From: Salinigranum marinum
GTDB taxonomy: Archaea > Halobacteriota > Halobacteria > Halobacteriales > Haloferacaceae
DNA length: 64,000 nucleotides
NCBI RefSeq assembly: GCF_024228675.1
Contig: NZ_CP100461.1
Location: 3,283,398-3,347,397, forward strand
Direction: 5' to 3'
The notes under the pieces are model-generated. The model was not told the DNA's origin. It did no database searches and saw only the letters and a list, made by a program, of their open reading frames with translations. The position numbers and the translations under genes are program-made. Below are positions 1-64,000 of the stretch, piece by piece; positions within the stretch are counted from its first letter, which is position 1; the number at the start of each line of letters is the position of its first letter.

Positions 1-1325
1 TGTTCTCGCAGAACCCGCCCGTGCACGACCTGCTGGCGGGCGTTCCGACGGAGCGAAAGCCCGAGGAGATCTGGCTCGTCCGGATCAACCCACAGCGGCG
101 CGACGATGTCCCGACCACGCTCGAGTCGATCGACAACCGGCGGAACGAACTCGGCGGCAACCTCTCGGTCAACCAGGAGCTCTCGTTCATCCGGCAGGTG
201 AACGAGTGGGTCGCGGACGGCTCCCTGTCGAGGCGGTACCGCCGGGTGGCGGTGCGGACGGTCGGGCTCGACGAAGCGCGTCTGGACCCGCCGCGGGCGC
301 TGAGCACGGCCTCGAAGCTCGACTGTCGACCCGGGTTCGTCGCCGAACTGGAACGGGCGGGACGGGACGCCGCCGACCGGTTCCTCGACGTGGAACGGAA
401 CCGTCGACTCGTCCGCGGCACCGTCGACGCGGTCTGGAACACCGACAGTCCCGTGGCCGGCGTCTACCTCGCCGACGACTTCGAGTTGCACGCGGCCGGC
501 CCCGACGGTGGCCAGGGGCCGCGGGCGTACGAGGCGTACGTCGCGCGGTTCCGCGCGGCGCTCGACGGTCTCTCGGTGCAGATCCTCGCGGACGTCGCCG
601 AGCGCGACCGGGTCGCGCTCGTATGGAAGGGCCACGGCCGGCACGTCGGGCGACTGTTCGGCGTCGACCCGACGGACGAGGTGGTCTCGGTTCTGGGGGT
701 CCAGATCGCCCGCGTGACGACGGATGAGGGGGGTTCGCCCGCTATCGCCGAGGCCTGGATGGACGTCGACGACGCCGGCTTCGAGATGGCGCTCGAGACG
801 GTCGAGGGGACCGACGACGTCCCGGTGCCGCGGACGCCGGCGACGCCGGTCGTGACCGACCTGCGAAGCGCCGACGAGGGGCGTTCGATCGGCGTCGACC
901 ACGCGGAACTGCTCTGGGGCGAGGGACTGACCGACCTGGCACGCCGGCTCGTCGCCCCCGATCACGTCTTCCGGCGGGCGCGCCGCGACGTTGAGGGGCG
1001 CGGGGCGTACCTGGCGCTCGTCGAGTCGTACCGGACGGCGTTTCCCGACCTCCGGGTCACGGTCCGCGATGTCGTCGCCGAGGGTGACCGCGTCGTCGTC
1101 CGTGCGGCGATGACCGGCACGCACGAGGAGCCGTTCGACGGCATCGACCCGACCGGACGACGCGTGGAGGCGCACTGGACGTTCGTCCACGAGGTGGCCG
1201 ACGGCCGGGTCGTCTCGACGGGGATGATCGACGACCACCGGTGGCTGCTCGACCAACTGTCCGCGCGGCCGATCCGGACAGGTCGGACGATCGAACAGTC
1301 CACGTCCACCGGTCCGCCGGAGTGA
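1..1325 (+). CDS. Patatin-like phospholipase C-terminal part fused to two SnoaL-like domains (5' end outside window)
   Basis: The reading frame is open from the first base, so the gene starts before the window. The first ~110 residues (FSQNPPVHDLL, RINPQRRDDVP, NRRNELGGNLSVNQEL) match the C-terminal extension of bacterial-type patatin phospholipases (DUF3734-like); the catalytic Ser/Asp part would lie upstream. Two successive SnoaL/ester-cyclase-like alpha+beta domains follow, roughly at bases 400-780 and 890-1280; the second has the typical run of VRDVVAEGDRVVVRAAMTGTH. Patatins hydrolyse acyl lipids; SnoaL folds bind small hydrophobic molecules or act as cyclases. The fusion suggests a lipid-related hydrolase with ligand-binding domains, but substrate is unknown. 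No start can be judged here. Confidence 0.75.
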   Translation, partial: FSQNPPVHDLLAGVPTERKPEEIWLVRINPQRRDDVPTTLESIDNRRNELGGNLSVNQELSFIRQVNEWVADGSLSRRYRRVAVRTVGLDEARLDPPRALSTASKLDCRPGFVAELERAGRDAADRFLDVERNRRLVRGTVDAVWNTDSPVAGVYLADDFELHAAGPDGGQGPRAYEAYVARFRAALDGLSVQILADVAERDRVALVWKGHGRHVGRLFGVDPTDEVVSVLGVQIARVTTDEGGSPAIAEAWMDVDDAGFEMALETVEGTDDVPVPRTPATPVVTDLRSADEGRSIGVDHAELLWGEGLTDLARRLVAPDHVFRRARRDVEGRGAYLALVESYRTAFPDLRVTVRDVVAEGDRVVVRAAMTGTHEEPFDGIDPTGRRVEAHWTFVHEVADGRVVSTGMIDDHRWLLDQLSARPIRTGRTIEQSTSTGPPE

Positions 1326-1417
1326 ACTCACGACGCCGCCGGCGTCCGCGACACCGTCGCCGGCGGCACCGGTCGCACGAAGGAACGCTTAAACCACTCC
1401 GTCGGATACTCGCAGGT

Positions 1418-1954
1418 ATGCAGCACGTGAAGGTGCCGCAGGACCGCATCGGAGTTCTCATCGGTGAAGGCGGTGAGACCATGCGCGAGATCGAGCGTCG
1501 CGCGGAGGTCCGCCTCGACATCGACTCCGAGAGCGGGAGCGTCGCCGTCGACACCGTCGGCGACCCCGTCGCGGGGATGGTGGCACCCGATATCGTCCGT
1601 GCCGTCGGTCGCGGGTTCAAGCCCGAGGCGGCGCTGTCGCTCCTCGACGACGACCTGCGCATGTTCGAACTCATCGACCTCGCGGACCAGACCCGGAACA
1701 AGAACGACCTCCAGCGGCAGAAGGGGCGGCTCATCGGCGAGAACGGTCGCACCCGCGAACTCATGGAAGAACTCACCGGTGCGGAGGTCGTCATCTACGG
1801 TTCGACACTCGGCATCATCGGTCAACCCGAGGAGGTCGAGGCCGTCCGCCGGGCGACGAAGATGATCCTTGACGGCGCACCCCACGGCGCGGTCTACTCC
1901 TTCCTCGAACGCAAGCACAACGAACTCACCCGCGGCTTCGACGTTCGGTCGTAA
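1418..1954 (+). CDS. KH-domain protein, archaeal Pno1/Dim2 homologue
   Basis: 178 residues with two KH RNA-binding modules; the GxxG loops are visible as IGEGGET (first) and IGENGRTR (second). The archaeal Dim2/Pno1 family binds pre-rRNA of the small subunit near the 3' end of 16S rRNA and works with the Rio kinase and Nob1 in ribosome maturation. The ATG at 1418 is chosen because the protein then begins MQHVKVPQDRIG as in the family and because CTTAAA at 1388-1393 sits ~28 nt upstream, the position of a TATA box for a leaderless transcript. Length is normal. Confidence 0.93.
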   Translation: MQHVKVPQDRIGVLIGEGGETMREIERRAEVRLDIDSESGSVAVDTVGDPVAGMVAPDIVRAVGRGFKPEAALSLLDDDLRMFELIDLADQTRNKNDLQRQKGRLIGENGRTRELMEELTGAEVVIYGSTLGIIGQPEEVEAVRRATKMILDGAPHGAVYSFLERKHNELTRGFDVRS

Positions 1955-2133
1955 CCGCCGCCGGGCGGTTCTGCGGCGGGAGTCCGACGCCGACGCCCGA
2001 ACACGGTCGTCACACACACGACGAGGCGCGCCACCGCGTCGGGGTCGCTGACACCCGGCCGTCCGCCGGACGTGCCCGGACTCGTCCGCGGGCGGTTCGA
2101 GCGGTGGGACGGCGACGAACACGCCGCCGCTCG

Positions 2134-2228
2134 AATATAAATACCCCCGTATCGTGTTAGCAATTCTCGTGTCACACCTCGTCCTCGTGTGGCGATTCGT
2201 CGATGCGCGTAGCGGAACTTTTTTATAG
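2134..2228 (+). promoter_or_regulatory. Tandem TATA boxes upstream of the thermosome gene
   Basis: Two strong TATA-like elements lie in the 300-base gene-free stretch 1955-2254: AATATAAATAC at 2134-2144 and TTTTTTATAG at 2219-2228. The proximal one is ~30 nt before the ATG at 2255 and fits a near-leaderless transcript; the distal one would add a ~90-nt leader. Two start sites would suit a chaperonin gene with constitutive and heat-induced expression, but that use is inferred. The rest of the stretch shows no gene. Confidence 0.6.
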
Positions 2229-2254
2229 AATCGCAAACAACGCATGGGTGACTT

Positions 2255-3940
<1,686 letters not shown>

Positions 3941-3941
3941 G

Positions 3942-4026
3942 CGAGGTTCTGTAAGAACCTCGTTACCGAGCGGGGAGCGCACCGCGCGACCCGTGAGGTG
4001 TGCATTCCAGTTTAGGAATCCACACC
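3942..4026 (+). terminator. Two hairpins after the thermosome gene
   Basis: CGAGGTTCT-GTA-AGAACCTCG forms a perfect 9-bp stem at 3942-3962 starting one base after the stop codon. A second, imperfect hairpin with arms GGTGTG-ATTCC and GGAAT-CACACC lies at 3997-4026 (one mismatch). Neither is followed by a strong T run, so they may stabilise the 3' end or terminate in an archaeal manner rather than by a bacterial-type mechanism. The remaining bases to 4306 hold only the TATA-like CTATATGA near 4184 that serves the next gene. Confidence 0.5.
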
Positions 4027-4306
4027 CACCCGCCCCCCTGACCTGCTGTACCGCCGCGTAACCGACACTCCCCTCTTTATTGACGGTCCCGAGACGCCGA
4101 GAGATCCAGAACTGAAAACGAGCGCCCTCGACGGGTGACACGTCCGGTGGATCGATTCTCCCGACTGATCTTCGTAGGGGCAACTATATGACTGCCGCCG
4201 GGAGTACGCGTGTGTATGCAGACTCCGACTCCCGGCGGCACGGCCCTCGTCGGTGCCCGGCGCGGGGCGTCGGCAGGGCGCTTCGTTCGGCCCGGAGGGA
4301 CCACGC

Positions 4307-6211
4307 GTGAACGACGCTGACGGCGCGTCGGTCGTCCTGCTCGTCGACGACGACACGGCACGGGCGAGGCGAGCGGGCCGCGCGATCGAACGGACGGCCC
4401 CTCCCGTCGACGTCTCGGTCGCCGAACCCGGTTCGGACGCCGTCTCGGCGGCGAGCGAACCGGCGATCCGGTGTGTCGTCACGGCGTGGGGCCGCGCCGA
4501 CGGCGACGGGGAGTCGTTCCTCTCGGCGCTCAGAGACCGCCGACCGTCGGTGCCGGTGGTGCTCTTCACCGACGTCGACCTCGTGGCGGTGGACGAGGCC
4601 GCCGGTGCGTACGACGTGGCCGACGTTCGACCGCGGACCCCGGACGGCCTCGCCGACAGACTGCTCGCGGGGAGCGTCGCCGGACTGATCGACGAGGTCG
4701 CGGTTGAGCCGGGTTCGAACGAACGCCCCACCGGAGCGCCCCGGAAGCCCGCCGGCGGAGGCGTTCGCGAGTCGGGTCGGGAGGGCGAGGGGTCGCCCGG
4801 CGGACGGGACTGTCTCCACGATCACTGGTACCGGCGTCTCGTCGAGCAGAACATCGTCGGGATCTACGTCATCGAGGACCGGGTGTTCAGCTACGTCAAC
4901 TCCCGGATGGCCGACGTGTTCGGGACGACGCCGACCGCGATGGAGGGGCGTCCGGTCATGTCGTTCGTCGCCCCGGAGGATCGCTGTCGGGTCGATCAGC
5001 ATCTTGCGGATAGGGAGGCCGACAGTCGCGAGCGCGCCCACTACGTCTTCACCGGGATATGCGCCGACGGCACGCGGATCGAGGTCGAGGCCAGCGGCGG
5101 TCGGATCGCGATCGGCGACGGCGTCGCCATCGTGGGCGTGCTCCTCGACGTGACGGAACGCGAGCGACACGAACGGGAGATCAGGCGGCTCTCGCGGGCG
5201 GTCGAACACGCCGCCCCGGCGATCTACGTCACCGACGCCGACGGGCTCATCACCGACGTGAACCCGGCTTTCGAGCGGATCACCGGCTACGACAGTTCGC
5301 GGGTCGTCGGCGAGAACCCGCGGCTCCTCAACTCGGAGCGGATGGACGACGACTACTACGACGAGATGTACGCGACGATCAACGGGGGTGACGTGTGGCG
5401 CGAGGCCATCGTCGACCGCCGGGCGAACGGCGAACTCTACCACGCCAGACAGACCATCGCGCCCATCCACGAGAACGACCGCATTGAGGGGTTCGTCGCG
5501 ATCCAAGAGGACGTCACGGAAGAGCGCATCCGACAGCAGGTCCTCCAGGTGTTGCACCGCGTCCTCCGACACAACCTCCGGAACAAGCTGAACGTCATCG
5601 CCGGCCACGCCGCGGTGTTGGCCGAGCGACTCGCCGCCACCGGTGACGACACGGGGCTGGCCTCGGCGACGGCCATCCAGCGGGCTACGGCCGAACTGGA
5701 CGAACTCAGCGACCGGGCGACCGAAGCGGAGTTCGCGCTCGAATCGAGCGGGAGCGACCGACGGCCGATCGATCTCGTCGCGCTCCTTCGGCGACAGTGG
5801 GGCCAGTTCGTCGACGAGGAGCACGGGACCGACCTCCTCCTCGACGGACCCGACTGTGCGTGGGTGACGGCCGACGCGACGCTCACCGTCGCCGTCCGGG
5901 AACTCCTCCGCGCGGCGGTGTCGCCCACACGCGACCGCCGATCCCCGACGACGACGACGGTTCGACACGCCGGTACCGAGGTGGAACTCCGCCTCCGACT
6001 CGACGAGACCGCGATCACCGAGTGGCACCCGATCCGAACGGGGATCGAGACGCCGCTGGAGCACGCGTCGGGCCTCGACATGTGGCTCGCCGAGTGGGTC
6101 GTCACTCGGCTCGGCGGCGACCTCCGACTGAGCGACGCGGACGGGGAGTCGCTCCTGATCGTCCGCCTCCCCGAGGCGACTGCGCCGGACGAGACCGAAC
6201 GCCAGCGTTGA
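4307..6211 (+). CDS. PAS-domain sensor protein with histidine-kinase core, degenerate receiver and ATPase
   Basis: 634 residues from GTG 4307, chosen because GGAGGGA at 4294-4300 is a good Shine-Dalgarno site. Order: receiver-like domain (1-125), linker, PAS (~175-295), PAS/PAC (~300-425, ITGYDSSRVVGENPRLL), phosphoacceptor helix RHNLRN with His ~421, ATPase-like domain (~490-620). It should be a cytoplasmic sensor; no membrane segments are visible. Odd: the receiver has TAW where the phosphoacceptor Asp is expected, and the ATPase N-box (AVRELLRAAVSP) lacks the Asn of active kinases. So it may bind ligand or redox cofactor in PAS and signal by partner binding. No partner regulator is adjacent. 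Confidence 0.85.
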   Translation: MNDADGASVVLLVDDDTARARRAGRAIERTAPPVDVSVAEPGSDAVSAASEPAIRCVVTAWGRADGDGESFLSALRDRRPSVPVVLFTDVDLVAVDEAAGAYDVADVRPRTPDGLADRLLAGSVAGLIDEVAVEPGSNERPTGAPRKPAGGGVRESGREGEGSPGGRDCLHDHWYRRLVEQNIVGIYVIEDRVFSYVNSRMADVFGTTPTAMEGRPVMSFVAPEDRCRVDQHLADREADSRERAHYVFTGICADGTRIEVEASGGRIAIGDGVAIVGVLLDVTERERHEREIRRLSRAVEHAAPAIYVTDADGLITDVNPAFERITGYDSSRVVGENPRLLNSERMDDDYYDEMYATINGGDVWREAIVDRRANGELYHARQTIAPIHENDRIEGFVAIQEDVTEERIRQQVLQVLHRVLRHNLRNKLNVIAGHAAVLAERLAATGDDTGLASATAIQRATAELDELSDRATEAEFALESSGSDRRPIDLVALLRRQWGQFVDEEHGTDLLLDGPDCAWVTADATLTVAVRELLRAAVSPTRDRRSPTTTTVRHAGTEVELRLRLDETAITEWHPIRTGIETPLEHASGLDMWLAEWVVTRLGGDLRLSDADGESLLIVRLPEATAPDETERQR

Positions 6212-6292
6212 GCGTCGGGGTCGCTCACCTCCCGCACCCCGATTCAAATCCCACGCGCGTCGCTACTGCTCACTGCCGTTCGCAGATAGCGA

Positions 6293-6337
6293 GCACGATG
6301 GGGCTCCCGTGAGAGAAGGAACGGGAGTACATCGTGC
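6293..6337. other. Inverted repeat downstream of tRNA-Arg whose outer arm copies the tRNA 3' end
   Basis: Arms GCACGATG (6293-6300)/CATCGTGC (6330-6337) and CTCCCGT (6304-6310)/ACGGGAG (6321-6327) with a 10-base purine loop. GAGCACGATGGG at 6291-6302 repeats the tRNA 3'-end region at 6367-6378. It may end transcription of the tRNA (minus) or of the sensor gene (plus), or be an attachment-site scar. Confidence 0.45.
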
Positions 6338-6365
6338 GAGTGAAGCCGAGTGAAACGAGTCCGTA

Positions 6366-6440
6366 CGAGCACGATGGGATTTGAACCCACGACCATCGGA
6401 TTAGAAGTCCGACGCTCTATCCAGGCTGAGCTACGTGCCC
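6366..6440 (-). tRNA. tRNA-Arg, anticodon TCT
   Basis: Reading the minus strand, GGGCACG/CGTGCTC form the acceptor stem with one G-T pair, GCTC/GAGC the D stem, TCGGA/TCCGA the anticodon stem around loop CTTCTAA (anticodon TCT), and GTGGG/CCCAT the T stem around TTCAAAT; discriminator G. No intron and CCA is not encoded, as usual in haloarchaea. It decodes AGA (and AGG by wobble), rare codons in this GC-rich genome. 75 nt. Confidence 0.96.
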
Positions 6441-6493
6441 TCACTCACGAGAAGACGACGACGGCACAAAAGGGGTACTGGTTTCGACCGGCG

Positions 6494-6618
6494 TTGCGGT
6501 GGCGCGGCTGGCGCGACAGCAGTCGCGCCACCGCGCGAGGGGCGACCGAGTGACCGAGCGAAGCGAGGAAACGAGGGAGTCGACTGGGGAGGCCGGTGGG
6601 CCTCACCGCCCTGGCGAT
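6494..6618 (+). repeat. Structured intergenic element, copy A
   Basis: Order of parts: GCGGTG (6496-6501), GCGCGG, hairpin TGGCGCGA-cagcag-TCGCGCCA (6509-6530), CCGCGCGAGGGG, purine-rich arm, ACTGGGGAGG (from 6583), CACCGC (6604-6609) CCTGGCGA. GCGGTG can pair with CACCGC and GCGCGG with CCGCGC, enclosing the hairpin. The same scheme appears in copies B (40855-40948) and C (48775-48898), with a different but still self-complementary central hairpin. It lies between tRNA-Arg and the YccF gene; no ORF. Function unknown. Confidence 0.7.
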
Positions 6619-6682
6619 TCCGATTCGTCTCCTGACAGACGGCGGCAGCACACCAGCCGTCACCCTCACAGCCCGCTCCTGT

Positions 6683-7063
6683 TTAGCCGTCGAACCGGTA
6701 CAGCGACGTCACGTACGGCAGCCGGTTGAACATCCACAGCGCGACCGGCAGGCCGACGATCGTCACGGCGAAAAAGGCCGCGACGTTCGCCCAGAGCCAC
6801 GAGAGCCACCAGCCGACGAACAGGAAGTACACCACTCGAACGAGGAGCGAGGACTGGCCCCTCCCCGTCGAATCGGGGTCGACGACCGACCGGGGTTCCC
6901 TGAGCGTGAGCACCGTCGGGACGAGGTTGATGAGTTTGATCCCGAGCGGCAGGAGGATGATCGTGGCGTTGAGCAGCCACGCGACGTTGACGACCAGCGG
7001 CGTGAGCCACCAGCCGACGAGGACGAACCACAGCGCGCGGACGAGGAGGGAGCGTTGTGTCAT
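6683..7063 (-). CDS. YccF-domain membrane protein
   Basis: 126 residues with two copies of the YccF motif: WFVLVGWWLTPL...LLPLGIKLINLVP and VYFLFVGWWLSWLWAN...GLPVALWMFNRLPY. Each copy gives about two hydrophobic segments, so four in all. YccF proteins are small inner-membrane proteins of unknown function found in bacteria and archaea. Nothing adjacent gives context; the gene is single and faces the repeat element A. Confidence 0.9.
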   Translation of the reverse strand: MTQRSLLVRALWFVLVGWWLTPLVVNVAWLLNATIILLPLGIKLINLVPTVLTLREPRSVVDPDSTGRGQSSLLVRVVYFLFVGWWLSWLWANVAAFFAVTIVGLPVALWMFNRLPYVTSLYRFDG

Positions 7064-7263
7064 GAGGGAGAGAGACCACCGACGGCAAAGAGCGCGTCGC
7101 CGAGCGCGACGAACGGAACATCTATCCCGCCGACTCGAATACCACCGGGCATGAGCAAAGGTCGGTCGCGGGGAACCGAGGCCAGTCCCGTACGGGCAGG
7201 GACGGCCCCGGACGGGGGCGAACGCGAACGTGAACGCACCGACGGACGGGGAGCCACGTTCGG

Positions 7264-7857
7264 ATGACCGAGGGTCGCGTGATCGGCACGGTGGGGCTCC
7301 CGGGAAGTGGCAAGGGGGAGGCCGCGGCCGTCGCGGAGCGGGCCGGCATCCCCGTGGTGACGATGGGCGACGTCGTCCGCAAGGAGACTGAAGAGCGGGG
7401 CCTCCCGCCCGAAGAGCACGGACAGGTGGCGCGGGCGCTCCGCGAGGCCAACGGACCCGACGCCATCGCGGCGCGATCGATCCCGATGGTCGAGGACTAC
7501 CTCGCCGAGGCCGACCAGGTCGTCGTCGACGGCCTCCGGTCGGGCGTCGAGGTCGACCGCTTCGAGGAGGCGTTCGGCGACGGCTTCACGCTGGTGAGCA
7601 TCGAGGCCCCGTTCGAGGTGCGTGCTGCGCGCCTCGCCGAGCGAGGGCGCGACCTGACCGACGAGGACCGCGATGCCCTCTTGGACCGCGAACAGCGCGA
7701 ACTCGACTTCGGCATGGACGAGGCGATGGGCCGCGCGGACGCCGTCATCGAGAACACCGACTCGCTGGCGTCGTTCCGCGAGCGGGTGCGGTCGGTCCTC
7801 GACATCCCGGCACCCACGGAGACGACGGCCGACGGCCGGGAGGTGACCGACCAGTGA
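7264..7857 (+). CDS. UPF0200 family P-loop nucleotide kinase-like protein
   Basis: 197 residues. The P-loop GLPGSGKGE (~residues 10-18), a lid-like arginine-rich stretch and overall size place it in the UPF0200 family, related to adenylate/dephospho-CoA kinases and universal in archaea; its substrate has not, to my knowledge, been fixed. The stop overlaps the next start (GTGA at 7854-7857), so it is translationally coupled with the UPF0201 gene, a pairing common in haloarchaea. Confidence 0.9.
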   Translation: MTEGRVIGTVGLPGSGKGEAAAVAERAGIPVVTMGDVVRKETEERGLPPEEHGQVARALREANGPDAIAARSIPMVEDYLAEADQVVVDGLRSGVEVDRFEEAFGDGFTLVSIEAPFEVRAARLAERGRDLTDEDRDALLDREQRELDFGMDEAMGRADAVIENTDSLASFRERVRSVLDIPAPTETTADGREVTDQ

Positions 7858-8276
7858 CGAAGGTGTACAGCGTCGACGTCAGGATCGTCGCGCCCGTCCG
7901 CGACACCGAAGTCGCCGACCGCGTCGTCGACGCGGTGACGAACCTCTTCCCCGAGGCCGACGTCGAGCGCGAGGCGGGGCAGGTCGTCGCCGACGTGCAC
8001 TCGATGGATCGGTTCTCCGAACGCCTGCACGAACAGGAGATCCTCGACACCGCCCGTCGGGAGTTCTTTCGCCGCGCCGACGACGAGGGCTTCTCGTTCG
8101 CGCTGAAGAAACAGGCCGCGTTCAAAGGTGTCGTCAACTTCTCCGTCGGGAACCCGGCCGAACTCGGCGACATCGAGGTACACGTCACGGTGCGGTCGCC
8201 GTCGGTCGAGGCGTACGTCGACGCTGTCGCGCCGCCGACCGAAGACGGACGGCCGATCGACCCGGACGGCGGGTAG
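7854..8276 (+). CDS. UPF0201 family RNA-binding-like protein
   Basis: 140 residues from GTG 7854, overlapping the previous stop. KVYSVDVRIVAPVRDTEVADRVVDAV and the later VNFSVGNPAELGDIEVHVTV match the archaeal UPF0201 family, whose fold resembles ribosomal L5-like RNA-binding domains. Role unknown; coupling with the UPF0200 kinase suggests a shared function. Confidence 0.9.
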   Translation: MTKVYSVDVRIVAPVRDTEVADRVVDAVTNLFPEADVEREAGQVVADVHSMDRFSERLHEQEILDTARREFFRRADDEGFSFALKKQAAFKGVVNFSVGNPAELGDIEVHVTVRSPSVEAYVDAVAPPTEDGRPIDPDGG

Positions 8277-8333
8277 CGGCCGGTCGTCGGCGCTCGACCG
8301 CGGCCCAATCGAATCGAGTCGAGTCGAATCGAG

Positions 8334-8849
8334 TTACTCGAACAGATCCGTGTGCCGGCTCGCGAGATCGGAGTAGTCGCCCGACGAGTACGCCTCGAAC
8401 GCCTCCTCGGCATCGAACGTGGTCTCCGACAGGGGCGTCACCTTCGCCGGCACCCCGCGCGCGAACGATTCCGCGGGGATGTCGAGCCCCTCGGGAACGA
8501 CGGTCCCGACGGCGACGATGCTTCCGTGACCGATGTGCGTGTCGGAGACCGTCGAGTTGAACCCGACCATCGAGCCGTCGCCGACGGTTGTCTCGTTCAA
8601 CACGGCCCCGTGACCCACCATCACGCGCTCGCCGAGGCGGGCCGCGTGGAGGACGGCGTTGTCGCCGACGTGCGACTGGCCGCCGACGACGACCGGGCCG
8701 ATGTCGCCCCGGAGCACCACGCCGGGCCAGACGCTCGCATCCGGCCCCACGCGGACGTCGCCGACGAGCGTGGCGTCCTGTGCGACGTTCGCCGAGTCAG
8801 CGATCGTCGGTGTCGTCCCTTCGAACTCGTATCGTCGCCTGTCTGTCAT
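8334..8849 (-). CDS. Gamma-carbonic-anhydrase-like hexapeptide-repeat protein
   Basis: 171 residues from ATG 8849. The left-handed beta-helix repeats run through most of the protein (VAQDATLVGDVRVGPDASVW and following). In gamma carbonic anhydrases zinc is held by three His; here H68 (DNAVLH) and H80 (VGHGAVL) are in place, but the third position, five residues after H80, is Asn85. CO2 hydration is therefore uncertain; it may be a related CoA- or metal-binding hexapeptide protein. Single gene on this strand; the damaged propeller gene lies upstream. Confidence 0.88.
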   Translation of the reverse strand: MTDRRRYEFEGTTPTIADSANVAQDATLVGDVRVGPDASVWPGVVLRGDIGPVVVGGQSHVGDNAVLHAARLGERVMVGHGAVLNETTVGDGSMVGFNSTVSDTHIGHGSIVAVGTVVPEGLDIPAESFARGVPAKVTPLSETTFDAEEAFEAYSSGDYSDLASRHTDLFE

Positions 8850-8968
8850 GCCGTGCTGTGTGTGGCCGGGGATTGAGTATCTTGCCCCGATCTGACCGGG
8901 ATCCGGTGCGTGCTCGGGCGCGGACGTGCCGGTCGGCGACGACTCCTCCTGACACCCACTCCACGCCA

Positions 8969-9503
8969 TCAGTCCGCGGTCGGGGTGAGCGCCGCGATCC
9001 CCACGCCGTCGTCGGTGACGCCGCCGACGAACAGCGCGCCGTCGACGACCGCGGACCCCGCCGAGAGCCGTCCCTCGAAGCCACCGAGCCGCCAGACGAT
9101 CTCGTCGCTCGACGGGTCGAGCCGTCCACGACGGGCGCTCCGTCCGCGGATCGACGGCGAACAGGAAGCCGCCACGGGGAGCGTCGTCGACGGGAGAGAT
9201 CGAACCCGGTCCGGTCGCGACGAAGACGCGCTCGGCATCGGTGACGGGGCTGGAGAACCGACTCCGCCGGAGCAGCCGGTCGGCGTCGTCGACCCGTTCC
9301 CAGAGCCGCCACTCGCGAGAGGTCGGTTCGTCACCGGGACCGTGAGACGCGGGCGCGCGGCCGGCGTTCGTCGACGTGCCGTGGGGAGCGGGCCAGACGG
9401 CGCTCACGGCCGCCGCGTTCGGTTCCGCGGGCGAAGACGAACAGCTGGCCCAGCCCGCGAGGGCGCTCGTGCCGAGAGCGGCGAGGCGGGCGCGACGGTC
9501 CAC
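8969..9503 (-). pseudogene. Frameshifted, truncated PQQ-type beta-propeller lipoprotein
   Basis: From ATG 9503 the frame gives a signal-like start (RRARLAALGTSALAGWASC) and then propeller-like sequence ending in GGFLFAVDPRTERPSWTA. Beyond ~9125 that frame becomes an arginine-rich nonsense run, while another frame continues sensibly as LDPSSDEIVWRLGGF ... LFVGGVTDDGVGIAALTP to the stop at 8969. A net +1 (or -2) change near 9110-9130 explains this. Even joined, ~175 residues is less than half a normal PQQ-like propeller, so the gene is both shortened and frameshifted; a sequencing error could explain only the latter. Confidence 0.7.
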
Positions 9504-9554
9504 GTGCCCGCTCGTTCCCGAGTGACGGGCAAAAGTCTTCTCGATGGCGGGGGA

Positions 9555-10574
9555 TCACACGGCCAACAGTACCGCGACGGCGACGCCGATGAAGACGATC
9601 TTCAGCGCCGTGTTGACGGCGACGACCTTCGACCCGAAGGCGGGCCCCCAGATGCCGTACTGGAACGGGATCGACCGCTTGAACGTCGAGACGGCGAACG
9701 AGACGATCCCGCCGAGGAGCATCGTCGCCACGGCCTGCCTGGGGGTGAACTCGACGCCCACGAGCGGGGCGATGGTCGCCGCGCCGGCGGTGGTGTCGAG
9801 CGCGAAGACGGCGATGACGGGGATCGACGCCCCCGGGAGCCCCACGACGGTCGCCAGGGGGTCCGCGACGTCGGTGAGCGCCGTGAGGTCGTACGTCCGG
9901 GTGAGGGCGACGACGAGCGTGTAGACCACTGCGAGCCGGGGGACGATGCGCCGGAGCTTCGGGAGCGTCCGGTGCCAGGCGTGCGTGACGACCTCGCGCG
10001 GACCGTCCGGATCGTCGTCCCGCGCCCCGCCGTCGGCCGCGACGGTCGCCGAGCGGTCGACGTTCGCGGGTGAGAGGAGGAGCGCGCCGGCGGCGACGCC
10101 CGTCAGCGTGATCCCGAGCGCGACGAGCGCGCGCGAGCCGACGTACAGGACGCCGACCTCGAACCCGAGGATCGGGATGAGCACAGGCACGTAGAACGTG
10201 AAGATGTGCTGGACGAAGCCGAAGAACGTGTTGATGGTGACGGCGACGAGCGTCGCGCGGTCGTCCAGCATCCCCGACTCGCGGAACTCCGCGAGCATGC
10301 CGTAGCCCGCCGTCGTCGACGCCGCGGTGGTGAGGATGGCGGTCCCGACCTCGTCCGGGAGGTTCGCCGGGTCGGTGAGAAACCGCGACAGCCCGGCGAC
10401 GCGCTCGACGACGCCGAACCCCACCGCCAGGTTCGCGAGGAATACCCCGCACGCGATGAGGACGGCGATGCGCGCGACGCGCGGCGCGACGTCCGCAAGC
10501 ACCGGGACGAGCGCGTTCGACTGGAGCCCGACGGCGACCGAGAACACGGTCGATGCTCCGGGCCGAGCGATCAA
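9555..10574 (-). CDS. Nucleoside-recognition (Gate) domain membrane protein
   Basis: 339 residues with about eight to ten membrane segments. The blocks AILTTAASTTAGYGMLAEFRESG and VFALDTTAGAATIAPLVGVEF are the paired gate motifs seen in the nucleoside recognition family (Pfam Gate, PF07670-like), relatives of concentrative nucleoside transporters and spore-maturation proteins. Substrate unknown. A hydrophilic loop of ~40 residues (DRSATVAADGGARDDDPDG) splits the two halves. It lies next to a small membrane protein gene on the same strand. Confidence 0.85.
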   Translation of the reverse strand: MIARPGASTVFSVAVGLQSNALVPVLADVAPRVARIAVLIACGVFLANLAVGFGVVERVAGLSRFLTDPANLPDEVGTAILTTAASTTAGYGMLAEFRESGMLDDRATLVAVTINTFFGFVQHIFTFYVPVLIPILGFEVGVLYVGSRALVALGITLTGVAAGALLLSPANVDRSATVAADGGARDDDPDGPREVVTHAWHRTLPKLRRIVPRLAVVYTLVVALTRTYDLTALTDVADPLATVVGLPGASIPVIAVFALDTTAGAATIAPLVGVEFTPRQAVATMLLGGIVSFAVSTFKRSIPFQYGIWGPAFGSKVVAVNTALKIVFIGVAVAVLLAV

Positions 10575-10631
10575 ATGGGCGTCGGTCGCACGGCGGTCAC
10601 CGTGGCGGGCGGCCCGCGCCCCGACCGCCGG

Positions 10632-10913
10632 TCAGAGTGAACCGGCGACGATGAGCACGATGACCGCGCCGCCGGCGGCGAGCGACGCGGTGAGCGACGC
10701 CGCGGCGGCCGTTTCGCCGGCGTACCGCGTCCCGAAGACGGCTCCCGAGACCCCGGCGACGATGAGCGCCACGACGGCCGTCTGTGCGGCCGCGAGGGTC
10801 AGGAACGGGCTGACGAGCTGCACGAAAAGCGTCGCGACGATGCCCAGAAACGGGGCGGCGACGTACGGCCGGCTTCGCCCCGGAAGCGCGAGAGAACCCA
10901 TCGTCCGTACCAC
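10632..10913 (-). CDS. Small membrane protein, unrecognised
   Basis: 93 residues with three hydrophobic stretches (APFLGIVATLFVQLVSPFLTLA; AVVALIVAGVSGAVFG; SLAAGGAVIVLIVAG). Start ATG 10913 gives MVRTMGSLALPG; the second Met at 10901 is an equally good start. No family recognised. It could be co-transcribed with the gate-domain gene 57 bases downstream. Confidence 0.65.
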   Translation of the reverse strand: MVRTMGSLALPGRSRPYVAAPFLGIVATLFVQLVSPFLTLAAAQTAVVALIVAGVSGAVFGTRYAGETAAAASLTASLAAGGAVIVLIVAGSL

Positions 10914-11098
10914 GCGGATCGGTGACTAAAAGTCATCCGTCCCGTGGGCGAACCGTCTGAATCGCGTTCGTCTGCGACTCGGGCTCGTTCTCGTTCCTCC
11001 CGCGGCTCCGACGGACTTCATCGTCCAGTGTCGGATCGGAGATGATTCGAGGCCGGGTGTCGCTACTGAACCCCATCACAGCGCGCCCGACTCGGCTT

Positions 11099-11659
11099 TC
11101 ACGCCACGTACAGCTGTACCGCGCCGAACAGTACCAGCACGCCCAGCACGTCCGAGGCGTTCGTCACCACGGGGATGACGACGTCGTCGGGGTCGAGGCT
11201 GAAGCGGTAGGCGGCGTACGTCGCCACGAGCGTCACGACGACCGCGAGCACCGCGAGCGCGACCCCGCTCGTGACGCTTACGGCGAGCACCGTCGACAGC
11301 GGCAGTCGGGCCGTGCCGAGGAGCGTCGAGAGCGTCCACGCCCCCGCGCCGATGACGGGGAAGACGGTGATCGACAGGGCCAGCGTGGCGACGGCGTTGC
11401 CCACCAGCGCTTCGTCCCCCGGATCGAACGACAGCGTCCCGAGGTGGAAGGCGGTCGAGAGCCGGGCGGCGAGGATGCTCCCGAGGTTGCCCGCGGTGCC
11501 GATAGTGACGGGCACCAGGACCAGGAGAGTCGGAAACCGCAGGAGCGACGACTCGAAGCTCCCGAGCACGAGCCCCGAGCCGATCTCGACCAGGGTCAAC
11601 ACGAGGAGGACGGGCAGCATCGCGCGGGTGATCGCCCGGACGGTCCACTCGGTGGGCAT
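11099..11659 (-). CDS. MgtE-like magnesium transporter, half protein 2
   Basis: 186 residues, one MgtE/SLC41 membrane unit with about five helices. Conserved parts are VPVTIGTAGNLGSILAARLSTAFHLG near the N terminus and DDVVIPVVTNASDVLGVL near the C terminus, where the Asp residues line the Mg2+ path in MgtE. The cytoplasmic N and CBS domains of full MgtE are missing, as in other haloarchaeal half-size forms. Its start overlaps the stop of the partner gene (ATGA at 11658-11661), so the two halves are probably made together and form one channel. Confidence 0.9.
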   Translation of the reverse strand: MPTEWTVRAITRAMLPVLLVLTLVEIGSGLVLGSFESSLLRFPTLLVLVPVTIGTAGNLGSILAARLSTAFHLGTLSFDPGDEALVGNAVATLALSITVFPVIGAGAWTLSTLLGTARLPLSTVLAVSVTSGVALAVLAVVVTLVATYAAYRFSLDPDDVVIPVVTNASDVLGVLVLFGAVQLYVA

Positions 11660-12240
11660 CAGCCACCCCCTCCGAGCGCGAGGACGAGCCGCACGGCCAG
11701 GAGGAGAAAGAGCACGCCGAACACGTCGCCGGTCGTGGTGACGATCGGACCGACGAGCGTGTCGGGGTCGCGCCCGCGGCGGTAGCCCGCGAAGACGACG
11801 GTCACCACCACGACGGTCAGGACGACGCCCGAGAGGACGCCGGCGACGAGCGCGACGCCCACGAGGGTCGGGAGGGGCGCGACCGGCTCACCGATTCCCG
11901 TGAGGAGCGCGAAGACGACGACGGAGGCGAACGTCGATGCGAGGAGGCCGTTCGAGATCGCGGCCGCGGCCGCCGCCCCCAGCCGCCGGTCGGCCGCCGA
12001 GAGCCGCGGTTCGACGAGGCCCTGGTGGAGCGCGGTCGCGATCCGCGCGCCGAGCGAGCCGTAGACGTTGCCGCGGGTCGCCAAAAGCGCCGGGATCAAC
12101 ACGAGGAGGCCGGGGACGGCGCGGAGTTCCGGGCGCATCCCACCGAGCACGACGCCGGCGAGGAGGCCGCCGGCGAGGCTGGCCACGAGCGCAGGGAGCG
12201 CGTCGCGGTACGCCTCCGCGGCGACCTCACGGACGGTCAT
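11659..12240 (-). CDS. MgtE-like magnesium transporter, half protein 1
   Basis: 193 residues, same membrane unit as its neighbour: VLIPALLATRGNVYGSLGARIATALHQG and DPDTLVGPIVTTTGDVFGVLFLLLA. Together the pair equals the two-domain SLC41-type arrangement. No CBS or N domain, so gating by intracellular Mg2+ must differ from bacterial MgtE. First gene of a two-gene operon reading leftward. Confidence 0.9.
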   Translation of the reverse strand: MTVREVAAEAYRDALPALVASLAGGLLAGVVLGGMRPELRAVPGLLVLIPALLATRGNVYGSLGARIATALHQGLVEPRLSAADRRLGAAAAAAISNGLLASTFASVVVFALLTGIGEPVAPLPTLVGVALVAGVLSGVVLTVVVVTVVFAGYRRGRDPDTLVGPIVTTTGDVFGVLFLLLAVRLVLALGGGG

Positions 12241-12304
12241 CGTGCCGACGGACGGCCCCCTGGATTAAAAGTAGGGCGCAACGCCCCGCCGACCGACGGC
12301 GGGG

Positions 12305-12811
12305 TCAGGAGACGACGAGGTCGTCGGCCCGCTCCCCGCCGGCGTGGCGGTCGACGGCCGCTCTGAGGCTCCGTTCGAGCGACGTGGTGAGCGGCCCGAA
12401 CGCCCGCCACCGAACCCGGCCCTCGGAGAGCAACAGGGCGTACACCCGGTCGAGCCCGTCGAGCACCAGCGCCCGCCGGAACGTCGAGAGATCGGTGTGG
12501 GCGGTGAGCGACCGGCTGTCGACGCCGTCGTCCCCGCCAGCGTCGGTCCCACGGTCACCGGTGATCCGGAGTTCGTCGGCCAGTAACGACTGGACGGCCT
12601 CCGGCAGTTCCGGAAGGACGAGGAGGTCGTAACACCAGAAGTTGGGGACGGCGTCGGCGAGGTCGGCCGCGAGCGGGACCCACGTCTCGGCGTCGCCGGC
12701 GAGCCGTGGGGTAAAGCGGACGAGCAGGAGCGTCGGGTCGTCCCCGGTGTCGGTCGGCAACGTCACCGATCGACCGTCGAGGTCCCGCGCCTGGAGCTCG
12801 GGGAATCGCAT
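12305..12811 (-). CDS. Redoxin-like protein without catalytic cysteines
   Basis: 168 residues from ATG 12811; TTATACT at ~12834-12840 (minus) lies ~26 nt upstream and indicates a leaderless transcript. The start FPELQARDLDGRSVTLP, then PTLLLVRFTP and an ETWVPLAADL stretch resemble the peroxiredoxin/AhpC or ATP10-like thioredoxin fold, but the CxxC or peroxidatic Cys is absent; the single Cys is in NFWCYDLLVLP. A binding or structural role is more likely than peroxidase activity. Function unknown. Confidence 0.7.
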   Translation of the reverse strand: MRFPELQARDLDGRSVTLPTDTGDDPTLLLVRFTPRLAGDAETWVPLAADLADAVPNFWCYDLLVLPELPEAVQSLLADELRITGDRGTDAGGDDGVDSRSLTAHTDLSTFRRALVLDGLDRVYALLLSEGRVRWRAFGPLTTSLERSLRAAVDRHAGGERADDLVVS

Positions 12812-12898
12812 GCGATAGAGTACTCTCCAGCGAGTATAAGCTTTCTCGGCGGGACTCGAACCGCTCCGACCCGCACGAAGCACCCCGAACGGCGCGGC

Positions 12899-13276
12899 TC
12901 ACGAGCGGACCTCGTCGCCGAACGCCGCGACGAGGTCGTCGTTGAGAACCGCTCCGTCGGTCCGCCGCTGGACGACAGCGAGCCACCGGCCGTACTTCCC
13001 TCGCTGGTCGTCCTTCGCCGTCTCGACGAACACCGGCCACTCCCGCTCGTCCGTCTCGTCGACCCACTCCTCGACGAACGCTTTCTGTCGCTGGCCGGCC
13101 GCGTACTCCTCGCTGTCCTTCGGAACCCCGAACGTCTCCGCCGTGTCGACGCCACGGAGCCGAACCCGTGCCTCGTCACCCGTGAGGCTCACGCCGAACC
13201 CCAGATCGATTCCGAGGTCGAGGGTATCGCCGTCGACGACGCGCTCCACGCGGGCACGATACTGCCAGATATCCAT
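12899..13276 (-). CDS. Thermonuclease (Staphylococcal-nuclease-like) family protein
   Basis: 125 residues. RVVDGDTLDLGIDLGF, VRLRGVDTAET and GKYGRWL are the hallmark strands of the SNase fold; the Asp of VDGDT, the Arg of RLRGVD and the following Glu are in place for Ca2+-dependent phosphodiester cleavage. No signal peptide is seen, so it would act in the cytoplasm unless exported otherwise. Start ATG 13276 has TTATTATG ~26 nt upstream on the minus strand. Confidence 0.88.
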   Translation of the reverse strand: MDIWQYRARVERVVDGDTLDLGIDLGFGVSLTGDEARVRLRGVDTAETFGVPKDSEEYAAGQRQKAFVEEWVDETDEREWPVFVETAKDDQRGKYGRWLAVVQRRTDGAVLNDDLVAAFGDEVRS

Positions 13277-13377
13277 GAGAAGGGTTACTCAGCCAACATA
13301 ATAACCGTGCGCCTCGGACCGGTACCGGATCGATCGTCGATGCCGAGTCGGCCGTCGAGTCGGACGGCCGGGGTCGA

Positions 13378-14775
13378 TCAGTCGCCGAACGGACCCATTC
13401 CGCCCATGCCGCCCATCCCGCCACCGCCGCCCTGTTTCTGGAGCTTCTTCATCATCCGCTGCATGTCGCCGTCGCCCATCCCCTGGAACTGCTTGAGGGT
13501 CCGCTCCATCATCTTGTGCTGCTGGAGCAATTCCTGTACGGTCTCCTCGTCGGTGCCGGAGCCGCGGGCGACGCGGCGGACCTGTTGTGCGCCGACGGAA
13601 CGGGGGTTCTCCATCTCGGCGTCGGTCATCGAGTCCATGATGACCTCGAACTTCCGCATTCTATCCTGGGTGACGTCCATCGCGTCGTCGGGCAGTTGGT
13701 CCTTGAGACCGCCGCCCAGCCCGGGGATCATATCCATCACCTGGTCGAGCGGGCCCATCTTGTTCATCGCCTCCATCTGCTTTTGCATGTCCTTCAGGGT
13801 GAACGACCCCTTCATGATGTCCTCGGGGTCCCAGTCGTCGTCCTCACCCCCCGTCTCGGCCATCGCTCGCTCGACGCGCTCGGAGAGCTGTTTGAGGTCG
13901 CCCATGCCCAGGAGGCGGGAGATGAAGCCGTTGGGCTCGAACCGCTCGATGTCCTGGACGGTCTCGCCCGTTCCCAGGAAGGAGATCGAGGAACCGGTCT
14001 CGTTCACCGCGGTGAGCGCGCCGCCGCCTTTGGCCGTGCCGTCGAGCTTCGTGATGACGACACCGCCGATGCCGATCGAGCCGTCGAACTCCTTCGCTTG
14101 CTCTTTCGCCCCCTGCCCGATCGCGGCGTCGAGGACGAGGAGGTTCAGATCTGGATCGACGACGGACTCGATCTCCTCGATCTCGTCGATGAGGTCGGCC
14201 TCGAGCGCGTGCCGCCCGGCGGTGTCGACGATGTGGACGTCGGCGTCCTCGGTCGCCTCTAGCCCTTCCTCGGCGATCCGGACGGGGTCGTCACAGCCCG
14301 GATCCCCGTAGAAGTCGACTTCGGCCCGTTCGCACATCTGTTTGGCCTGGTCGTACGCGCCGGGGCGGAACGTGTCCGTCTGGATCACGGCGGGACGAAG
14401 CCCCTTCTTCGAGAACCACCACGCCATCTTGGCCGCAGTGGTGGTTTTCCCCGACCCCTGGAGGCCGGCGAGCATGATGGTCTGCGGTTCGAGCGGGATC
14501 TCCGTCGACTCGCCGATGAGGTCGACGAGTTCCTCGTAGACGATCTTCAGGACGTGATCTCGGGCGCTCGTTCCGGCCGGCGGCTCCTCGTCGAGCGCGC
14601 GGGACTTGATGGCGTCCGACAGCTCCATCACGAGGCTCACGTCGACGTCGGCGGAGAGGAGCGAGCGCTGGATCTCCTTGACGATCTCTTGGACGTCGTC
14701 CTCGTCGAGACGGGACTTCCCCTGGAGCTTGTCCAACGAGCCCCTGAGGGAACTCCCGAGATTGTCGAGTACCAT
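13378..14775 (-). CDS. srp54: Signal recognition particle GTPase SRP54
   Basis: 465 residues. N domain, then G domain with [13 protein letters not shown] (G1), DTAGRHALE (G3), [10 protein letters not shown] (G4), and the methionine-rich M domain ([20 protein letters not shown]) that binds 7S RNA and signal sequences. The tail is a GGM-rich run like the thermosome tail. It targets nascent membrane proteins to FtsY, encoded 1.2 kb away in the same direction. Start ATG 14775 gives [19 protein letters not shown], standard for archaeal SRP54. Confidence 0.98.
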
Positions 14776-14968
14776 TGTATTGCGTGCGAGTAGGTGACGG
14801 ACCGGGTAAAGGCTTTGTTCGTCGTGGACGGGTCGAAGACACGAGTCGAAGGGGGCGGACTCGGTTCGCAACGACGAGCAGGTGAACGGGGCCGAGTTGC
14901 CGCGGCCGGTGGATCCACGCCCCCCGAGGCCAACACTCATCTCGAACCCGGCCCGAGCCTGAACCGAC

Positions 14969-15391
14969 ATGCGCGACACCGACAGCGTGCTCGCCCGACT
15001 CAAGCGGCCGCTTCTCTTCGTGATGGGTGTACTCTACGTCGTCGCGGGCGTGATGCACTTCGTCGTTCCCGGCGTCTACGCGCAGATCGTGCCGCCGGTG
15101 CTCCCACGCCCCCTCGCGCTCGTCTACCTCTCGGGCGTCGCGGAGATCGTCCTCGGCGTCGCCGTGTTGCTCCCTCGAACGCGCCGCCTCGCCGCGTGGG
15201 GACTCGTTTTCCTCCTCGTCGCGATCTTCCCGGCGAACGTCTACATGGCGACACACGACGTGGTGCTCGAGGGGGTCCCGGCGTGGGCCAGCCGCCCGTC
15301 GGACGCCGCGACGTGGGCACGGCTCCCGTTGCAGGTCGTGCTCGTCGGCTGGGCGTGGTGGTACACCCGCCCGACGGACGACACGGACTGA
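14969..15391 (+). CDS. DoxX-like membrane protein
   Basis: 140 residues, four predicted membrane segments ([74 protein letters not shown]). The pattern [15 protein letters not shown] ... [13 protein letters not shown] is typical of the DoxX/MauE-like superfamily of quinone-interacting or unknown membrane proteins. It reads against its neighbours and is inserted between SRP54 and the proteasome-like gene. Confidence 0.82.
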
Positions 15392-15400
15392 CTGGCCCGG

Positions 15401-15982
15401 TCAGCCGTCGACCGCGTCCCCGCTCGCCGTCCCCGGATCGACGGCGGTCCAGACGTCGACCTCGTCGCCGGTGCCGGGGTCGCGCTCGGCCACGTTCCCG
15501 AACAGTTCGCGGACGAACACCTCGGCCCCCGCCACCGACAGCGAGTCGAGGTCGGCGGCCTCCAGCTGTCCCAGCGCGAGCGACGTCCCGCTCCCGAGGG
15601 CCATCGGGGGGTCCGAGAGCGTCGACCCGTCGGCGTAGATCGCCCGAACCGCCGCCCGGTCCCCGTTCTCCGCCTCGTCCTCGCGGGCCGCGACGATCGC
15701 TTCGATCCCGGTCTCGCTCGCGACCTCGCTCCCGACCCGTTCGAGGACCGCGATGGAGACCGGGCCGCGTTCGAGCCGGTACGACCGGAGTTCGCTCTCC
15801 AAGCGGTCGGCGAAGCGATCGACGTCGGAGCCGACGGCGGCCGTTCCGGCGTCGTCGGGGTCGAACCCGAAATCGAAGACGTGCCGGCGGTTACGGCTCT
15901 CGACGCGGCCGCCGCGGACGAGCACACGGTCGCCCGCGAGGACGACGCCGTCCCGACAGCGAAGCCCGACGATGGTACTCAT
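15401..15982 (-). CDS. Proteasome-subunit-like Ntn protein, probably not a peptidase
   Basis: 193 residues resembling a proteasome beta subunit: STIVGLRCRDGVVLAGDR with a Thr at position 3 where the processed Thr1 would be, and a later SGTSLALGQLEAADLDSLSV block. The essential Lys33 is not found: the region counted from Thr reads ESRNRRHVF, with Arg instead. The protein lacks a real propeptide and the N-terminal alpha helix of alpha subunits. It lies 42 bases downstream of ftsY in the same direction. Could be an inactive paralogue or a different Ntn amidase. Confidence 0.75.
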   Translation of the reverse strand: MSTIVGLRCRDGVVLAGDRVLVRGGRVESRNRRHVFDFGFDPDDAGTAAVGSDVDRFADRLESELRSYRLERGPVSIAVLERVGSEVASETGIEAIVAAREDEAENGDRAAVRAIYADGSTLSDPPMALGSGTSLALGQLEAADLDSLSVAGAEVFVRELFGNVAERDPGTGDEVDVWTAVDPGTASGDAVDG

Positions 15983-16024
15983 GCCCGAAGCGAGGCGTCG
16001 GAGCGGGAAAAACAGCCGGCCTGC

Positions 16025-17413
16025 CTACTCGTCGCCGAGGAGGCTGGCGACGAGTTCCTCGGGGTCGAACCGGGTGAGGTCGTCGTACCCCTGGCCGACG
16101 CCGAGAAAGAGGATCGGCTTGCCGGTGACGTACGCGATGGAGATGGCCGCGCCGCCCTGGGAGTCGGCGTCGGCCTTCGTGAGGATCGCCCCGTCGATCT
16201 CGGCGGCCTCGTCGAACTTCTTCGCCCGCTGGACGGCGTCCTGGCCGGCGACGGCCTCGTCGACGAACAGCGTCATGTCCGGGTCGACGACGCGGTCGAT
16301 CTTCTCCAGCTGGGCCATCAGGTCGTTCGAGGTGTGGAGCCGCCCGGCCGTGTCGCCGAGGACCACGTCGATCCCGTGGGCCTCGGCGTACTCGACGGCG
16401 TCGTAGATCACGGCGGCGGGGTCGCCGCCCTGGTCGTGGCTGATGAGCTTCTTTCCGAGGTTGTCGGCGTGGCGCTGGATCTGCTCGTTCGCGCCCGCCC
16501 GGTAGGTGTCGCCGTTCGCCAACACCGTCGACAGCCCGCGCGCCTCGAAGTAGCGCGCGAGTTTCGCGATCGACGTCGTCTTGCCGACGCCGTTGACGCC
16601 GGTGAAGATCAGGGTGACGGGCTTGTCGGCTTCCTGAACGCGCTCGTCGAAGTCGAACTGGCCGACGGAGATGACCTCTAACAGCGCGTCCGACAGCGCC
16701 TCGGAGACGAGTTCCGCGGTGGTGTCGACCTGTTTTCGCGACTCCCCGATCATCTTCTCGCGGATCGTCTCCAAAATCGCCTCGGCGACGTTCATCTCCA
16801 CGTCCGACTCCAAAAGCGCCATCTCGAGCTGCCAGAGCGGCTCTTCGAGGTCCTCCTCCTCGATGATGATCCGCCCGGTCGCGAACGCCTTCGCCCGCTG
16901 GAACGTGCTGGCGCTCTGCTGCTCGCTCCCGGCGGCCGCCTCGACGGCCGACTCGACACCCTCGGCGGCGAGGGTCTCGTCGGAGAGGTCGACGTCGTCC
17001 GGGACGTCGGTCGCCCCGGAACCGACGTCCGACGAGTCGACCCCGTCGTCGGACTCCGCCTCCGTCTCCGCCGTCACCGGCTCTCGGCCGCTGTCGCTCT
17101 CGGCGCCGGGTTCGGTGCCCGACTCCGTCTCCTCCGCGTCGACGGTCGCGTCGTCGCCCGTCCCGTCCGACTCGGTCGGCTCGGTCGATGCGGCGGCGTC
17201 GGTCCCCGGCTCCGTCTCGGGCTGTGACGCCGGTGTCTCGCCGCCGGCGGTCGTCCCGGTCGGCGTGTCGGCCGCGGTGTCGACTCCGGCTTCCGCCTCG
17301 GCATCGGCCGAACTCTCGGACTCGGAGTCGGCCTTCTCCTCGGCTTTCTCCTCGGCCGTCTCTTCGACGTCTTTTCTGAAGCTGTTCAGCTTGTCCTTCA
17401 GGCCGTCGAACAT
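16025..17413 (-). CDS. ftsY: Signal recognition particle receptor FtsY
   Basis: 462 residues. An acidic, Glu/Asp/Thr/Ser-rich N-terminal region (~30-165) precedes the NG domain with TGVNGVGKTTSIAKLA (G1), DTAGRLH (G3) and TKADADSQGGA (G4). It docks SRP54-ribosome complexes at the membrane through reciprocal GTPase activation. The long acidic linker is typical of haloarchaeal FtsY. Six bases separate it from the prefoldin gene; it belongs to the L39e operon. Confidence 0.98.
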   Translation of the reverse strand: MFDGLKDKLNSFRKDVEETAEEKAEEKADSESESSADAEAEAGVDTAADTPTGTTAGGETPASQPETEPGTDAAASTEPTESDGTGDDATVDAEETESGTEPGAESDSGREPVTAETEAESDDGVDSSDVGSGATDVPDDVDLSDETLAAEGVESAVEAAAGSEQQSASTFQRAKAFATGRIIIEEEDLEEPLWQLEMALLESDVEMNVAEAILETIREKMIGESRKQVDTTAELVSEALSDALLEVISVGQFDFDERVQEADKPVTLIFTGVNGVGKTTSIAKLARYFEARGLSTVLANGDTYRAGANEQIQRHADNLGKKLISHDQGGDPAAVIYDAVEYAEAHGIDVVLGDTAGRLHTSNDLMAQLEKIDRVVDPDMTLFVDEAVAGQDAVQRAKKFDEAAEIDGAILTKADADSQGGAAISIAYVTGKPILFLGVGQGYDDLTRFDPEELVASLLGDE

Positions 17414-17419
17414 CGGCGG

Positions 17420-17893
17420 TTACTCGTCGTCGCCCTCTGACTGCGCCTGCATCTGCTGCATCTGCTGCATCTGTTGCTGCTGCATCTGCTGTTGCATCTG
17501 CTGGGCCTGCTGTTCGAGTTCGGAACTCTCCGCTTCGAGCTCGTCGATTTCCTCGCGGACCCCGGCGATGCGGTCGTCGATCGCGTCCCGCTTGTGTTCG
17601 AGCGCCTCCGCGGCGGCGTCCTGTTCCTGCTCCGCGGCGTAGTTGCCGCCGAGCTCGACGATGATCTCGTCGATGTCCTGAATCTCGGCGCGAACGTACG
17701 CCCCGCCGCCGAGCGGCACCTGCACCGTCGACCCGGTCTCGAGCGTCTCGATGGCGTCGACGGCCTCGTCGATCTCCTCCTGCTCGTTCTGGTACGCCTC
17801 GACTTCGGCTTCGAGCTCGTCGATCTCGCCCTGGATCGCCTGGAGTTCCTGCGAGAGCTGCTGGAGCTGCTGGTTGCCGCCGCCACCCATCAT
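17420..17893 (-). CDS. pfdA: Prefoldin subunit alpha
   Basis: 157 residues: N- and C-terminal coiled coils (QQLQQLSQELQAIQGEIDELE ... and a Gln/Met-rich QQMQQQMQQQQMQQ end) around the beta-hairpin core TGSTVQVPLGGGAYVRAEI and EIIVELGGNYAAE. Prefoldin captures unfolded chains and hands them to the thermosome. ATG 17893 overlaps the L18a stop (ATGA), indicating translational coupling. The Gln-rich tail is longer than usual. Confidence 0.96.
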   Translation of the reverse strand: MMGGGGNQQLQQLSQELQAIQGEIDELEAEVEAYQNEQEEIDEAVDAIETLETGSTVQVPLGGGAYVRAEIQDIDEIIVELGGNYAAEQEQDAAAEALEHKRDAIDDRIAGVREEIDELEAESSELEQQAQQMQQQMQQQQMQQMQQMQAQSEGDDE

Positions 17894-18066
17894 GCGGCGG
17901 TCACCTCCCCGAGCTCGATCCGTGCGCGTTTGAGATTGTGCTCGCTGCCGAGCTGTGAGAGGACGTGCTCGCGAGCGACCGACTCGTTCGGAGCCGCGAT
18001 GGCCTTCGTGAACTCCTGGAAGCCGTGCCGCGTCTGGAAGCGGCCGCTCACCGTAAACTGGCTCAT
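17890..18066 (-). CDS. rpl18a: Ribosomal protein L18a (LX/L20a)
   Basis: 58 residues, too short for simple ORF listing: MSQFTVSGRFQTRHGFQEF then TKAIAAPNESVAREHVLSQLGSEHNLKRARIELGEVTAA, read in two pieces. It matches the archaeal LX protein of the large subunit. Position between aIF6 and pfdA is the conserved archaeal order. ATG 18066; stop TGA at 17890-17892 overlaps the pfdA start. Confidence 0.95.
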   Translation of the reverse strand: MSQFTVSGRFQTRHGFQEFTKAIAAPNESVAREHVLSQLGSEHNLKRARIELGEVTAA

Positions 18067-18178
18067 GTCTACGCCTGGGAGAAGGAGCGGGAAGAGTCTT
18101 CCTACTCGGCCCCGCCGGGGGACCGAGACCGACCGACGAGCGCGACGGATCTCGTCCGGGAACGCGACGGGTCGCGGG

Positions 18179-18844
18179 TCAGTCGATGTAGCCGAGGGCG
18201 TCCTCGATCCGGCCGAGCTCGGGCCCGGTCGTGTCCTCGCCGACGACGTAGCCGGCGTCGTTGGCGACGAGTCCGGAGCCGACGAGCGGTGCGCCGTAGT
18301 TCACGGTGCCGATGTCGGCACGCACGTCGAGGTGTGCTTCGAGCGCTTCGAGCTCCGGCTCTCTCGACTTCGGGTGACAGAGCACGCCGCGGTTGTTGGC
18401 GACGGCCGCCGTCCCCACGGTCCGAACGTCGGCGAGATCGCCGCGTTCGACGGGGACCGCCAGCGCCTCCTCGACGACCGCGACGGCCTCGCCGGAGAGG
18501 TCGGGGTGGACGTACGCGCCGTAATCGTTCGTGAGCACGACGTTGCCGGCGGCGTTGATCCGGCCGGGGAGTTCGTACACCGGGCGGTTGGCGGTGTCGG
18601 CGATCGCCTCGCGCTCGCGCTCCGTCGATCGGCTCGTGACGAGGATCCCGTTCTCGTTGCCGACGGCGAGCGCCCCGACGGTGCCGGAGCCCCCGACGGT
18701 CGTCGCGAGGGTCGGGACGCCCAGCTCTTCGCCCATGGTGGCAACGAGATCCGCGTCGGCGTCCGGTCGGACGAGAAGACAGTCGTCGCTCGCGCGTGCG
18801 AAGACACCGACGTACGACGAGCCGGCGAAGGAAGCGCGGAGCAC
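18179..18844 (-). CDS. eif6: Translation initiation factor aIF6
   Basis: 221 residues with the five-fold pentein repeat of the eIF6 family ([93 protein letters not shown]). aIF6 binds the large subunit and keeps it from joining the small one. Three bases after the L31e stop. A 112-base gap before L18a contains no gene. Confidence 0.97.
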
Positions 18845-18847
18845 GCG

Positions 18848-19126
18848 TTATCGCGCCGGTTCGGCCTCGACGATCGGCTCGCCGTCTTCGACGAACCGCG
18901 CGGCGCGAACGCGGAGCTTGCTCGGTGGGCTCTTCTGCCCACGTGCCCACACGGTCTCGTTGAGCGACGGGTCCAGTCGGACGTCGCTTTCGTCGACCTT
19001 GAAGTGCTTCGCGAGATGCTCGCGGATGAGCGTCATTGCCTTGCCGGCCTGTTCGTGATCCGGTGCGGCCTTGACCGCGCGCAACGGAACGGTGACGACA
19101 CGTTCTTCGAAGTCGTTGGTGCTCAT
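18848..19126 (-). CDS. rpl31e: Ribosomal protein L31e
   Basis: 92 residues; FEERVVTVPLRAVKAAP, AKHFKVDESDVRLDPSLNE and VWARGQKSPPSKLRVRAARF match archaeal L31e at full length. Seven bases downstream of L39e. Confidence 0.98.
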   Translation of the reverse strand: MSTNDFEERVVTVPLRAVKAAPDHEQAGKAMTLIREHLAKHFKVDESDVRLDPSLNETVWARGQKSPPSKLRVRAARFVEDGEPIVEAEPAR

Positions 19127-19133
19127 CGCTTAC

Positions 19134-19286
19134 TCACTCGTCCGTGTCGCTGCGCCGCCAGTTGCGTCGCTTGGGGTTGCGCTGGACTTCCATGTCCGTC
19201 TTCATCATGACCCACGCGGGAACCCGGCTGTTCTGCCGTTCGAGTTTGGCCAGCCGCTTCTTCTTGGCCTTCGACTTCTTACCCAT
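19134..19286 (-). CDS. rpl39e: Ribosomal protein L39e
   Basis: 50 residues, [19 protein letters not shown] at the start and [14 protein letters not shown] at the end: a basic, full-length L39e that lines the exit tunnel. First gene of the operon L39e-L31e-aIF6-L18a-pfdA-ftsY. ATG 19286 has ATTTTATGC (19311-19318 on minus) ~28 nt upstream. Confidence 0.97.
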
Positions 19287-19310
19287 AGTGACGGGTACTT
19301 CTTCAGCGCC

Positions 19311-19320
19311 GCATAAAATC
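19311..19320 (-). promoter_or_regulatory. TATA box of the L39e operon
   Basis: GATTTTATGC read on the minus strand, centred ~29 nt before the L39e ATG, the spacing of a leaderless archaeal promoter. Confidence 0.6.
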
Positions 19321-20156
19321 TTGTTCTTTCGCACCTCGCCCCACCGGCCCCACTCTTCGGTTCGAGCGCTCCCCGAGCGACGCACCGCTCTCGACCCGAC
19401 TCGTTTCGTATCGTCGCATGCGGTGTACGACCGGCCACGGCAGGAGACCGAATCGACCGACTGGACGGACCTTCCACGGTCACGACGGCGGCCGCTCGCT
19501 CCTCCGGAACGCGAAGCTCTGACCGCCCGCACGGTCGGCGACCCTCGATCGAGGGCGTCTTCGAACCGGCATCTGGCCGCGGCGCTCCACGCTGGGCGCG
19601 CGCGGCCCACCTGCGCTTTCGTCCGACACCCGATCTCACACCAGTCTGGGGCCGACGGGACCACCGCGAGACGGTTCGCTGTCGACTGTTTCCCACCGAA
19701 CGAGGCGTTGCTCGCCGTCGAGCACGGGAAGGAGTGTTCGACCGTCTTCAGCACGGCCCGGTTGCGGTCGTTACGACCTGTCGCCACCCGCGACCGTCAA
19801 AACGCGACTGTCGGCCTGATCGTGTCACAGCGGGGAATACGAGCCTCCAAACCGCCGTAACCGCGGCGTTCGACGGTGTGGCTCGTCCGCGGCGACCTGC
19901 GACGATAAATCGTATCCTGCGATACGAAATGACGGTCGAGGCGGTTCCACGCGGAGAGTCCGCGACGGGTCGGCGATGAAGGGGCGAGCGTCGCGAACGC
20001 GCCGCTCGCGACGCCGGTGTGGACCGTCGCCATCTGGGCCGGGGCCTCTGTTCCCCTCTGACTCACTTTCTGTCCCAGTGTCGACGCTCCGCCTCTGCGA
20101 GGAGCACGTGCGGTGTTCCCGTCCTGACCGCTCGGTGGGGACCCGACCGCCCCTGA
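19321..20156. other. Gene-free stretch of ~835 bases
   Basis: No ORF in any frame resembles a known protein or has haloarchaeal codon usage with a promoter. Notable are TTTCGTATCG at 19404-19413 and, at 19910-19927, the inverted repeat TCGTATC-CTGC-GATACGA, whose right part reads TTTCGTATCGCAG on the minus strand (19917-19929). The same 13 bases recur upstream of the MscS-like gene (30310-30322). It may be the remains of a lost gene or an unrecognised RNA region. Confidence 0.5.
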
Positions 20157-20738
20157 TCAGATCTCCGACTCGTCGACGACCCGTTCGCTCACGGGGGAGT
20201 CGTACGCCTCGAAGCGCGCGAGGAGCTCGGCCGGGTCGTCGGTGACCGTGAGGAGCTCTCTGTGTGCGGGTTCGACGAAGCCGGCCTCGACCTGCACGTC
20301 GAAGAAGGAGACGAGACCGTCGTAGTAGCCGGCGACGTTCAACAGCCCGCAGGGATCGGTGTGAAATCCCAGCTGTGCCCAGGTCAACATCTCGACGAGT
20401 TCCTCGAGCGTTCCGAACCCACCAGGGAGGGCGACGAAGCCGTCGGCGAGCTCGGCCATCCGACGCTTGCGGGTGTGCATCGAGTCGACGACCGCGAGTT
20501 CGGTCAGTTCCTCGTGGGCGACCTCGCGCTCGAAGAGCGCCTCGGGGATGACGCCGAACACCTCGCCGCCGGCAGTGAGCGCGCTGTCGGCAACGGCTCC
20601 CATCATTCCGACGTCGCCGCCACCGTAGACGAGTCCGACCCCGCGGTCGGCGAGCAGTCGGCCGAACGATTCGGCGGCTGCAAGGAAAGCAGGGTCGTTT
20701 CCGGGGCGCGAACCGCAGTAGACGCAGATCCGGTCCAT
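20157..20738 (-). CDS. LOG family / TIGR00730 Rossmann-fold protein
   Basis: 193 residues from ATG 20738 (MDRICVYCGSRPG). The motif PGGFGTLEE (~residues 100-108) with R in HTRKRRM is the signature of the LOG family, which in plants and bacteria releases free cytokinin-type bases from nucleoside 5'-monophosphates; the archaeal substrate is not known. TTATGA at 20761-20767 on the minus strand is ~26 nt upstream, which favours this start over the Met five codons before it. Confidence 0.92.
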   Translation of the reverse strand: MDRICVYCGSRPGNDPAFLAAAESFGRLLADRGVGLVYGGGDVGMMGAVADSALTAGGEVFGVIPEALFEREVAHEELTELAVVDSMHTRKRRMAELADGFVALPGGFGTLEELVEMLTWAQLGFHTDPCGLLNVAGYYDGLVSFFDVQVEAGFVEPAHRELLTVTDDPAELLARFEAYDSPVSERVVDESEI

Positions 20739-20767
20739 ACTCGGGGATGCCACCGGCCGATCATAAG

Positions 20768-21216
20768 TCGCCCGTCAACCCGGCCGACGCGGCAGGACGA
20801 GACCACGAGTTCGCGTCTCCGACCCGATTTTATGTAGCGACATACGATACAAACACGCGACTGCCGGGGTCTGTACTGATCAGCTCGGCTGACGGACCCG
20901 GCTCGCGCACGGGCCGTTCGGTACCCCGAACGCGGTCTCTCCTTGACGCTCCGGGTTCTCGTCGCGCTCGTCACGACGCGGCCACGACTGTCGATCCGCG
21001 GTCGGTCTCGATCATCGGCGGGAGCATCCGAGCCGAAGGGGACGACGAGGGGGCGACGACAGACGTCCGGCGTGAGCTGCGAGGCGGCCCCGGCACACTC
21101 GCCGACGACCGTCCGGCGGGTGCCGGACCGGACGGCGGGTGGGCACGCTCGTGTCTCCGTCGAGGGACGCGAGTGGGTGTGTGGCGTGGGGCGAGCGGTG
21201 AGTTCAGTCCCGCCGC
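20768..21216. other. Gene-free stretch of ~450 bases
   Basis: Contains ATTTTATGTAG at ~20826-20836, a TATA-like element for the plus strand with no recognisable gene after it. The plus-strand ORF at 20943-21251 is arginine/serine-rich and looks like chance coding. Confidence 0.4.
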
Positions 21217-23394
21217 TCAGAACGTCACCCGCTCGAGCAGTCGCCGCGTGAACGGCGGCCGCCGAGACTCGTGCGGGTAGACCGTCACCGTCGTACAGCC
21301 CGGAGTCGGGAACACCGGGCTGTCGTCGAACAGCGCGTCCTGTACGCTGTCGACGGAGCCACGGCGCACCAGCAGGTCCGGTCGGAACGGCTGGCCGCCG
21401 TCGGTCCGGACGGACTCGGAGCGGACCGGCACGGAGAGGAGTTCGGACAATTCCGACTGGTAGTCGGCGATCGTGCGCCTGTACTGGTCGCTTTCCCTGC
21501 CGTCGGCGGGGTACCAGAGCGACACGCTGCCGTCGTTGGCCGTGGCGACCGTCTCGGCGACGTTCACCGCGAGGGGCGGGTACGGCCCCCCGTCGCCCGA
21601 GAGGACGACGCGTTCCGGGCGATCGTAGCCGAGGTTGTCGACGAGGAGCACGTCACACGGGGCGTGTCGGACGACCCAGTCGACGGGGTCACCGACCAGT
21701 CGCGACCGGAGCCGAAGCGGCTCGTGTTCGGCGACGATCGTGTCGACGCCGCGGTGCGCCGCGAAGTTGACGATCGCGTGTTTCGTGTCGTGACTGACGA
21801 TCTCGTCGGCTTCGACGTCGACGTCGAACACCTCGGAGAGCGCCTCGGTCCGCGTCTCGAACGAGAGGTCGGCCGGCGACTGGACGGTCGCGCTCTCGGT
21901 GAGCGGCGCTTGATCCGGGATCTCCTGGAACCGGACGACGACTACCCGGCCGCCGTCGCGACGGACGAGGTCGGCGGCGAACCCGACGAGCGCCCGCTCG
22001 CGGTCCACGCCCACGTCCTTGTTCAGCGCGACGAGGACCTCGTCGGTCGACTCCTCGGAGACGGAGCCGACGTCCGCGAGGGTGTCCCTCCCGACCTGTC
22101 GCCGGATCGCGTCGGTCGCTGCCCCCTCCCGCTCGACCCGTGGCCGGACGTAGAGGAAGTACCAGACGACGCTCCCGACCGTGATGACGGCCGCCCCGAC
22201 GAGTGCGACGGTCCCCATCTGGGTGAGCAGTCCCACGCCGGTGACCACGCCGAACAGCTGCATCCACGGATACAGCGGCGACGAGAACTCGGGGTCGTAC
22301 GCGCTTTCCCCCTCGCGGAAGGCCACGACGGCCACGTTGATCAGCGCGAACACCATGATCTGAAAGGCGCTGGCGAGTTTCGCGATGTCGAGGATCGGAA
22401 CGAACGCGATGAGGAGCAACAGCACCGCGCCGGTCAGGGTGATGGAGTTCACCGGGGTGCCGAACCGGTCGCTGACGGTCGAGAACGACGGCGGTGCCAG
22501 TCGGTCTCGACTCATCGCGAACGGGTAGCGCGACGAGGAGAGGATCCCGGCGTTGGCCGTCGAGACGAGCGCGAGGATGGCCGCGAGGATGACGGCGACG
22601 ACGCCGGCCTGCCCGAGCGTCGCCTCCGCGGCGACCGCCACGGGCGTGAGCGTCCCGGCGACGCTTCCGGGGTCCGTCACCCCGACCAACACCGCTACGA
22701 TTGCCACGTACAGGACGGTCGTGAACGCGAGCGAGCCCAGGATGCCGAGCGGGATGTTGCGCCCCGGATCCTCGATTTCCTCTGCGACGCTCGCTACCTT
22801 GGTGACACCGGCGTAAGAGACGAACACCAGTCCCGTCGCGGCCAGGAGGCCGCCGACGCCCGCGTCGAAGAAGTCGACGTAGTTGGCCGACTGGACGCTC
22901 GCGGCGCTCCCGGCGGCGAACCAGCCGAGCGCTGCGAGCATGACGACGACGATGGCGACCTGGAGTCGCCCCGTCTGTTTCGCGCCGAGTACGTTCACCA
23001 GGATCAACACCGCTGCGAGCCCCAGCGCGACCGGCTTCAGCGGCAGGTCGAGCAACAGGAGCAGGTAGGGGACGCCGCCGACGAGCGCGAGCGCTCCCTT
23101 GAACGAGAGCGAGAACCACGTTCCGACGCCGGCGACCGTCCCGAGCAAGGGACCCATCCCGCGTTCGATGTAGATGTAAGTCCCGCCGGCCTCCGGCATC
23201 GCGGTCGCCATCTCGGACTTCGAGAGGGCTGCCGGCACCACGAGCAGGCCGGCGAGCGCGTACGCGAGTATCACCGCGGGGCCAGCGATCTCGAGCGCGA
23301 GCGCCGGCAAAATGAAGATCCCGCTGCCGATCATCGCACCGATACTGATCGCGAGGACGGAGGGGAGACCGAGGTCCCGTTCGAGTTCCTTCAT
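21217..23394 (-). CDS. APC-superfamily amino-acid permease with C-terminal universal-stress domains
   Basis: 725 residues from ATG 23394. Residues ~1-425 are a 12-helix APC transporter (AISIGAMIGSGIFILPALAL is the first helix with the GSGIF substrate loop). The last ~300 residues are cytoplasmic and resemble two UspA-like domains (DEVLVALNKDVGVDRERALVGFAADLV; PERVVLSGDGGPYPPLAVNVAETV). Such fusions are common in haloarchaeal cationic-amino-acid transporters and probably bind a nucleotide to gate uptake. Ten bases downstream of the RCK gene, so an operon under the promoter at ~23889. Confidence 0.93.
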   Translation of the reverse strand: MKELERDLGLPSVLAISIGAMIGSGIFILPALALEIAGPAVILAYALAGLLVVPAALSKSEMATAMPEAGGTYIYIERGMGPLLGTVAGVGTWFSLSFKGALALVGGVPYLLLLLDLPLKPVALGLAAVLILVNVLGAKQTGRLQVAIVVVMLAALGWFAAGSAASVQSANYVDFFDAGVGGLLAATGLVFVSYAGVTKVASVAEEIEDPGRNIPLGILGSLAFTTVLYVAIVAVLVGVTDPGSVAGTLTPVAVAAEATLGQAGVVAVILAAILALVSTANAGILSSSRYPFAMSRDRLAPPSFSTVSDRFGTPVNSITLTGAVLLLLIAFVPILDIAKLASAFQIMVFALINVAVVAFREGESAYDPEFSSPLYPWMQLFGVVTGVGLLTQMGTVALVGAAVITVGSVVWYFLYVRPRVEREGAATDAIRRQVGRDTLADVGSVSEESTDEVLVALNKDVGVDRERALVGFAADLVRRDGGRVVVVRFQEIPDQAPLTESATVQSPADLSFETRTEALSEVFDVDVEADEIVSHDTKHAIVNFAAHRGVDTIVAEHEPLRLRSRLVGDPVDWVVRHAPCDVLLVDNLGYDRPERVVLSGDGGPYPPLAVNVAETVATANDGSVSLWYPADGRESDQYRRTIADYQSELSELLSVPVRSESVRTDGGQPFRPDLLVRRGSVDSVQDALFDDSPVFPTPGCTTVTVYPHESRRPPFTRRLLERVTF

Positions 23395-23404
23395 GCGTCG
23401 GCCT

Positions 23405-23827
23405 TCATACGCTGTCGACGAGGGCGTCCGACAGTGCGGCCGTCGCACAGACCGGGTCGTGACCGGCCTCGGCCACGGCGGCCACTCGATCGGGGGCGTT
23501 CGTCAGTACGACGACGCGGGGGACGTCGAAGCGAGTCCGGACGAGCCCTGCGACGAGCAGGTTGCGGGCGTCGGAGCGCGTCGCCACGACGACCGTCTCC
23601 GCGTTCGACAGTCCGGCGTCGTCCAAGACCCCGACGTCCGTCGGGTCACCTCGCCGACCGGGGAGTTCTGCTGGGCAGTGTAACTCGTTGACGACGCCGA
23701 CGTCGTGGCCGGCCGCCCGGAGGCGTCTGGCCGCCGCCACCCCGACGCGCCCGCCGCCGAGGACGTAATGATCGGCCGCCTCCGTCCGGTCGAGTCGTTC
23801 GTCTCTCGTGGATCGTTTCGATGGCAT
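23405..23827 (-). CDS. RCK-N (TrkA-N) NAD-binding protein
   Basis: 140 residues from ATG 23827. YVLGGGRVGVAAARRLRAAGHDVGVVNE is a Rossmann NAD-binding start ending with the acidic ribose ligand, followed by DPTDVGVLDDAGLSNAETVVVATRSDARNLL, the RCK-N pattern seen in potassium-uptake regulators. There is no membrane part and no RCK-C domain. Located just before the permease in an operon, it may be a cytoplasmic regulator of that transporter. TTG/GTG starts up to 20 codons upstream are possible because the TATA box lies ~65 nt before this ATG. Confidence 0.8.
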   Translation of the reverse strand: MPSKRSTRDERLDRTEAADHYVLGGGRVGVAAARRLRAAGHDVGVVNELHCPAELPGRRGDPTDVGVLDDAGLSNAETVVVATRSDARNLLVAGLVRTRFDVPRVVVLTNAPDRVAAVAEAGHDPVCATAALSDALVDSV

Positions 23828-23884
23828 TCTCTGGTGAGCGTGGTACCCCGTATCGAGGTACACGACCCGATGTATGTGACGGAA

Positions 23885-23922
23885 CAATATAAACTGGCCG
23901 ATCAGATTGACGGATCGTCAAT
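23885..23922 (-). promoter_or_regulatory. Promoter and palindromic operator of the RCK-permease operon
   Basis: GTTTATATTG on the minus strand (23885-23894) is the TATA box. Thirteen bases upstream lies ATTGACG-GAT-CGTCAAT (23906-23922), a perfect 7-bp inverted repeat, the form expected of an Lrp/AsnC or other dimeric regulator site. A second TATA-like ACTATATG near 23925 points toward the lrp gene. The rest of 23923-24175 shows no gene. Confidence 0.6.
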
Positions 23923-24175
23923 GAACTATATGTATGCACACTTTTTGTGTCTCAAGTGGGGCAGTTGGTGCTGCTCCTCGCGCCGTCGTGGTCGACGGTC
24001 GGCTCGAATCACGGTCGCCGGGCACGGCGTCCGACGACCGCACTGGTGTGGTGGCCCGGTTGCCTCCCTCTGTCCGCGCCCGAGGGCGTCCCGGTCGCCG
24101 CCTCTCGGGGGCCGACGCCTGCTGTCCCGGCCGGAGCGGGAGTAATAACAGCCCCGGCGACGAACTGCGGCACGT

Positions 24176-24685
24176 ATGAAGGACGGGAACCTGGATTCGA
24201 TAGACAAGCGCATTCTCTATTACCTCCAGCAGGACGCCCGCCGCACGTCGTCCAGCGACATCGCGGAGAGACTCGACCTCTCGGCGAGCACGGTTCGGAC
24301 ACGCCTCAACAAGCTCGAAAACAGCGGCATCGTCCGGGGCTACCACCTCGATATCGACTACGATCTCGCCGGCTATCCGCTGTACACGAAGATCATCTGT
24401 ACGGCACCGGTTCCCGACCGGGATAGCCTCGCGAGTCAGGCACAGGAGATACACGGGGTGACAGCCGTCCGCGAGATCATGACCGGCGAGCGGAACGTTT
24501 ACGTGAACGCGATCGGCACGGACCACGACGATCTGAACCGGATCAGCAAAGACCTGGACGCGCTGGGGCTCGAAATCGTCGACGAACAGCTCATTCGGGA
24601 CGAGTACGTCTGCCCGTACCACGGGTTCATCGACGAGGGCGACGACCCTGCTCCGGACGACGTGGACGAAGTCGAGACGGAGTGA
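24176..24685 (+). CDS. Lrp/AsnC family transcriptional regulator
   Basis: 169 residues. N-terminal winged helix (LDSIDKRILYYLQQDARRTSS ... STVRTRLNKLENSGIVRGY) and C-terminal RAM/AsnC effector domain (YPLYTKIICTAP ... VREIMTGERNVYVNAIGTD). It faces the RCK-permease operon across a 350-base region holding a palindrome, so it likely controls amino-acid uptake in response to an amino acid. AGTAATAACA at 24141-24150 is the TATA region ~28 nt upstream. Confidence 0.94.
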   Translation: MKDGNLDSIDKRILYYLQQDARRTSSSDIAERLDLSASTVRTRLNKLENSGIVRGYHLDIDYDLAGYPLYTKIICTAPVPDRDSLASQAQEIHGVTAVREIMTGERNVYVNAIGTDHDDLNRISKDLDALGLEIVDEQLIRDEYVCPYHGFIDEGDDPAPDDVDEVETE

Positions 24686-25049
24686 GGGTCGGGGGCCCCC
24701 GACCGGTCGGGCCGCTGACAACCCGGCCGCGGGCGTGAGGCTCGGCCGTCTCCAGGGAGCGGCGATTCGACACCGCGAGAGACGAGCAAGCGTCGACCGC
24801 ACGGGGGCGGACGCTCCGGTCGCGCGCCGCCAGGGAGCCACAAGCGGCGTCGCCGTCACTGACGACGTCGGCCCGAAACGGGTCGTGTATCGGATACGGC
24901 TATACGAAACGCCGCGAGAGGCGGCGGGGTCTCGCGGTTCCGTCCCGACGAACGGTCGCCGCGCCGGCGTGCGGCCGTCACCCGATCGGTGGGACGGACA
25001 CGGACAGTCACGCGAGCCGTGGGGAGAATGGACAGCGCTTTCAGCGGAC
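24686..25049. other. Gene-free stretch before the DMT transporter
   Basis: No gene seen. CTATACGAAAC near 24900 is a possible TATA region for the downstream transporter, ~150 nt away. Confidence 0.35.
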
Positions 25050-25997
25050 GTGACCAGATTCGGAGCCGTGAGCCGACGCAGACACGCCGGGCTGTTCGTC
25101 CTCCTCGCGGCCGTGTGGGGGACGGCGTTCATGGTGACCGAAGTCGGCCTCCGGACGGTCCCGCCGACGCTTCTCGCCGCGGTCCGGTTCGACGTCGCGA
25201 CGCTCGTCCTGGCCGGCTACCTCGCGCTCAGCGACGTCAACTGGCGGCCCGCTCGGCGCGACTGGTACCCGCTCGTCGCCGGTGGGGCGCTCCTCGTCGG
25301 CGTCCACCACGCCTTCCTCTTCGCCGGCCAGCAGTACGTGCCCAGCGCCGTCGCGAGCGTCCTCCTCGGACTCATTCCGGTCGTGACTCCGGCGCTGACC
25401 CGGGTAACCGTGGCGGACGAGCGCCTCTCGCCGATCGCCGGAGTCGGCGTCCTCGTCGGCTTCGCGGGCGTCGCCGTCATCGCCAACCCCGACGTCTCGA
25501 ACCTCCTGGCCGACGTCCGCGGCGTCGCGCTCGTCTTCGCGTCGGCGCTGGCGTTCGCGCTCGGTGCCGTGCTCACCTACGACCGCGAGACGACGCTGTC
25601 GCACCCCGCCGAACAGGCGTGGATGATGCTCGTCGGGAGCGCCCTGCTCCACGTCGCGTCGGCCGTCCTGCGGGAACCGGTCCCGACCGCCTGGCCCGTC
25701 GAGACCGTCGGGGCCGTGCTCTACCTCGCCGTCGTCGCCGGCGTCGGGGGCTTCGTGTTGTACTTCCTCCTCCTCGACGCGCTCGGGCCCGTCGAGATGA
25801 GCCTCCTGGAGTACGTCATTCCGGTGTTCGCCGCCTTCGCGGGGTGGCTGGCGCTGGACCAGTCGCTCTCGGGGACGACCGTCGCCGGCTTCGGGCTCAT
25901 CCTCGTCGGCTTCCTCTTGGTCAAAGGCCGGACGGTGCGGGCGGAGCTGCGGCGGTGGGGTGCGCGTGAGGACGCCCGACCGCCTGCGGACGACTGA
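25050..25997 (+). CDS. DMT-superfamily (EamA) transporter
   Basis: 315 residues from GTG 25050 (GTG 25068 is an alternative that starts six codons later). Ten hydrophobic segments in two EamA repeats: FVLLAAVWGTAFMVTEVGLRTVPP opens the first, GVALVFASALAFALGAVLT the second, and SLLEYVIPVFAAFAGWLALDQ is the typical last-repeat motif. These proteins export amino acids, nucleosides or other metabolites. Longer in-frame starts exist (to 24735), but their added sequence is Arg-rich and not membrane-like. Confidence 0.88.
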   Translation: MTRFGAVSRRRHAGLFVLLAAVWGTAFMVTEVGLRTVPPTLLAAVRFDVATLVLAGYLALSDVNWRPARRDWYPLVAGGALLVGVHHAFLFAGQQYVPSAVASVLLGLIPVVTPALTRVTVADERLSPIAGVGVLVGFAGVAVIANPDVSNLLADVRGVALVFASALAFALGAVLTYDRETTLSHPAEQAWMMLVGSALLHVASAVLREPVPTAWPVETVGAVLYLAVVAGVGGFVLYFLLLDALGPVEMSLLEYVIPVFAAFAGWLALDQSLSGTTVAGFGLILVGFLLVKGRTVRAELRRWGAREDARPPADD

Positions 25998-26011
25998 CAC
26001 CGCGGGTCGAG

Positions 26012-26566
26012 CTAGAGCAAAACGGTCGCCACCGTCGAGTACGCGGGCCCGTCGGGCGTCAGTTCCGAGCGTTTCAGTCGCACCTCGTCCACCCGAAACG
26101 AGCCGATCGTCGGATCCTCCTCGCGGACGACCCCCTGGACCGCCCGCTTCCCGCGGGCGTCGTCCATCCGTGCGAGGGTGACGTGCGGCGTGAACGTGTG
26201 GGCCTCGGGCTCGAAGCCGAGGTCGGTCGTCCGGCGCTCGACGTGCTCGTGGAGCCGCGTCAACTCCGCGGTTCCCTGTCGGATGCCGGTCCAGACGACG
26301 CTGATGTAGTCGAGCGAGGGGAAGACGCCGAACCCGCCGACGGTCGCCTCGAACGGTTCGACGGCGGCGTCGTCGGCCGCTCGCTCGACGGCCCGTTCGA
26401 CCCCGTCCACGGCGTCGTCGTCGACCGCGCCGAGGAACTTGAGCGTGACGTGGGCCTGCTCCGGATCGGTCAGGCGGAGCCCCGGCGCGTCCCCGAACCG
26501 CCGCTGGGCGGCGGCGACGTCCGCGGCGAGGTCGGCGGGCAGGTCGATCGCGACGAACAGACGCAT
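26012..26566 (-). CDS. thpR: RNA 2',3'-cyclic phosphodiesterase (2H family)
   Basis: 184 residues with both catalytic HxT motifs, HVTLKFLG (~residue 40) and HVTLARM (~residue 128). The family opens 2',3'-cyclic phosphates on RNA to 2'-phosphates and has tRNA-ligase-like side activity. Start ATG 26566 gives MRLFVAIDLPADLA, the standard N terminus. It faces the TPR gene across 72 bases. Confidence 0.95.
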   Translation of the reverse strand: MRLFVAIDLPADLAADVAAAQRRFGDAPGLRLTDPEQAHVTLKFLGAVDDDAVDGVERAVERAADDAAVEPFEATVGGFGVFPSLDYISVVWTGIRQGTAELTRLHEHVERRTTDLGFEPEAHTFTPHVTLARMDDARGKRAVQGVVREEDPTIGSFRVDEVRLKRSELTPDGPAYSTVATVLL

Positions 26567-26638
26567 GTCACGACGTGAGCCCCCGAGGAGCAAAACCGTG
26601 ACGTAACCCTTACCCCCCACGACCGCCAACGTCGCGTC

Positions 26639-27385
26639 ATGACAGACGACGGCGACCCACCGAACCGACACCGCTTCTCGGAGGGCCAGGGGGTCGACGC
26701 CGATTACGACGAGTTCACGCTCGACCCACCGGAGTTGAAAGTCGACCCGACGAAGGTCGATCCGGTCGACTCCCGGGTCCTCGCCGACATCCTCGACCGT
26801 CGGAACATCGACCGCGACGACGTCGACGCGGGGGACCTCCTCGAAGTCGGCCTCTCGTACATGGGGATCAACCGATACGAGGAGGCAACCGAGACGTTCG
26901 CCCGCGCCGCGCGCTTCGCCGAGGAGGACTCGCTCGACGCCCAGGAGGCGTGGGTGAACAAGGGCGTCGCACACGCCGAACTGGAGGAGTACGACGAGGC
27001 GATCGGCGCGTACCAGGAGGCGCTGCGGATCGACGACGACTCCGAACACGCCGCCTCGGCGGAGACCAACCTCGCGTACGCCCTCTGGGAGTTCGGCCAC
27101 ACCGAGGAGGCGCTCGACCACGCCGAACGAGCGGTCGAGATCGACCCGCGCTTCCCGCAGGCGTGGTACAACCGGGGCTTTTTCCTCTCCGAACGCGGCC
27201 TCTTCGAGGACGCCGTCACCGCCTTCGACAACGCCATTCGGCTCGGAATGCGAAGCGCCGAAGTGCTGGAGGAGAAGGCGCTCGCCCTCGAGGAACTGGG
27301 CGAGGACGAGGAGGCCGAACGGGCGCAGGAACGCGCCGACGAACTGCGCGAAAAACGCGAGGAGCGGCTCGTCGAGGACCGGTAG
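26639..27385 (+). CDS. Tetratricopeptide-repeat protein
   Basis: 248 residues, acidic. At least four TPR units from ~residue 65: YEEATETFARAARFAEED, YDEAIGAYQEALRIDDDSE, TEEALDHAERAVEIDPRFP, FEDAVTAFDNAIRLG. A scaffold for protein contacts; no catalytic domain. Its stop at 27385 directly abuts the DUF424 start, so the two are one transcription unit, a constant pairing I know from haloarchaea. Confidence 0.92.
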   Translation: MTDDGDPPNRHRFSEGQGVDADYDEFTLDPPELKVDPTKVDPVDSRVLADILDRRNIDRDDVDAGDLLEVGLSYMGINRYEEATETFARAARFAEEDSLDAQEAWVNKGVAHAELEEYDEAIGAYQEALRIDDDSEHAASAETNLAYALWEFGHTEEALDHAERAVEIDPRFPQAWYNRGFFLSERGLFEDAVTAFDNAIRLGMRSAEVLEEKALALEELGEDEEAERAQERADELREKREERLVEDR

Positions 27386-27688
27386 ATGCTGCTCCGAGAG
27401 CGCGACACCCCCGAGGGACTGCTCGTGTCGGTCTGTGACGCCGACTGCCTCGGCGAAACGTTCGAGCAGGGGCCCGTCTCGCTCGACGTCACCGAGGAGT
27501 TTTACGGCGGCGACGAGGCGCGGGAGGCGGACCCCGAGACGGTCGTCGACAGCCTCACGCGGGCGACGACGGCCAACATCGTCGGCGAGCGCGCCGTGTC
27601 GGTGGCGATCGACGCGGGGCTCGTCGACGAGGAGCGCGTCCTCGAGGTCGAAGGGACGCTCCACGCACAGCTGTTGTGGCTGCGGTAG
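27386..27688 (+). CDS. DUF424 family protein
   Basis: 100 residues: MLLRERDTPEGLLVSVCDAD, EFYGGDEAREADPETV and NIVGERAVSVAIDAGLVD match the archaeal DUF424 family, small proteins of unknown role often placed near translation genes. Abuts the TPR gene without spacing. Confidence 0.9.
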   Translation: MLLRERDTPEGLLVSVCDADCLGETFEQGPVSLDVTEEFYGGDEAREADPETVVDSLTRATTANIVGERAVSVAIDAGLVDEERVLEVEGTLHAQLLWLR

Positions 27689-27900
27689 CGGAGCCGTCTC
27701 GGTTCGTCGAGGACGCGTCGGAGCGCGCGGGACCCGAGAACGGCCGCCGCGCTCGCGGGTGGCCGCGGCTCACCGACCGGCGTATGCGCCGCCGTCGAAC
27801 CCGTCCCGCGAAAGGCTACGCGGCCCCGTTCTCGACCGAGTGTAACCGCCCGTGGTTTCCCGACACGCCACGGACCGAAGGTGTGTTGGTGTTCGAGTCT

Positions 27901-27914
27901 TTAGGTGTACCTAA
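27901..27914. promoter_or_regulatory. DtxR/IdeR-like palindrome at the sufS start
   Basis: TTAGGT-GT-ACCTAA is a 6-bp inverted repeat whose last base is the A of the sufS ATG. TTAGG/CCTAA half sites are typical of DtxR/IdeR-type metal-dependent repressors, which haloarchaea use for iron control. A protein bound here would block initiation directly. Confidence 0.55.
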
Positions 27915-29191
27915 TGGAAACGCAGGAGTCGTACCCCCTCGACGTCGAGACGGTCCGTCGGGACTTTCCCATCCTCGACCGGCAGGTCGGTGGTGACCTG
28001 GAGACGCCCGGCGAGGGCCCTGACGACACGACCCCCCTCGTCTACCTCGACAACGCCGCGACGAGCCACACCCCCGAACCGGTCGTAGAGGCGATCTGCG
28101 ACTACTACCGCGGCTACAACTCGAACGTCCACCGCGGCATCCACCACCTGAGCCAGGAAGCCTCCGTGGCGTACGAGCGCGCCCACGACCGCGTCGCCGA
28201 GTTCATCGGCGCTCGGGGGAGAGAGGAGGTCGTCTTCACGAAGAACACCACCGAGTCGATGAACCTCGTCGCGTACGCGTGGGGGCTCTCCGAACTCGGC
28301 CCGGACGACTCGGTCGTCCTCACCGAGATGGAACACCACGCGTCGCTCGTCACCTGGCAGCAGATCGCGAAGAAGACCGGTGCCGAGGTCCGGTACATCC
28401 GCGTCGACGACGCGGGGTATCTGGACATGAACCACGCCCGCGAGCTCATCGACGAGTCGACCGCGATGGTCTCCGTCGTGCACATCTCGAACACGCTCGG
28501 GACGATCAACCCCGTCTCCGATCTCGCGGACATGGCCCACGAGGTCGGCGCGTACGTCTTCGTCGACGGCGCACAGTCCGTCCCGACCCGCCCCGTTGAC
28601 GTCCAGTCGATCGACGCCGACTTCTTCGCCTTCTCGGGGCACAAGATGTGCGGGCCGACGGGCATCGGCGTCCTCTACGGGAAGGAGCACGTCCTCGAAG
28701 CGATGGAGCCGTACCTGTACGGCGGGGAGATGATCCGGAAGGTGACGTACGAGGAGTCGACGTGGGAGGACCTCCCGTGGAAGTTCGAGGCCGGCACGCC
28801 GCCCATCGCCCAGGGCGTCGCCCTGCACGCCGCCGTCGACTACCTCGACGACCTCGGCATGGAGAACGTCCAGGCCCACGAGGACCTCCTCACCGAGTAC
28901 GCGTACGACCGGCTGACGGCGTTCGACGACGTCACGGTGTACGGCCCGCCGGGCGACGACCGCGGCGGCCTCGTGGCGTTCAACGTCGACGGCGTCCACG
29001 CCCACGACCTCTCGTCGATCCTGAACGACTACGGCGTGGCGATCCGCGCCGGCGACCACTGCACCCAGCCGCTCCACGACAAACTCGGTGTCGCGGCCTC
29101 CGCGCGCGCTTCCTTTTACGTCTACAACACGCGCGAGGAGGTCGACGCCCTGGTGGAGGCGGTCGACGAGGCGCGACAGCTCTTCGCCTGA
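27914..29191 (+). CDS. sufS: Cysteine desulfurase SufS
   Basis: 425 residues. PLP-enzyme fold type I with the Lys in SGHKMCGPTGIGVLYG and the group II desulfurase signatures (VHRGIHHLSQEAS, NTTESMNLVAYAWG; active-site Cys in RAGDHCTQPLHDK). It takes sulfur from cysteine for Fe-S cluster building; SufU, its usual acceptor/scaffold, is encoded 3 kb downstream. ATG 27914 is chosen over GTG 27905 by N-terminal similarity (PLDVETVRRDFPIL). Expression is probably iron-controlled through the overlapping palindrome. Confidence 0.97.
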   Translation: METQESYPLDVETVRRDFPILDRQVGGDLETPGEGPDDTTPLVYLDNAATSHTPEPVVEAICDYYRGYNSNVHRGIHHLSQEASVAYERAHDRVAEFIGARGREEVVFTKNTTESMNLVAYAWGLSELGPDDSVVLTEMEHHASLVTWQQIAKKTGAEVRYIRVDDAGYLDMNHARELIDESTAMVSVVHISNTLGTINPVSDLADMAHEVGAYVFVDGAQSVPTRPVDVQSIDADFFAFSGHKMCGPTGIGVLYGKEHVLEAMEPYLYGGEMIRKVTYEESTWEDLPWKFEAGTPPIAQGVALHAAVDYLDDLGMENVQAHEDLLTEYAYDRLTAFDDVTVYGPPGDDRGGLVAFNVDGVHAHDLSSILNDYGVAIRAGDHCTQPLHDKLGVAASARASFYVYNTREEVDALVEAVDEARQLFA

Positions 29192-29290
29192 GTACTGCCG
29201 TTCTGCCGTCGGCGTCTCTCCGCTCTCACCTCTCTCCTCACAGTGGCGTCGTGTGACGACTTCGCGTCCGACGCCCGCCCGCCGAGAGCC

Positions 29291-29389
29291 GTTTTCAGCG
29301 ACTGGGAAGCCACGACGGTTTATATACTCCCTCGAATCCCGCGAGTGGACCGGTTTTCAGCCGCTGGGAAGCTGGACGGAGTTATACCC
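29291..29389 (+). promoter_or_regulatory. Duplicated promoter cassette before the DoxD-type gene
   Basis: GTTTTCAGCGACTGGGAAGC at 29291-29310 recurs at 29353-29372 with two changes, and each copy is followed ~10 bases later by a TATA box: TTTATATA at 29319-29326 and TTATACCC at 29382-29389. The unit length is 62 bases. The conserved GTTTTCAG-CTGGGAAG part may be a regulator site. Only the second box gives a short leader with the Shine-Dalgarno site at 29415-29422. Confidence 0.6.
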
Positions 29390-29426
29390 ACCTCCCCCCG
29401 CAATCCGCAGATGTGAGGTGAGACCG

Positions 29427-29951
29427 ATGGCGTACCAACCTGGAACTCGGCTAAAAAACGAGTTCGCATTCGGCGTCGACGGGCCGCTGGCGGGTTACTG
29501 GATCGCGATGCTGCGCGTCCTGACCGGCTGGTGGTTCCTCCACGCGGGCGTGACGAAGCTCATCGAGGACGGCCTGGCGTTCACCTACGGCACGGCCTAC
29601 ATGCAGGGGATGACCGGCACGGCGCTCGGGCCCATCCCCGTCTGGATGGGAAACAACCTCGCGTGGCTCATCGAGCCGGGCGTCCCGCTGTTCGAGACGC
29701 TCATCGGCCTGGCGCTGATGGCCGGCGCCCTGACGCGACTGGCGGCCTTCGGCGGAGTCGTCTTCATGACCCTGTTCTGGGTCGGCAACGCCGGGTTCGG
29801 CCACGGGCTCGTCAACAGCGACCTGATGGGACTGCTGTTGTTCGTCACGTTGATGGTGTTCGCGGCGGGGCGGTGCTACGGCCTCGACGCGATCATCGAG
29901 AAGACCGGATTCGTCGAACGCCACCCGAAGCTCCGATACCTGCTCGGTTGA
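29427..29951 (+). CDS. DoxD/DoxX family membrane protein (thiosulfate:quinone oxidoreductase-like)
   Basis: 174 residues, four membrane segments. AMLRVLTGWWFLHAGVTKL near the N terminus and FETLIGLALMAGALTRLAAFGG are DoxD/DoxX hallmarks; DoxD of Acidianus is the large subunit of thiosulfate:quinone oxidoreductase. ATG 29427 has GAGGTGAG at 29415-29422, four bases away. Followed by a small two-helix protein with its own strong ribosome site, together recalling the DoxD-DoxA pair, although the small one does not show DoxA sequence. Function inferred. Confidence 0.83.
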   Translation: MAYQPGTRLKNEFAFGVDGPLAGYWIAMLRVLTGWWFLHAGVTKLIEDGLAFTYGTAYMQGMTGTALGPIPVWMGNNLAWLIEPGVPLFETLIGLALMAGALTRLAAFGGVVFMTLFWVGNAGFGHGLVNSDLMGLLLFVTLMVFAAGRCYGLDAIIEKTGFVERHPKLRYLLG

Positions 29952-29965
29952 GGAGGTGAACGCAA

Positions 29966-30259
29966 ATGTACCCCGAAGACACGATCGACAAACTCGCAAA
30001 AGGACTCGGCGGCGCTTTGATCCTCGTCGGCGTCGTCGTCCTCGGCATCGTAGAGATCATCGCGGGACAGCCCTACGGCGCGGCTCCCGTGACGAACGAC
30101 GCGGGCGAGATCGTCGCGACCCCGATGGTCGACCCGACCATCCGGACCGGCCTCGTCATCGCGGGCCTCGTGGTCCTGTTCCTCTGGGGCCTGTACAAGA
30201 TGGCGCTCCCGGAGGGTGCCGACAGGGACGCGCCGGCGGGAACGCCCGCGGGCGACTGA
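29966..30259 (+). CDS. Small two-helix membrane protein paired with the DoxD-type gene
   Basis: 97 residues: helices GLGGALILVGVVVLGIVEII and TGLVIAGLVVLFLWGLYKMA separated by a ~35-residue exposed loop. Not a family I recognise by name. GGAGGTGA at 29952-29959, six bases before ATG 29966, is one of the best Shine-Dalgarno sites in this window and lies on the same transcript as the preceding gene. Probably its membrane partner. Confidence 0.8.
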   Translation: MYPEDTIDKLAKGLGGALILVGVVVLGIVEIIAGQPYGAAPVTNDAGEIVATPMVDPTIRTGLVIAGLVVLFLWGLYKMALPEGADRDAPAGTPAGD

Positions 30260-30379
30260 CACGACGTGCGGTTCGACGTCCCGACCTGACGCGCTCGCTC
30301 GACGCGCTGTTTCGTATCGCAGTGTCTGAGTTACTCGCAGGCCGAACAGTTTTTACTCGCCCGTTCGTGCACTCGATCC

Positions 30380-30964
30380 ATGCAGTCGTCCGTCGGCTTC
30401 CTGACCGACCTCGTGCAGGGGACCGTCACCGAGATTCAGCGAGGGCTCGTCGACGCGCTTCCGAAACTCATCATGGCGCTTGTCTTTCTCAGCATCGCCT
30501 ACGTCGGGATCCGACTCGCGCTCCGTCTGGTCCACGGCGCGCTCGACGCCGTCTACCCCGCCGAACAGGACCTCATCGTGAACCTCGCGACCACGGTCGT
30601 CGGGGTGTTCCTCTGGTTCGCCGCCGCGCTCACGCTGTTGAAGATCCTGGGGATGGGGGACATCGCCGCCAGTCTCGGGACCGCCGCCGGCTTCATCGCC
30701 CTGGGCGTCTCCTACGCCCTGTCGAGCATGATCGCCGACACGGTCGCCGGGGTCTACCTGCTCCGCGACCCCGACTTCACCCCCGAGGACCGCGTCACCG
30801 CCGATGGAGTCACGGGCGAGGTACGGGATATCGGTCTCCGCAAGAGCCGCTTTCGACTCGACGACGGCGACACGGTCGTGGTGGCGAACAGCGCCGTCGA
30901 GAAGAAGTGGACGCTCGAAGGTGAGCCCGAACAGGGAGCCCAGGTGGTCGACGGGAGTCCGTAG
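30380..30964 (+). CDS. Mechanosensitive-channel-like (MscS) small membrane protein
   Basis: 194 residues with three or four membrane segments and a short beta domain. LGTAAGFIALGVSYALSSMIADTVAGVYLL is the pore-lining TM3-like helix, and DFTPEDRVTADGVTGEVRDIGLRKSRFRLDDGDTVVVANSAV is the upstream MscS beta-domain pattern. It lacks the large C-terminal vestibule. TTTTTACTCG at ~30349-30358 gives a leaderless start. It would release solutes on osmotic downshock. TTTCGTATCGCAG lies at 30310-30322, ~27 bases before the TATA box. Confidence 0.88.
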   Translation: MQSSVGFLTDLVQGTVTEIQRGLVDALPKLIMALVFLSIAYVGIRLALRLVHGALDAVYPAEQDLIVNLATTVVGVFLWFAAALTLLKILGMGDIAASLGTAAGFIALGVSYALSSMIADTVAGVYLLRDPDFTPEDRVTADGVTGEVRDIGLRKSRFRLDDGDTVVVANSAVEKKWTLEGEPEQGAQVVDGSP

Positions 30965-30995
30965 CCGCGGTCGCCGTCTCCGTCACCTGCCCCCG

Positions 30996-31075
30996 TCTCT
31001 CTTCTCGTTCCCGCCTCCGCTCTCGTTCTCGCCTCCATCTCCGCTCTCGTTCTCGCCTCCATCTCCGCTCTCGTC
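30996..31075. repeat. 24-bp tandem repeat, about three copies
   Basis: Unit CTCTCGTTCTCGCCTCCATC plus TCCG: two exact copies at 31020-31043 and 31044-31067, a diverged copy before and a partial one after. It lies between the convergent MscS-like and DUF998 genes. The length is a multiple of three, but no plausible protein covers it. Confidence 0.7.
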
Positions 31076-31080
31076 CCCGG

Positions 31081-31767
31081 TCAGGCCGACGGACGGTCGG
31101 TCGGTGGCGCGGGGGCCATGAGGTAGCCGCCGAAGCCGAGGAGCCACAGCAACACCGGGTACGCGACGTAGCGTTCGATCCCGCCCAGTCCGAGGAACGA
31201 CAGGGGATGCGGCACACCGAGCAGTCCGAAGCCGATGACGCTCACCAGCAGGGCGAGGACGAACCCACCGATCGCCACCGAGAGGAGCCGGAACGGCGTC
31301 GTGATCACCCGGGCGGCGACGAGCGCCGACAGCCCACCGGTGAAGAAAGTGAGGAGGGCACTGATCCCGTGCATGGGTGCCTCGCTCCCGTCGAAGACGC
31401 CGACGCCCAGCACACCCAGCCCGAAGAGGCCGAGCACGACGGTGAGCGGCCGGTCGCCGAACGTCCGGTGGACGAAGCGGGTCGCCCCGAGGACCAACAG
31501 CCCGGACACGATCATGGTGGCGTTGAACACCGTCGCGGCGGGTTCGACGACGACGCTGTTCGGCGGCCGCGTCGCGCCGAGGTCGCTGATCTCCTGTACG
31601 CCGGCGTTGTACCCCGGGTAGAACGCCTCGGCCGTGATGATCCCCATGAGCGCGACCACGCCGACGACGAACAGGAGCGCGCCGGCGGCGAACCGCTCGC
31701 GGACGTCGCTGTACTCGGTCACCGTTCCGGTCCCGCGCTCCGTGGACTGTCGGTCGAATCCCGTCAT
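31081..31767 (-). CDS. DUF998 family membrane protein
   Basis: 228 residues from ATG 31767 (GTG 31722, VTEYSDVRERFAAG, is an alternative). Six hydrophobic segments; LGVGVFDGSEAPMHGISALLTFF carries the His-containing motif of DUF998 (a FrrS1/YhfC-like group of unknown role). NAGVQEISDLGATRPPNS after the first helix is also characteristic. Single gene. Confidence 0.85.
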   Translation of the reverse strand: MTGFDRQSTERGTGTVTEYSDVRERFAAGALLFVVGVVALMGIITAEAFYPGYNAGVQEISDLGATRPPNSVVVEPAATVFNATMIVSGLLVLGATRFVHRTFGDRPLTVVLGLFGLGVLGVGVFDGSEAPMHGISALLTFFTGGLSALVAARVITTPFRLLSVAIGGFVLALLVSVIGFGLLGVPHPLSFLGLGGIERYVAYPVLLWLLGFGGYLMAPAPPTDRPSA

Positions 31768-31965
31768 CTGGCTCACCACTCCGAGAGACGATCCCCGGGT
31801 GGATAGCGACGGACGCCGCGTCTCAGGTCGTGAGAACCGGACGCGTTCCCGACCGACGGTCACCCGAAGCGGCGCGGACCTGAGCCGACTCGTCGGTGCG
31901 GCCGCGGGCCCACGCGGGTCGCGTCGGCGGTACGTTCAGGGGACTGCGCACCGTCTCACCCTCGT

Positions 31966-32127
31966 ATGCTCGAGGAAGTGTACATCGTGACCGTGTCGCT
32001 CAGCGGGGAGACGAACGGGATCGTCGGCGTGACCGAGACGCGCGAGGGTGCCGAACGACTCGCGGACCGAAACTCGCGGTCGAACAGTTTCCTCCGCATC
32101 GACAGCTACCCGATCGAGCGCGTCTGA
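31966..32127 (+). CDS. Small conserved-looking protein, 53 residues
   Basis: MLEEVYIVTVSLSGETNGIV ... REGAERLADRNSRSNSFLRI ... DSYPIERV. Regular beta-alpha-beta pattern (VYIVTVSL; EGAERLADRN; LRIDSYPIE), acidic N terminus and codon use like neighbouring genes argue for a real gene although it is short. No family recognised. Located 74 bases before sufU; they may share a transcript. Confidence 0.65.
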   Translation: MLEEVYIVTVSLSGETNGIVGVTETREGAERLADRNSRSNSFLRIDSYPIERV

Positions 32128-32201
32128 GTCGCGTGCGGGCGAGCGACGCCACCGAGCGCCCGGAATCCTTTTGCGTCGCACTCGCGTACCTCGAATCGAT
32201 C

Positions 32202-32621
32202 ATGGGTATGGGTTCGGACATGTACCGGCAGCAGATCCTTGACCACTACAAGAACCCCCGGAACTACGGGGAGATCGAGGACCCCACGTTCACCCACGAG
32301 GGGGAGAACCCCTCCTGTGGCGACACCATCCGCGTCGATGTGACACTCGAAGACGACGGCGAGACCATCGAGTACGCCGCGTTCAGCGGCGACGGCTGTG
32401 CCATCTCGCAGGCGTCGGCGTCGATGCTCACCTCCCGGCTGCAGGGGATGACGCTCTCGGAGCTGGACGCGCTCGACACCGACGACGTCACGGAGATGCT
32501 CGGGGTCGACATCAGCCCGATGCGGATCAAGTGCGCCGTCCTCGCACGACAGGTCGCCCAGGACGGGGCCCGCATCCACGAGGGCGACCTCGACGTCGAC
32601 CACACCACGACCGAGGAGTAG
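32202..32621 (+). CDS. sufU: Iron-sulfur cluster scaffold SufU (IscU-like)
   Basis: 139 residues. Conserved Cys in ENPSCGDTI, GDGCAISQAS and RIKCAVLARQV, with the Asp in the first motif, form the zinc/cluster site. SufU takes persulfide sulfur from SufS. ATG 32202 or 32208 are equally possible starts. Tail DLDVDHTTTEE is acidic. It converges with the methyltransferase gene with zero spacing. Confidence 0.96.
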   Translation: MGMGSDMYRQQILDHYKNPRNYGEIEDPTFTHEGENPSCGDTIRVDVTLEDDGETIEYAAFSGDGCAISQASASMLTSRLQGMTLSELDALDTDDVTEMLGVDISPMRIKCAVLARQVAQDGARIHEGDLDVDHTTTEE

Positions 32622-33539
32622 TCAGCCGACCCGCCCGTAGAGGTCGAGGTTCCGTGCGACGAAGTGCAGGCGGTTTTCCTCCCGTTCTCGCCGTCTGGTT
32701 TCGAGCCACGCGTCGATCGTCTCGGGTGCGACGTGCCCGTCGACCGCGTCGGCGACCGTATCGACGACGACCCGCAGGAAGTACGACTCGTCGGCCGGGT
32801 ACGCGCCGCCGAGCGGCGAGACGACCCAGTCCGACCCGCCGACGGCGTCGAGGCCGACGCCGAGTTCGGGGAGGAGGGTGAGCAGCCGCCGCCCGGCGGT
32901 CGCGCCGAGCCGCTCACCCGAATCGTCGACCATCGTCGCGTGGTACGCGTCGACGACGGCCCCGTCGTCGGGGTGCGACGGGGCGAACGCCGTGCCGCCG
33001 TCGAACGTGATGGGGAGGTAGACGCCGCCACGGTCGACGCCCGAGACGAGCCGTTCGACCCCTCCGGGCGTGAGCAGATCCGCGAACGCCTGCGCGACGA
33101 TGAACTCCCACGTCCCGCGGGCGGCGACGCCGAGCGCGTCGCCGGCGACGAGATGGACGTCGATGCGGGCCGGGCCACGCAGACGGAGTGTGGCGACGTG
33201 GGTGAACTCCGGGTTGTCGAGCGAGAACCCCAGATCGGCCGCGGCCGGATCGACGACCCGCGCCTCGAAGCCGACGTCCTGGGCCCGCGCGAGGAGCAGT
33301 TCGCACCCGGTCGCGAGCAGGTCGGCGTCGGTGTCGACGGCGACGTACGTGCAGTCGGGAACGTCGTCCCACCCGAGGAGGCGGCGGCAGAAGGCGGCCG
33401 TGCCTGCGCCGGCTTCGAGGACGCGCGGCGACGCGCTCGTCCGGAGGTCCTCGCGGACGCGGTCGAGCACCCGCCGATCGAGCGCCCGGTCGTCGACCGT
33501 CTCCTTCGCCGAGAGATACTGCTGGAAATCGCCTTTCAT
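32622..33539 (-). CDS. Class I SAM-dependent methyltransferase
   Basis: 305 residues. VLEAGAGTAAFCRRLLGW is the SAM-binding loop, YVAVDTDADLL the following acidic motif, and FIVAQAFADLLTPGGVERLV the post-motif typical of small-molecule methyltransferases. ATG 33539 overlaps the glycosyltransferase stop (ATGA), so it is the last gene of a coupled PTPS-GT-methyltransferase operon. Substrate unknown; context suggests a glycosylated pterin-type metabolite. Confidence 0.88.
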   Translation of the reverse strand: MKGDFQQYLSAKETVDDRALDRRVLDRVREDLRTSASPRVLEAGAGTAAFCRRLLGWDDVPDCTYVAVDTDADLLATGCELLLARAQDVGFEARVVDPAAADLGFSLDNPEFTHVATLRLRGPARIDVHLVAGDALGVAARGTWEFIVAQAFADLLTPGGVERLVSGVDRGGVYLPITFDGGTAFAPSHPDDGAVVDAYHATMVDDSGERLGATAGRRLLTLLPELGVGLDAVGGSDWVVSPLGGAYPADESYFLRVVVDTVADAVDGHVAPETIDAWLETRRREREENRLHFVARNLDLYGRVG

Positions 33540-34645
33540 TCCGCCACCACCGCCGACTGGCGGTCGGCCTGGCCGTCGACGACGCCCGAGAGGAACGCCC
33601 GGACCCGCGCGACCGTCTCCGGCCACGGCGGATGTGCCTGGTGCCGCTCCAGCGCCGCCCGCCCCATCCGCGCGAGACGGTCCCGGTCGGACGCGAGCGT
33701 CGACAGCGCCGCGTAGACGGCACCGACGCCGTCTGGCGGCACGAGGACGCCCGTCTCGCCGTGGGTGACGAGGTCGGTCGCGCCGCCCGAGTGGGTCACC
33801 ACCGCGGGGAGCCCGAAGCCCATCCCTTCGAGGGCGGCGATGCCGAACCCCTCGTGAGCGGAGGGGAGCGCGAGGACGTGGCTCCGGCGGAGCACCCCGG
33901 CGAGTTCGCCGGTCGAGAGGGGTCCCGTCAGCGTCACGCGCTCTGTGACCCCTCGACGGCGACAGCGCCGGCGGACCCGATCGGCGTACGTGGCGTCGGG
34001 CTGGGGTCCGACGAGCGTGGCTGTCCACTCTCCCTCCAGCCCCGACAGCGCGTCGACGAGCGCGAGCGGTCGTTTCCGAGGCAGGACCGACCCGACGAAG
34101 ACGACGCGAAAGGGGTCGGCTGCGGCGCGGTCGTCGATCTCAGCGGCGGCGACGTCGGGATCGAACTGGTCGTCGGTCGGCGGCGCGACGACTGTCGGCA
34201 CGCCGGTCGGTCCATCGGCGCTGCCCGGCCCGAGGGCAGTCGAGACCAGTTCGCGGACCGAGCGGGCGGTCGCCGAACTCGTACAGACCGCGGCGTCGAC
34301 GCGGGAGAGAAACCGCCGTTCGAGCGCCCGGGCCAACGGCGCGTCGGCGCGCCCCTCGTCGCAACGGAGATGATGGACGAGCGCGACCACGGGCGTCTCC
34401 GCCTCCAGGGCAACGAACGTCGGGTGGGCGAGTTCGTCGACGACGACCACGTCCGTACCCGACGCGAACCGCGCGAGCGGCGTCCGGGGGGCGTCGGCGA
34501 GGCCGAACGGGTAGCGCCGCCAGGGCACCGAGTGGACGGTGACCTCGTCGCCCGCGTCGCGGAGCGAGGCGACGAGCCGGCGGTCGTACCGAAAGCCACC
34601 CGAGGTGGTGTCGAAGTCGCCCGGCACGACGCATGCCACCCGCAT
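33536..34645 (-). CDS. Family 4 glycosyltransferase
   Basis: 369 residues, GT-B fold. FRVVFVGSVLPRKRPLALVDAL and LPSAHEGFGIAALEGMGFGLPAVVTHSGG (the EGFG...E nucleotide-sugar site) are clear GT4 motifs. No membrane segment. Start ATG 34645 directly abuts the PTPS-like stop; the stop overlaps the methyltransferase start. A soluble enzyme that adds a sugar to an unknown acceptor. Confidence 0.93.
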   Translation of the reverse strand: MRVACVVPGDFDTTSGGFRYDRRLVASLRDAGDEVTVHSVPWRRYPFGLADAPRTPLARFASGTDVVVVDELAHPTFVALEAETPVVALVHHLRCDEGRADAPLARALERRFLSRVDAAVCTSSATARSVRELVSTALGPGSADGPTGVPTVVAPPTDDQFDPDVAAAEIDDRAAADPFRVVFVGSVLPRKRPLALVDALSGLEGEWTATLVGPQPDATYADRVRRRCRRRGVTERVTLTGPLSTGELAGVLRRSHVLALPSAHEGFGIAALEGMGFGLPAVVTHSGGATDLVTHGETGVLVPPDGVGAVYAALSTLASDRDRLARMGRAALERHQAHPPWPETVARVRAFLSGVVDGQADRQSAVVAE

Positions 34646-35029
34646 CTACGAGGTGGGGGCGGCGGCGTACGCGGCGTTGGCGACGTCGTCCTCCCAGACG
34701 GTGACGGTGAGCCGGTCGACCCCGTCCGTCGAGACCGCCCCGGCGAACCGCTCGTGGACGACGCGGGCGAAGCGCTCGACGCTCGGGTTGTACCCCTCGA
34801 ACTCCGGGAGGGAGTTGAGCGTCTCGTCGGCGTAGCGCGCCTCGATCGTGTCGAGGGCCGCCTCCACCTCGTCGATGTCGACGAGGTAGTCGTACTCGTT
34901 CAGCTCCTCGCCCGCGAGTTCGACCTCCAGCCGGAAGTGGTGTGAGTGCAACTCCCCTTCCGGGCCGGGGTCGGGGACGGTGAGGAAGTGCTGGGCGATG
35001 AGCGGACGGACGACCGTGACGGTGTACAT
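34646..35029 (-). CDS. 6-pyruvoyl-tetrahydropterin synthase / QueD-like protein
   Basis: 127 residues from ATG 35029; CCTTTACG at ~35052-35058 (minus) gives a leaderless start. Zinc-binding histidines are present in AQHFL and in ELHSHHFRLEVEL; PSVERFARVVHERF follows. The family converts dihydroneopterin triphosphate to 6-carboxy- or 6-pyruvoyl-tetrahydropterin. The Cys of canonical QueD/PTPS is not visible, so its chemistry may be altered. Heads an operon with a glycosyltransferase and a methyltransferase, unlike queuosine/archaeosine QueD genes. Confidence 0.88.
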   Translation of the reverse strand: MYTVTVVRPLIAQHFLTVPDPGPEGELHSHHFRLEVELAGEELNEYDYLVDIDEVEAALDTIEARYADETLNSLPEFEGYNPSVERFARVVHERFAGAVSTDGVDRLTVTVWEDDVANAAYAAAPTS

Positions 35030-35141
35030 GCGCAGGCGGTCGGTGGCGGGGACCGTAAAGGTGCGCTCGCGGCGGCGTCCACGGAACCCGGGACGTGAGA
35101 ACCGAACCAACGGTTATGCTCGCCCGTGACCAAACGGTACC

Positions 35142-35504
35142 ATGGGGGGAGAGACGGAGACCCGATCGGGAGGAAGAACGTGGAGACAGCGTCGACAGAC
35201 CGCACTGGAAGCGATCCCGCCGGTCGAGCGATCGGTCGAAGACGGCGTGCTCCGCGTCACGCGACGGTTCCGCGGACTCACTGTCGAACAGGCGCTGGGG
35301 TATCTCGAACACCTCGGCGGCGAGCGAACCGGGCCGGCGTCGGTCGAGGGTGACGGCTGGCGGGGCCGGCTCTCGACTCGGAAAGTCCCTGTCGGCCCGT
35401 CATACCGGCTCACCGAAGTGACGGTGACGTGGACCGGCCGCGAGGAGATCGTCGACCCGCTCGTCCTGCAGTTCCGGCTCAAGACGTTCCGCGCGCCGGG
35501 CTGA
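35142..35504 (+). CDS. Haloarchaeal protein of unknown function
   Basis: 120 residues. Regular alpha/beta pattern: RRFRGLTVEQALGYLEHLGG, GDGWRGRLSTRKVPVGPSYRLTEVTVTWTG, DPLVLQFRLKTFRAPG. No family recognised. TTATGC at ~35113 lies ~28 nt before ATG 35142, so it shares a divergent promoter region with the PTPS operon and converges with the dehydrogenase gene eight bases away. Its place inside the cluster suggests involvement. Confidence 0.8.
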   Translation: MGGETETRSGGRTWRQRRQTALEAIPPVERSVEDGVLRVTRRFRGLTVEQALGYLEHLGGERTGPASVEGDGWRGRLSTRKVPVGPSYRLTEVTVTWTGREEIVDPLVLQFRLKTFRAPG

Positions 35505-35512
35505 GCGGATTT

Positions 35513-36556
35513 TTAATACTCTAAGACGACCTGGAGCGTCTCTTCGGGCGACTGATCGAGCAGTTCGTACGCCCGGGGTGCCTCCTCGACTGGCAGTCGG
35601 TGTGTCACGAGTTCCGAGGGAGAGAGCTCCGACAGCAGGTCGAGCACGAGCCCCATCCGTCGTTCCTTGTCCCATCGGTCCGCGTGAGCGGGGTCGATCC
35701 GCGAGACCTGGCTGGCCTGCAGACGGATGTGGCTCCGGTGAAAGCGTCCGCCGAGATCGAGCGTCGCGGGTTTGGAGCCGTACCACGAGCCGACGACGAC
35801 GCGGCCGTCGTCGCCGGTCGTGTCGATCGCCGCGTCGAGCGCCGCCGGGTTCCCCGACACCTCGTAGGAGAGGTCGGCGCGGCGGTCGCCCGCCTCGAAC
35901 GCCTCGCCCGCGGCGTCGGGCGAGAGGCTCGCGTCGGCACCGCGCGCCCGCGAACGCTCCCGGCGGGCGGGGTAGTGGTCGAACGTGACCAGTCGGTCGA
36001 GGGGGAACCGCGAGAGCATCGCGGTCGTGAGGAGACCGACGACGCCCTGCCCGAACACCGCCACGCGCTCGCCGACGCGCGGACGGCCGTCCATGGCGAG
36101 GCTCACGGCGGTCTCGGCCATCGCCAGGAGGACGGCGTCCTCGTCGTCGACGCCGGGCGGGAGCCGGACGAGCGCCTCGGGCGTGACGCAGAAGTGACTG
36201 GCGTGGGGGTGGAAGGCGAAGACGCGCTGGCCGACCCACTCGTCGTCGACGTCGGAGCCGGTGGCCGTGACCGTGCCGACGGCGGCGTACCCGTACGAGA
36301 GCGGGTAGGTGGCGGCGCGGTCGAGCGAGTCGATGGTCTCGTCGAGCCGGACGTCGTCGGGGACCTGATCCCGGTAGACGAGGAGTTCGGTCCCCGGGCT
36401 GATCGCGGACAGCGACGCCTCGACCTGCACCTCGCCGGCCCCGGGCGTCTCGATCGGCATCCGAGCGACTTCGGCGTGGTGTGGCGCGACGAACCGAACC
36501 TGCCGCCCCACGTGGTCGCTCCCGGCACCGGCCTCGGTTCCGCTCTCGGCGGTCAC
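35513..36556 (-). CDS. MDR-family dehydrogenase, BchC-like
   Basis: 347 residues from GTG 36556. N-terminal GroES-like part (SAISPGTELLVYRDQVPDD, YPLSYGYAAVGTVTATG) and Rossmann part with GERVAVFGQGVVGLLTTAML. The wording SPGTELLVYRG..P and YGYAxxG is shared with the BchC bacteriochlorophyllide dehydrogenase branch. The usual N-terminal catalytic-zinc Cys/GHE set of alcohol dehydrogenases is missing. Upstream member of the PTPS-GT-methyltransferase neighbourhood on the same strand, separated by one opposite gene. Longer in-frame starts add Arg-rich sequence and were not used. Confidence 0.88.
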   Translation of the reverse strand: MTAESGTEAGAGSDHVGRQVRFVAPHHAEVARMPIETPGAGEVQVEASLSAISPGTELLVYRDQVPDDVRLDETIDSLDRAATYPLSYGYAAVGTVTATGSDVDDEWVGQRVFAFHPHASHFCVTPEALVRLPPGVDDEDAVLLAMAETAVSLAMDGRPRVGERVAVFGQGVVGLLTTAMLSRFPLDRLVTFDHYPARRERSRARGADASLSPDAAGEAFEAGDRRADLSYEVSGNPAALDAAIDTTGDDGRVVVGSWYGSKPATLDLGGRFHRSHIRLQASQVSRIDPAHADRWDKERRMGLVLDLLSELSPSELVTHRLPVEEAPRAYELLDQSPEETLQVVLEY

Positions 36557-36675
36557 CGCTGATCCCCCGACAGCCGCGTCGTCTCGGGCATAACCGCATC
36601 GTAGGATTCGTTCGGCGTAAAGCTGTCGCGGAGGCGGAACGTCCGCGCGGGCGGTCGGGCGACGCCCGCAGCGGC

Positions 36676-37230
36676 TCAGACGATCCGCTCGAAGTACGGC
36701 GGGAGCCGCTTTCTGAGCAGCGTGTACGGGACCGCGACGGCGACCGCGAGCGCACAGAGCAGGCGGATGCTCCCCGAGAACAACAGGAGACCGGGAAGCG
36801 CGCCACCGACCGTCAGCGCGAGGTCGCGGGGGGAACCGTCGTACGGTACCCAGTAGCGGGCACGGAGCCACCGGCTGGCGGGGTGGAGGTAGACCGCGTC
36901 GGTCGTCGTCCGCTCCCAGGGGCGCATCTCCTCGCCCGCGCCGAACGCGTCCATGCCGGCGTGGACCGCGCTGGCGACCAGAAAGGCCGCGGCCGCGACC
37001 GTGACGGCGGTCGGAGCGAGCGCCGCGACCCCGACGGCGGGGACGGCGGCGACCCAGCCGAGGAGCGGGAAGTGCAGCGTCTTCCGGTGGGTCCCGACGA
37101 GGAGGTCGAGGTCAGGGGCGACGCCGCCGGCGAACCCCGCGAGCGCGGCCACGGCGGCGAACTCCGGGGCGACCACGAGCAACGGTGCCGTGACGGCCAC
37201 GCCGACGACGGCGTGGGACGTGACCATCAT
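36676..37230 (-). CDS. YdjM/DUF457-type membrane-bound metal-dependent hydrolase
   Basis: 184 residues. MMVTSHAVVGVAVTAPLL, GFAGGVAPDLDLLVGTHRKTLHFPLLG and VHAGMDAFGAGEEMRPW supply the H...DxD...HR..tH..H pattern of this family, in four or five membrane helices. Function unknown; homologues are linked with membrane or SOS functions in bacteria. ATG 37230 puts the first conserved His at residue 6. Confidence 0.87.
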   Translation of the reverse strand: MMVTSHAVVGVAVTAPLLVVAPEFAAVAALAGFAGGVAPDLDLLVGTHRKTLHFPLLGWVAAVPAVGVAALAPTAVTVAAAAFLVASAVHAGMDAFGAGEEMRPWERTTTDAVYLHPASRWLRARYWVPYDGSPRDLALTVGGALPGLLLFSGSIRLLCALAVAVAVPYTLLRKRLPPYFERIV

Positions 37231-37390
37231 CGCGCTGATCGCGGAGCGCGGCGGACGGATCGGGTTCGAGTCGAGCGGTACGAATCGCCTCGACGGCGGT
37301 CCGTCGGCGACGCCGCGTCGGTCGCGTGCATACAGCGAAACGGCACGGCCCACGCATAAAACTCGCGCGAGCGGGCAGGAGCGCGGCGGC

Positions 37391-38017
37391 TCAGGCCTGC
37401 CGGCCGACGGCACGCGCGAGTGCGAGCAGATAGCCGAGCCCCGCCTGCACCTCGGGATCGCGGGTCGACCGCACGAGTCCGACGGGGCCGACCCGGTCGT
37501 GTTCGGCCGTCTCGGCGTCGCCGACCGCCCGCACCAGCCGCGTCAGCCCCTGGACGGCCTGGGGGTCGGCGGCCTCGTCGGCGACCTCGCCGAGTCGGGA
37601 GCCGGTCCGGGCGAGTTCGGCGATCATGTCGTCTTCGAGCGCCGCCGTCGCGAGCGAGAGCGCGTCGGCGATCCCGACGAGTTCGTCGAGCGTCCCCGCG
37701 CGCTGGAGCGCGACGAGCGTCTCTAACGCGGACGCGAGTTCGTCGCCGTTCTCGCCGACGAGGGAGGCGAGCCGAACCGTCTCGTCGGTGGCGAGTCCGT
37801 CGCCCGCCTCGGCGAGCGTCGCGGCCGTCCCCGCCAGTTCGGCGACCATGTCGTCTTCGAGCGCGGAGGTCCCGAGTGCGACGACGTCGAGCAGTTCGTT
37901 CACCGCGTCGAGCCGGCGTACGAACGCGGCGACGGTGTCGGGGTTCTCGGCGATGGCCGCTTCGAGCGAGTCGTACTCCGACGCGTCGAGCCCGTCGAGG
38001 GAGGATGATTCACTCAT
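37391..38017 (-). CDS. DUF1641 domain protein
   Basis: 208 residues, nearly all helical and Ala/Glu/Asp-rich. The block VQGLTRLVRAVGDAETAEHDRVGPVGLVRSTRDPEVQAGLGYLLALARAVG is the DUF1641 core (given in parts by its motifs GLTRL, VGPVGL, DPEVQ and GLGYLL). ALEDDMVAEL occurs twice, pointing to an internal duplication. Nine bases after the SQR-like gene, a pairing also seen in other archaea and in Bacillus, so it is probably an accessory of that flavoprotein. Confidence 0.88.
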   Translation of the reverse strand: MSESSSLDGLDASEYDSLEAAIAENPDTVAAFVRRLDAVNELLDVVALGTSALEDDMVAELAGTAATLAEAGDGLATDETVRLASLVGENGDELASALETLVALQRAGTLDELVGIADALSLATAALEDDMIAELARTGSRLGEVADEAADPQAVQGLTRLVRAVGDAETAEHDRVGPVGLVRSTRDPEVQAGLGYLLALARAVGRQA

Positions 38018-38026
38018 CGAACCACC

Positions 38027-39169
38027 TCACAGCAGCCCCCTGGCGGTCAGCCAGTACGACTCGTTGTACGCGAGCTTCGCCCAGTGGACCGGCCGCGACT
38101 CCGGCCGCAGGTACGGCTCGTTCTCGTAGTCGAACGAGACGAACGTGGCCTCGTCCATCCCGGCTTCGAGGAAGCAGACGGTCTTCCCGTCGTACGTCGC
38201 CGTCGGCACGCCGCCGTGGACGAGGCTGGTGAGCCGGTCGGCGACGACGCTCGCCTGGTAGTGGGCGGCACTGCCGGCCTTCGGCGCGGGAACGTCGGAG
38301 GCGTCGCCCAGCGCGAAGACGTCGTCGGCGTGGACCGCCTCGAGCGTGTTGCGGTCCACCTCGACCCAGCCGTCGTCGCCGAGGCCCGCCTCGCGGATCA
38401 TCGGGACGCCGTCGTGCGGCGGGATGGTGACCAGCATGTCGTAGTTCAGCGTCTCGCCCTCCATCGACACCAGCCGTTTGCCCTTCGAATCGACCGACTC
38501 GACGTTGAAGAACGTCTCGGCGTTGATCCCCCGCTCTTCCATCCGTGGCGCGGCCCACTCGGCGATCGTCGGCTTGCCGTGGACGCGCTGGATCGGGTAG
38601 GTGTAGGTGATGTCGACCTGGTCGCGGATGCCGCGCTCGCGGAACCAGTCGTCCGCCATGAAGACGAACTCTAGGGGCGCGGCGGGGCACATGTGTGGCG
38701 TCCCCACGACCGAGAGCACGAGGTGGCCCTCGGTGAAGTCGGCGAGCGCGTCGCGGAGGGCGAGCGCGCCCTCCTCGCTGTAGAAGTCGTGGGCCGCCTC
38801 GCGTAGCCCGGGTACCTCGTCGGGGACGATGCGCGCACCCGTCGCCAGGACGAGCTGGTCGTAGCCGAGCGTGTCGCCGCCGTTCAGCGACAGCGTCTTG
38901 CCGTCGGTGTCGATGGCCTCGACGCGCGAGAACCGCAGCGACACCCGGCGGTCGACGAGCTCCGCCACCGGCCTGTGACCGTCGGCGGGGTCACGCTTCC
39001 CGAAGGCGACGTAGAGCCAGATCGGCTTGTAGACGTGCGTTTCACTCTCGGTGACGAGCGTTACCTCGACGTCGCCCGCGTCGATCTCGGGGGCGAGCCG
39101 GTCCGCGAGTCGGTTCGCGAGCACCGATCCTCCGGTGCCCGCGCCGACGATGGCGATTCGGTGTGTCAT
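38027..39169 (-). CDS. Sulfide:quinone oxidoreductase-like FAD protein
   Basis: 380 residues. FAD-binding IAVGAGTGG-type start (IVGAGTGGSVLANRL), ATGARIVP, and VFALGDASDVPAPKAGSAAHYQA near the end. Cys in GTPHMCPAAPLEF and in GKTVCFLEAG are candidates for the redox Cys pair of SQR. It would oxidise sulfide or a persulfide and reduce membrane quinone. Transcribed after tusA and before DUF1641, so sulfur can pass from TusA. ATG 39169 chosen; the extension upstream is encoded by a simple repeat. Confidence 0.9.
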   Translation of the reverse strand: MTHRIAIVGAGTGGSVLANRLADRLAPEIDAGDVEVTLVTESETHVYKPIWLYVAFGKRDPADGHRPVAELVDRRVSLRFSRVEAIDTDGKTLSLNGGDTLGYDQLVLATGARIVPDEVPGLREAAHDFYSEEGALALRDALADFTEGHLVLSVVGTPHMCPAAPLEFVFMADDWFRERGIRDQVDITYTYPIQRVHGKPTIAEWAAPRMEERGINAETFFNVESVDSKGKRLVSMEGETLNYDMLVTIPPHDGVPMIREAGLGDDGWVEVDRNTLEAVHADDVFALGDASDVPAPKAGSAAHYQASVVADRLTSLVHGGVPTATYDGKTVCFLEAGMDEATFVSFDYENEPYLRPESRPVHWAKLAYNESYWLTARGLL

Positions 39170-39197
39170 GGTGTGTGGTGTGTGGTGTGTGGTGTGA
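39170..39197. repeat. Heptanucleotide repeat (GGTGTGT)4
   Basis: Four nearly perfect copies directly before the sqr ATG on the minus strand, within the 74-base gap to tusA. Slippage here could change the tusA-sqr spacing; no function shown. Confidence 0.75.
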
Positions 39198-39243
39198 GTT
39201 GGTTCGCGTCGGGCTGTCGTGCAGGCGTCTCGGTCCCGATCTG

Positions 39244-39480
39244 TCAGCCGATTCGGACGTAGATGCTCCAGTAGTCGTCGTGTTCGACGACGTCGAGCAG
39301 TTCGTGGCCCGCCTTGTCGAGCCACTCGGGCACGTCGTCTTTCGACCCTGTATCCGAGGTCTGTAGTTCGATGACAGTCCCCGGCTCGGACTTCTTGACC
39401 TTCCCGATGAGGTCCATCAGCGGACCGGGACAGCCGGCACCGCGCGAGTCGACCGTGACGTCGGGTGTGAGTGTGCTCAT
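39244..39480 (-). CDS. tusA: TusA-family sulfur carrier
   Basis: 78 residues from ATG 39480: TVDSRGAGCPGPLMDLIGKV holds the CPGP motif whose Cys carries persulfide sulfur; GTVIELQTSDTGSKDDVPEWLDKAGHELL follows as in the family. First gene of the tusA-sqr-DUF1641 operon. A longer start at 39543 adds 21 residues; the TATA-like TCTATACAC at ~39495-39503 lies between the two and favours the shorter form. Confidence 0.93.
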   Translation of the reverse strand: MSTLTPDVTVDSRGAGCPGPLMDLIGKVKKSEPGTVIELQTSDTGSKDDVPEWLDKAGHELLDVVEHDDYWSIYVRIG

Positions 39481-39648
39481 GAAGGTGTCACCAGTGTATA
39501 GAGTGACGGCTTCCTGGTAGATAATATTGTGCATAGTTTCCAAGAGTGTGAGAACCGTCGGTCGTCGACGCGAACGATCGACGACCGACGGAGAGCGAGG
39601 CCGTCCGCGAGCGGGCCGCCGTCGGGACCGGGAGAAGGGATCTGGAGG

Positions 39649-40680
39649 TTACTCGGGCTTGAGCCCGCCGTCCTGCACGCGCATCACGGCCTCCCCGTCG
39701 GGGAGGTTCGGGGCGTCGACCAGGCGGACGATCCGCTTGTCGCCCTTCGACTTGCGGAGGTACATCCGGAACGTGGAGGTGTGCCCGAGGATGTTGCCCC
39801 CGATCGGCTGGGTCGGATCGCCGAAGTACGAGTCGGGGTTGGAGGCGACCTGGTTCGTCACGAGGACGACGCTGTTGTAGAGGTTGCCGACGCGCATCAG
39901 GTCGTGGAGGTGTTTGTTGAGCTTCTGCTGGCGGTCGGCCAGTTGGCCCCGCCCCACGTACTCGGCGCGGAAGTGCGCGGTCAACGAGTCGACGCAGAGC
40001 AGGCGGACGGGCCACTCGTCGTCCTCGCTGTCGGAGGCGAGCTCCTTGGCCTTCTCGGCGAGGAGGATCTGGTGGTTGGAGTTGAACGCCTTCGCGACGT
40101 GGATCCGGTCGAGAACGTCGGCGAGGAGCTCCTCCATGGCCGCCTCGTCGCCGGGCGAACCCTCGATCTCGCGGTCGTCCAGCGTCGCCTGGATGATCTC
40201 GTCGTCGAGGCCGCGGACCATGTCGTCGATCCGCTCGGGGCGGAACGTGTCCTCGCTGTCGATGAAGATGCAGCTCCCGTGCAGCCCGCCGACCTCCGTC
40301 GGCAGCTGGACGTTGACCGCCATCTGGTGGGTCACCTGCGACTTGCCGGCCCCGAACTCGCCGTACACCTCGGTGATGGACTGCGTTTCGAGCCCGCCGC
40401 CGAGGAGGTCGTCGACCTCGTCGATGTACCACGAGAGCTTGCCGATCTGCTTGCGGCGTTCCAACACCGCAGAGCCGGTCTCGAAGCCACCGACGTCCGC
40501 CGCCTTGCGCGCGGCGTTGATGATGTCCGACGCGGTCGACTCGCCGATGTCCGCGGTGTTCGACAGCTCACCGGGGCTCGCGACCGCGATGGACTGGTAG
40601 CTCTCGAAGCCTGCCTCTACGAGTTTGTCTGCCGTCGCCGGCCCCACGCCGGGAAGGGACTCGAGGTCGTCGTCTGGCAT
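39649..40680 (-). CDS. radA: DNA repair and recombination protein RadA
   Basis: 343 residues. N-terminal helix-hairpin-helix ([20 protein letters not shown]), Walker [10 protein letters not shown], Walker [12 protein letters not shown], and the L2/ATP-cap region ([16 protein letters not shown]). It forms filaments on single-stranded DNA for strand exchange. No intein, unlike some haloarchaeal radA genes. ATAAAAG at 40708-40714 (CTTTTAT on minus) lies ~29 nt upstream. Confidence 0.98.
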
Positions 40681-40854
40681 GTACACGTCCCTTCCGCCCG
40701 TTCGTACATAAAAGCTTGTTAACAGCATAGTGAAAGTGTAACCGGTAGACGGAGCGGGAACGATTGCGACAGCGCCAACGGGTTCAAATCGGATACCGCG
40801 CGAGATGGTGGTCCGGAATCGGGCCGAGAACGAGCTGCGGTCGCGGGTGGCCGC

Positions 40855-40948
40855 TACGGTGGCGCGTGGCGTCGCGCTCCCCCGTGAGCGCGACCCGCGC
40901 GCGAAGGAATCGGCTGGGGAGGCTGTGGTATAACCGCCTTTCCGGCCG
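40855..40948 (+). repeat. Structured intergenic element, copy B
   Basis: ACGGTGGCGCG, hairpin GTCGCGCTC-cccgt-GAGCGCGAC (40871-40894 region), CCGCGCGCGAAGGA, then GGCTGGGGAGGC and AACCGCCTTT. Same order of parts as copies A and C, but lacking the second variable arm. It lies in the 346-base gap 40681-41026 between radA and pspAB; the remainder has no gene, only a tRNA T-loop-like GGGTTCAAATC at 40780-40790. Confidence 0.65.
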
Positions 40949-41026
40949 TCACCGCTCTCCCGCGAACACCGCATCCGGGGGCCTTCTCAGCAACTCACCG
41001 GAGTCGGGGGCGAACCGCCGCCGCCG

Positions 41027-41632
41027 TCACTCCCACGGATGCTGGCCGGCGCGGTCGGGCCAGAGCGGGTACCAGTAACCCTCGTCGCCTTCGACCGCGA
41101 GTTCGCCGTCCAGCACGGACTGGAGTTTGAACTCCCGTTTCGAGTCGCGCGAACTGGTCCCCGTCGGGGCGAACGGGTAGTATGCCCCCCGCCGGAAGGA
41201 GTAGACCCAGTAGACGTACCCCTGGTCCCCCTCGAACGCGAACAGCGCCGCCAGCAGTCGCGAGCCGTAACCGCGCTCGACGAACTCGTCGGCCGCGAAG
41301 TGCACGGAGGTAACGAGGTCTTCGGGGTCCGAATCGCTGAGCACGAACCAGTGGTAGCCGTAGTCGTCGCTGTGGCGCCAGTGTTTCGTTCCGGTCTCTT
41401 CCTGGCCGGCGTCGAGGATGGTCTCGACTTCCTCGACGGTCGACGCGAAGTCGGTGGAGTCGACGTTCGAGAAACAGAGGGCGGCCTCTCCGGCTGAGGG
41501 GAGGCCGAGGTCGGCCTCCATCGTGAGGTAGGCCGTCGACATCCCGAAGAGGTCCTCGGGGTCGGCTGCGCGGGTCGCGTCGGCCTCGGCGCTCACGCCC
41601 AGGACGGAGCGAAGCGAGTCGAACAGGCCCAT
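41027..41632 (-). CDS. pspAB: PspA-associated protein PspAB
   Basis: 201 residues. MGLFDSLRSVLG at the start, DLFGMSTAYLTMEADLGL, ALCFSNVDSTDFASTVEEVE and EFKLQSVLDGELAVEGDEGYWYPLWP match the PspAB family named from actinobacterial and archaeal phage-shock clusters. Its start abuts the htpX stop, the usual htpX-pspAB pair. No pspA lies nearby. Likely role: membrane-protein quality control with HtpX. Confidence 0.88.
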   Translation of the reverse strand: MGLFDSLRSVLGVSAEADATRAADPEDLFGMSTAYLTMEADLGLPSAGEAALCFSNVDSTDFASTVEEVETILDAGQEETGTKHWRHSDDYGYHWFVLSDSDPEDLVTSVHFAADEFVERGYGSRLLAALFAFEGDQGYVYWVYSFRRGAYYPFAPTGTSSRDSKREFKLQSVLDGELAVEGDEGYWYPLWPDRAGQHPWE

Positions 41633-42514
41633 CTACGCTTCCATCTCCCGCTCCAGTTCGCGGAGCCGTTCGACTCGCCTGTCCGTGGAGGGGTGCGTCG
41701 AGAACACCCGGCCGATGAAGTCGCCCTTGATCGGGATGACGAAGAAGGCGTTCATCTCCGACTGCTCGCGCAGGTCCTCCTTGGGGACGCGGTCCATCCG
41801 ACCCTCGATGGTCAACAACGCCGAGGCGAGCGCCGAGGGCTTGCCGGTGATGACCGCTCCGCCGCGGTCGGCGGCGAACTCGCGGTACCGCGAGAGGGTG
41901 CGGATCAGCAGGAACGAGACAATCCACACCACCAGCGAGACCAGGATGGCGACGATGACGGGCGCGCCGCCCCGTTCGCGATTCCCGCCGAGGAACCAGC
42001 CCCAGCGCACGATCAAGAACGCGAGCGTCGAGAGGAACGACGCGATGGTCATCACCATCACGTCGCGGTTCTTGATGTGGGCAAGTTCGTGTGCGAGGAC
42101 GCCTTCGAGTTCGTCGTCGTCGAGGCTCCGGAGGATGCCGCGCGTGACGCAGACGGTCGAACTCTTCCGCGAGCGCCCGGCGGCGAACGCGTTCGGAATC
42201 GAGGTGTCGGCGACCGCTACCTTCGGCTTGGGCAGGTCGGCCTGCTGGGACAGGCGTGAGACCATGCGGTGAACCTTCCGCATCTCCGTGTCGGCCTCGT
42301 CTTCCTCGACGACGTGTGCGCCCATGCTGTACAGCGCGAGCTTATCGCTGAAGAAGAACTGTCCGAGGAGGAAGATCCCCATGAACGCGACGACGGGCAG
42401 GAGCCTCCCGAAGTAGAGGCTCAACACGCCGACGAAGATGATGTAGAGGGCGAACAGCAGGAACATGGTGAGAGCCATCCGACCGCGGAGCCCCCAGTCT
42501 GGTTTCCACTGCAT
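41633..42514 (-). CDS. htpX: HtpX-type membrane zinc metalloprotease (M48)
   Basis: 293 residues, four membrane segments (two near the N terminus, two after the active site). HELAHIKNRD supplies the HExxH zinc site and FAADRGGA the third ligand. HtpX cuts misfolded membrane proteins. FFVIPIKGDFIGRVFSTHPSTDRRVERL is the typical end. TTTATGC at ~42540 (minus) gives a leaderless start at ATG 42514. Confidence 0.96.
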   Translation of the reverse strand: MQWKPDWGLRGRMALTMFLLFALYIIFVGVLSLYFGRLLPVVAFMGIFLLGQFFFSDKLALYSMGAHVVEEDEADTEMRKVHRMVSRLSQQADLPKPKVAVADTSIPNAFAAGRSRKSSTVCVTRGILRSLDDDELEGVLAHELAHIKNRDVMVMTIASFLSTLAFLIVRWGWFLGGNRERGGAPVIVAILVSLVVWIVSFLLIRTLSRYREFAADRGGAVITGKPSALASALLTIEGRMDRVPKEDLREQSEMNAFFVIPIKGDFIGRVFSTHPSTDRRVERLRELEREMEA

Positions 42515-42752
42515 GCTCGCTCTTACTGTCTCGACGGCATAAACCCTGCCGGGTCCGGACGACCGGCGTTCCCGATCGGGAGCACCGCCGTCCGACGATC
42601 GTCCGTGACGTGTTCATATCCTCCTCGATCACTGTGACAAACGACTACGAACCGAGTAAACAGCGTGACGAACAGTCGTCGATGCGAGCATATGCGACGT
42701 GTTCGCGCACAACCTACGAAAGATTATTATGGATCGACGCGGGAGTAGAATT

Positions 42753-42872
42753 ATGGCCGTTGGTCAAACACCCCAATCGGCGTACCACACGTGCAGCTGC
42801 GGTGAGTCCTTCGACACCACGGAGGAACTCCTCGCACACGCACGAGAGGTGCACGGTTTCACCCCGTACTGA
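42753..42872 (+). CDS. Tiny C2H2-like zinc-finger protein, 39 residues
   Basis: MAVGQTPQSAYHTCSCGESF then DTTEELLAHAREVHGFTPY. CxC-x12-H-x4-H gives a compact zinc finger with a recognition-type helix. TTATTATGG at 42722-42730 lies ~27 nt before ATG 42753, so the promoter is good. Haloarchaea have many such one-finger micro-proteins, some affecting swarming, biofilm or stress. Nearest gene upstream is htpX on the other strand (238 bases apart); downstream is the epimerase. Confidence 0.8.
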   Translation: MAVGQTPQSAYHTCSCGESFDTTEELLAHAREVHGFTPY

Positions 42873-42943
42873 CGCGGTCGGGGTGCCGTCGCGGACGCGA
42901 CGGTTCGGGTGTTTTCTTTTACATCCGCCGTCTACCGGTGGGT

Positions 42944-43834
42944 ATGGAGACCGTACTCGTCACCGGTGGCCGGGGTCGGTCGGGCCGCTGGCTCGTCGAC
43001 CGCCTCGCCGGCGACTACGACGTCGTCTGCGTCGACTACGACCAGCCTGGCTTCGAGGTGGCCGAGCGCGCCCACGTCGACTTCCGCGCGGCGGACCTCA
43101 CGGACAGGGGGGACGCGTTCGACCTCCTCTCGGAGATCGACCCCGACGCTGTCGTCCACTGGGCGGCGATCCCGGCACCGACGCGACACCCCGGCGGGCG
43201 GGTGTTCGAGACGAACGTCCTCGCGGCGTACAACGCCCTCACGGCGGCCGGGCGCGTCGGTGCGCGGACCGTCTGGGCCTCCTCGGAGTCCACCTACGGC
43301 TGGGCGTTCGCCCGCGAGAAGGCGCTCCCCGAGACGCTCCCGATCACTGAATCGCACCCACAGCGCCCCGAAGACCCCTACGGCACCTCGAAGGTCGCCG
43401 GCGAGGCGGTCGCGAAGATGGTCGCTCGGCGGTACGACGTCCCCGTCACCTCGATCCGCCCGTCGTGGATCCAGTACCCCGGCGAGTACGCCTGCCGCGA
43501 CGTGGCCGACGAGGGCCTGGAAGGCGGCGCGGGCAACTTCTGGTCGTACGTCGACGTCCGCGACGTCGCCTCGCTCGTGGCGAGCGCGCTCGCGTGGGAC
43601 GGGACGGGTCACGAGGCGGTCCACGCCGCGGCCGCGGACAACTACCTCGACCGTCCCACCGTCGACGCCGTCGAGGCGTTCTTCGGCGGGCTACCCGACG
43701 ACTGCGCCGTCGAGGGCGACGAGTCGGCGCTCTCGACCGCGACCGCCCGCGACCGCTTCGGCTGGACGCCCGCGCACTCGTGGCGCGACGCCGCCGACGA
43801 GGACGTGCCCGAGCCGTCGCTGTTGGCGGAGTGA
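42944..43834 (+). CDS. NAD(P)-dependent epimerase/dehydratase (extended SDR)
   Basis: 296 residues. VLVTGGRGRSGRWLV is the GxxGxxG cofactor loop, AIPAPTRHPG the following loop, SSESTYG the catalytic Ser region and YGTSKVAGEAV the YxxxK pair. Acts on a nucleotide sugar or similar substrate that cannot be named from sequence. TTTTACATCC at ~42916 precedes ATG 42944 by ~27 nt. Confidence 0.92.
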   Translation: METVLVTGGRGRSGRWLVDRLAGDYDVVCVDYDQPGFEVAERAHVDFRAADLTDRGDAFDLLSEIDPDAVVHWAAIPAPTRHPGGRVFETNVLAAYNALTAAGRVGARTVWASSESTYGWAFAREKALPETLPITESHPQRPEDPYGTSKVAGEAVAKMVARRYDVPVTSIRPSWIQYPGEYACRDVADEGLEGGAGNFWSYVDVRDVASLVASALAWDGTGHEAVHAAAADNYLDRPTVDAVEAFFGGLPDDCAVEGDESALSTATARDRFGWTPAHSWRDAADEDVPEPSLLAE

Positions 43835-43954
43835 GCCGGCCGACTGGCCGGAACTCGCGGCGTTCGGCGCTGACGATCTGAGAGATCGAGACGGCGTGGG
43901 GTCGCTCCGCTCCCTCGGGGGAGAGGTTTTAGGCTCGGTCGACGTACCAGACGT

Positions 43955-44623
43955 ATGTTCGCTGACAGGACCGATGCGGGCGAGCGACTCGCCGACCGGC
44001 TCGTGAGCGAGGGCATCGAGGCCGACGTGGTGTTGGCCATCCCGCGCGGCGGCCTCCCGGTGGGTCGAGCGGTCGCGGACCGACTCGGCGCGCCGCTGGA
44101 CGTGGTCGTGGCGGTGAAAGTCGGCGCGCCGGGCAACCCCGAACTCGCCGTCGGCGCGGTCGCCGGCGACGGGAGCGTCTGGACGAACGACGACCTCGTC
44201 GCCCGACTCGGCGTCGACGACGAGTACCTGAAGACGGAACAGGCGAACAGACAGGCCGCCGCCTCGCAGAAGGTTCGGCAGTACCGGGGCGGCGACCCGC
44301 TCCCGCCGCTGGCGGGCAAGCAGGCCGTCGTCGTCGACGACGGTCTCGCGACGGGGGCGACGGCGCTCGCGTGCGTCCGGCAGGTGCAGGCGGCCGGTGC
44401 CGAGGCCGTGGTGCTCGCGGTGCCGGTCGCGTCGCCCGACTCCGCGGCGCGGGTCCGCGACGAGGGCGCGACCGTCGTCGCGGTCGACACACCCGAGCTG
44501 TTCGGTGCCGTCGGGCAGTACTACCGCGACTTCCGACAGGTGCGCGACGCGGAGGCGCTGTCGTATCTCGACGATCCAGACGAGGCCAACGGGCCCAACG
44601 GAACTGACGAGACCGACGCGTGA
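43955..44623 (+). CDS. Phosphoribosyltransferase-family protein
   Basis: 222 residues. VLAIPRGGLPVGRAVADRLG near the N terminus and VVVDDGLATGATALACV (PRPP-binding DDG.aTG.Ta) are the type I PRTase core. GGTTTTAGGC near 43925 is the TATA region. Similar haloarchaeal proteins stand alone, so substrate base is unknown. The C-terminal ~15 residues are acidic and Asn-rich. Confidence 0.92.
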   Translation: MFADRTDAGERLADRLVSEGIEADVVLAIPRGGLPVGRAVADRLGAPLDVVVAVKVGAPGNPELAVGAVAGDGSVWTNDDLVARLGVDDEYLKTEQANRQAAASQKVRQYRGGDPLPPLAGKQAVVVDDGLATGATALACVRQVQAAGAEAVVLAVPVASPDSAARVRDEGATVVAVDTPELFGAVGQYYRDFRQVRDAEALSYLDDPDEANGPNGTDETDA

Positions 44624-44678
44624 GGCGGGCCCGAGCGGGTTCGCGGGGCTTAACCACGTTCGCGGGGTAGACGAGCAC

Positions 44679-45821
44679 ATGACCGACGCGGAGTCCCGCG
44701 AGTTCTGCCCCCGCTGTGGCGACCCGGTCCCCGACCGTTCCGAGCCGCTCCCGGGCCAGCCACGCGAGCGGGACGCGGTGCTCTGTAACGCCTGTTACTT
44801 CGCCGACTTCGACCTCGTCGACGCGCCCGAGCGCATCGAGGTCCAGGTCTGTTCGAGCTGTGGGGCGGTCCAGCGCGGGAACCGCTGGGTGGACGTGGGC
44901 GCACAGGACTACACCGACGTCGCCGTCGACGAGGTGACCGCGGCGCTCGGCGTCCACCTCAACGCCGAGGACGTCCGGTGGGGCGTCGAGGCCGAGCAGG
45001 TCGACGAGAACACGATCCGGATGCACTGTAGTTTCTCGGGCGTCGTCCGCGGCACGCACGTCGAGGAGGCGGTCACCGTCCCGGTGCTGATCGCCCGGGG
45101 GACGTGCAACCGCTGTGGGCGCATCGCGGGCGGCTACTACGCCGCGCTCGTCCAGGTGCGGGCCGACGACCGGACGCCGACGTCAGAGGAGCGCTCGCGC
45201 GCGGTGGAGATCGCCGAGGCGTACATCGCCGAACGGGAGGCGACGGGCGACCGCAACGCGTTCATCTCCGACGTCTCGGAGGAGGACGACGGCGTCGACA
45301 TCAAGATCTCGACGAACCAGATGGGGGGCGGCGTCGCCAAACGGATCACGCGCGAACTCGGGGGGAACGTCGAGGAGTACCCGACGCTCGTGACCGAGGA
45401 CGGCGACGGCAACGAAGTGTACCGAGTAACGTTCGCGGTGCGACTCCCGCGGTACCCGCCGGGGACCGTCGTCGACCCCGAGGACGGCGACGGACCGGTC
45501 CTCGTCCGGAGCGCCCGCCGGCGGCTGAAGGGCGTCCGGCTCGCGACGGGCGAGAGCTACGAGGCGGCGTTCGACGAGGGGATCGCACCGGACGCCCGTC
45601 GGCTCGGCACGCGGTCGGACGGCGCGGAGACCACCGTCGTCACCGTCGAGGACGACCACGCGGTGCAGCTCCTCGACCCCGAGACGTACGAGGCGAAGAC
45701 GGTCCCACGCCCGGACTACTTCGATCCGTCGGCCGAGACGGTGCGGGTGCTCAAGAGTCGCGCTGGATTACACATCCTCCCCGGCTCGACCGACGAGGAC
45801 GACGAAGACGGGCCGGCGTAG
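44679..45821 (+). CDS. nmd3: NMD3-family ribosome export/assembly protein homologue
   Basis: 380 residues from ATG 44679; GCTTAACC at ~44648 is the TATA region. Zinc ribbons CPRCG...CNACY, CSSCG and CNRCG in the first 170 residues, then DVSEEDDGVDIKISTNQMGGGVAKRITRELGG, characteristic of archaeal NMD3. In eukaryotes NMD3 is a 60S export adaptor that acts with eIF6; the archaeal protein likely monitors large-subunit maturation. Confidence 0.93.
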   Translation: MTDAESREFCPRCGDPVPDRSEPLPGQPRERDAVLCNACYFADFDLVDAPERIEVQVCSSCGAVQRGNRWVDVGAQDYTDVAVDEVTAALGVHLNAEDVRWGVEAEQVDENTIRMHCSFSGVVRGTHVEEAVTVPVLIARGTCNRCGRIAGGYYAALVQVRADDRTPTSEERSRAVEIAEAYIAEREATGDRNAFISDVSEEDDGVDIKISTNQMGGGVAKRITRELGGNVEEYPTLVTEDGDGNEVYRVTFAVRLPRYPPGTVVDPEDGDGPVLVRSARRRLKGVRLATGESYEAAFDEGIAPDARRLGTRSDGAETTVVTVEDDHAVQLLDPETYEAKTVPRPDYFDPSAETVRVLKSRAGLHILPGSTDEDDEDGPA

Positions 45822-45928
45822 CCGGCGAAACGGTCCGTCGGATGGCGAACCCGACGAGCGGGGCTGCGGTTCGGCTAGCGGGGACGACGCCGAGCTGGAG
45901 TCGGCCGTCGACCGAGCGAGCGACGCGG

Positions 45929-46120
45929 TCAGTCGGCGCTGGCGGACCGGTTCTTCGCGGCCGCGTGTGAGACGAACGCTTCCCGAACGGCGATGCCGTG
46001 CCTGCCGAGCGACCGGACCATCTCGGACTCCGAGCAGCCGGCACGGTGTGCCGCCTGTGTCAGCGAGAGGGTTCCGCTGCGGTACAGGGTCAGCGCCGTT
46101 GTGAGGGCGTGTGTGTGCAT
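45929..46120 (-). CDS. Small helix-turn-helix-like protein, 63 residues
   Basis: MHTHALTTALTLYRSGTLSL opens, then TQAAHRAGCSESEMVRSLGRHGI forms a clear helix-turn-helix with a short tail. Possibly a DNA-binding or antitoxin-like protein (UPF0175-like architecture), but no toxin is adjacent. ATATACTTAA at ~46152-46162 on the minus strand is its TATA region. The 280-base upstream region to 46400 is AT-rich and gene-free. Confidence 0.7.
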   Translation of the reverse strand: MHTHALTTALTLYRSGTLSLTQAAHRAGCSESEMVRSLGRHGIAVREAFVSHAAAKNRSASAD

Positions 46121-46400
46121 CGTCGTACGATCATCTGTACAGGTGCATGGTTGTTAAGTATATCGTGAGATACTGTGTCAAAGCTGCAGGTACTCTCGCC
46201 ATAACGTGCTTATTCCACCAGTTTTTGTCCCGTATAGGCTGACGATTAGTTACAATAATGAACGATCATGTTAGTTACGTCGGCGGAGCGTCGGATTCGG
46301 TGGAAGTTCGTTTCGTTCGCCGGTCGACGCGGTGCCGAGCCACGGCTGACGGCGTCGCCTGGCGGGAGAACGGCGCGACTGCTCCGTCCTCGCGGGCGTC

Positions 46401-48269
46401 TCACTCGCCCCAGACGTCCGATAGCGGGTGACGGCGGCCGTCGTCGGACGACGAGGACGACGAGGACGATGACGAAGAGGGAGCAGAAGACGACGTCGAC
46501 GACGTGGACGAGGATGCGGACCCGGGAGAGGTGGAACCCGAGTTCGACGACGCGGACGACCCCCGCGATCCCCGTGACCCGCGCTCGACGCGTCCCGGCG
46601 TGGGCGCGGCGTCGACGCCGGCGAGCGCGCTGGCCGGGTCGAACGCGGGGAGGTCCGGGACACACATCGCGTCGACCTGCTCGCTGAACCACGGCGGGAG
46701 GTCGGTCCGCGCGCGGTCGAACAGGTCGAGGAGGCTCGAATCCGCCAGATACGTCGCGCCGTAGTCGTCGGGCGCGCGGACGACCCGCCCACACGCCTGG
46801 ATCACCGTCCGGAGCGCGGCGCGGTGGTACCACGCCCACTGGCCGTCTTCGAGTCGGCGCGCGACCCGCGAGTCCGAGGTGTTGAGATACGGCGCCTTAC
46901 AGATGACCTGCCACCGGCAGAGCTCGCCCTTGAGGTCGAGCGCCTCCTCCATCTTCACCGAGAGGAACAGGTCGGGATCCGAACGCTCCTTCCATCGGGT
47001 CAACGCCGCGTCCCGGTCGTCGCGGTCGTGTGCGTGGACCCGCGCCCCGACGCCCATCCCCGCGAGGCGGTCGTGGAGACGCTCCTGAATGTGGTAGGAG
47101 TGACAGTGAACGAGCCCTTTCTCGTCGGGATGCTCACTTAAAAGACGGACGAGCAGGCGTGCGATCTTCGGGATCGTCTCGTCGCGGTGGTCGTACGTCA
47201 TCTTCCCCTGGGTCACGTCGTACAGCGGCCGGTGTTCCAGGGGGAAGGTGTGCGGGACGTCGACGAGCGCGACCCGGTCGGGGTCGAGTCCCACGCCGCG
47301 GCAGAACGCCGCCTTGTTGAGGATCGTCGCCGACAGCAGAGCGAACCGGTTGCCGCGGTCCCAGACGGTGTGTTTCAGGTAGCGCGCGGGGTCGAGGGGT
47401 TTGATCCGTATCGAGGACCCGGCCCCGTCGGGCTGGTCGACGACCCACGTCGTCGGCGACCGCGGGTCGCGGGCGTCGTCGACGAACCACTTCAACTCGG
47501 AGATGAGTTCCTGCAGGCGGTCGCGGCGGGCCGCCTCGTCGGGCGACAGTTCCGACTTCGCGAGGAGCGCATCCTTCGCCCGCGTGCACGTGCCGACGAG
47601 CGCGTCGGCAAACTTCACCGTGCGTTCGAGGGGGTCCTCGGCGTCGGAAACGGCGGGCACGCGGAGGTCGTCCCAGACGGGGACCGTCCGCGGGGTGAGA
47701 TCGATCGTGGCGTACATCTCGGCCCACTCCGCCAGGCCGTGGGCCTCGTCGATCACCACGACGTCCCGCTTGCGGAAGACGTCCGATCCCGCGGTCTGCA
47801 TGAAGTACGCGAGCGTCATCGCCGCGATCCGTCTGTTCGAGGCGATTGCGCGCGCGGAGTAGTACGGACAGCGGTGTTTGACCGGGCAGTCGAACCCCCG
47901 CTGGCGGGCACAGGGTGCCTGGTTCACGGGGGTATCCTCCTCCCCGTCGAGGATGCAGTTGTAGTTCCGTTTGCCCCGGATGACCTGGAAGTCGTCGAGT
48001 AGGGAGTCGGCGGCGACGTCGTCGAGCTGGGAGACCTGCGGCGTGGTGTAGTACGCGTCCGTCGCGTCCCTGGGTCTGGACTCCTCGACGGTCGCCGCGG
48101 CACCGCAGATGGCGCGCGCCAGGAGGGACTTCCCGCTCCCGGTCGGCGCGCGGACCAACACGACGTCGTTACCGGCGGCGAAGGCGTCGCGGATGTCACG
48201 CAGTGCCCGTTCCTGCGCGCCCCGGTAGGCGGGCGCGGGGAACTCGTCGACGATGCGGGCGGGATCCAC
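46401..48269 (-). CDS. XPD/Rad3-like superfamily 2 DNA helicase with Ser-rich tail
   Basis: 622 residues. Walker A APTGSGKSLLAR, DEAH box VIDEAHGL, and the iron-sulfur cysteines NYNCI...APCARQRGFDCPVKHRCPYY (four Cys, ~104-137) identify an XPD/DinG-type helicase; QACGRVVRAPDDYG is motif VI. It unwinds DNA 5' to 3' in repair. The last ~60 residues are a low-complexity Ser-rich tail ending DDGRRHPLSDVWGE, encoded by TCG/TCC repeats and not part of the helicase fold. Single gene. Confidence 0.94.
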   Translation of the reverse strand: MDPARIVDEFPAPAYRGAQERALRDIRDAFAAGNDVVLVRAPTGSGKSLLARAICGAAATVEESRPRDATDAYYTTPQVSQLDDVAADSLLDDFQVIRGKRNYNCILDGEEDTPVNQAPCARQRGFDCPVKHRCPYYSARAIASNRRIAAMTLAYFMQTAGSDVFRKRDVVVIDEAHGLAEWAEMYATIDLTPRTVPVWDDLRVPAVSDAEDPLERTVKFADALVGTCTRAKDALLAKSELSPDEAARRDRLQELISELKWFVDDARDPRSPTTWVVDQPDGAGSSIRIKPLDPARYLKHTVWDRGNRFALLSATILNKAAFCRGVGLDPDRVALVDVPHTFPLEHRPLYDVTQGKMTYDHRDETIPKIARLLVRLLSEHPDEKGLVHCHSYHIQERLHDRLAGMGVGARVHAHDRDDRDAALTRWKERSDPDLFLSVKMEEALDLKGELCRWQVICKAPYLNTSDSRVARRLEDGQWAWYHRAALRTVIQACGRVVRAPDDYGATYLADSSLLDLFDRARTDLPPWFSEQVDAMCVPDLPAFDPASALAGVDAAPTPGRVERGSRGSRGSSASSNSGSTSPGSASSSTSSTSSSAPSSSSSSSSSSSDDGRRHPLSDVWGE

Positions 48270-48299
48270 ACCGGAGGGTCGTGACTGCGGCTGGTAAAG

Positions 48300-48536
48300 C
48301 TAGCGTTCGTTGGCGTCGCCGGCGGCGTCCTCGGACAGAGCGGCGACGTCCGCTTCGGTGGCGTCGCGCTCTTCGGGGAGTCGCTCGACGCAGTCGAAGC
48401 AGAGGAAGTGATCGGTGCCGTCGGCGAGTTCGAGGTCGATCCCACCGGAGGACTCGCCCGCGAACGTCCAGAAGTCGCCGATGCCGCCGCCGATTCTGAC
48501 CTTGGAGCCGCAGCCGTCGCAGCGTTGTACGCCCAT
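48300..48536 (-). CDS. Small haloarchaeal zinc-binding protein, 78 residues
   Basis: MGVQRCDGCGSKVRIGGGIG then DFWTFAGESSGGIDLELADGTDHFLCFDCVERLPEER. CDGCG and CFDC form a zinc ribbon. Conserved in haloarchaea as an uncharacterised DUF (I recall DUF7561). TTATCC at ~48561-48566 on the minus strand lies ~26 nt before ATG 48536. Role unknown. Confidence 0.85.
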   Translation of the reverse strand: MGVQRCDGCGSKVRIGGGIGDFWTFAGESSGGIDLELADGTDHFLCFDCVERLPEERDATEADVAALSEDAAGDANER

Positions 48537-48774
48537 CGCCCGACGTAGGGCTGGGCGTCGGATAAGCGCGACGGGGGTCGCGTGGCTTCCGGATCGGGCC
48601 CCGCGAGACATCGAGAGACGGCCGTGCGCTGCCCTCACGCGCGGGCACGGACGCGACGAACCGTCTTCTCTTCCCCAGCCGAGACGGCCCGGACGGAGCC
48701 CGGCCGCGGTCCCTCGCACGCCGTGGCCTCGGCCCGATGGCCCCGACAGCGTACAGGCCGGAACAATGGCACGG

Positions 48775-48898
48775 GGTGCGGTGGCGCGGCCGGTCCGACG
48801 CCGGTCGGACCGCCGCGCGAGGGATGAGGACACGAGCGAACACCGTGAGCGAGTGTCCGAATCGGTTGGGGAGGCTCGTGGCCGCACCGCCCTGGCGA
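48775..48898 (+). repeat. Structured intergenic element, copy C
   Basis: GTGCGGTGGCGCGGC, hairpin GGTCCGAC-gccg-GTCGGACC, GCCGCGCGAGGG, second arm GGACAC ... GTGTCC, then GGTTGGGGAGGC and CCGCACCGCCCTGGCGA. GTGCGG pairs with CCGCAC. The most complete of the copies. It lies in the 528-base gap 48537-49064 between a zinc-protein gene and the YkgJ gene; the rest of the gap holds only a TATA region (AACATAG at ~49028) for the latter. Confidence 0.7.
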
Positions 48899-49064
48899 CC
48901 GTGCTATCGTTCTCTCTGCGCCACGTCGACTGACCTGTTCCTGCTCCTCACACCGACCGATCACTCCTCCCGCCACCGACCGAACACGTCCGACACGTTC
49001 ACCGGAGTCGAAACTTGTTCGAAAGATAACATAGTTTCATGACGTGCAACACCGTACCACACGC

Positions 49065-49949
49065 ATGGAGGTGAACTGCGAGGGCTGTGCGGGCTGTTGC
49101 ATCGACTGGCGGCCCGTTTCACCCGTGCCTCTGGACCACGAGCGCCGAAGCGGACGCCTCCCGCTGGACGACACGTACAACCTCGTCTCGTTGACGCGCG
49201 ACGAGATCGGGCGGTTCGTCGACGCGGGCCACGGCGACGCGCTCACGCCCCGGCTCTGGCGACCGGCCGACGGCGACGCGTCAGTGACGATCGACGACCG
49301 CGCGGTAGCGGCGATCGACGGCCGGCCGGCGTTCGTCGTCGGCCTCCGCAAGCCGCCCAAACCGGTCGCGCCGTTCGGCCTCGACCGCCGGTGGCTCCGG
49401 GGGTGCGTCTTTCTGGACCCCGACAGCCTGCAGTGTCGGATCCACGGCGACCACCTGTACCCCGGCGAGTGCGCCGACTACCCCGGCCACAACCTCGCGC
49501 TCGACCGCGAGACCGAGTGCGAGCGGGTCGAGCGCGTCTACGGCGGGGAGCGACTCGTCGACGGGCGCGATCCGCCGACCGGACACCTCCGGCTGGGGCC
49601 GGCGGCGCTCGGGACGACGGTGTTCGCCCACCCCGACCCCGCCCGCCTCGATGGCGTGGCCGACCGCCTCGTCGCCGGAACGCTCCGGCCCGCCGACCGC
49701 GCCGAGTTCGTCGGATACGCGGTGGCCTCGTTGCCGGGGTCGCTCACGGTCGACGACGACCGTGCGGCGGCGGTTCGCGAGGCGGTCCTGGGATCGTCGT
49801 CGTGGCTCTCCGGCGTGCTCGACGCCTGGGCGGCCCGGGCGACGGCCGTCGGCGACGACGCCTCGAACGCGGCGCTCGGGATCGAAGACGAGGCGGGAGC
49901 GCCGGCGACGCCGGGGTGGGACGCGATCCATCCCGGCGGCGAGGGCTGA
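49065..49949 (+). CDS. YkgJ-family cysteine-cluster protein
   Basis: 294 residues from ATG 49065. CEGCAGCC at residues 5-12 and later GCVFLD...LQCRIH...YPGECADYP make up the YkgJ (CxxCxxCC) metal-binding cluster; a zinc or Fe-S site is likely. The C-terminal ~120 residues are Ala-rich helix. Related proteins are linked with flagellin or lipid modification but the archaeal role is unknown. AACATAGTTT at 49028-49037 is the TATA region. Confidence 0.9.
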   Translation: MEVNCEGCAGCCIDWRPVSPVPLDHERRSGRLPLDDTYNLVSLTRDEIGRFVDAGHGDALTPRLWRPADGDASVTIDDRAVAAIDGRPAFVVGLRKPPKPVAPFGLDRRWLRGCVFLDPDSLQCRIHGDHLYPGECADYPGHNLALDRETECERVERVYGGERLVDGRDPPTGHLRLGPAALGTTVFAHPDPARLDGVADRLVAGTLRPADRAEFVGYAVASLPGSLTVDDDRAAAVREAVLGSSSWLSGVLDAWAARATAVGDDASNAALGIEDEAGAPATPGWDAIHPGGEG

Positions 49950-49992
49950 TCCGGCGGCAAGGGTTAATTCGTTTCCGCCCCTGGAAGAGTGT

Positions 49993-51051
49993 ATGAAGGT
50001 ATTCGTCACGGGTGCGACAGGGTTCGTCGGGAGCCGACTCGTCCCGGCACTGCTGTCGGCGGGACACGAGGTGGCCGTCCTGACCCGCGACGCGACGCGA
50101 TACGGCGGCCCACCGGACGTGCACGTGGTCGAGGGTGACCTCGTCGCGTCGGGGCCGTTCCGGCTCGTCGATCCTGGCGACGGAGACGACGCCTCGAACG
50201 CGGCGTCAGCGACGCCGATAGAGGGGACGCTCGGCGAGGTCCTGTCGCCGCTGGGGATCGACGCGGCGTACTACCTGGTCCACTCGATGGGGACGGGAAG
50301 CGACTTCGAGACGAGGGACCGCACGGCCGCGCGGACGTTCACCCGCGGGCTCTCGGAGGCGGGCGTCGAGCGGGTGATCTACCTCGGCGGGCTGGGGGCT
50401 GACAGCGACCGGTTGTCGCCGCATCTCCGGTCGCGGCGGGAGGTCGAGCGGATCCTCGGCGACGGGACGGCGGCGCTGACGACGCTCCGGGCGGCGATCG
50501 TCATCGGCGAGGGGAGCGCGAGCTTCGAGCTCATCCGCCAGCTCTCGTCGCGACTGCCGGTGATGGTGACGCCGCGGTGGGTCGAGACCCCGTGCCAGCC
50601 GGTGGCGGTCGACGACGTCGTCGCCTACCTCGTCGGCGTGCTCGACGTCCCCGAGACAGTCGGGGAGACGTACGAGGTCGGCGGGCCCGAGGTCATGACC
50701 TACCGCGAGATCATGCGACGGACGGGACGCCAGTTGGGACAGGAGCCGCACATCGTCTCGGTGCCCGTGCTCACGCCGCGGTTGTCGGCGTACTGGCTCG
50801 ACCTGGTGACCGACGTGCCGCGGGAGGTCGCCCACCCGCTCATCGAGGGGCTGAAAAACCCCGTCGTCGTGAGCGACACGCGCATCCAGGGGCTCGTCCA
50901 GGTCGATCATACCCCGTTCGACGTCGCCGTCGCCCGGGCGCTTGGGCACGAACCGGAGCCGGATCGGACGCTGACCGTCGAGGTCCGCGAACCGGCCGAC
51001 GACCGCTTCGAGTCCGGGCCGGAGACCGAGGCGGGACCGGGGGTACAGTGA
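49993..51051 (+). CDS. NAD(P)-binding SDR-like protein (NDUFA9/YbjT type)
   Basis: 352 residues. VFVTGATGFVGSRLVPALL is the atypical-SDR cofactor loop; VIYLGGLGADSDRLSPHLRSRREVERIL and VEVGGPEVMTYREIMRRTGRQLG-type downstream motifs (EVGGPEVMTYREIM) are those of NDUFA9-like SDR proteins. The YxxxK pair is not preserved, so it may bind NADP(H) without dehydrogenase action. GGGTTAATTCG at ~49961 supports a leaderless ATG 49993. The next gene begins 16 bases later, same operon. Confidence 0.92.
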   Translation: MKVFVTGATGFVGSRLVPALLSAGHEVAVLTRDATRYGGPPDVHVVEGDLVASGPFRLVDPGDGDDASNAASATPIEGTLGEVLSPLGIDAAYYLVHSMGTGSDFETRDRTAARTFTRGLSEAGVERVIYLGGLGADSDRLSPHLRSRREVERILGDGTAALTTLRAAIVIGEGSASFELIRQLSSRLPVMVTPRWVETPCQPVAVDDVVAYLVGVLDVPETVGETYEVGGPEVMTYREIMRRTGRQLGQEPHIVSVPVLTPRLSAYWLDLVTDVPREVAHPLIEGLKNPVVVSDTRIQGLVQVDHTPFDVAVARALGHEPEPDRTLTVEVREPADDRFESGPETEAGPGVQ

Positions 51052-51067
51052 CGGGGACGACGCGACG

Positions 51068-51793
51068 ATGACGGCGGCGGGAGAGGACGCGCCGCAGTAC
51101 GGCGAGACGTGGGTGTACGAGAGCATCGTCGGCGCGCTCCCCGGTGCCTCGCTGTCGGGGCGGGCGGCGATCGCGCTGCAGATCGCGATCTTCCAGGCGA
51201 GCCTGTTCGTCCTCGCGTGGGTGTACGATCTCTGGGCCGTGGTGCCAGCGGGAACGGCCGCCATCGGCGTCGCGGCGGTCGGGAGCGCGCTCATGCTCCG
51301 GTTCAGCACCGCCACGCGGAAACTCGACCTGCCACCGACGTACCAGCGCTTTCTCTTCTCCTCGGGGATCGAGGTGGTGCTCGGCGTCTTAGCGTTCGTT
51401 GCGCTCGTCACCCACCTGTTCGTCTACGGTCCGCAGTCGGGCGACTCGGCGCTGTTGCCGGCGCTGCTCGGCCCCGACCCGCCGGTGATCGTCGTCTACC
51501 TCATGTTACTGGTCCTCTGGGACCTCTGTTACCGCATCGGGACGTCGTGGTGGGCGGCCGTCGTCGCGGCGTGGCGCTCGTACCGGTACACGTTCGACGC
51601 CGACACCGCCGCGGCGCTCAGGCGAACGGACGCGAACAACGTCGCGTTCGGACTGATCCAGATCGCGCTCTTGCCGTTTCTCCGGGAGCAGCCCGTGCTG
51701 TTCGCGGCCGTCGCGGGACACGTCGTCGCGGTGACCGTCGTCTCGACGGTGGCGTTCGCGACGATCGAAACGGAGGACGCTACTGCTGTTTGA
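51068..51793 (+). CDS. Uncharacterised haloarchaeal integral membrane protein
   Basis: 241 residues with six hydrophobic segments (IALQIAIFQASLFVLAW; VVPAGTAAIGVAAVGSALML; IEVVLGVLAFVALVTHLFV; PVIVVYLMLLVLWDL; VAFGLIQIALLPFL; VLFAAVAGHVVAVTVVST). RYTFDADTAAALRRTDANN forms a cytoplasmic loop. No named family recognised. Probably co-transcribed with the SDR gene; its end overlaps the opposing DUF5786-type gene by 14 bases. Confidence 0.85.
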   Translation: MTAAGEDAPQYGETWVYESIVGALPGASLSGRAAIALQIAIFQASLFVLAWVYDLWAVVPAGTAAIGVAAVGSALMLRFSTATRKLDLPPTYQRFLFSSGIEVVLGVLAFVALVTHLFVYGPQSGDSALLPALLGPDPPVIVVYLMLLVLWDLCYRIGTSWWAAVVAAWRSYRYTFDADTAAALRRTDANNVAFGLIQIALLPFLREQPVLFAAVAGHVVAVTVVSTVAFATIETEDATAV

Positions 51794-51953
51794 TCCGCTT
51801 GAACTGGTCGAGAAGTGCCTCAGTGGAGTCACCGGAGTCGTACTCGAGCGTGCCGTGGTAGACGACGCGCTCGTCGTCGAACGCGGCGTCCACTGTCGAG
51901 GTCTTCTGTTCGCGGCGCTCGTGCTCGTCCTCGTCATAGGCACCCATTGACAT
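51780..51953 (-). CDS. Small acidic haloarchaeal protein (DUF5786-like), 57 residues
   Basis: MSMGAYDEDEHERREQKTST then VDAAFDDERVVYHGTLEYDS and GDSTEALLDQFKRIKQQ. Matches a short haloarchaeal family I recall as DUF5786; charged, no motif of known function. TTATATATT at 51980-51989 on the minus strand is a strong TATA box ~30 nt upstream, so it is likely highly expressed. ATG 51953 or 51947. Confidence 0.85.
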   Translation of the reverse strand: MSMGAYDEDEHERREQKTSTVDAAFDDERVVYHGTLEYDSGDSTEALLDQFKRIKQQ

Positions 51954-52209
51954 GGTACGTGTTACCTTGGAATGTTGCCAATATATAATTTCCGGTGAAC
52001 GACCCCCCAGTGGTGGAAAAATCAACGGCCGGCGGGCGGGTAACGAACCTCGCTGCCGTCGGCGATCGGCCGAGACGACGGGCGGCGCGTCGCGACGCGG
52101 CCGGCCACCCTTCGCACGGCGATCCTCGCGGGTCGATTTCGGGGCGACCACGTCGGCCCCCGCGCGGCCACGACCGACAGTATAAACGCCCCGACCGAGT
52201 AGGACGGTC

Positions 52210-53199
52210 GTGGCACGACCACTCCGTTTCAGACACGCCCCCGGCCGGTGGACGCTCGCCCGGGTCCGGCGTGACGTGTACGCCGATCTCGACGGCAACC
52301 TCGGGGCGACGATGTCCCGCCCGTGGTACCGTCAGCCCGACGGCTACGACGCGCGGCGGTTCGACATGGACAACGGCGACACCGCCCTCCTCGCGTGGAC
52401 CGACGACGTCGCCTACTGGGTCGGCAATACGGAGACGCCCTCGGCGCTCTGGCGGACGGACAAGATCGCCCTCGAGGCCGCCCCGGCCGAACTCACAGAG
52501 TGGGTCGAGCGGGAACTCCTGGCCGAACTCCACGAGGAGTCGCCGTGGCTGACGGAGTATCCGAAGCTCTCGTGGTTCTTCCTCCCCGTCTTCTGCTCGA
52601 AGGACGGCCGCGACACCACCAGGTCGTTCTTCGCCGAACACGCCGCCGGCTTCCCCGACGCCACGGCTGACGAGGCGCTCGCGTTCTACGAGTCGTTCCT
52701 CGCGACGGGCGTGCTCGACGCCGACCGCGAGGTGATGGCCGGGAAGCTCGGCACCTCGCAGTCGCTCGACCTCGTCCGGATGAGCGCCGCGATGGGCGAG
52801 TTCAACGTCGCGAAACTCCTCCACGACGCCGGCTACGCGCTCGAACCGGAGGCGGAGGTGACGACGGGGCACTCGCTCGACTTCCGGGTGGAGAAGGACG
52901 GCCAGGTCACGCTCGTGGAGGTGACGCGGCCGCTCCCGCCGAACAGACGGGCCGCGAACAGCCCCGTCGTCGCGGTCCGCGACACGGCACAGACGAAGAC
53001 CGATGGCCAACTCGAACACCACGGCGGCGGCGCGGTGCTGTTCGTCGACTGCTCGTCGTTCCCCGACGACGACTGGCAGGCGGTGCTCGGCGAACAACCG
53101 GAGGTCCGGCACCGCCCCGCCGCCGTCTTCCGGACCCGCCCGGACGGTCGCGTCGAGGGCTACACCAAGGGACGCGTCCCGCTGGATCTGCCGTTCTGA
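52210..53199 (+). CDS. DUF5784-type haloarchaeal protein with nuclease-like motif
   Basis: 329 residues from GTG 52210, with CAGTATAAACG at ~52179-52189 as TATA box (leaderless). FNVAKLLHDAGYALEPEAEV, GHSLDFRVEKDGQVTLVEVTRP and a later VRDTAQTKTDGQLEHHGGGAVLFVDCSSF give the alternating helix-strand layout of PD-(D/E)xK endonuclease-like folds, with D and E present but Thr-Arg where Lys is expected. N-terminal 150 residues are unique. Role unknown. Confidence 0.8.
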   Translation: MARPLRFRHAPGRWTLARVRRDVYADLDGNLGATMSRPWYRQPDGYDARRFDMDNGDTALLAWTDDVAYWVGNTETPSALWRTDKIALEAAPAELTEWVERELLAELHEESPWLTEYPKLSWFFLPVFCSKDGRDTTRSFFAEHAAGFPDATADEALAFYESFLATGVLDADREVMAGKLGTSQSLDLVRMSAAMGEFNVAKLLHDAGYALEPEAEVTTGHSLDFRVEKDGQVTLVEVTRPLPPNRRAANSPVVAVRDTAQTKTDGQLEHHGGGAVLFVDCSSFPDDDWQAVLGEQPEVRHRPAAVFRTRPDGRVEGYTKGRVPLDLPF

Positions 53200-53261
53200 A
53201 GATTTACCGTCCGCGAGAAAGAACCGTCAACTCCGTCCGTCGGTGACGAGCGGGGCGGCGC

Positions 53262-53546
53262 TCAGAACGACTCGGGGGTCGGACCGTCCTCGCCGAGCGC
53301 GTAGGCGTCGCGGTCGCTGTAGAACCGCCGTCCGATCGCTTCGTGGGAGACACCGGTGTAGAGGGCTGTCGTGACGTCGTCCGCGCAGGCGTACGTCTCC
53401 GGACCCATGCGACCGAGTACCTCCGCGACGGTCTCCGACCCGTTCGCGTGCTCGATGACGTGCTCGCCGTGTTCGGAGATGAACTCCTCACTGCTGAGCG
53501 GGTAGTCGGTCGCGTCGATGACTTCCTGGGTGCCGTTTAGGCGCAT
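53262..53546 (-). CDS. DUF5789-type haloarchaeal protein, 94 residues
   Basis: MRLNGTQEVIDATDYPLSSE then EFISEHGEHVIEHANGSETVAEVLGRMGPETYACADDVTTALYTGVS. Resembles a haloarchaeal family I know as DUF5789, helical and acidic. ATG 53546 has TTATAG at ~53574-53579 (minus), ~29 nt upstream. It faces the PHP gene across 188 bases. Confidence 0.85.
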   Translation of the reverse strand: MRLNGTQEVIDATDYPLSSEEFISEHGEHVIEHANGSETVAEVLGRMGPETYACADDVTTALYTGVSHEAIGRRFYSDRDAYALGEDGPTPESF

Positions 53547-53734
53547 TACATTCAACAGGATCCAGGCCACAACTATAACGGTTTTCCATGTACATCCTTA
53601 GTCGGATGAGGGCTCCTTAGCCTCCTAAAATGTCATGTACTGTCATGATACTTTTTGCTCGACGACCGGCCGGTCGAGACATTCTCGACGAGTGCGACGC
53701 AAGCGCTTTGCGTGGCGGCGGCGGAGCGTCGGGT

Positions 53735-54529
53735 ATGACCAGCGACGGCGGGCCGCGGCTGGACCTGCACGTCCACACGACCGCCTCGGACGGGACGCTC
53801 GAACTCGACGAGGTGCCGACCGCGGCGCGCCGGGCGGGCGTCGGGACGGTCGCCGTGACCGACCACGACCGGCTCCACCCGGGCCTCGACGCGCCCGTGA
53901 CGGTCAGAGACGGCGTCCGTCTCGTCCGCGGCGTCGAACTCCGGGTCGACGCCGGCGATATCCGCGTCGACCTCCTCGGCTACGCGGTTCGTGACGCGAG
54001 CGCGCTCGCCGCCGAACTCGACCGCCTCCAGCGCGACCGGGTTGAGCGCGCCCGCGCGATCGTCGACTGCGTCGAAGACGAGACCGACACGACGCTCGCC
54101 GTCGACCTCGTCGACGGCATCGGCCGACCCCACATCGCCCGCGCCGTGGCGGCGAGCGACGCGCCGTACGACTACCAGGGGGCGTTCGACCACCTGATCG
54201 GGAGCGACTGCCCGTGTTACGTCCCTCGGTCGCTCCCGACGTTCGACGCCGGGGCCGAACTCCTCCGCGAGTCGTGTGCGGTCGTCTCGCTCGCCCATCC
54301 CTTTCGGTATCCCGACGTCGACCGGGCACTCGACCTCGCGCGCGACCTCGGAGCCGTCGAACGGTACTACGCGTACGGCCGGTCGGTCCCAACCGAGCGA
54401 ATCGAACGCGTCGTCCGCGACGCCGGACTGCTGCGCACCGGTGGGAGCGACGCCCACGACCGAACCCTGGGGCGTGCGGGGCTCGACGGCGCGGAGGCGG
54501 CGGCGTTTCTCGCCCGACTGGCGGGGTGA
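53735..54529 (+). CDS. PHP-domain phosphoesterase
   Basis: 264 residues. Metal-binding motifs of the PHP fold are complete: DLHVHTTASDGT (first), VTDHDRL (second), RGVELRV (Glu), VSLAHPFRYPD and GGSDAHDRT (C-terminal). Trimetal phosphoesterases of this kind act on 3',5'-bisphosphonucleosides or short oligonucleotides. Start ATG 53735 is chosen; the upstream extension to 53630 is Arg-rich. Followed by a small zinc protein. Confidence 0.92.
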   Translation: MTSDGGPRLDLHVHTTASDGTLELDEVPTAARRAGVGTVAVTDHDRLHPGLDAPVTVRDGVRLVRGVELRVDAGDIRVDLLGYAVRDASALAAELDRLQRDRVERARAIVDCVEDETDTTLAVDLVDGIGRPHIARAVAASDAPYDYQGAFDHLIGSDCPCYVPRSLPTFDAGAELLRESCAVVSLAHPFRYPDVDRALDLARDLGAVERYYAYGRSVPTERIERVVRDAGLLRTGGSDAHDRTLGRAGLDGAEAAAFLARLAG

Positions 54530-54579
54530 CGAATGCCGGAGAAGGCAGACTTATCTTTCGCCGGACCGGTTCTGAAAGT

Positions 54580-54744
54580 ATGCGCTGTCACTACTGCGAC
54601 CGCGAGGCCGCGTACGCCGCCGAGAAGGACGGGGTGAAGGTCGGCCTCTGCGAGGAGCACTTCCGCGAGCGCCTCGAAACGCTCGCGGAGTCGGACGAAC
54701 TCTCGACGCTTCGCGAGCAACTCGACATCGACCGGACAGAGTAA
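54580..54744 (+). CDS. Small zinc-binding protein, 54 residues
   Basis: MRCHYCDREAAYAAEKDGVK then VGLCEEHFRERLETLAESDE. CxxC and CxxH form one zinc site, followed by an acidic helix. I recall a haloarchaeal family DUF6757 with this start. ACTTATCTTTC at ~54549 gives a leaderless ATG 54580. Confidence 0.85.
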   Translation: MRCHYCDREAAYAAEKDGVKVGLCEEHFRERLETLAESDELSTLREQLDIDRTE

Positions 54745-55146
54745 CCGACCCTCCCTCCCCGCCGTCGACACGCCGCGCTCCCGTCTGTCATATATCCGAC
54801 CTTCGTTCTCTCACGTTCTCGTTTCCGTCTGTCGATTTCTCCGCCGTCCCCACGACCCTCTCCCGTCGCGATACTCGCGTCGCCCGGCCGTGCCGGTTCC
54901 TCTGCCCACTCTTCGTGGTGACCGCGCGCACTGATCGGTTCGAGCGACGCGACCGACGTCGGCCGTCACGACGCCCTCGACGCCCGTCCCCCCGACCGAC
55001 AGTGGTTTCACCGGTCGCTCTGTACCCGTTCCAATGACTTCAGGGAGCCGTGGCCACCCGACGGCCGGCGGCGGACGCCCGCGGCCCGTCAACGGACCGG
55101 TCCCGCACACTGGCGGTCGCACTCGACGCGGGGTGCTGGTACCGCC
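54745..55146. other. Gene-free stretch of 400 bases
   Basis: CATATATCCGACC near 54789 is a TATA-like element without a following gene. The phosphate transporter start (GTG 55147) has no obvious box 25-30 nt upstream, so its promoter may lie further back here. Confidence 0.4.
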
Positions 55147-56352
55147 GTGACGGACGTCACGTTCTGGGCGCTGGTCGTCCTCGCGACGGTGACGGGGCTC
55201 GTGACGGCGTGGACGCTGGGGGCGAACAGCAACTCGCCCCCGTTCGCCCCCGCGATCGGCGCGAACGCGATCTCGACGATGCGAGCCGCCTTCCTCATCG
55301 GTATTCTCGCCGCGCTCGGGGCGCTCACGCAGGGTGGGAGCATCTCCGAGACGGTCGGGGCAGGGCTCATCGATGGCGTCGCCATCACGTCGCTCGCCGC
55401 CACGGCTGGGCTGTTGAGCGCCACGGCGTTCATGGCGTTCGGCGTCTACACGGGCTACCCGGTGCCCGCCGCCTTCGCGACCACCGGAGCGATGGTCGGC
55501 GTCGGCCTCTCGCTGGGCGGGACACCCGCGTTCGACACCTACCGCCGCATTCTGACGTTCTGGGTGCTCGTGCCGCCCGTCTCCGGGGGCCTGGCGTACC
55601 TCACTGCTACCGTGTTGCGGCGCGACGACATCCCCGAGACGATCGGCGTTCCGCTCTTGGCCGGGGTCGTCGGCGGCATCGTCGCCAACGTCCGTCTGAG
55701 CGTCATCCCGGACCCCGCGGGTGGGGACCAGGGCTCGATCGCGGCCTTCTTCGGCGGGTTCGCCTCGATGCCCGCCGTCGCCGGCGTCGAACTCGACGCC
55801 GCCCTCGTGACGCTCGTGGTCGCCCTCACGAGCTTCCAGTTCATCCGCCGGCGGACCCAGCGTTCGGTCGACCGCGGCGTCAGGACGTTCTTGGTGTTGC
55901 TCGGGAGCGTCGTCGCCTTCTCCAGCGGGGGGAGCCAGGTCGGCCTCGCGACGGGCCCGCTCGAGAACCTCTACGGGGCCGAACTCGGCCTCCCCGGGAT
56001 CGTGCTGCTGGCGGTCGGCGCGACCGGGATCCTCGGGGGGGCGTGGATGGGCGCGCCGCGACTGCTGCAGGCCACCTCTCGCGAGTACGCCCAGCTGGGA
56101 ATCAGGCGTTCGATCGCCGCGCTCGTCCCCGGCTTCGTCATCGCCCAGGCCGCTATCACGCTCGGGATCCCCATCTCTTTTAACAACATCATCATCTCCG
56201 GCGTCATCGGCGGGGGGCTCGCCGGCGGTTCCGCCGGGGTGTCGCGGCGGAAGATCGGTGTGACGATCCTCTTCTGGGTGCTGACGCTCGTCACCTCGAT
56301 CGGCGTCGGCTTCGGGGTGTATCGGCTGTTCTCGACCGTCCTCGGCGGCTGA
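55147..56352 (+). CDS. Inorganic phosphate transporter, PiT family
   Basis: 401 residues from GTG 55147, ten or more membrane helices. The duplicated PiT signature appears as GANSNSPPFAPAIGANAIS at the N terminus and LLVGATG...GAWMGAPRLLQATSREYAQLG in the second half; ITLGIPISFNNIIISGVIGGGL is the classic C-terminal motif. Imports phosphate with a cation. Followed by a convergent UspA gene. Confidence 0.94.
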   Translation: MTDVTFWALVVLATVTGLVTAWTLGANSNSPPFAPAIGANAISTMRAAFLIGILAALGALTQGGSISETVGAGLIDGVAITSLAATAGLLSATAFMAFGVYTGYPVPAAFATTGAMVGVGLSLGGTPAFDTYRRILTFWVLVPPVSGGLAYLTATVLRRDDIPETIGVPLLAGVVGGIVANVRLSVIPDPAGGDQGSIAAFFGGFASMPAVAGVELDAALVTLVVALTSFQFIRRRTQRSVDRGVRTFLVLLGSVVAFSSGGSQVGLATGPLENLYGAELGLPGIVLLAVGATGILGGAWMGAPRLLQATSREYAQLGIRRSIAALVPGFVIAQAAITLGIPISFNNIIISGVIGGGLAGGSAGVSRRKIGVTILFWVLTLVTSIGVGFGVYRLFSTVLGG

Positions 56353-56467
56353 CGCGGGGGCGGAATATCGAAGCCGTGATCGACCACGGCTGGCCGTCGA
56401 TCATCGGTGGGAGAGCGGGTGATCCTCGACCGGTCAGTTCGATCCCGAACGACTGAACAGCGCTCCG

Positions 56468-56899
56468 TCACCGGACGACCGTGACCGAGACCGGGGCCTC
56501 GCTCACGACCGCGGTGGCGACCGTCCCGAGCAGGCGGCGGGCGAGTTCGTTTCGCGCGCCGCCGTGGCCGCCCATGACCACGTGGTCGACGTCGTGGGCG
56601 TCGACGTACGCGAGGACCGTATCGGCGGGGTCGCCCGTCTCGACCGCCGTCTCGACCGTTCGGTCGACCGCCGTGGCGCGGCGGGTCGCTCGCTCGATCA
56701 GCGCGTCGGCGCGGTCCCGTGCGTCGGCCCGTCGCTCCGCGCCGGGCTCGAGGATCCCGCCCTCACTCATCGCCGCGTCGACCGGCCGGACCACGTTCAG
56801 GACCGTCGTCCGGCAGTCGAACGTCTCGAGCGCGTGGGTCAGCGCCTCGTCCGCGAGCGGGGAGCCGTCCAGCGGGACGAGGACGTGGGCTGGTGCCAT
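56468..56899 (-). CDS. Universal stress protein UspA-like
   Basis: 143 residues. HVLVPLDGSPLADEALTHAL at the start and VVMGGHGGARNELARRLLGTVATAVV near the end (GxxGxxxxxxxGSVA-like) are the ATP-binding pattern of UspA. It is a soluble stress or osmolarity-responsive protein. Confidence 0.92.
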   Translation of the reverse strand: MAPAHVLVPLDGSPLADEALTHALETFDCRTTVLNVVRPVDAAMSEGGILEPGAERRADARDRADALIERATRRATAVDRTVETAVETGDPADTVLAYVDAHDVDHVVMGGHGGARNELARRLLGTVATAVVSEAPVSVTVVR

Positions 56900-57013
56900 G
56901 GCGGTACGTGCGGGGCGACGGACAACAGTACTCCGTTTCCACCGGGCCGGTCGGCGCGGGCGACGGACGAGAGACGAGCGAACAGAGACGGCGGACGGCC
57001 CCGGGGACGGGCA

Positions 57014-57541
57014 TCAGAACAGGATCGAGGAGCCGGCAAGGTAGAGCCCGGCGAGCGCGACCTCGAAGACGAGCGTGCCGGCGGCGGAGTAGAGTACGAA
57101 CTGCCGGTCGTCCATCTCGGCGAAGCCCGCGGGGACGGTGAGCATCCCCCGCGTGAACAGGAGGGCGTTGCTCACGGGGACGGCGATCGGCCCCCAGCGG
57201 TCGAACCAGCGGTCGAAGCGGTCGAGTCGCTCCGGGGAGATCCGGAACCATCGTTTCCGTTCGAGGTAGGCCCGCCCGCCGCGCTTCGCGGCTAGGAAGA
57301 GGGCGTACTGCCCGAGCGTCGCGCCGAGGACGGCGATGGCCAACACCGGCACGAGCGCCTCAGTGCCGAGGAGGACGATCGACCCGGGGACGATCAGTTC
57401 GCTCGGCATGAAGTACATCAGCATGGCTCCCTCGAGGACGAACACCCCGAAGAGGGCGACCAGCGCCCACTCGGAGTCCAGCAGCGCGCGGAGGGTGGGG
57501 GGCATCTCGCCGAGTTGGGCGAGCACCGCGGCGGAGTCCAT
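57014..57541 (-). CDS. DedA/SNARE-associated family membrane protein
   Basis: 175 residues from ATG 57541. [23 protein letters not shown] and [23 protein letters not shown] contain the family's E...R motifs; five or six hydrophobic segments. DedA proteins flip polyprenyl-phosphate or phospholipids. On its upstream side the palindrome GGAAT-GAAT-ATTCC (57591-57604) may be a regulator site. Confidence 0.9.
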
Positions 57542-57647
57542 CGTGGATTCTGTGGACGTGGATCGGCAAATCCGTTGTGGTCCACGCGTCGGAATGAATA
57601 TTCCGCGGGACTGTCGGCGGACCCGAACCGACGCGGAGAACGGGTGA

Positions 57648-57725
57648 TGGAGGGTCGAAGCCGAGTTCGAGCCAATCGGCGAGAGAGTCGACTGGGGGAG
57701 GAGGCGGTAACACCGCCCTACGGTC
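57648..57725 (+). repeat. Structured intergenic element, partial copy D
   Basis: GGAGGGTCG ... GAGTCGACTGGGGGAGG (~57684-57701) and GGCGGTAACACCGCCCTACG (~57703-57722). The right half matches copy A (GAGTCGACTGGGGAGG and CACCGCCCTGGCG); the 5' GCGGTGGCGCG part and hairpin are missing. It lies between dedA and hemB in the 357-base gap 57542-57898, which otherwise holds no gene. Confidence 0.55.
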
Positions 57726-57898
57726 CGCAGTCGCTCCCGATCCATCCCTGTCGTCGATCAGTCGCGGTCGCTTCCGATCCATCCTCACTCGTCGTTGGTC
57801 CGTCCGGAGCCGCCGTCGACCCATCCACAGCAGTCCTCCCGTCCCGACGCCGACCGCGGAACGATGCGCCTTTGCCGGTTACCGCCCAACGCCCGCAC

Positions 57899-58879
57899 AT
57901 GAACCTCACCGACCGCCCGCGACGGCTTCGGACGGACGGCATCCGGTCGCTCGTTGCCGAGACGAGCCTCGACGCGACGGACCTCATGGCACCGGTGTTC
58001 GTCGACGCCACCACGGACGAACGCGTCCCGATCGAGTCGATGCCGGGCCACGAGCGCGTCCCCGTCGACGAGGCCGCCGCGTGCGTCGAGGAGGTGCGCG
58101 AGACGGGCGTCGAGGCCGTCATGGTGTTCGGCATCCCGGCGTCGAAGGACGCCGAAGGGAGCCGCGCGTGGGCCGACGACGGCGTCGTTCAGGAGGCCGT
58201 CCGACGCATCAGTCGGGAGACGGACGCCTACGTCGTCACCGACGTCTGTCTCTGTGAGTACACCGACCACGGCCACTGCGGCCTGCTCGAATCGGACGCC
58301 CGCGAGCACGCGAACCTCACCGTGGACAACGACGCGACGCTCGATCTCCTGGCCAGAACCGCCCGGTCGCACGCCGACGCCGGCGCGGACATGGTCGCGC
58401 CGAGCGGGATGATGGACGGGATGGTCGGCGCGCTCAGGCGGGAACTCGACGCCGCCGGCTTCGAGGACCGCGCGATCATGTCGTACGCCGCGAAGTACGA
58501 GTCGGCCTTCTACGGGCCGTTTCGCGACGCCGCCGACGGCGCGCCGGCGTTCGGTGACCGCCGGCACTACCAGATGGACCCCGCGAACGCACGCGAGGCC
58601 CTGCGCGAGGTCCGACTGGACGTCGAACAGGGCGCGGACGTGCTGATGGTCAAGCCCGCGCTACCGTATCTCGACATCGTCCGGGCCGTCCGCGAGGAGT
58701 TCGACCACCCGGTCGCCGCCTACAACGTCTCCGGCGAGTACGCGATGCTGCACGCCGCCGCCGAGAAGGGGTGGCTCTCGCTGGAGGAGACGGCGCTCGA
58801 ATCGTTGCTGTCGATCAAGCGCGCCGGTGCGGACCTCATTTTGACCTACTTCGCGGAGGACGTCGCCGACCACCTGTAG
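57899..58879 (+). CDS. hemB: Porphobilinogen synthase (5-aminolevulinate dehydratase)
   Basis: 326 residues from ATG 57899. Catalytic Schiff-base lysines are Lys199 ([15 protein letters not shown]) and Lys252 ([11 protein letters not shown]); Cys117, Cys119 and Cys127 ([11 protein letters not shown]) bind the catalytic zinc. It joins two 5-aminolevulinates into porphobilinogen, the second common step to haem, sirohaem and cobalamin. GCCTTTGCC at ~57868-57876 is a weak TATA region. Stands alone here. Confidence 0.98.
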
Positions 58880-59204
58880 GCCGCCACGACCGAACCGCGC
58901 GAGCGGGTCCTCGGGCCAACGGCTCCATACTGTCTTACTCAATCGAAGGTGTGTCGAGTCTCGATACAGTATAAACACATCAGTACACAGAACTGTATAG
59001 CCGGCGCTCACGTCCTCGGGGCGTGATGCGCGACCGAACCAGACGGCACAGTCCGAGCGGAGGCGATCGACCCCCGACGCACGGCCGCGGAACGGGCGGA
59101 CCGTCGACCGTCGTCGACTCGTCGGATCTGTCGGGAAGCTGGCTTAAATCCCCGCCTATAGTCGGGGTAACGCTATTCAGCAGGTCTCACGACAGTTTTT
59201 CAGT
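58880..59204. other. Gene-free stretch with an orphan TATA box and a GC hairpin
   Basis: CAGTATAAACAC at 58967-58978 is a strong plus-strand TATA box with no clear gene behind it; it may begin a long leader of the next lipoprotein gene. CCCCG-cctatagt-CGGGG at 59149-59166 is an inverted repeat 40 bases before that gene. Confidence 0.45.
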
Positions 59205-61043
59205 ATGAATCGTGATAAATTACGGGAGCTGACCCGAACGACACAGAGACGTGCGTTCTTACGGATGGTCGGGCTGGGGGGTGTCGCCGGACTGGCGGGC
59301 TGTGGCTCACAGCAGTCGGGCGGCGGCACCGAGACGGCCTCGGCGACGGCTGCGCCGACCGACGCACCGACGGAGACGGCAACGGCGACCGAGACGGAGA
59401 CCGAAGAGCCGACCGAGACGCCACAGGCGGTGGGCGACCTCGCCTACATGTCTCCGCGCGAGGCCGACGACTTCGACGCGCTAGTCGAAGAGCGGAAACT
59501 GACGGCGCTCCGGCAGGTGCTCGCCGTCGACGACGTCGCGTCGCGGATCGAGAGCGCCGTCTCGTCGACGGCGTACCACCGCATCCTCCAGGGGTACGAC
59601 TTCGTCGAGATCCTCGCGCCCCAGGAGATGACGGTGGAGGGGAGCATCGACGTGGAGGCGGAGAACCCCGGTGCACACACCATCGAGTTCGCCGATATCA
59701 CGAGCGTCCGGGCGCTGGTCGACCGCGACACGGACCAGCTGGTGAAGCTACACACCACGACGCGCGAGCCACACGTCATCGAGCGGTCGTACGAGGGGCT
59801 CAACATGAACACGGTCCGGGCCGCGATGGGGAACGAGCAGATACAGTCGGCGCTGGAGGGGAAGGACTGGTACCTCCTGGCGGCGGACTACTCGATCATC
59901 ACGGCCTACGACGAGGAGCGTCCGATCGGCGTCGTCACGCCGGTGATCTTCAACTGGAACGACAGGGGGGACCAGCTCCGCGGGATCTCGGCGGCGGTCA
60001 CCACGACCGGTCTCAACGACGTCGCGACCGAGAACGAGGTGCTCGACGTCTACACGCCGACCCAGGAGTCGCCCGACCCGCTGACGGGCCTGATCTCGGA
60101 GGTGTCGGGGAACGACCCCGGCAGCTACCGGACGGGCACCATCGACGTCCCCGGCGAGATGGACGACACCGACTGGGAGATCCGCCGGCCCTCGCGGACG
60201 ATCGAACAGGACAACTGGGAGATCACGTGGGAGAACACCCTCCACGACGCCTACAGGGTCACGGCGAGCTACAACGGCAAGCCGGTGCTCGGCAACGAGT
60301 CGAAGGTGCCGTGGATGCTGAGCGACTACGAACCGTTCGGGATGGCCGGTCCGGGCACTCCTTCGGGGCGACGCAACTGGCACTTCTGGGACACCCTCGG
60401 CTTCACCGGCCCGGGCGTCATCGAGAAGCACGACCTCTCGGACGGCTTCCGGATCCGGGGCTCGTACCACACGGGATCGCTCGACCACTGGGAGTGGCGC
60501 TTCGGGCAGAACTGGGGCCCCTACCGCTACCTCATCGACTGGAACTTCCACTCCGACGGCACCATCGACGTCACTTCGCGACACCCCACGACGGGCTTCC
60601 GGACGACGAACGGCTACCCGAAGTACACGTTCCACTTCACCGCCGAACCCGCCTTCGACGCCGCGACCGTCCACGCCCACGACGGCTCCTCTTGGAGCCA
60701 GGTCGCCTCCGAGGCGAAGATGCAGGCGGGCGACGTCGAACAGGTCCGCATCCAGAACGCCGACGGTCCCGAACGGCTCGTGATCGAACGGCCGGGCGAC
60801 GAGTGCTACGCGCTCCAGTACGACCCCGAGACGATCGAGTACGACCAGACGCTCGAAGGGGTCGCCAGGGAGATGATCCAGCACAAGCAGTACCTCGACG
60901 CCGACAACTACCTCGGGGACCGCTCCATCGACGGCGAGCGCGTCCTCATGCGGATGTACGCCTCCCGCGACACGGGTGAGGGGACGCACGCGACGACCGA
61001 TCCGTTCGCCTTCCGGTTCACGATGCGCGCGGAGAACTACTGA
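59205..61043 (+). CDS. Secreted lipoprotein with copper-amine-oxidase-like C-terminal part
   Basis: 612 residues. Tat-type signal (TTQRRAFLRMVGL) and lipobox LAGC with Cys33, then a Thr/Glu-rich linker to ~70. Middle part is unique. From ~residue 320 the sequence resembles the beta-sandwich of copper amine oxidases: NWGPYRYLIDWNFHSDGTIDV aligns with the NYD...IDWxF..dG.I region around the topaquinone Tyr, but the Asn and Asp of the motif are Pro and Arg, and the HxH copper site is not evident. It may be a binding protein descended from such oxidases. The next gene, a blue-copper protein 27 bases on, suggests a redox pair outside the membrane. Confidence 0.72.
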   Translation: MNRDKLRELTRTTQRRAFLRMVGLGGVAGLAGCGSQQSGGGTETASATAAPTDAPTETATATETETEEPTETPQAVGDLAYMSPREADDFDALVEERKLTALRQVLAVDDVASRIESAVSSTAYHRILQGYDFVEILAPQEMTVEGSIDVEAENPGAHTIEFADITSVRALVDRDTDQLVKLHTTTREPHVIERSYEGLNMNTVRAAMGNEQIQSALEGKDWYLLAADYSIITAYDEERPIGVVTPVIFNWNDRGDQLRGISAAVTTTGLNDVATENEVLDVYTPTQESPDPLTGLISEVSGNDPGSYRTGTIDVPGEMDDTDWEIRRPSRTIEQDNWEITWENTLHDAYRVTASYNGKPVLGNESKVPWMLSDYEPFGMAGPGTPSGRRNWHFWDTLGFTGPGVIEKHDLSDGFRIRGSYHTGSLDHWEWRFGQNWGPYRYLIDWNFHSDGTIDVTSRHPTTGFRTTNGYPKYTFHFTAEPAFDAATVHAHDGSSWSQVASEAKMQAGDVEQVRIQNADGPERLVIERPGDECYALQYDPETIEYDQTLEGVAREMIQHKQYLDADNYLGDRSIDGERVLMRMYASRDTGEGTHATTDPFAFRFTMRAENY

Positions 61044-61070
61044 GCCGCCCGGGACAGGAGGCTACGACAC

Positions 61071-61739
61071 GTGACAGACGACCCACGACCGACGACGAGA
61101 CGAACCGCACTCAAGCGGCTGGCGGCGGCGACGACCGTCGCGAGCCTCGCCGGCTGTGCCGGGGGATCGGGGGGACCCGAGACCGCCGACGGCGGGGGCG
61201 GCGACGCGACGGCGACACCGACCGCGACGAGCGCCGACACCGCGACCGCAACCGCGACGCCGACGGAACCGGACACGCAGGCCGCGACGTCGACGGTCGA
61301 GACGGCGACGACCACGACCGAGCGGGGGGCGTACACGGTCGACATGTACACCGAACTGTACTTCGACCCGGTGGGGCTGTTCGTCGAGCCCGGCGAGACG
61401 GTCTCGTTCGAGCTGGTCAGCGGCGCGCACTCGGCGACCGCCTACCACCCCGATAACCCGAACGCGCTGAACCGCCGCATCCCCGACGGCGCGCCCGCCT
61501 GGGACACCGAGACGTTCGGTGACGTCGGCACCTTCCGGAACGTCACCTTCGAGACCGAGGGGACACACGACTACTACTGCATCCCGCACAAGATGGTGGG
61601 GATGGTCGGCCGTATCGTCGTCGGGAGCCCCGGCGGCCCGGCCGAGGAGTCCGAGAACCCCGACCTGCCGCTCCCGGACTCGGCGCGAATCGTCGAGGAG
61701 GGCGAGATCGCCTGGGCCGACTGGCAGGAGAACGTGTAG
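61071..61739 (+). CDS. Halocyanin-like blue copper lipoprotein
   Basis: 222 residues from GTG 61071. Tat signal TTRRTALKRL, lipobox LAGC with Cys29, then a Thr/Ala-rich linker to ~85 as in haloarchaeal surface proteins. Cupredoxin domain with copper ligands His120 (SGAHSAT), Cys170 and His173 (YYCIPHKMVGM) and Met175 or Met178. It should carry electrons on the outer membrane face. Same strand and close to the amine-oxidase-like gene, probably one operon. Confidence 0.93.
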   Translation: MTDDPRPTTRRTALKRLAAATTVASLAGCAGGSGGPETADGGGGDATATPTATSADTATATATPTEPDTQAATSTVETATTTTERGAYTVDMYTELYFDPVGLFVEPGETVSFELVSGAHSATAYHPDNPNALNRRIPDGAPAWDTETFGDVGTFRNVTFETEGTHDYYCIPHKMVGMVGRIVVGSPGGPAEESENPDLPLPDSARIVEEGEIAWADWQENV

Positions 61740-61835
61740 CCGACGGCCGGTCTCCGGCCCGTCGCGCGCAGCCGACGCGCGCGATGGTCCACCCCCTGTG
61801 ACCGGCGGCTGCCGCCTCCACGAACGTCCGAATGT

Positions 61836-61963
61836 TCGTGCAATATTCGCACGACTCCGCGACAGAGAACGACCTTATACTCATATTATTGTGTAGTAGA
61901 TTAGACGGTCGTCTATTAATAGAAACAGAACTACAGCATTGTCAACCCCATGATTTATATATT
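61836..61963 (+). promoter_or_regulatory. AT-rich control region of amt-glnK
   Basis: Two inverted repeats, TCGTGC-aatattc-GCACGA (61836-61854) and TAGACG-GT-CGTCTA (61902-61915), precede TATA box GATTTATATATTGG (61952-61965). The predicted transcript starts near 61985 and has a ~70-nt leader to the amt ATG. The repeats are candidate sites for nitrogen control. Confidence 0.55.
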
Positions 61964-62052
61964 GGGTGTTCTTGTCGTCAAAGCGTGATTTGGAACACTA
62001 ATACAGTTCAGTTCGGTTCAGAAGTAGACGTTCGTGTGCCACGGGTGGTCGG

Positions 62053-63429
62053 ATGACCGTCGACCTGTTGTTGCAACTGGACGCCGGGACCATCGCGAAC
62101 GGCGTCAACAACGTCTGGATCCTCGTCGTCTGTTTCCTGATCTTCTTCATGCAGCCAGGCTTCGCGCTGCTGGAGAGCGGGCAGGTGCGGGCGAAGAACG
62201 TCGGCAACGTCCTGATGAAGAACATGACCGACTGGACGCTCGGCGTCCTCGTGTTCTTCGCTATCGGGGCGGGGGTCAGTTCGATCGTCGGGGCGCTGAC
62301 CGCGCCCGGGACGGCGCTCGACATCGGCAGCGCGTTCGCGTACATCAACGACCCGACGGCGTACATCGGCTGGTTCTTCGGCGCGGTGTTCGCCATGACC
62401 GCCGCGACCATCGTCTCCGGAGCCGTCGCGGGGCGGATGAACTTCACGGCGTACGTGTTCGTCGCCGCGGCGATGACCGCGGTCATCTACCCCGTGGTCA
62501 CCGGGATGACGTGGGCGGGTGGCCTCCTCTCGGGGAGCGGCTACATCGGCCAGGCGCTCGGGACGGGCTACCTCGACTTCGCCGGCGCGACCGTCGTCCA
62601 CATGGTCGGCGGCCTCGCGGGGCTCGTCGGGGCCAAGATGGTCGGCCCCCGGCAGGGCCGGTTCGACGCGAACGGCAACTCCCAGCCGATCCCGGGGCAC
62701 TCGATGCTGCTCGCCGTGCTGGGGACCCTGTTCCTCGCGTTCGGCTGGTACGGGTTCAACGTCGGCACGCAGGCGACGGTGCTCGCCGCCAGCGACGGCG
62801 GCCTCGCGTTCATGGGCGGCGCGCTCGGCCAGGTCGTCCTGAACACCACCCTGGGCATGGGCGCCGGTGGCGTCGCCGCGATGATCGTCTCGGCGAGCTG
62901 GCAGGGCAAGCCAGATCCCCTGTGGACGGCCAACGGCCTGCTCGCCGGCCTCGTCGCCGTGACGGGCGCGGTCCCGCACGTCACGTGGTGGGGCGGCGTC
63001 ATCCTCGGCGGGATCGCCGGGGCGCTCGTCCTGCCCACCTTCCGCTGGGTCGTCGACTCGCTGAAGATCGACGACGTCTGCGGTGTCTTCGTGGTCCACG
63101 GCAGTGCGGGTGCCATCGGCACCGTCCTGATCCCGGTGTTCGGCGTCACCGCCGCGGGCGGCTACACGTTCCTCGGCGTCAACCAGCTGATCATGCAGGC
63201 CGTCGGCGTGATCGTCATCGGCGTCTGGACGGTGCTGGCGACGATCGTCACGTTCTCTGTCGCGGAGGCGCTCTTCGGCCTCCGCGTCTCCGAGGAGGAA
63301 GAGGAACTCGGCCTCGACGAGAGCGAACACGGCGTCTCGGTCTACCCCGAGTTCACCGCCACCAACCGCGACCGGCCGGCGATGAGCGCCGACGGCGGTG
63401 CCCGCACCGACGGGGGTGCTGACGAATGA
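62053..63429 (+). CDS. amt: Ammonium transporter Amt
   Basis: 458 residues, 11 membrane helices. [19 protein letters not shown], the pore sequence [18 protein letters not shown], and [17 protein letters not shown] with its conserved pore His are Amt/Rh landmarks. It brings in ammonium under nitrogen limitation. C-terminal ~45 residues are acidic and would face GlnK. Stop overlaps the glnK start (ATGA at 63426-63429). Confidence 0.97.
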
Positions 63430-63773
63430 GCGAGATCGAGATGGTCGTCGCGATGATCCGGCCCGAGAAGCTCGGCGCGGTCAAACAGGCGCTCGCGGAG
63501 GTCGGCGCGCCGTCGCTGACGGTCACGAACATCTCTGGCCGCGGCTCACAGCCCGCCGAGAAGGGCCAGTGGCGCGGCGAGGAGTACACGGTCGACCTCC
63601 ACCAGAAGGTCAAGGTCGAGTGCGTCGTCGCGGATATCCCCGCCGGCGACGTCGTCGACGCGATCAGCGACGCCGCCAGCACGGGCGAGAAGGGCGACGG
63701 GAAGATCTTCGTCCTCCCCGTCTCCGACGCCATCCAGATTCGAACTGGAAAGCGCGGCCCCGAGGCCGTCTGA
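63426..63773 (+). CDS. glnK: Nitrogen regulatory protein P-II (GlnK type)
   Basis: 115 residues. T-loop with Tyr54 (RGEEYTVDL) at the tip, [35 protein letters not shown] at the nucleotide-binding end. The trimer blocks Amt when 2-oxoglutarate is low. Translationally coupled to amt. Confidence 0.97.
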
Positions 63774-63805
63774 GCTGGCGTCCGGCTTTCCTCCGTTGTG
63801 GTTCT

Positions 63806-63840
63806 GTTTTTCTTTCTCTTTTTTCCTTTCTCTCTTTTCT
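63806..63840 (+). terminator. Pyrimidine/T-rich tract after glnK
   Basis: CTGTTTTTCTTTCTCTTTTT and following T/C run ~35 bases after the glnK stop, the form of an archaeal intrinsic terminator. To 64000 nothing else is seen. Confidence 0.6.
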
Positions 63841-64000
63841 CTTCCTCTGCTTTCTCACCACCGTCTCCCGCCGCCCGCGTCGGGAGCGACTGCCCCGCCG
63901 TGGGCGGCTTCCGGGGGACTCGCCGCCCCGTCGATCGCTCCCCCGTCCGCGTCGCGCGCACACCGGTCCGGCGGCGCGCGTGTCGGGGCGCGACGTTCCG

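Follow-up and report, generated by a model that had tools for sequence, protein, structure and literature searches.

Four minus-strand genes in the window (the whole stretch of DNA analysed, 64,000 nucleotides in length) probably form the core of a widespread pathway that would lead from GTP, through riboflavin-type intermediates, to a glycosylated and methylated small molecule, a reading to which we assign a probability of about 0.6. This proposal is based on the order of the genes, their conservation, the residue patterns of their products and the genes that recur beside them. The coordinates at the locus agreed with the original prediction, which had placed five genes at 32622-36556:

35513..36556, minus strand: MDR-superfamily (BchC-like) dehydrogenase, the first core gene; GTG start; ADH_zinc_N (PF00107), E 8.8e-9
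35142..35504, plus strand: 120-aa ORF of a common haloarchaeal family, between the dehydrogenase and PTPS genes; judged to lie outside the unit
34646..35029, minus strand: PTPS/QueD-superfamily T-fold protein with a variant active site; ATG start; PF01242, E 6.7e-24
33536..34645, minus strand: GT4-type glycosyltransferase; PF00534, E 6.6e-27; EX7E motif (E265, E273)
32622..33539, minus strand: class I SAM methyltransferase-like protein; E-x-G-x-G-T motif; annotated orthologues

The PTPS gene runs into the glycosyltransferase gene with zero gap, and the glycosyltransferase and methyltransferase genes overlap by four bases, which is the tight coupling originally described for these three genes; the PTPS-like and GT4 family calls made with it also held up in the Pfam matches listed above. 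For the putative divergent promoter of the 120-aa gene, a sigma-70 scan of the locus, using a model that does not cover archaeal promoters, gave no match. Examination of the neighbourhood showed the four-gene core to be conserved across haloarchaea, other archaea and bacteria. The order dehydrogenase, PTPS, glycosyltransferase, methyltransferase was found in the window, in 10 of 20 haloarchaeal loci, in other euryarchaea and in 22 of 23 bacterial loci, the bacteria being alphaproteobacteria and Streptomyces. Its recurrence in two domains of life puts the linkage well outside what chance would give. The four genes belong together. The PTPS gene itself was present in 83 of 146 haloarchaeal genomes and in 30 of 240 alphaproteobacteria; several haloarchaea lacked the glycosyltransferase gene (L045-L047), and in one the PTPS gene stood alone (L053). 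Separately, the PTPS reading frame is broken in Haloarcula marismortui and intact in H. sinaiiensis, and the two species form a natural comparison pair.

The inclusion of the 120-aa gene in a five-gene unit did not survive these comparisons. The ORF sits between the dehydrogenase and PTPS genes in this species only and was missing from every other copy examined: the 20 haloarchaeal neighbourhoods, seven plasmid-borne copies and three genomes of the same genus. In two of these three genomes, the cluster gene that comes next upstream of PTPS is the dehydrogenase. Relatives of the ORF occur in 42 of 60 related genomes, at other sites, and its paralogues are unlinked. Based on its absence from other copies and its unlinked relatives, the ORF was rejected as a member of the unit, and we judged it to be incidental.

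The PTPS-like protein scored 84.6 bits against PF01242, which passes the 22.4-bit cut-off, and 43.4 bits against the QueD equivalog model TIGR03367, which does not reach the 89.25 bits required. Alignment of the catalytic residues showed that His14, His28, His30 and Glu113 are kept and that Glu24 occupies the position of the catalytic Cys; the resulting motif is ExxxHSH, and there is no Cys anywhere in the protein. The PTPS-II motif (CxxxxxHGH) is not present in the protein, nor is the PTPS-III motif (ExxHGH), as Glu24 lies one residue earlier and is followed by HSH. The PTPS-IV signature FGPAQ is also not found in it, the protein reading PGPEG at this point; the bacterial copies read FGPAQ (FGPAR in one), and three other archaeal loci read FGPET. 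The closest PDB entry, by both sequence and fold, was SCO6650 (3d7j), which is not known to have PTPS activity, and the structure model (mean pLDDT 69) matched both 3d7j and QueD. In a midpoint-rooted tree containing only three QueD rows, and with row L130 disregarded for its wrong frame, the protein fell in a clade apart from QueD.

The dehydrogenase had been described as BchC-like. Its place in the MDR family was supported by the PF00107 match, but membership in BchC was not: TIGR01202 was the best NCBIfam model for the protein, at 78.5 bits against a cut-off of 291 bits, and the locus has no chlorophyll context, BchC being a bacteriochlorophyll dehydrogenase. The stretches that carry the Cys and GHE ligands of zinc alcohol dehydrogenases read SAISPGTE and YGYAAVG, and, as judged from these residues, the protein is an MDR dehydrogenase in which the customary zinc ligands of the catalytic site are missing. 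An orthologue was present in 18 of 20 haloarchaeal and in all 23 bacterial neighbourhoods. The glycosyltransferase has both the Glycos_transf_1 domain and the EX7E motif of GT4 enzymes, with the two glutamates kept in archaeal and bacterial copies. For the putative methyltransferase, the original assignment was supported by the E-x-G-x-G-T motif and by plasmid-borne orthologues annotated as class I SAM(-dependent) methyltransferases, which together favour this identity, but not by the Pfam methyltransferase domain (17.3 bits against a 30-bit cut-off). The window protein and the alphaproteobacterial copies have a FAPSHPDD motif in common. The methyltransferase structure model, built from a three-row alignment, had a mean pLDDT of 40 and was left unused, and a contig search with the single methyltransferase sequence as query returned two loci.

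The genes that recur beside the core point to its precursor. GTP cyclohydrolase III (GCH III, ArfA) produces FAPy, a formamidopyrimidine, and also serves riboflavin synthesis. Among the 83 PTPS-positive haloarchaea, GCH III lies within 8 kb of PTPS in 33 and away from it in 48, the latter including the window genome, whose single copy is about 2.1 Mb from PTPS; the argument from GCH III therefore rests on relatives. A second GCH III gene was found in 13 genomes; 12 of these carry the cluster, and each of the 12 has one GCH III copy located there. In Haloarcula pelagica a single run comprises a CDP-alcohol phosphotransferase, a "GTP cyclohydrolase IIa", the dehydrogenase, PTPS and the methyltransferase. 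Two further archaeal runs carry GCH II, one in the order methyltransferase, GCH II, dehydrogenase, PTPS, glycosyltransferase with a creatininase gene nearby (L130 of G430), the other in the order GCH II, dehydrogenase, PTPS, glycosyltransferase (L125). Unrelated cyclohydrolases, GCH III and GCH II, occupy the same position at the cluster.

Among the 23 bacterial loci, the neighbours included RibD_C (19 loci), CDP-alcohol phosphotransferase (10), GCH II (8) and creatininase (6). The Streptomyces GCH II has Met at a position where others have Tyr, and the Met-type enzyme beside SCO6650 presumably yields FAPy. Neither GCH II (PF00925) nor RibD_C (PF01872) adjoins the window genes, and no RibD_C turned up in the haloarchaeal clusters. 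A published neighbourhood analysis ties bacterial PTPS-IV to PF00925 and RibD_C (PMC5445326), and the creatininase-family protein BrbF deformylates a formamidopyrimidine intermediate (PMC9478397). The recurrence of GCH III or GCH II, RibD_C and creatininase/formamidase genes suggests that the precursor is a diaminopyrimidine, like that of riboflavin.

Based on these observations, we infer a pathway of seven steps, including the order of the reactions, the substrates of steps 4 to 7 and the product. In step 1, GTP would be converted to FAPy by GCH III in haloarchaea, and to FAPy or a diaminopyrimidine by GCH II in bacteria and some archaea. Formate would be removed in step 2 by a creatininase-family formamidase of the ArfB/BrbF type, an activity published for the homologous family, and in bacteria a RibD_C reductase would convert the ribosyl to a ribityl chain (step 3). 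In step 4, Glu113 of the PTPS-like protein may hold the 2-amino-4-oxo ring. In archaea the side chain may be rearranged, cleaved or cyclised at a metal site of three His, where Glu24 stands in for Cys; a pterin could result. The zinc-less dehydrogenase would then oxidise or reduce a side-chain hydroxyl or carbonyl (step 5), the GT4 enzyme would add a sugar (step 6) and the methyltransferase a methyl group (step 7). In some species the CDP-alcohol phosphotransferase perhaps anchors the product to lipid. Since the conserved genes pair a glycosyltransferase and a methyltransferase with a T-fold protein of pterin type, a glycosylated, methylated GTP-derived metabolite is a reasonable guess, and the end product would be a pyrimidine or pteridine so modified.

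The original prediction had been a methylated, glycosylated pterin or other small metabolite, of which the linkage and the general type of product still stand, but the usual entry through GCH I is probably wrong, as the cluster's partners are GCH III and GCH II. Neither of the two refuting conditions set with that prediction came true, the neighbourhood being conserved and a QueD role unlikely. A route in which dihydroneopterin triphosphate made by GCH I is turned by PTPS into a pterin, then glycosylated and methylated, would fit the PTPS fold with its three metal-binding His and ring-anchoring Glu, the other FolE/QueD genes of the genome, and the finding that Glu in place of Cys shifts product choice on this substrate in malarial PTPS (PMC2229834). 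We regard it as unlikely, since the recurrent cyclohydrolases are not GCH I and the RibD_C and creatininase/formamidase neighbours would have no role. Those same neighbours, together with GCH III/II, are riboflavin-type and could instead indicate a regulated extra supply or branch of riboflavin or flavin synthesis, in which the product would be a glycosylated, methylated flavin or lumazine and neither a pterin nor a free pyrimidine. This is distinctly unlikely: the known riboflavin pathway has no role for a T-fold protein, and lumazine synthase and riboflavin synthase were not noticed among the largest recurrent neighbour families identified.

PTPS-IV has also been assigned to coenzyme F420, in a statement given as "unpublished" and without data (PMC5041015); F420 and riboflavin have a pyrimidine precursor in common, and some cluster-positive alphaproteobacteria carry the full CofC/D/E set. 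The distributions of PTPS and CofD in the two clades led us to reject a role in F420 synthesis as very improbable: CofD is in 141 of 146 haloarchaeal genomes (122 of 122 good ones) against 83 for PTPS, and among 240 alphaproteobacteria PTPS occurs in 30 and CofD in 39, with both in seven (p = 0.29) and 23 having the cluster without CofD. That the PTPS-like protein serves as an additional QueD in archaeosine/preQ0 synthesis is scarcely credible, even though NCBI labels its orthologues 6-carboxytetrahydropterin synthase. The catalytic Cys is missing, the score is under the QueD cut-off, the tree separates the two within the limits of its rooting and QueD sampling, no QueC or QueE gene is beside it, and two canonical QueD genes (CxxxHGH) adjoin QueE elsewhere in the same genome; the QueD paralogue was rejected on motif, score, neighbours and these two copies.

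The proposed pathway from riboflavin-type intermediates would matter in several respects. Bacterial PTPS-IV had already been grouped and its neighbours noted; the presence of the same core operon in haloarchaea, tied to the FAPy-forming GCH III, limits the likely precursor to the pyrimidine branch of riboflavin type. The archaeal relatives of PTPS-IV are annotated as QueD, a systematic misannotation that is exposed here, and an operon in culturable haloarchaea makes the product findable. More tentatively, and at somewhat less than even odds, we speculate that one homologous archaeal and bacterial operon makes an undescribed GTP-derived molecule, a glycosylated and methylated pyrimidine or pteridine that is perhaps lipid-anchored in species with a CDP-alcohol phosphotransferase, using unrelated cyclohydrolases for the first step and a new ExxxHSH site in archaea.

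The unit was compared with several known systems. Families of the archaeal riboflavin entry (ArfA/GCH III, formamidase, RibD_C reductase) recur beside the cluster, and a second copy of GCH III is seen almost exclusively where the cluster is present, but riboflavin synthesis uses no T-fold protein, glycosyltransferase, methyltransferase or MDR dehydrogenase, and the cluster has all four. With QueD (PTPS-I), the window protein has in common the T-fold, three His and ring-binding Glu, and differs in motif, neighbours and clade. PTPS-III, of the folate bypass and malarial PTPS, also has Glu replacing the catalytic Cys, but its Glu is three residues before the first His of an HGH pair, whereas in the window protein Glu is four before, at the PTPS-I Cys position, and folate genes are not adjacent. 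Bacterial PTPS-IV (SCO6650, 3d7j) has the same four-gene core in the same order with homologous products. It differs in the FGPAQ signature, where the haloarchaeal proteins have PGPEG, in GCH II neighbours where haloarchaea usually have the unrelated GCH III, and in that the bacterial copies lack the third His and the Glu/Cys, whereas the haloarchaeal proteins keep that His and have Glu at the Cys position; the T-fold protein may therefore differ in chemistry between the groups, or have none in one of them. The FGPET proteins of other archaea (L126-L129) look intermediate between the haloarchaeal proteins and bacterial PTPS-IV.

The original prediction placed five genes here, all of which were present, and the two tight junctions it described (a zero gap between PTPS and glycosyltransferase, and an overlap between glycosyltransferase and methyltransferase) were real in the sequence:

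32622-33539, minus strand, methyltransferase
33536-34645, minus strand, GT4 glycosyltransferase (GT)
34646-35029, minus strand, PTPS, a QueD-superfamily T-fold protein
35142-35504, plus strand, 120-residue ORF
35513-36556, minus strand, MDR dehydrogenase

The PTPS, GT4 and MDR dehydrogenase assignments were backed by Pfam and NCBIfam. The methyltransferase scored under the Pfam cut-off; the expected nucleotide-binding motif was present and its orthologues are annotated as methyltransferases. Alignment of archaeal and bacterial dehydrogenases revealed many residues common to both domains and none of the usual zinc-ligand residues. The GT had kept its EX7E motif, and the motif FAPSHPDD was common to the methyltransferases of the window and of alphaproteobacteria. 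A NifU/SufU-like iron-sulfur scaffold gene (31896-32621, plus strand), convergent with the methyltransferase, is probably unrelated to the cluster.

The dehydrogenase, PTPS, GT and methyltransferase genes are a conserved core, probably that of a pathway to a GTP-derived metabolite. Of the 146 genomes of the order, 83 carried a PTPS relative, as did every one of the four genomes of the genus. Ten of the 20 retrieved haloarchaeal neighbourhoods had the core in the order dehydrogenase, PTPS, GT, methyltransferase; the GT was missing from L045-L047, and the rest were partial, rearranged or interrupted by contig ends. Plasmid-borne copies occurred in Haloarcula, Halobellus, Haladaptatus, Natronorubrum and Halomicrococcus. 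PTPS was also found in 30 of 240 alphaproteobacteria, a search with the methyltransferase alone led to two alphaproteobacterial MAGs carrying the same core, and GT and methyltransferase were present in 22 of 23 bacterial loci (one a Streptomyces plasmid). The proposed five-gene neighbourhood was conserved as a four-gene core in haloarchaea and bacteria, while the 120-residue ORF was in none of the haloarchaeal, bacterial or plasmid-borne copies examined, its placement at the cluster being confined to this species' copy. Relatives of this ORF, small haloarchaeal proteins with no match in Pfam or NCBIfam, were scattered elsewhere in 42 of 60 related genomes (L108-L117), often with paralogues. 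In Haloarcula marismortui the PTPS gene (L059, NC_006395.1, about 104289-104632) is split into two reading frames, and neither of two separate records annotates a CDS for it; that of H. sinaiiensis is intact.

GTP cyclohydrolase III (GCH III, PF05165) was encoded within 8 kb of PTPS in 33 of 83 genomes, against a random expectation of less than one genome (about 0.5% per genome), although related genomes are not independent. Thirteen genomes encoded GCH III twice; 12 of these carried the cluster, in every case with one GCH III copy at it. In Haloarcula pelagica GCH III lay within the cluster gene run. The 23 bacterial loci, each about 16 kb so that counts are lower bounds, contained RibD_C (19), CDP-alcohol phosphotransferase (10), YceI (9), GCH II (8) and creatininase (6). 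Outside the order, the archaeal loci L125 and L130 had GCH II upstream of the dehydrogenase. The strongest argument for a riboflavin-type precursor is that unrelated cyclohydrolases for one step, GCH III and GCH II, occupy the same place. We infer the cluster's GTP-derived precursor with fair confidence.

Streptomyces GCH II has Met where the alphaproteobacterial enzyme has Tyr, and Met-type enzymes release the formamidopyrimidine product (FAPy), which fits the creatininase neighbour of Streptomyces GCH II. However, Tyr-type GCH II lay alongside creatininase in two alphaproteobacterial loci, such that the correlation is not clean. Sinorhizobium BrbF, of the creatininase family, carries out FAPy deformylation (PMC9478397).

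The window's own genome (G000, haloarchaeal, 4.9 Mb), in which the window spans C1:3283398-3347397, has GCH III on contig C1, away from the cluster, orthologues of the cluster-associated CDP-alcohol phosphotransferase and Gfo/Idh-aldo/keto reductase fusion on the 437-kb contig C2, and three creatininase genes. Two further families adjoined haloarchaeal clusters: one of 230-270 residues with a DGNHRATA motif, which in four clusters (L038:5202-5897, L042:5144-5947, L043, L044) neighbours either GCH III or the dehydrogenase, with no Pfam match for the one copy searched, and one of about 300 residues upstream of the dehydrogenase (L035:9656-10555, L037, L039, L045), phosphatase/sulfatase-like in appearance and with no Pfam match. 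Some bacterial clusters had a sulfatase-domain gene.

His14, Gly79, Glu85 and Glu113 were invariant among 39 archaeal and bacterial PTPS sequences. Archaeal copies had kept His28 and His30 (the first is lost in L034) and had Glu at the position of the QueD catalytic Cys (Asp in L053); in malarial PTPS, Cys to Glu alters the chemistry (PMC2229834). Bacterial copies were FGPAQ-LHGA, with the third His absent. Other euryarchaeal copies were FGPET-LHGH or LHKH, motifs that appear to place them between the haloarchaeal and bacterial types. In a midpoint-rooted tree with few outgroups, and with row L130 excluded from the reading, cluster PTPS fell apart from three QueD sequences (support 99/89) and bacterial PTPS apart from archaeal (100/99).

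Two canonical QueD genes adjoin QueE elsewhere in the window's genome, one pair on C1 (L002) and the other on C4 together with a FolE-type GTP cyclohydrolase gene (L003, G000:C4:114081-114431 with flanks), the latter a duplicate preQ0-type pathway that perhaps serves DNA modification. The NCBI name for haloarchaeal cluster PTPS, 6-carboxytetrahydropterin synthase of queuosine synthesis (plasmid records L058, L060-L064), is likely a systematic misannotation.

PTPS-IV has been assigned to F420 synthesis on unpublished work (PMC5041015). Against such a role for cluster PTPS, CofD is nearly universal in haloarchaea and PTPS is not, and CofD was absent in 23 of 30 PTPS-positive alphaproteobacteria, a pattern unaffected overall by incomplete MAGs that could mask some CofD genes. 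This argument covers the proteins sampled here; the cited assignment may have meant a different archaeal subgroup. The best PDB match of the window PTPS was SCO6650 (3d7j), of the bacterial PTPS-IV type, both by sequence and by fold, the latter from a structure model of moderate confidence. The haloarchaeal core and the bacterial PTPS-IV unit are related but not identical.
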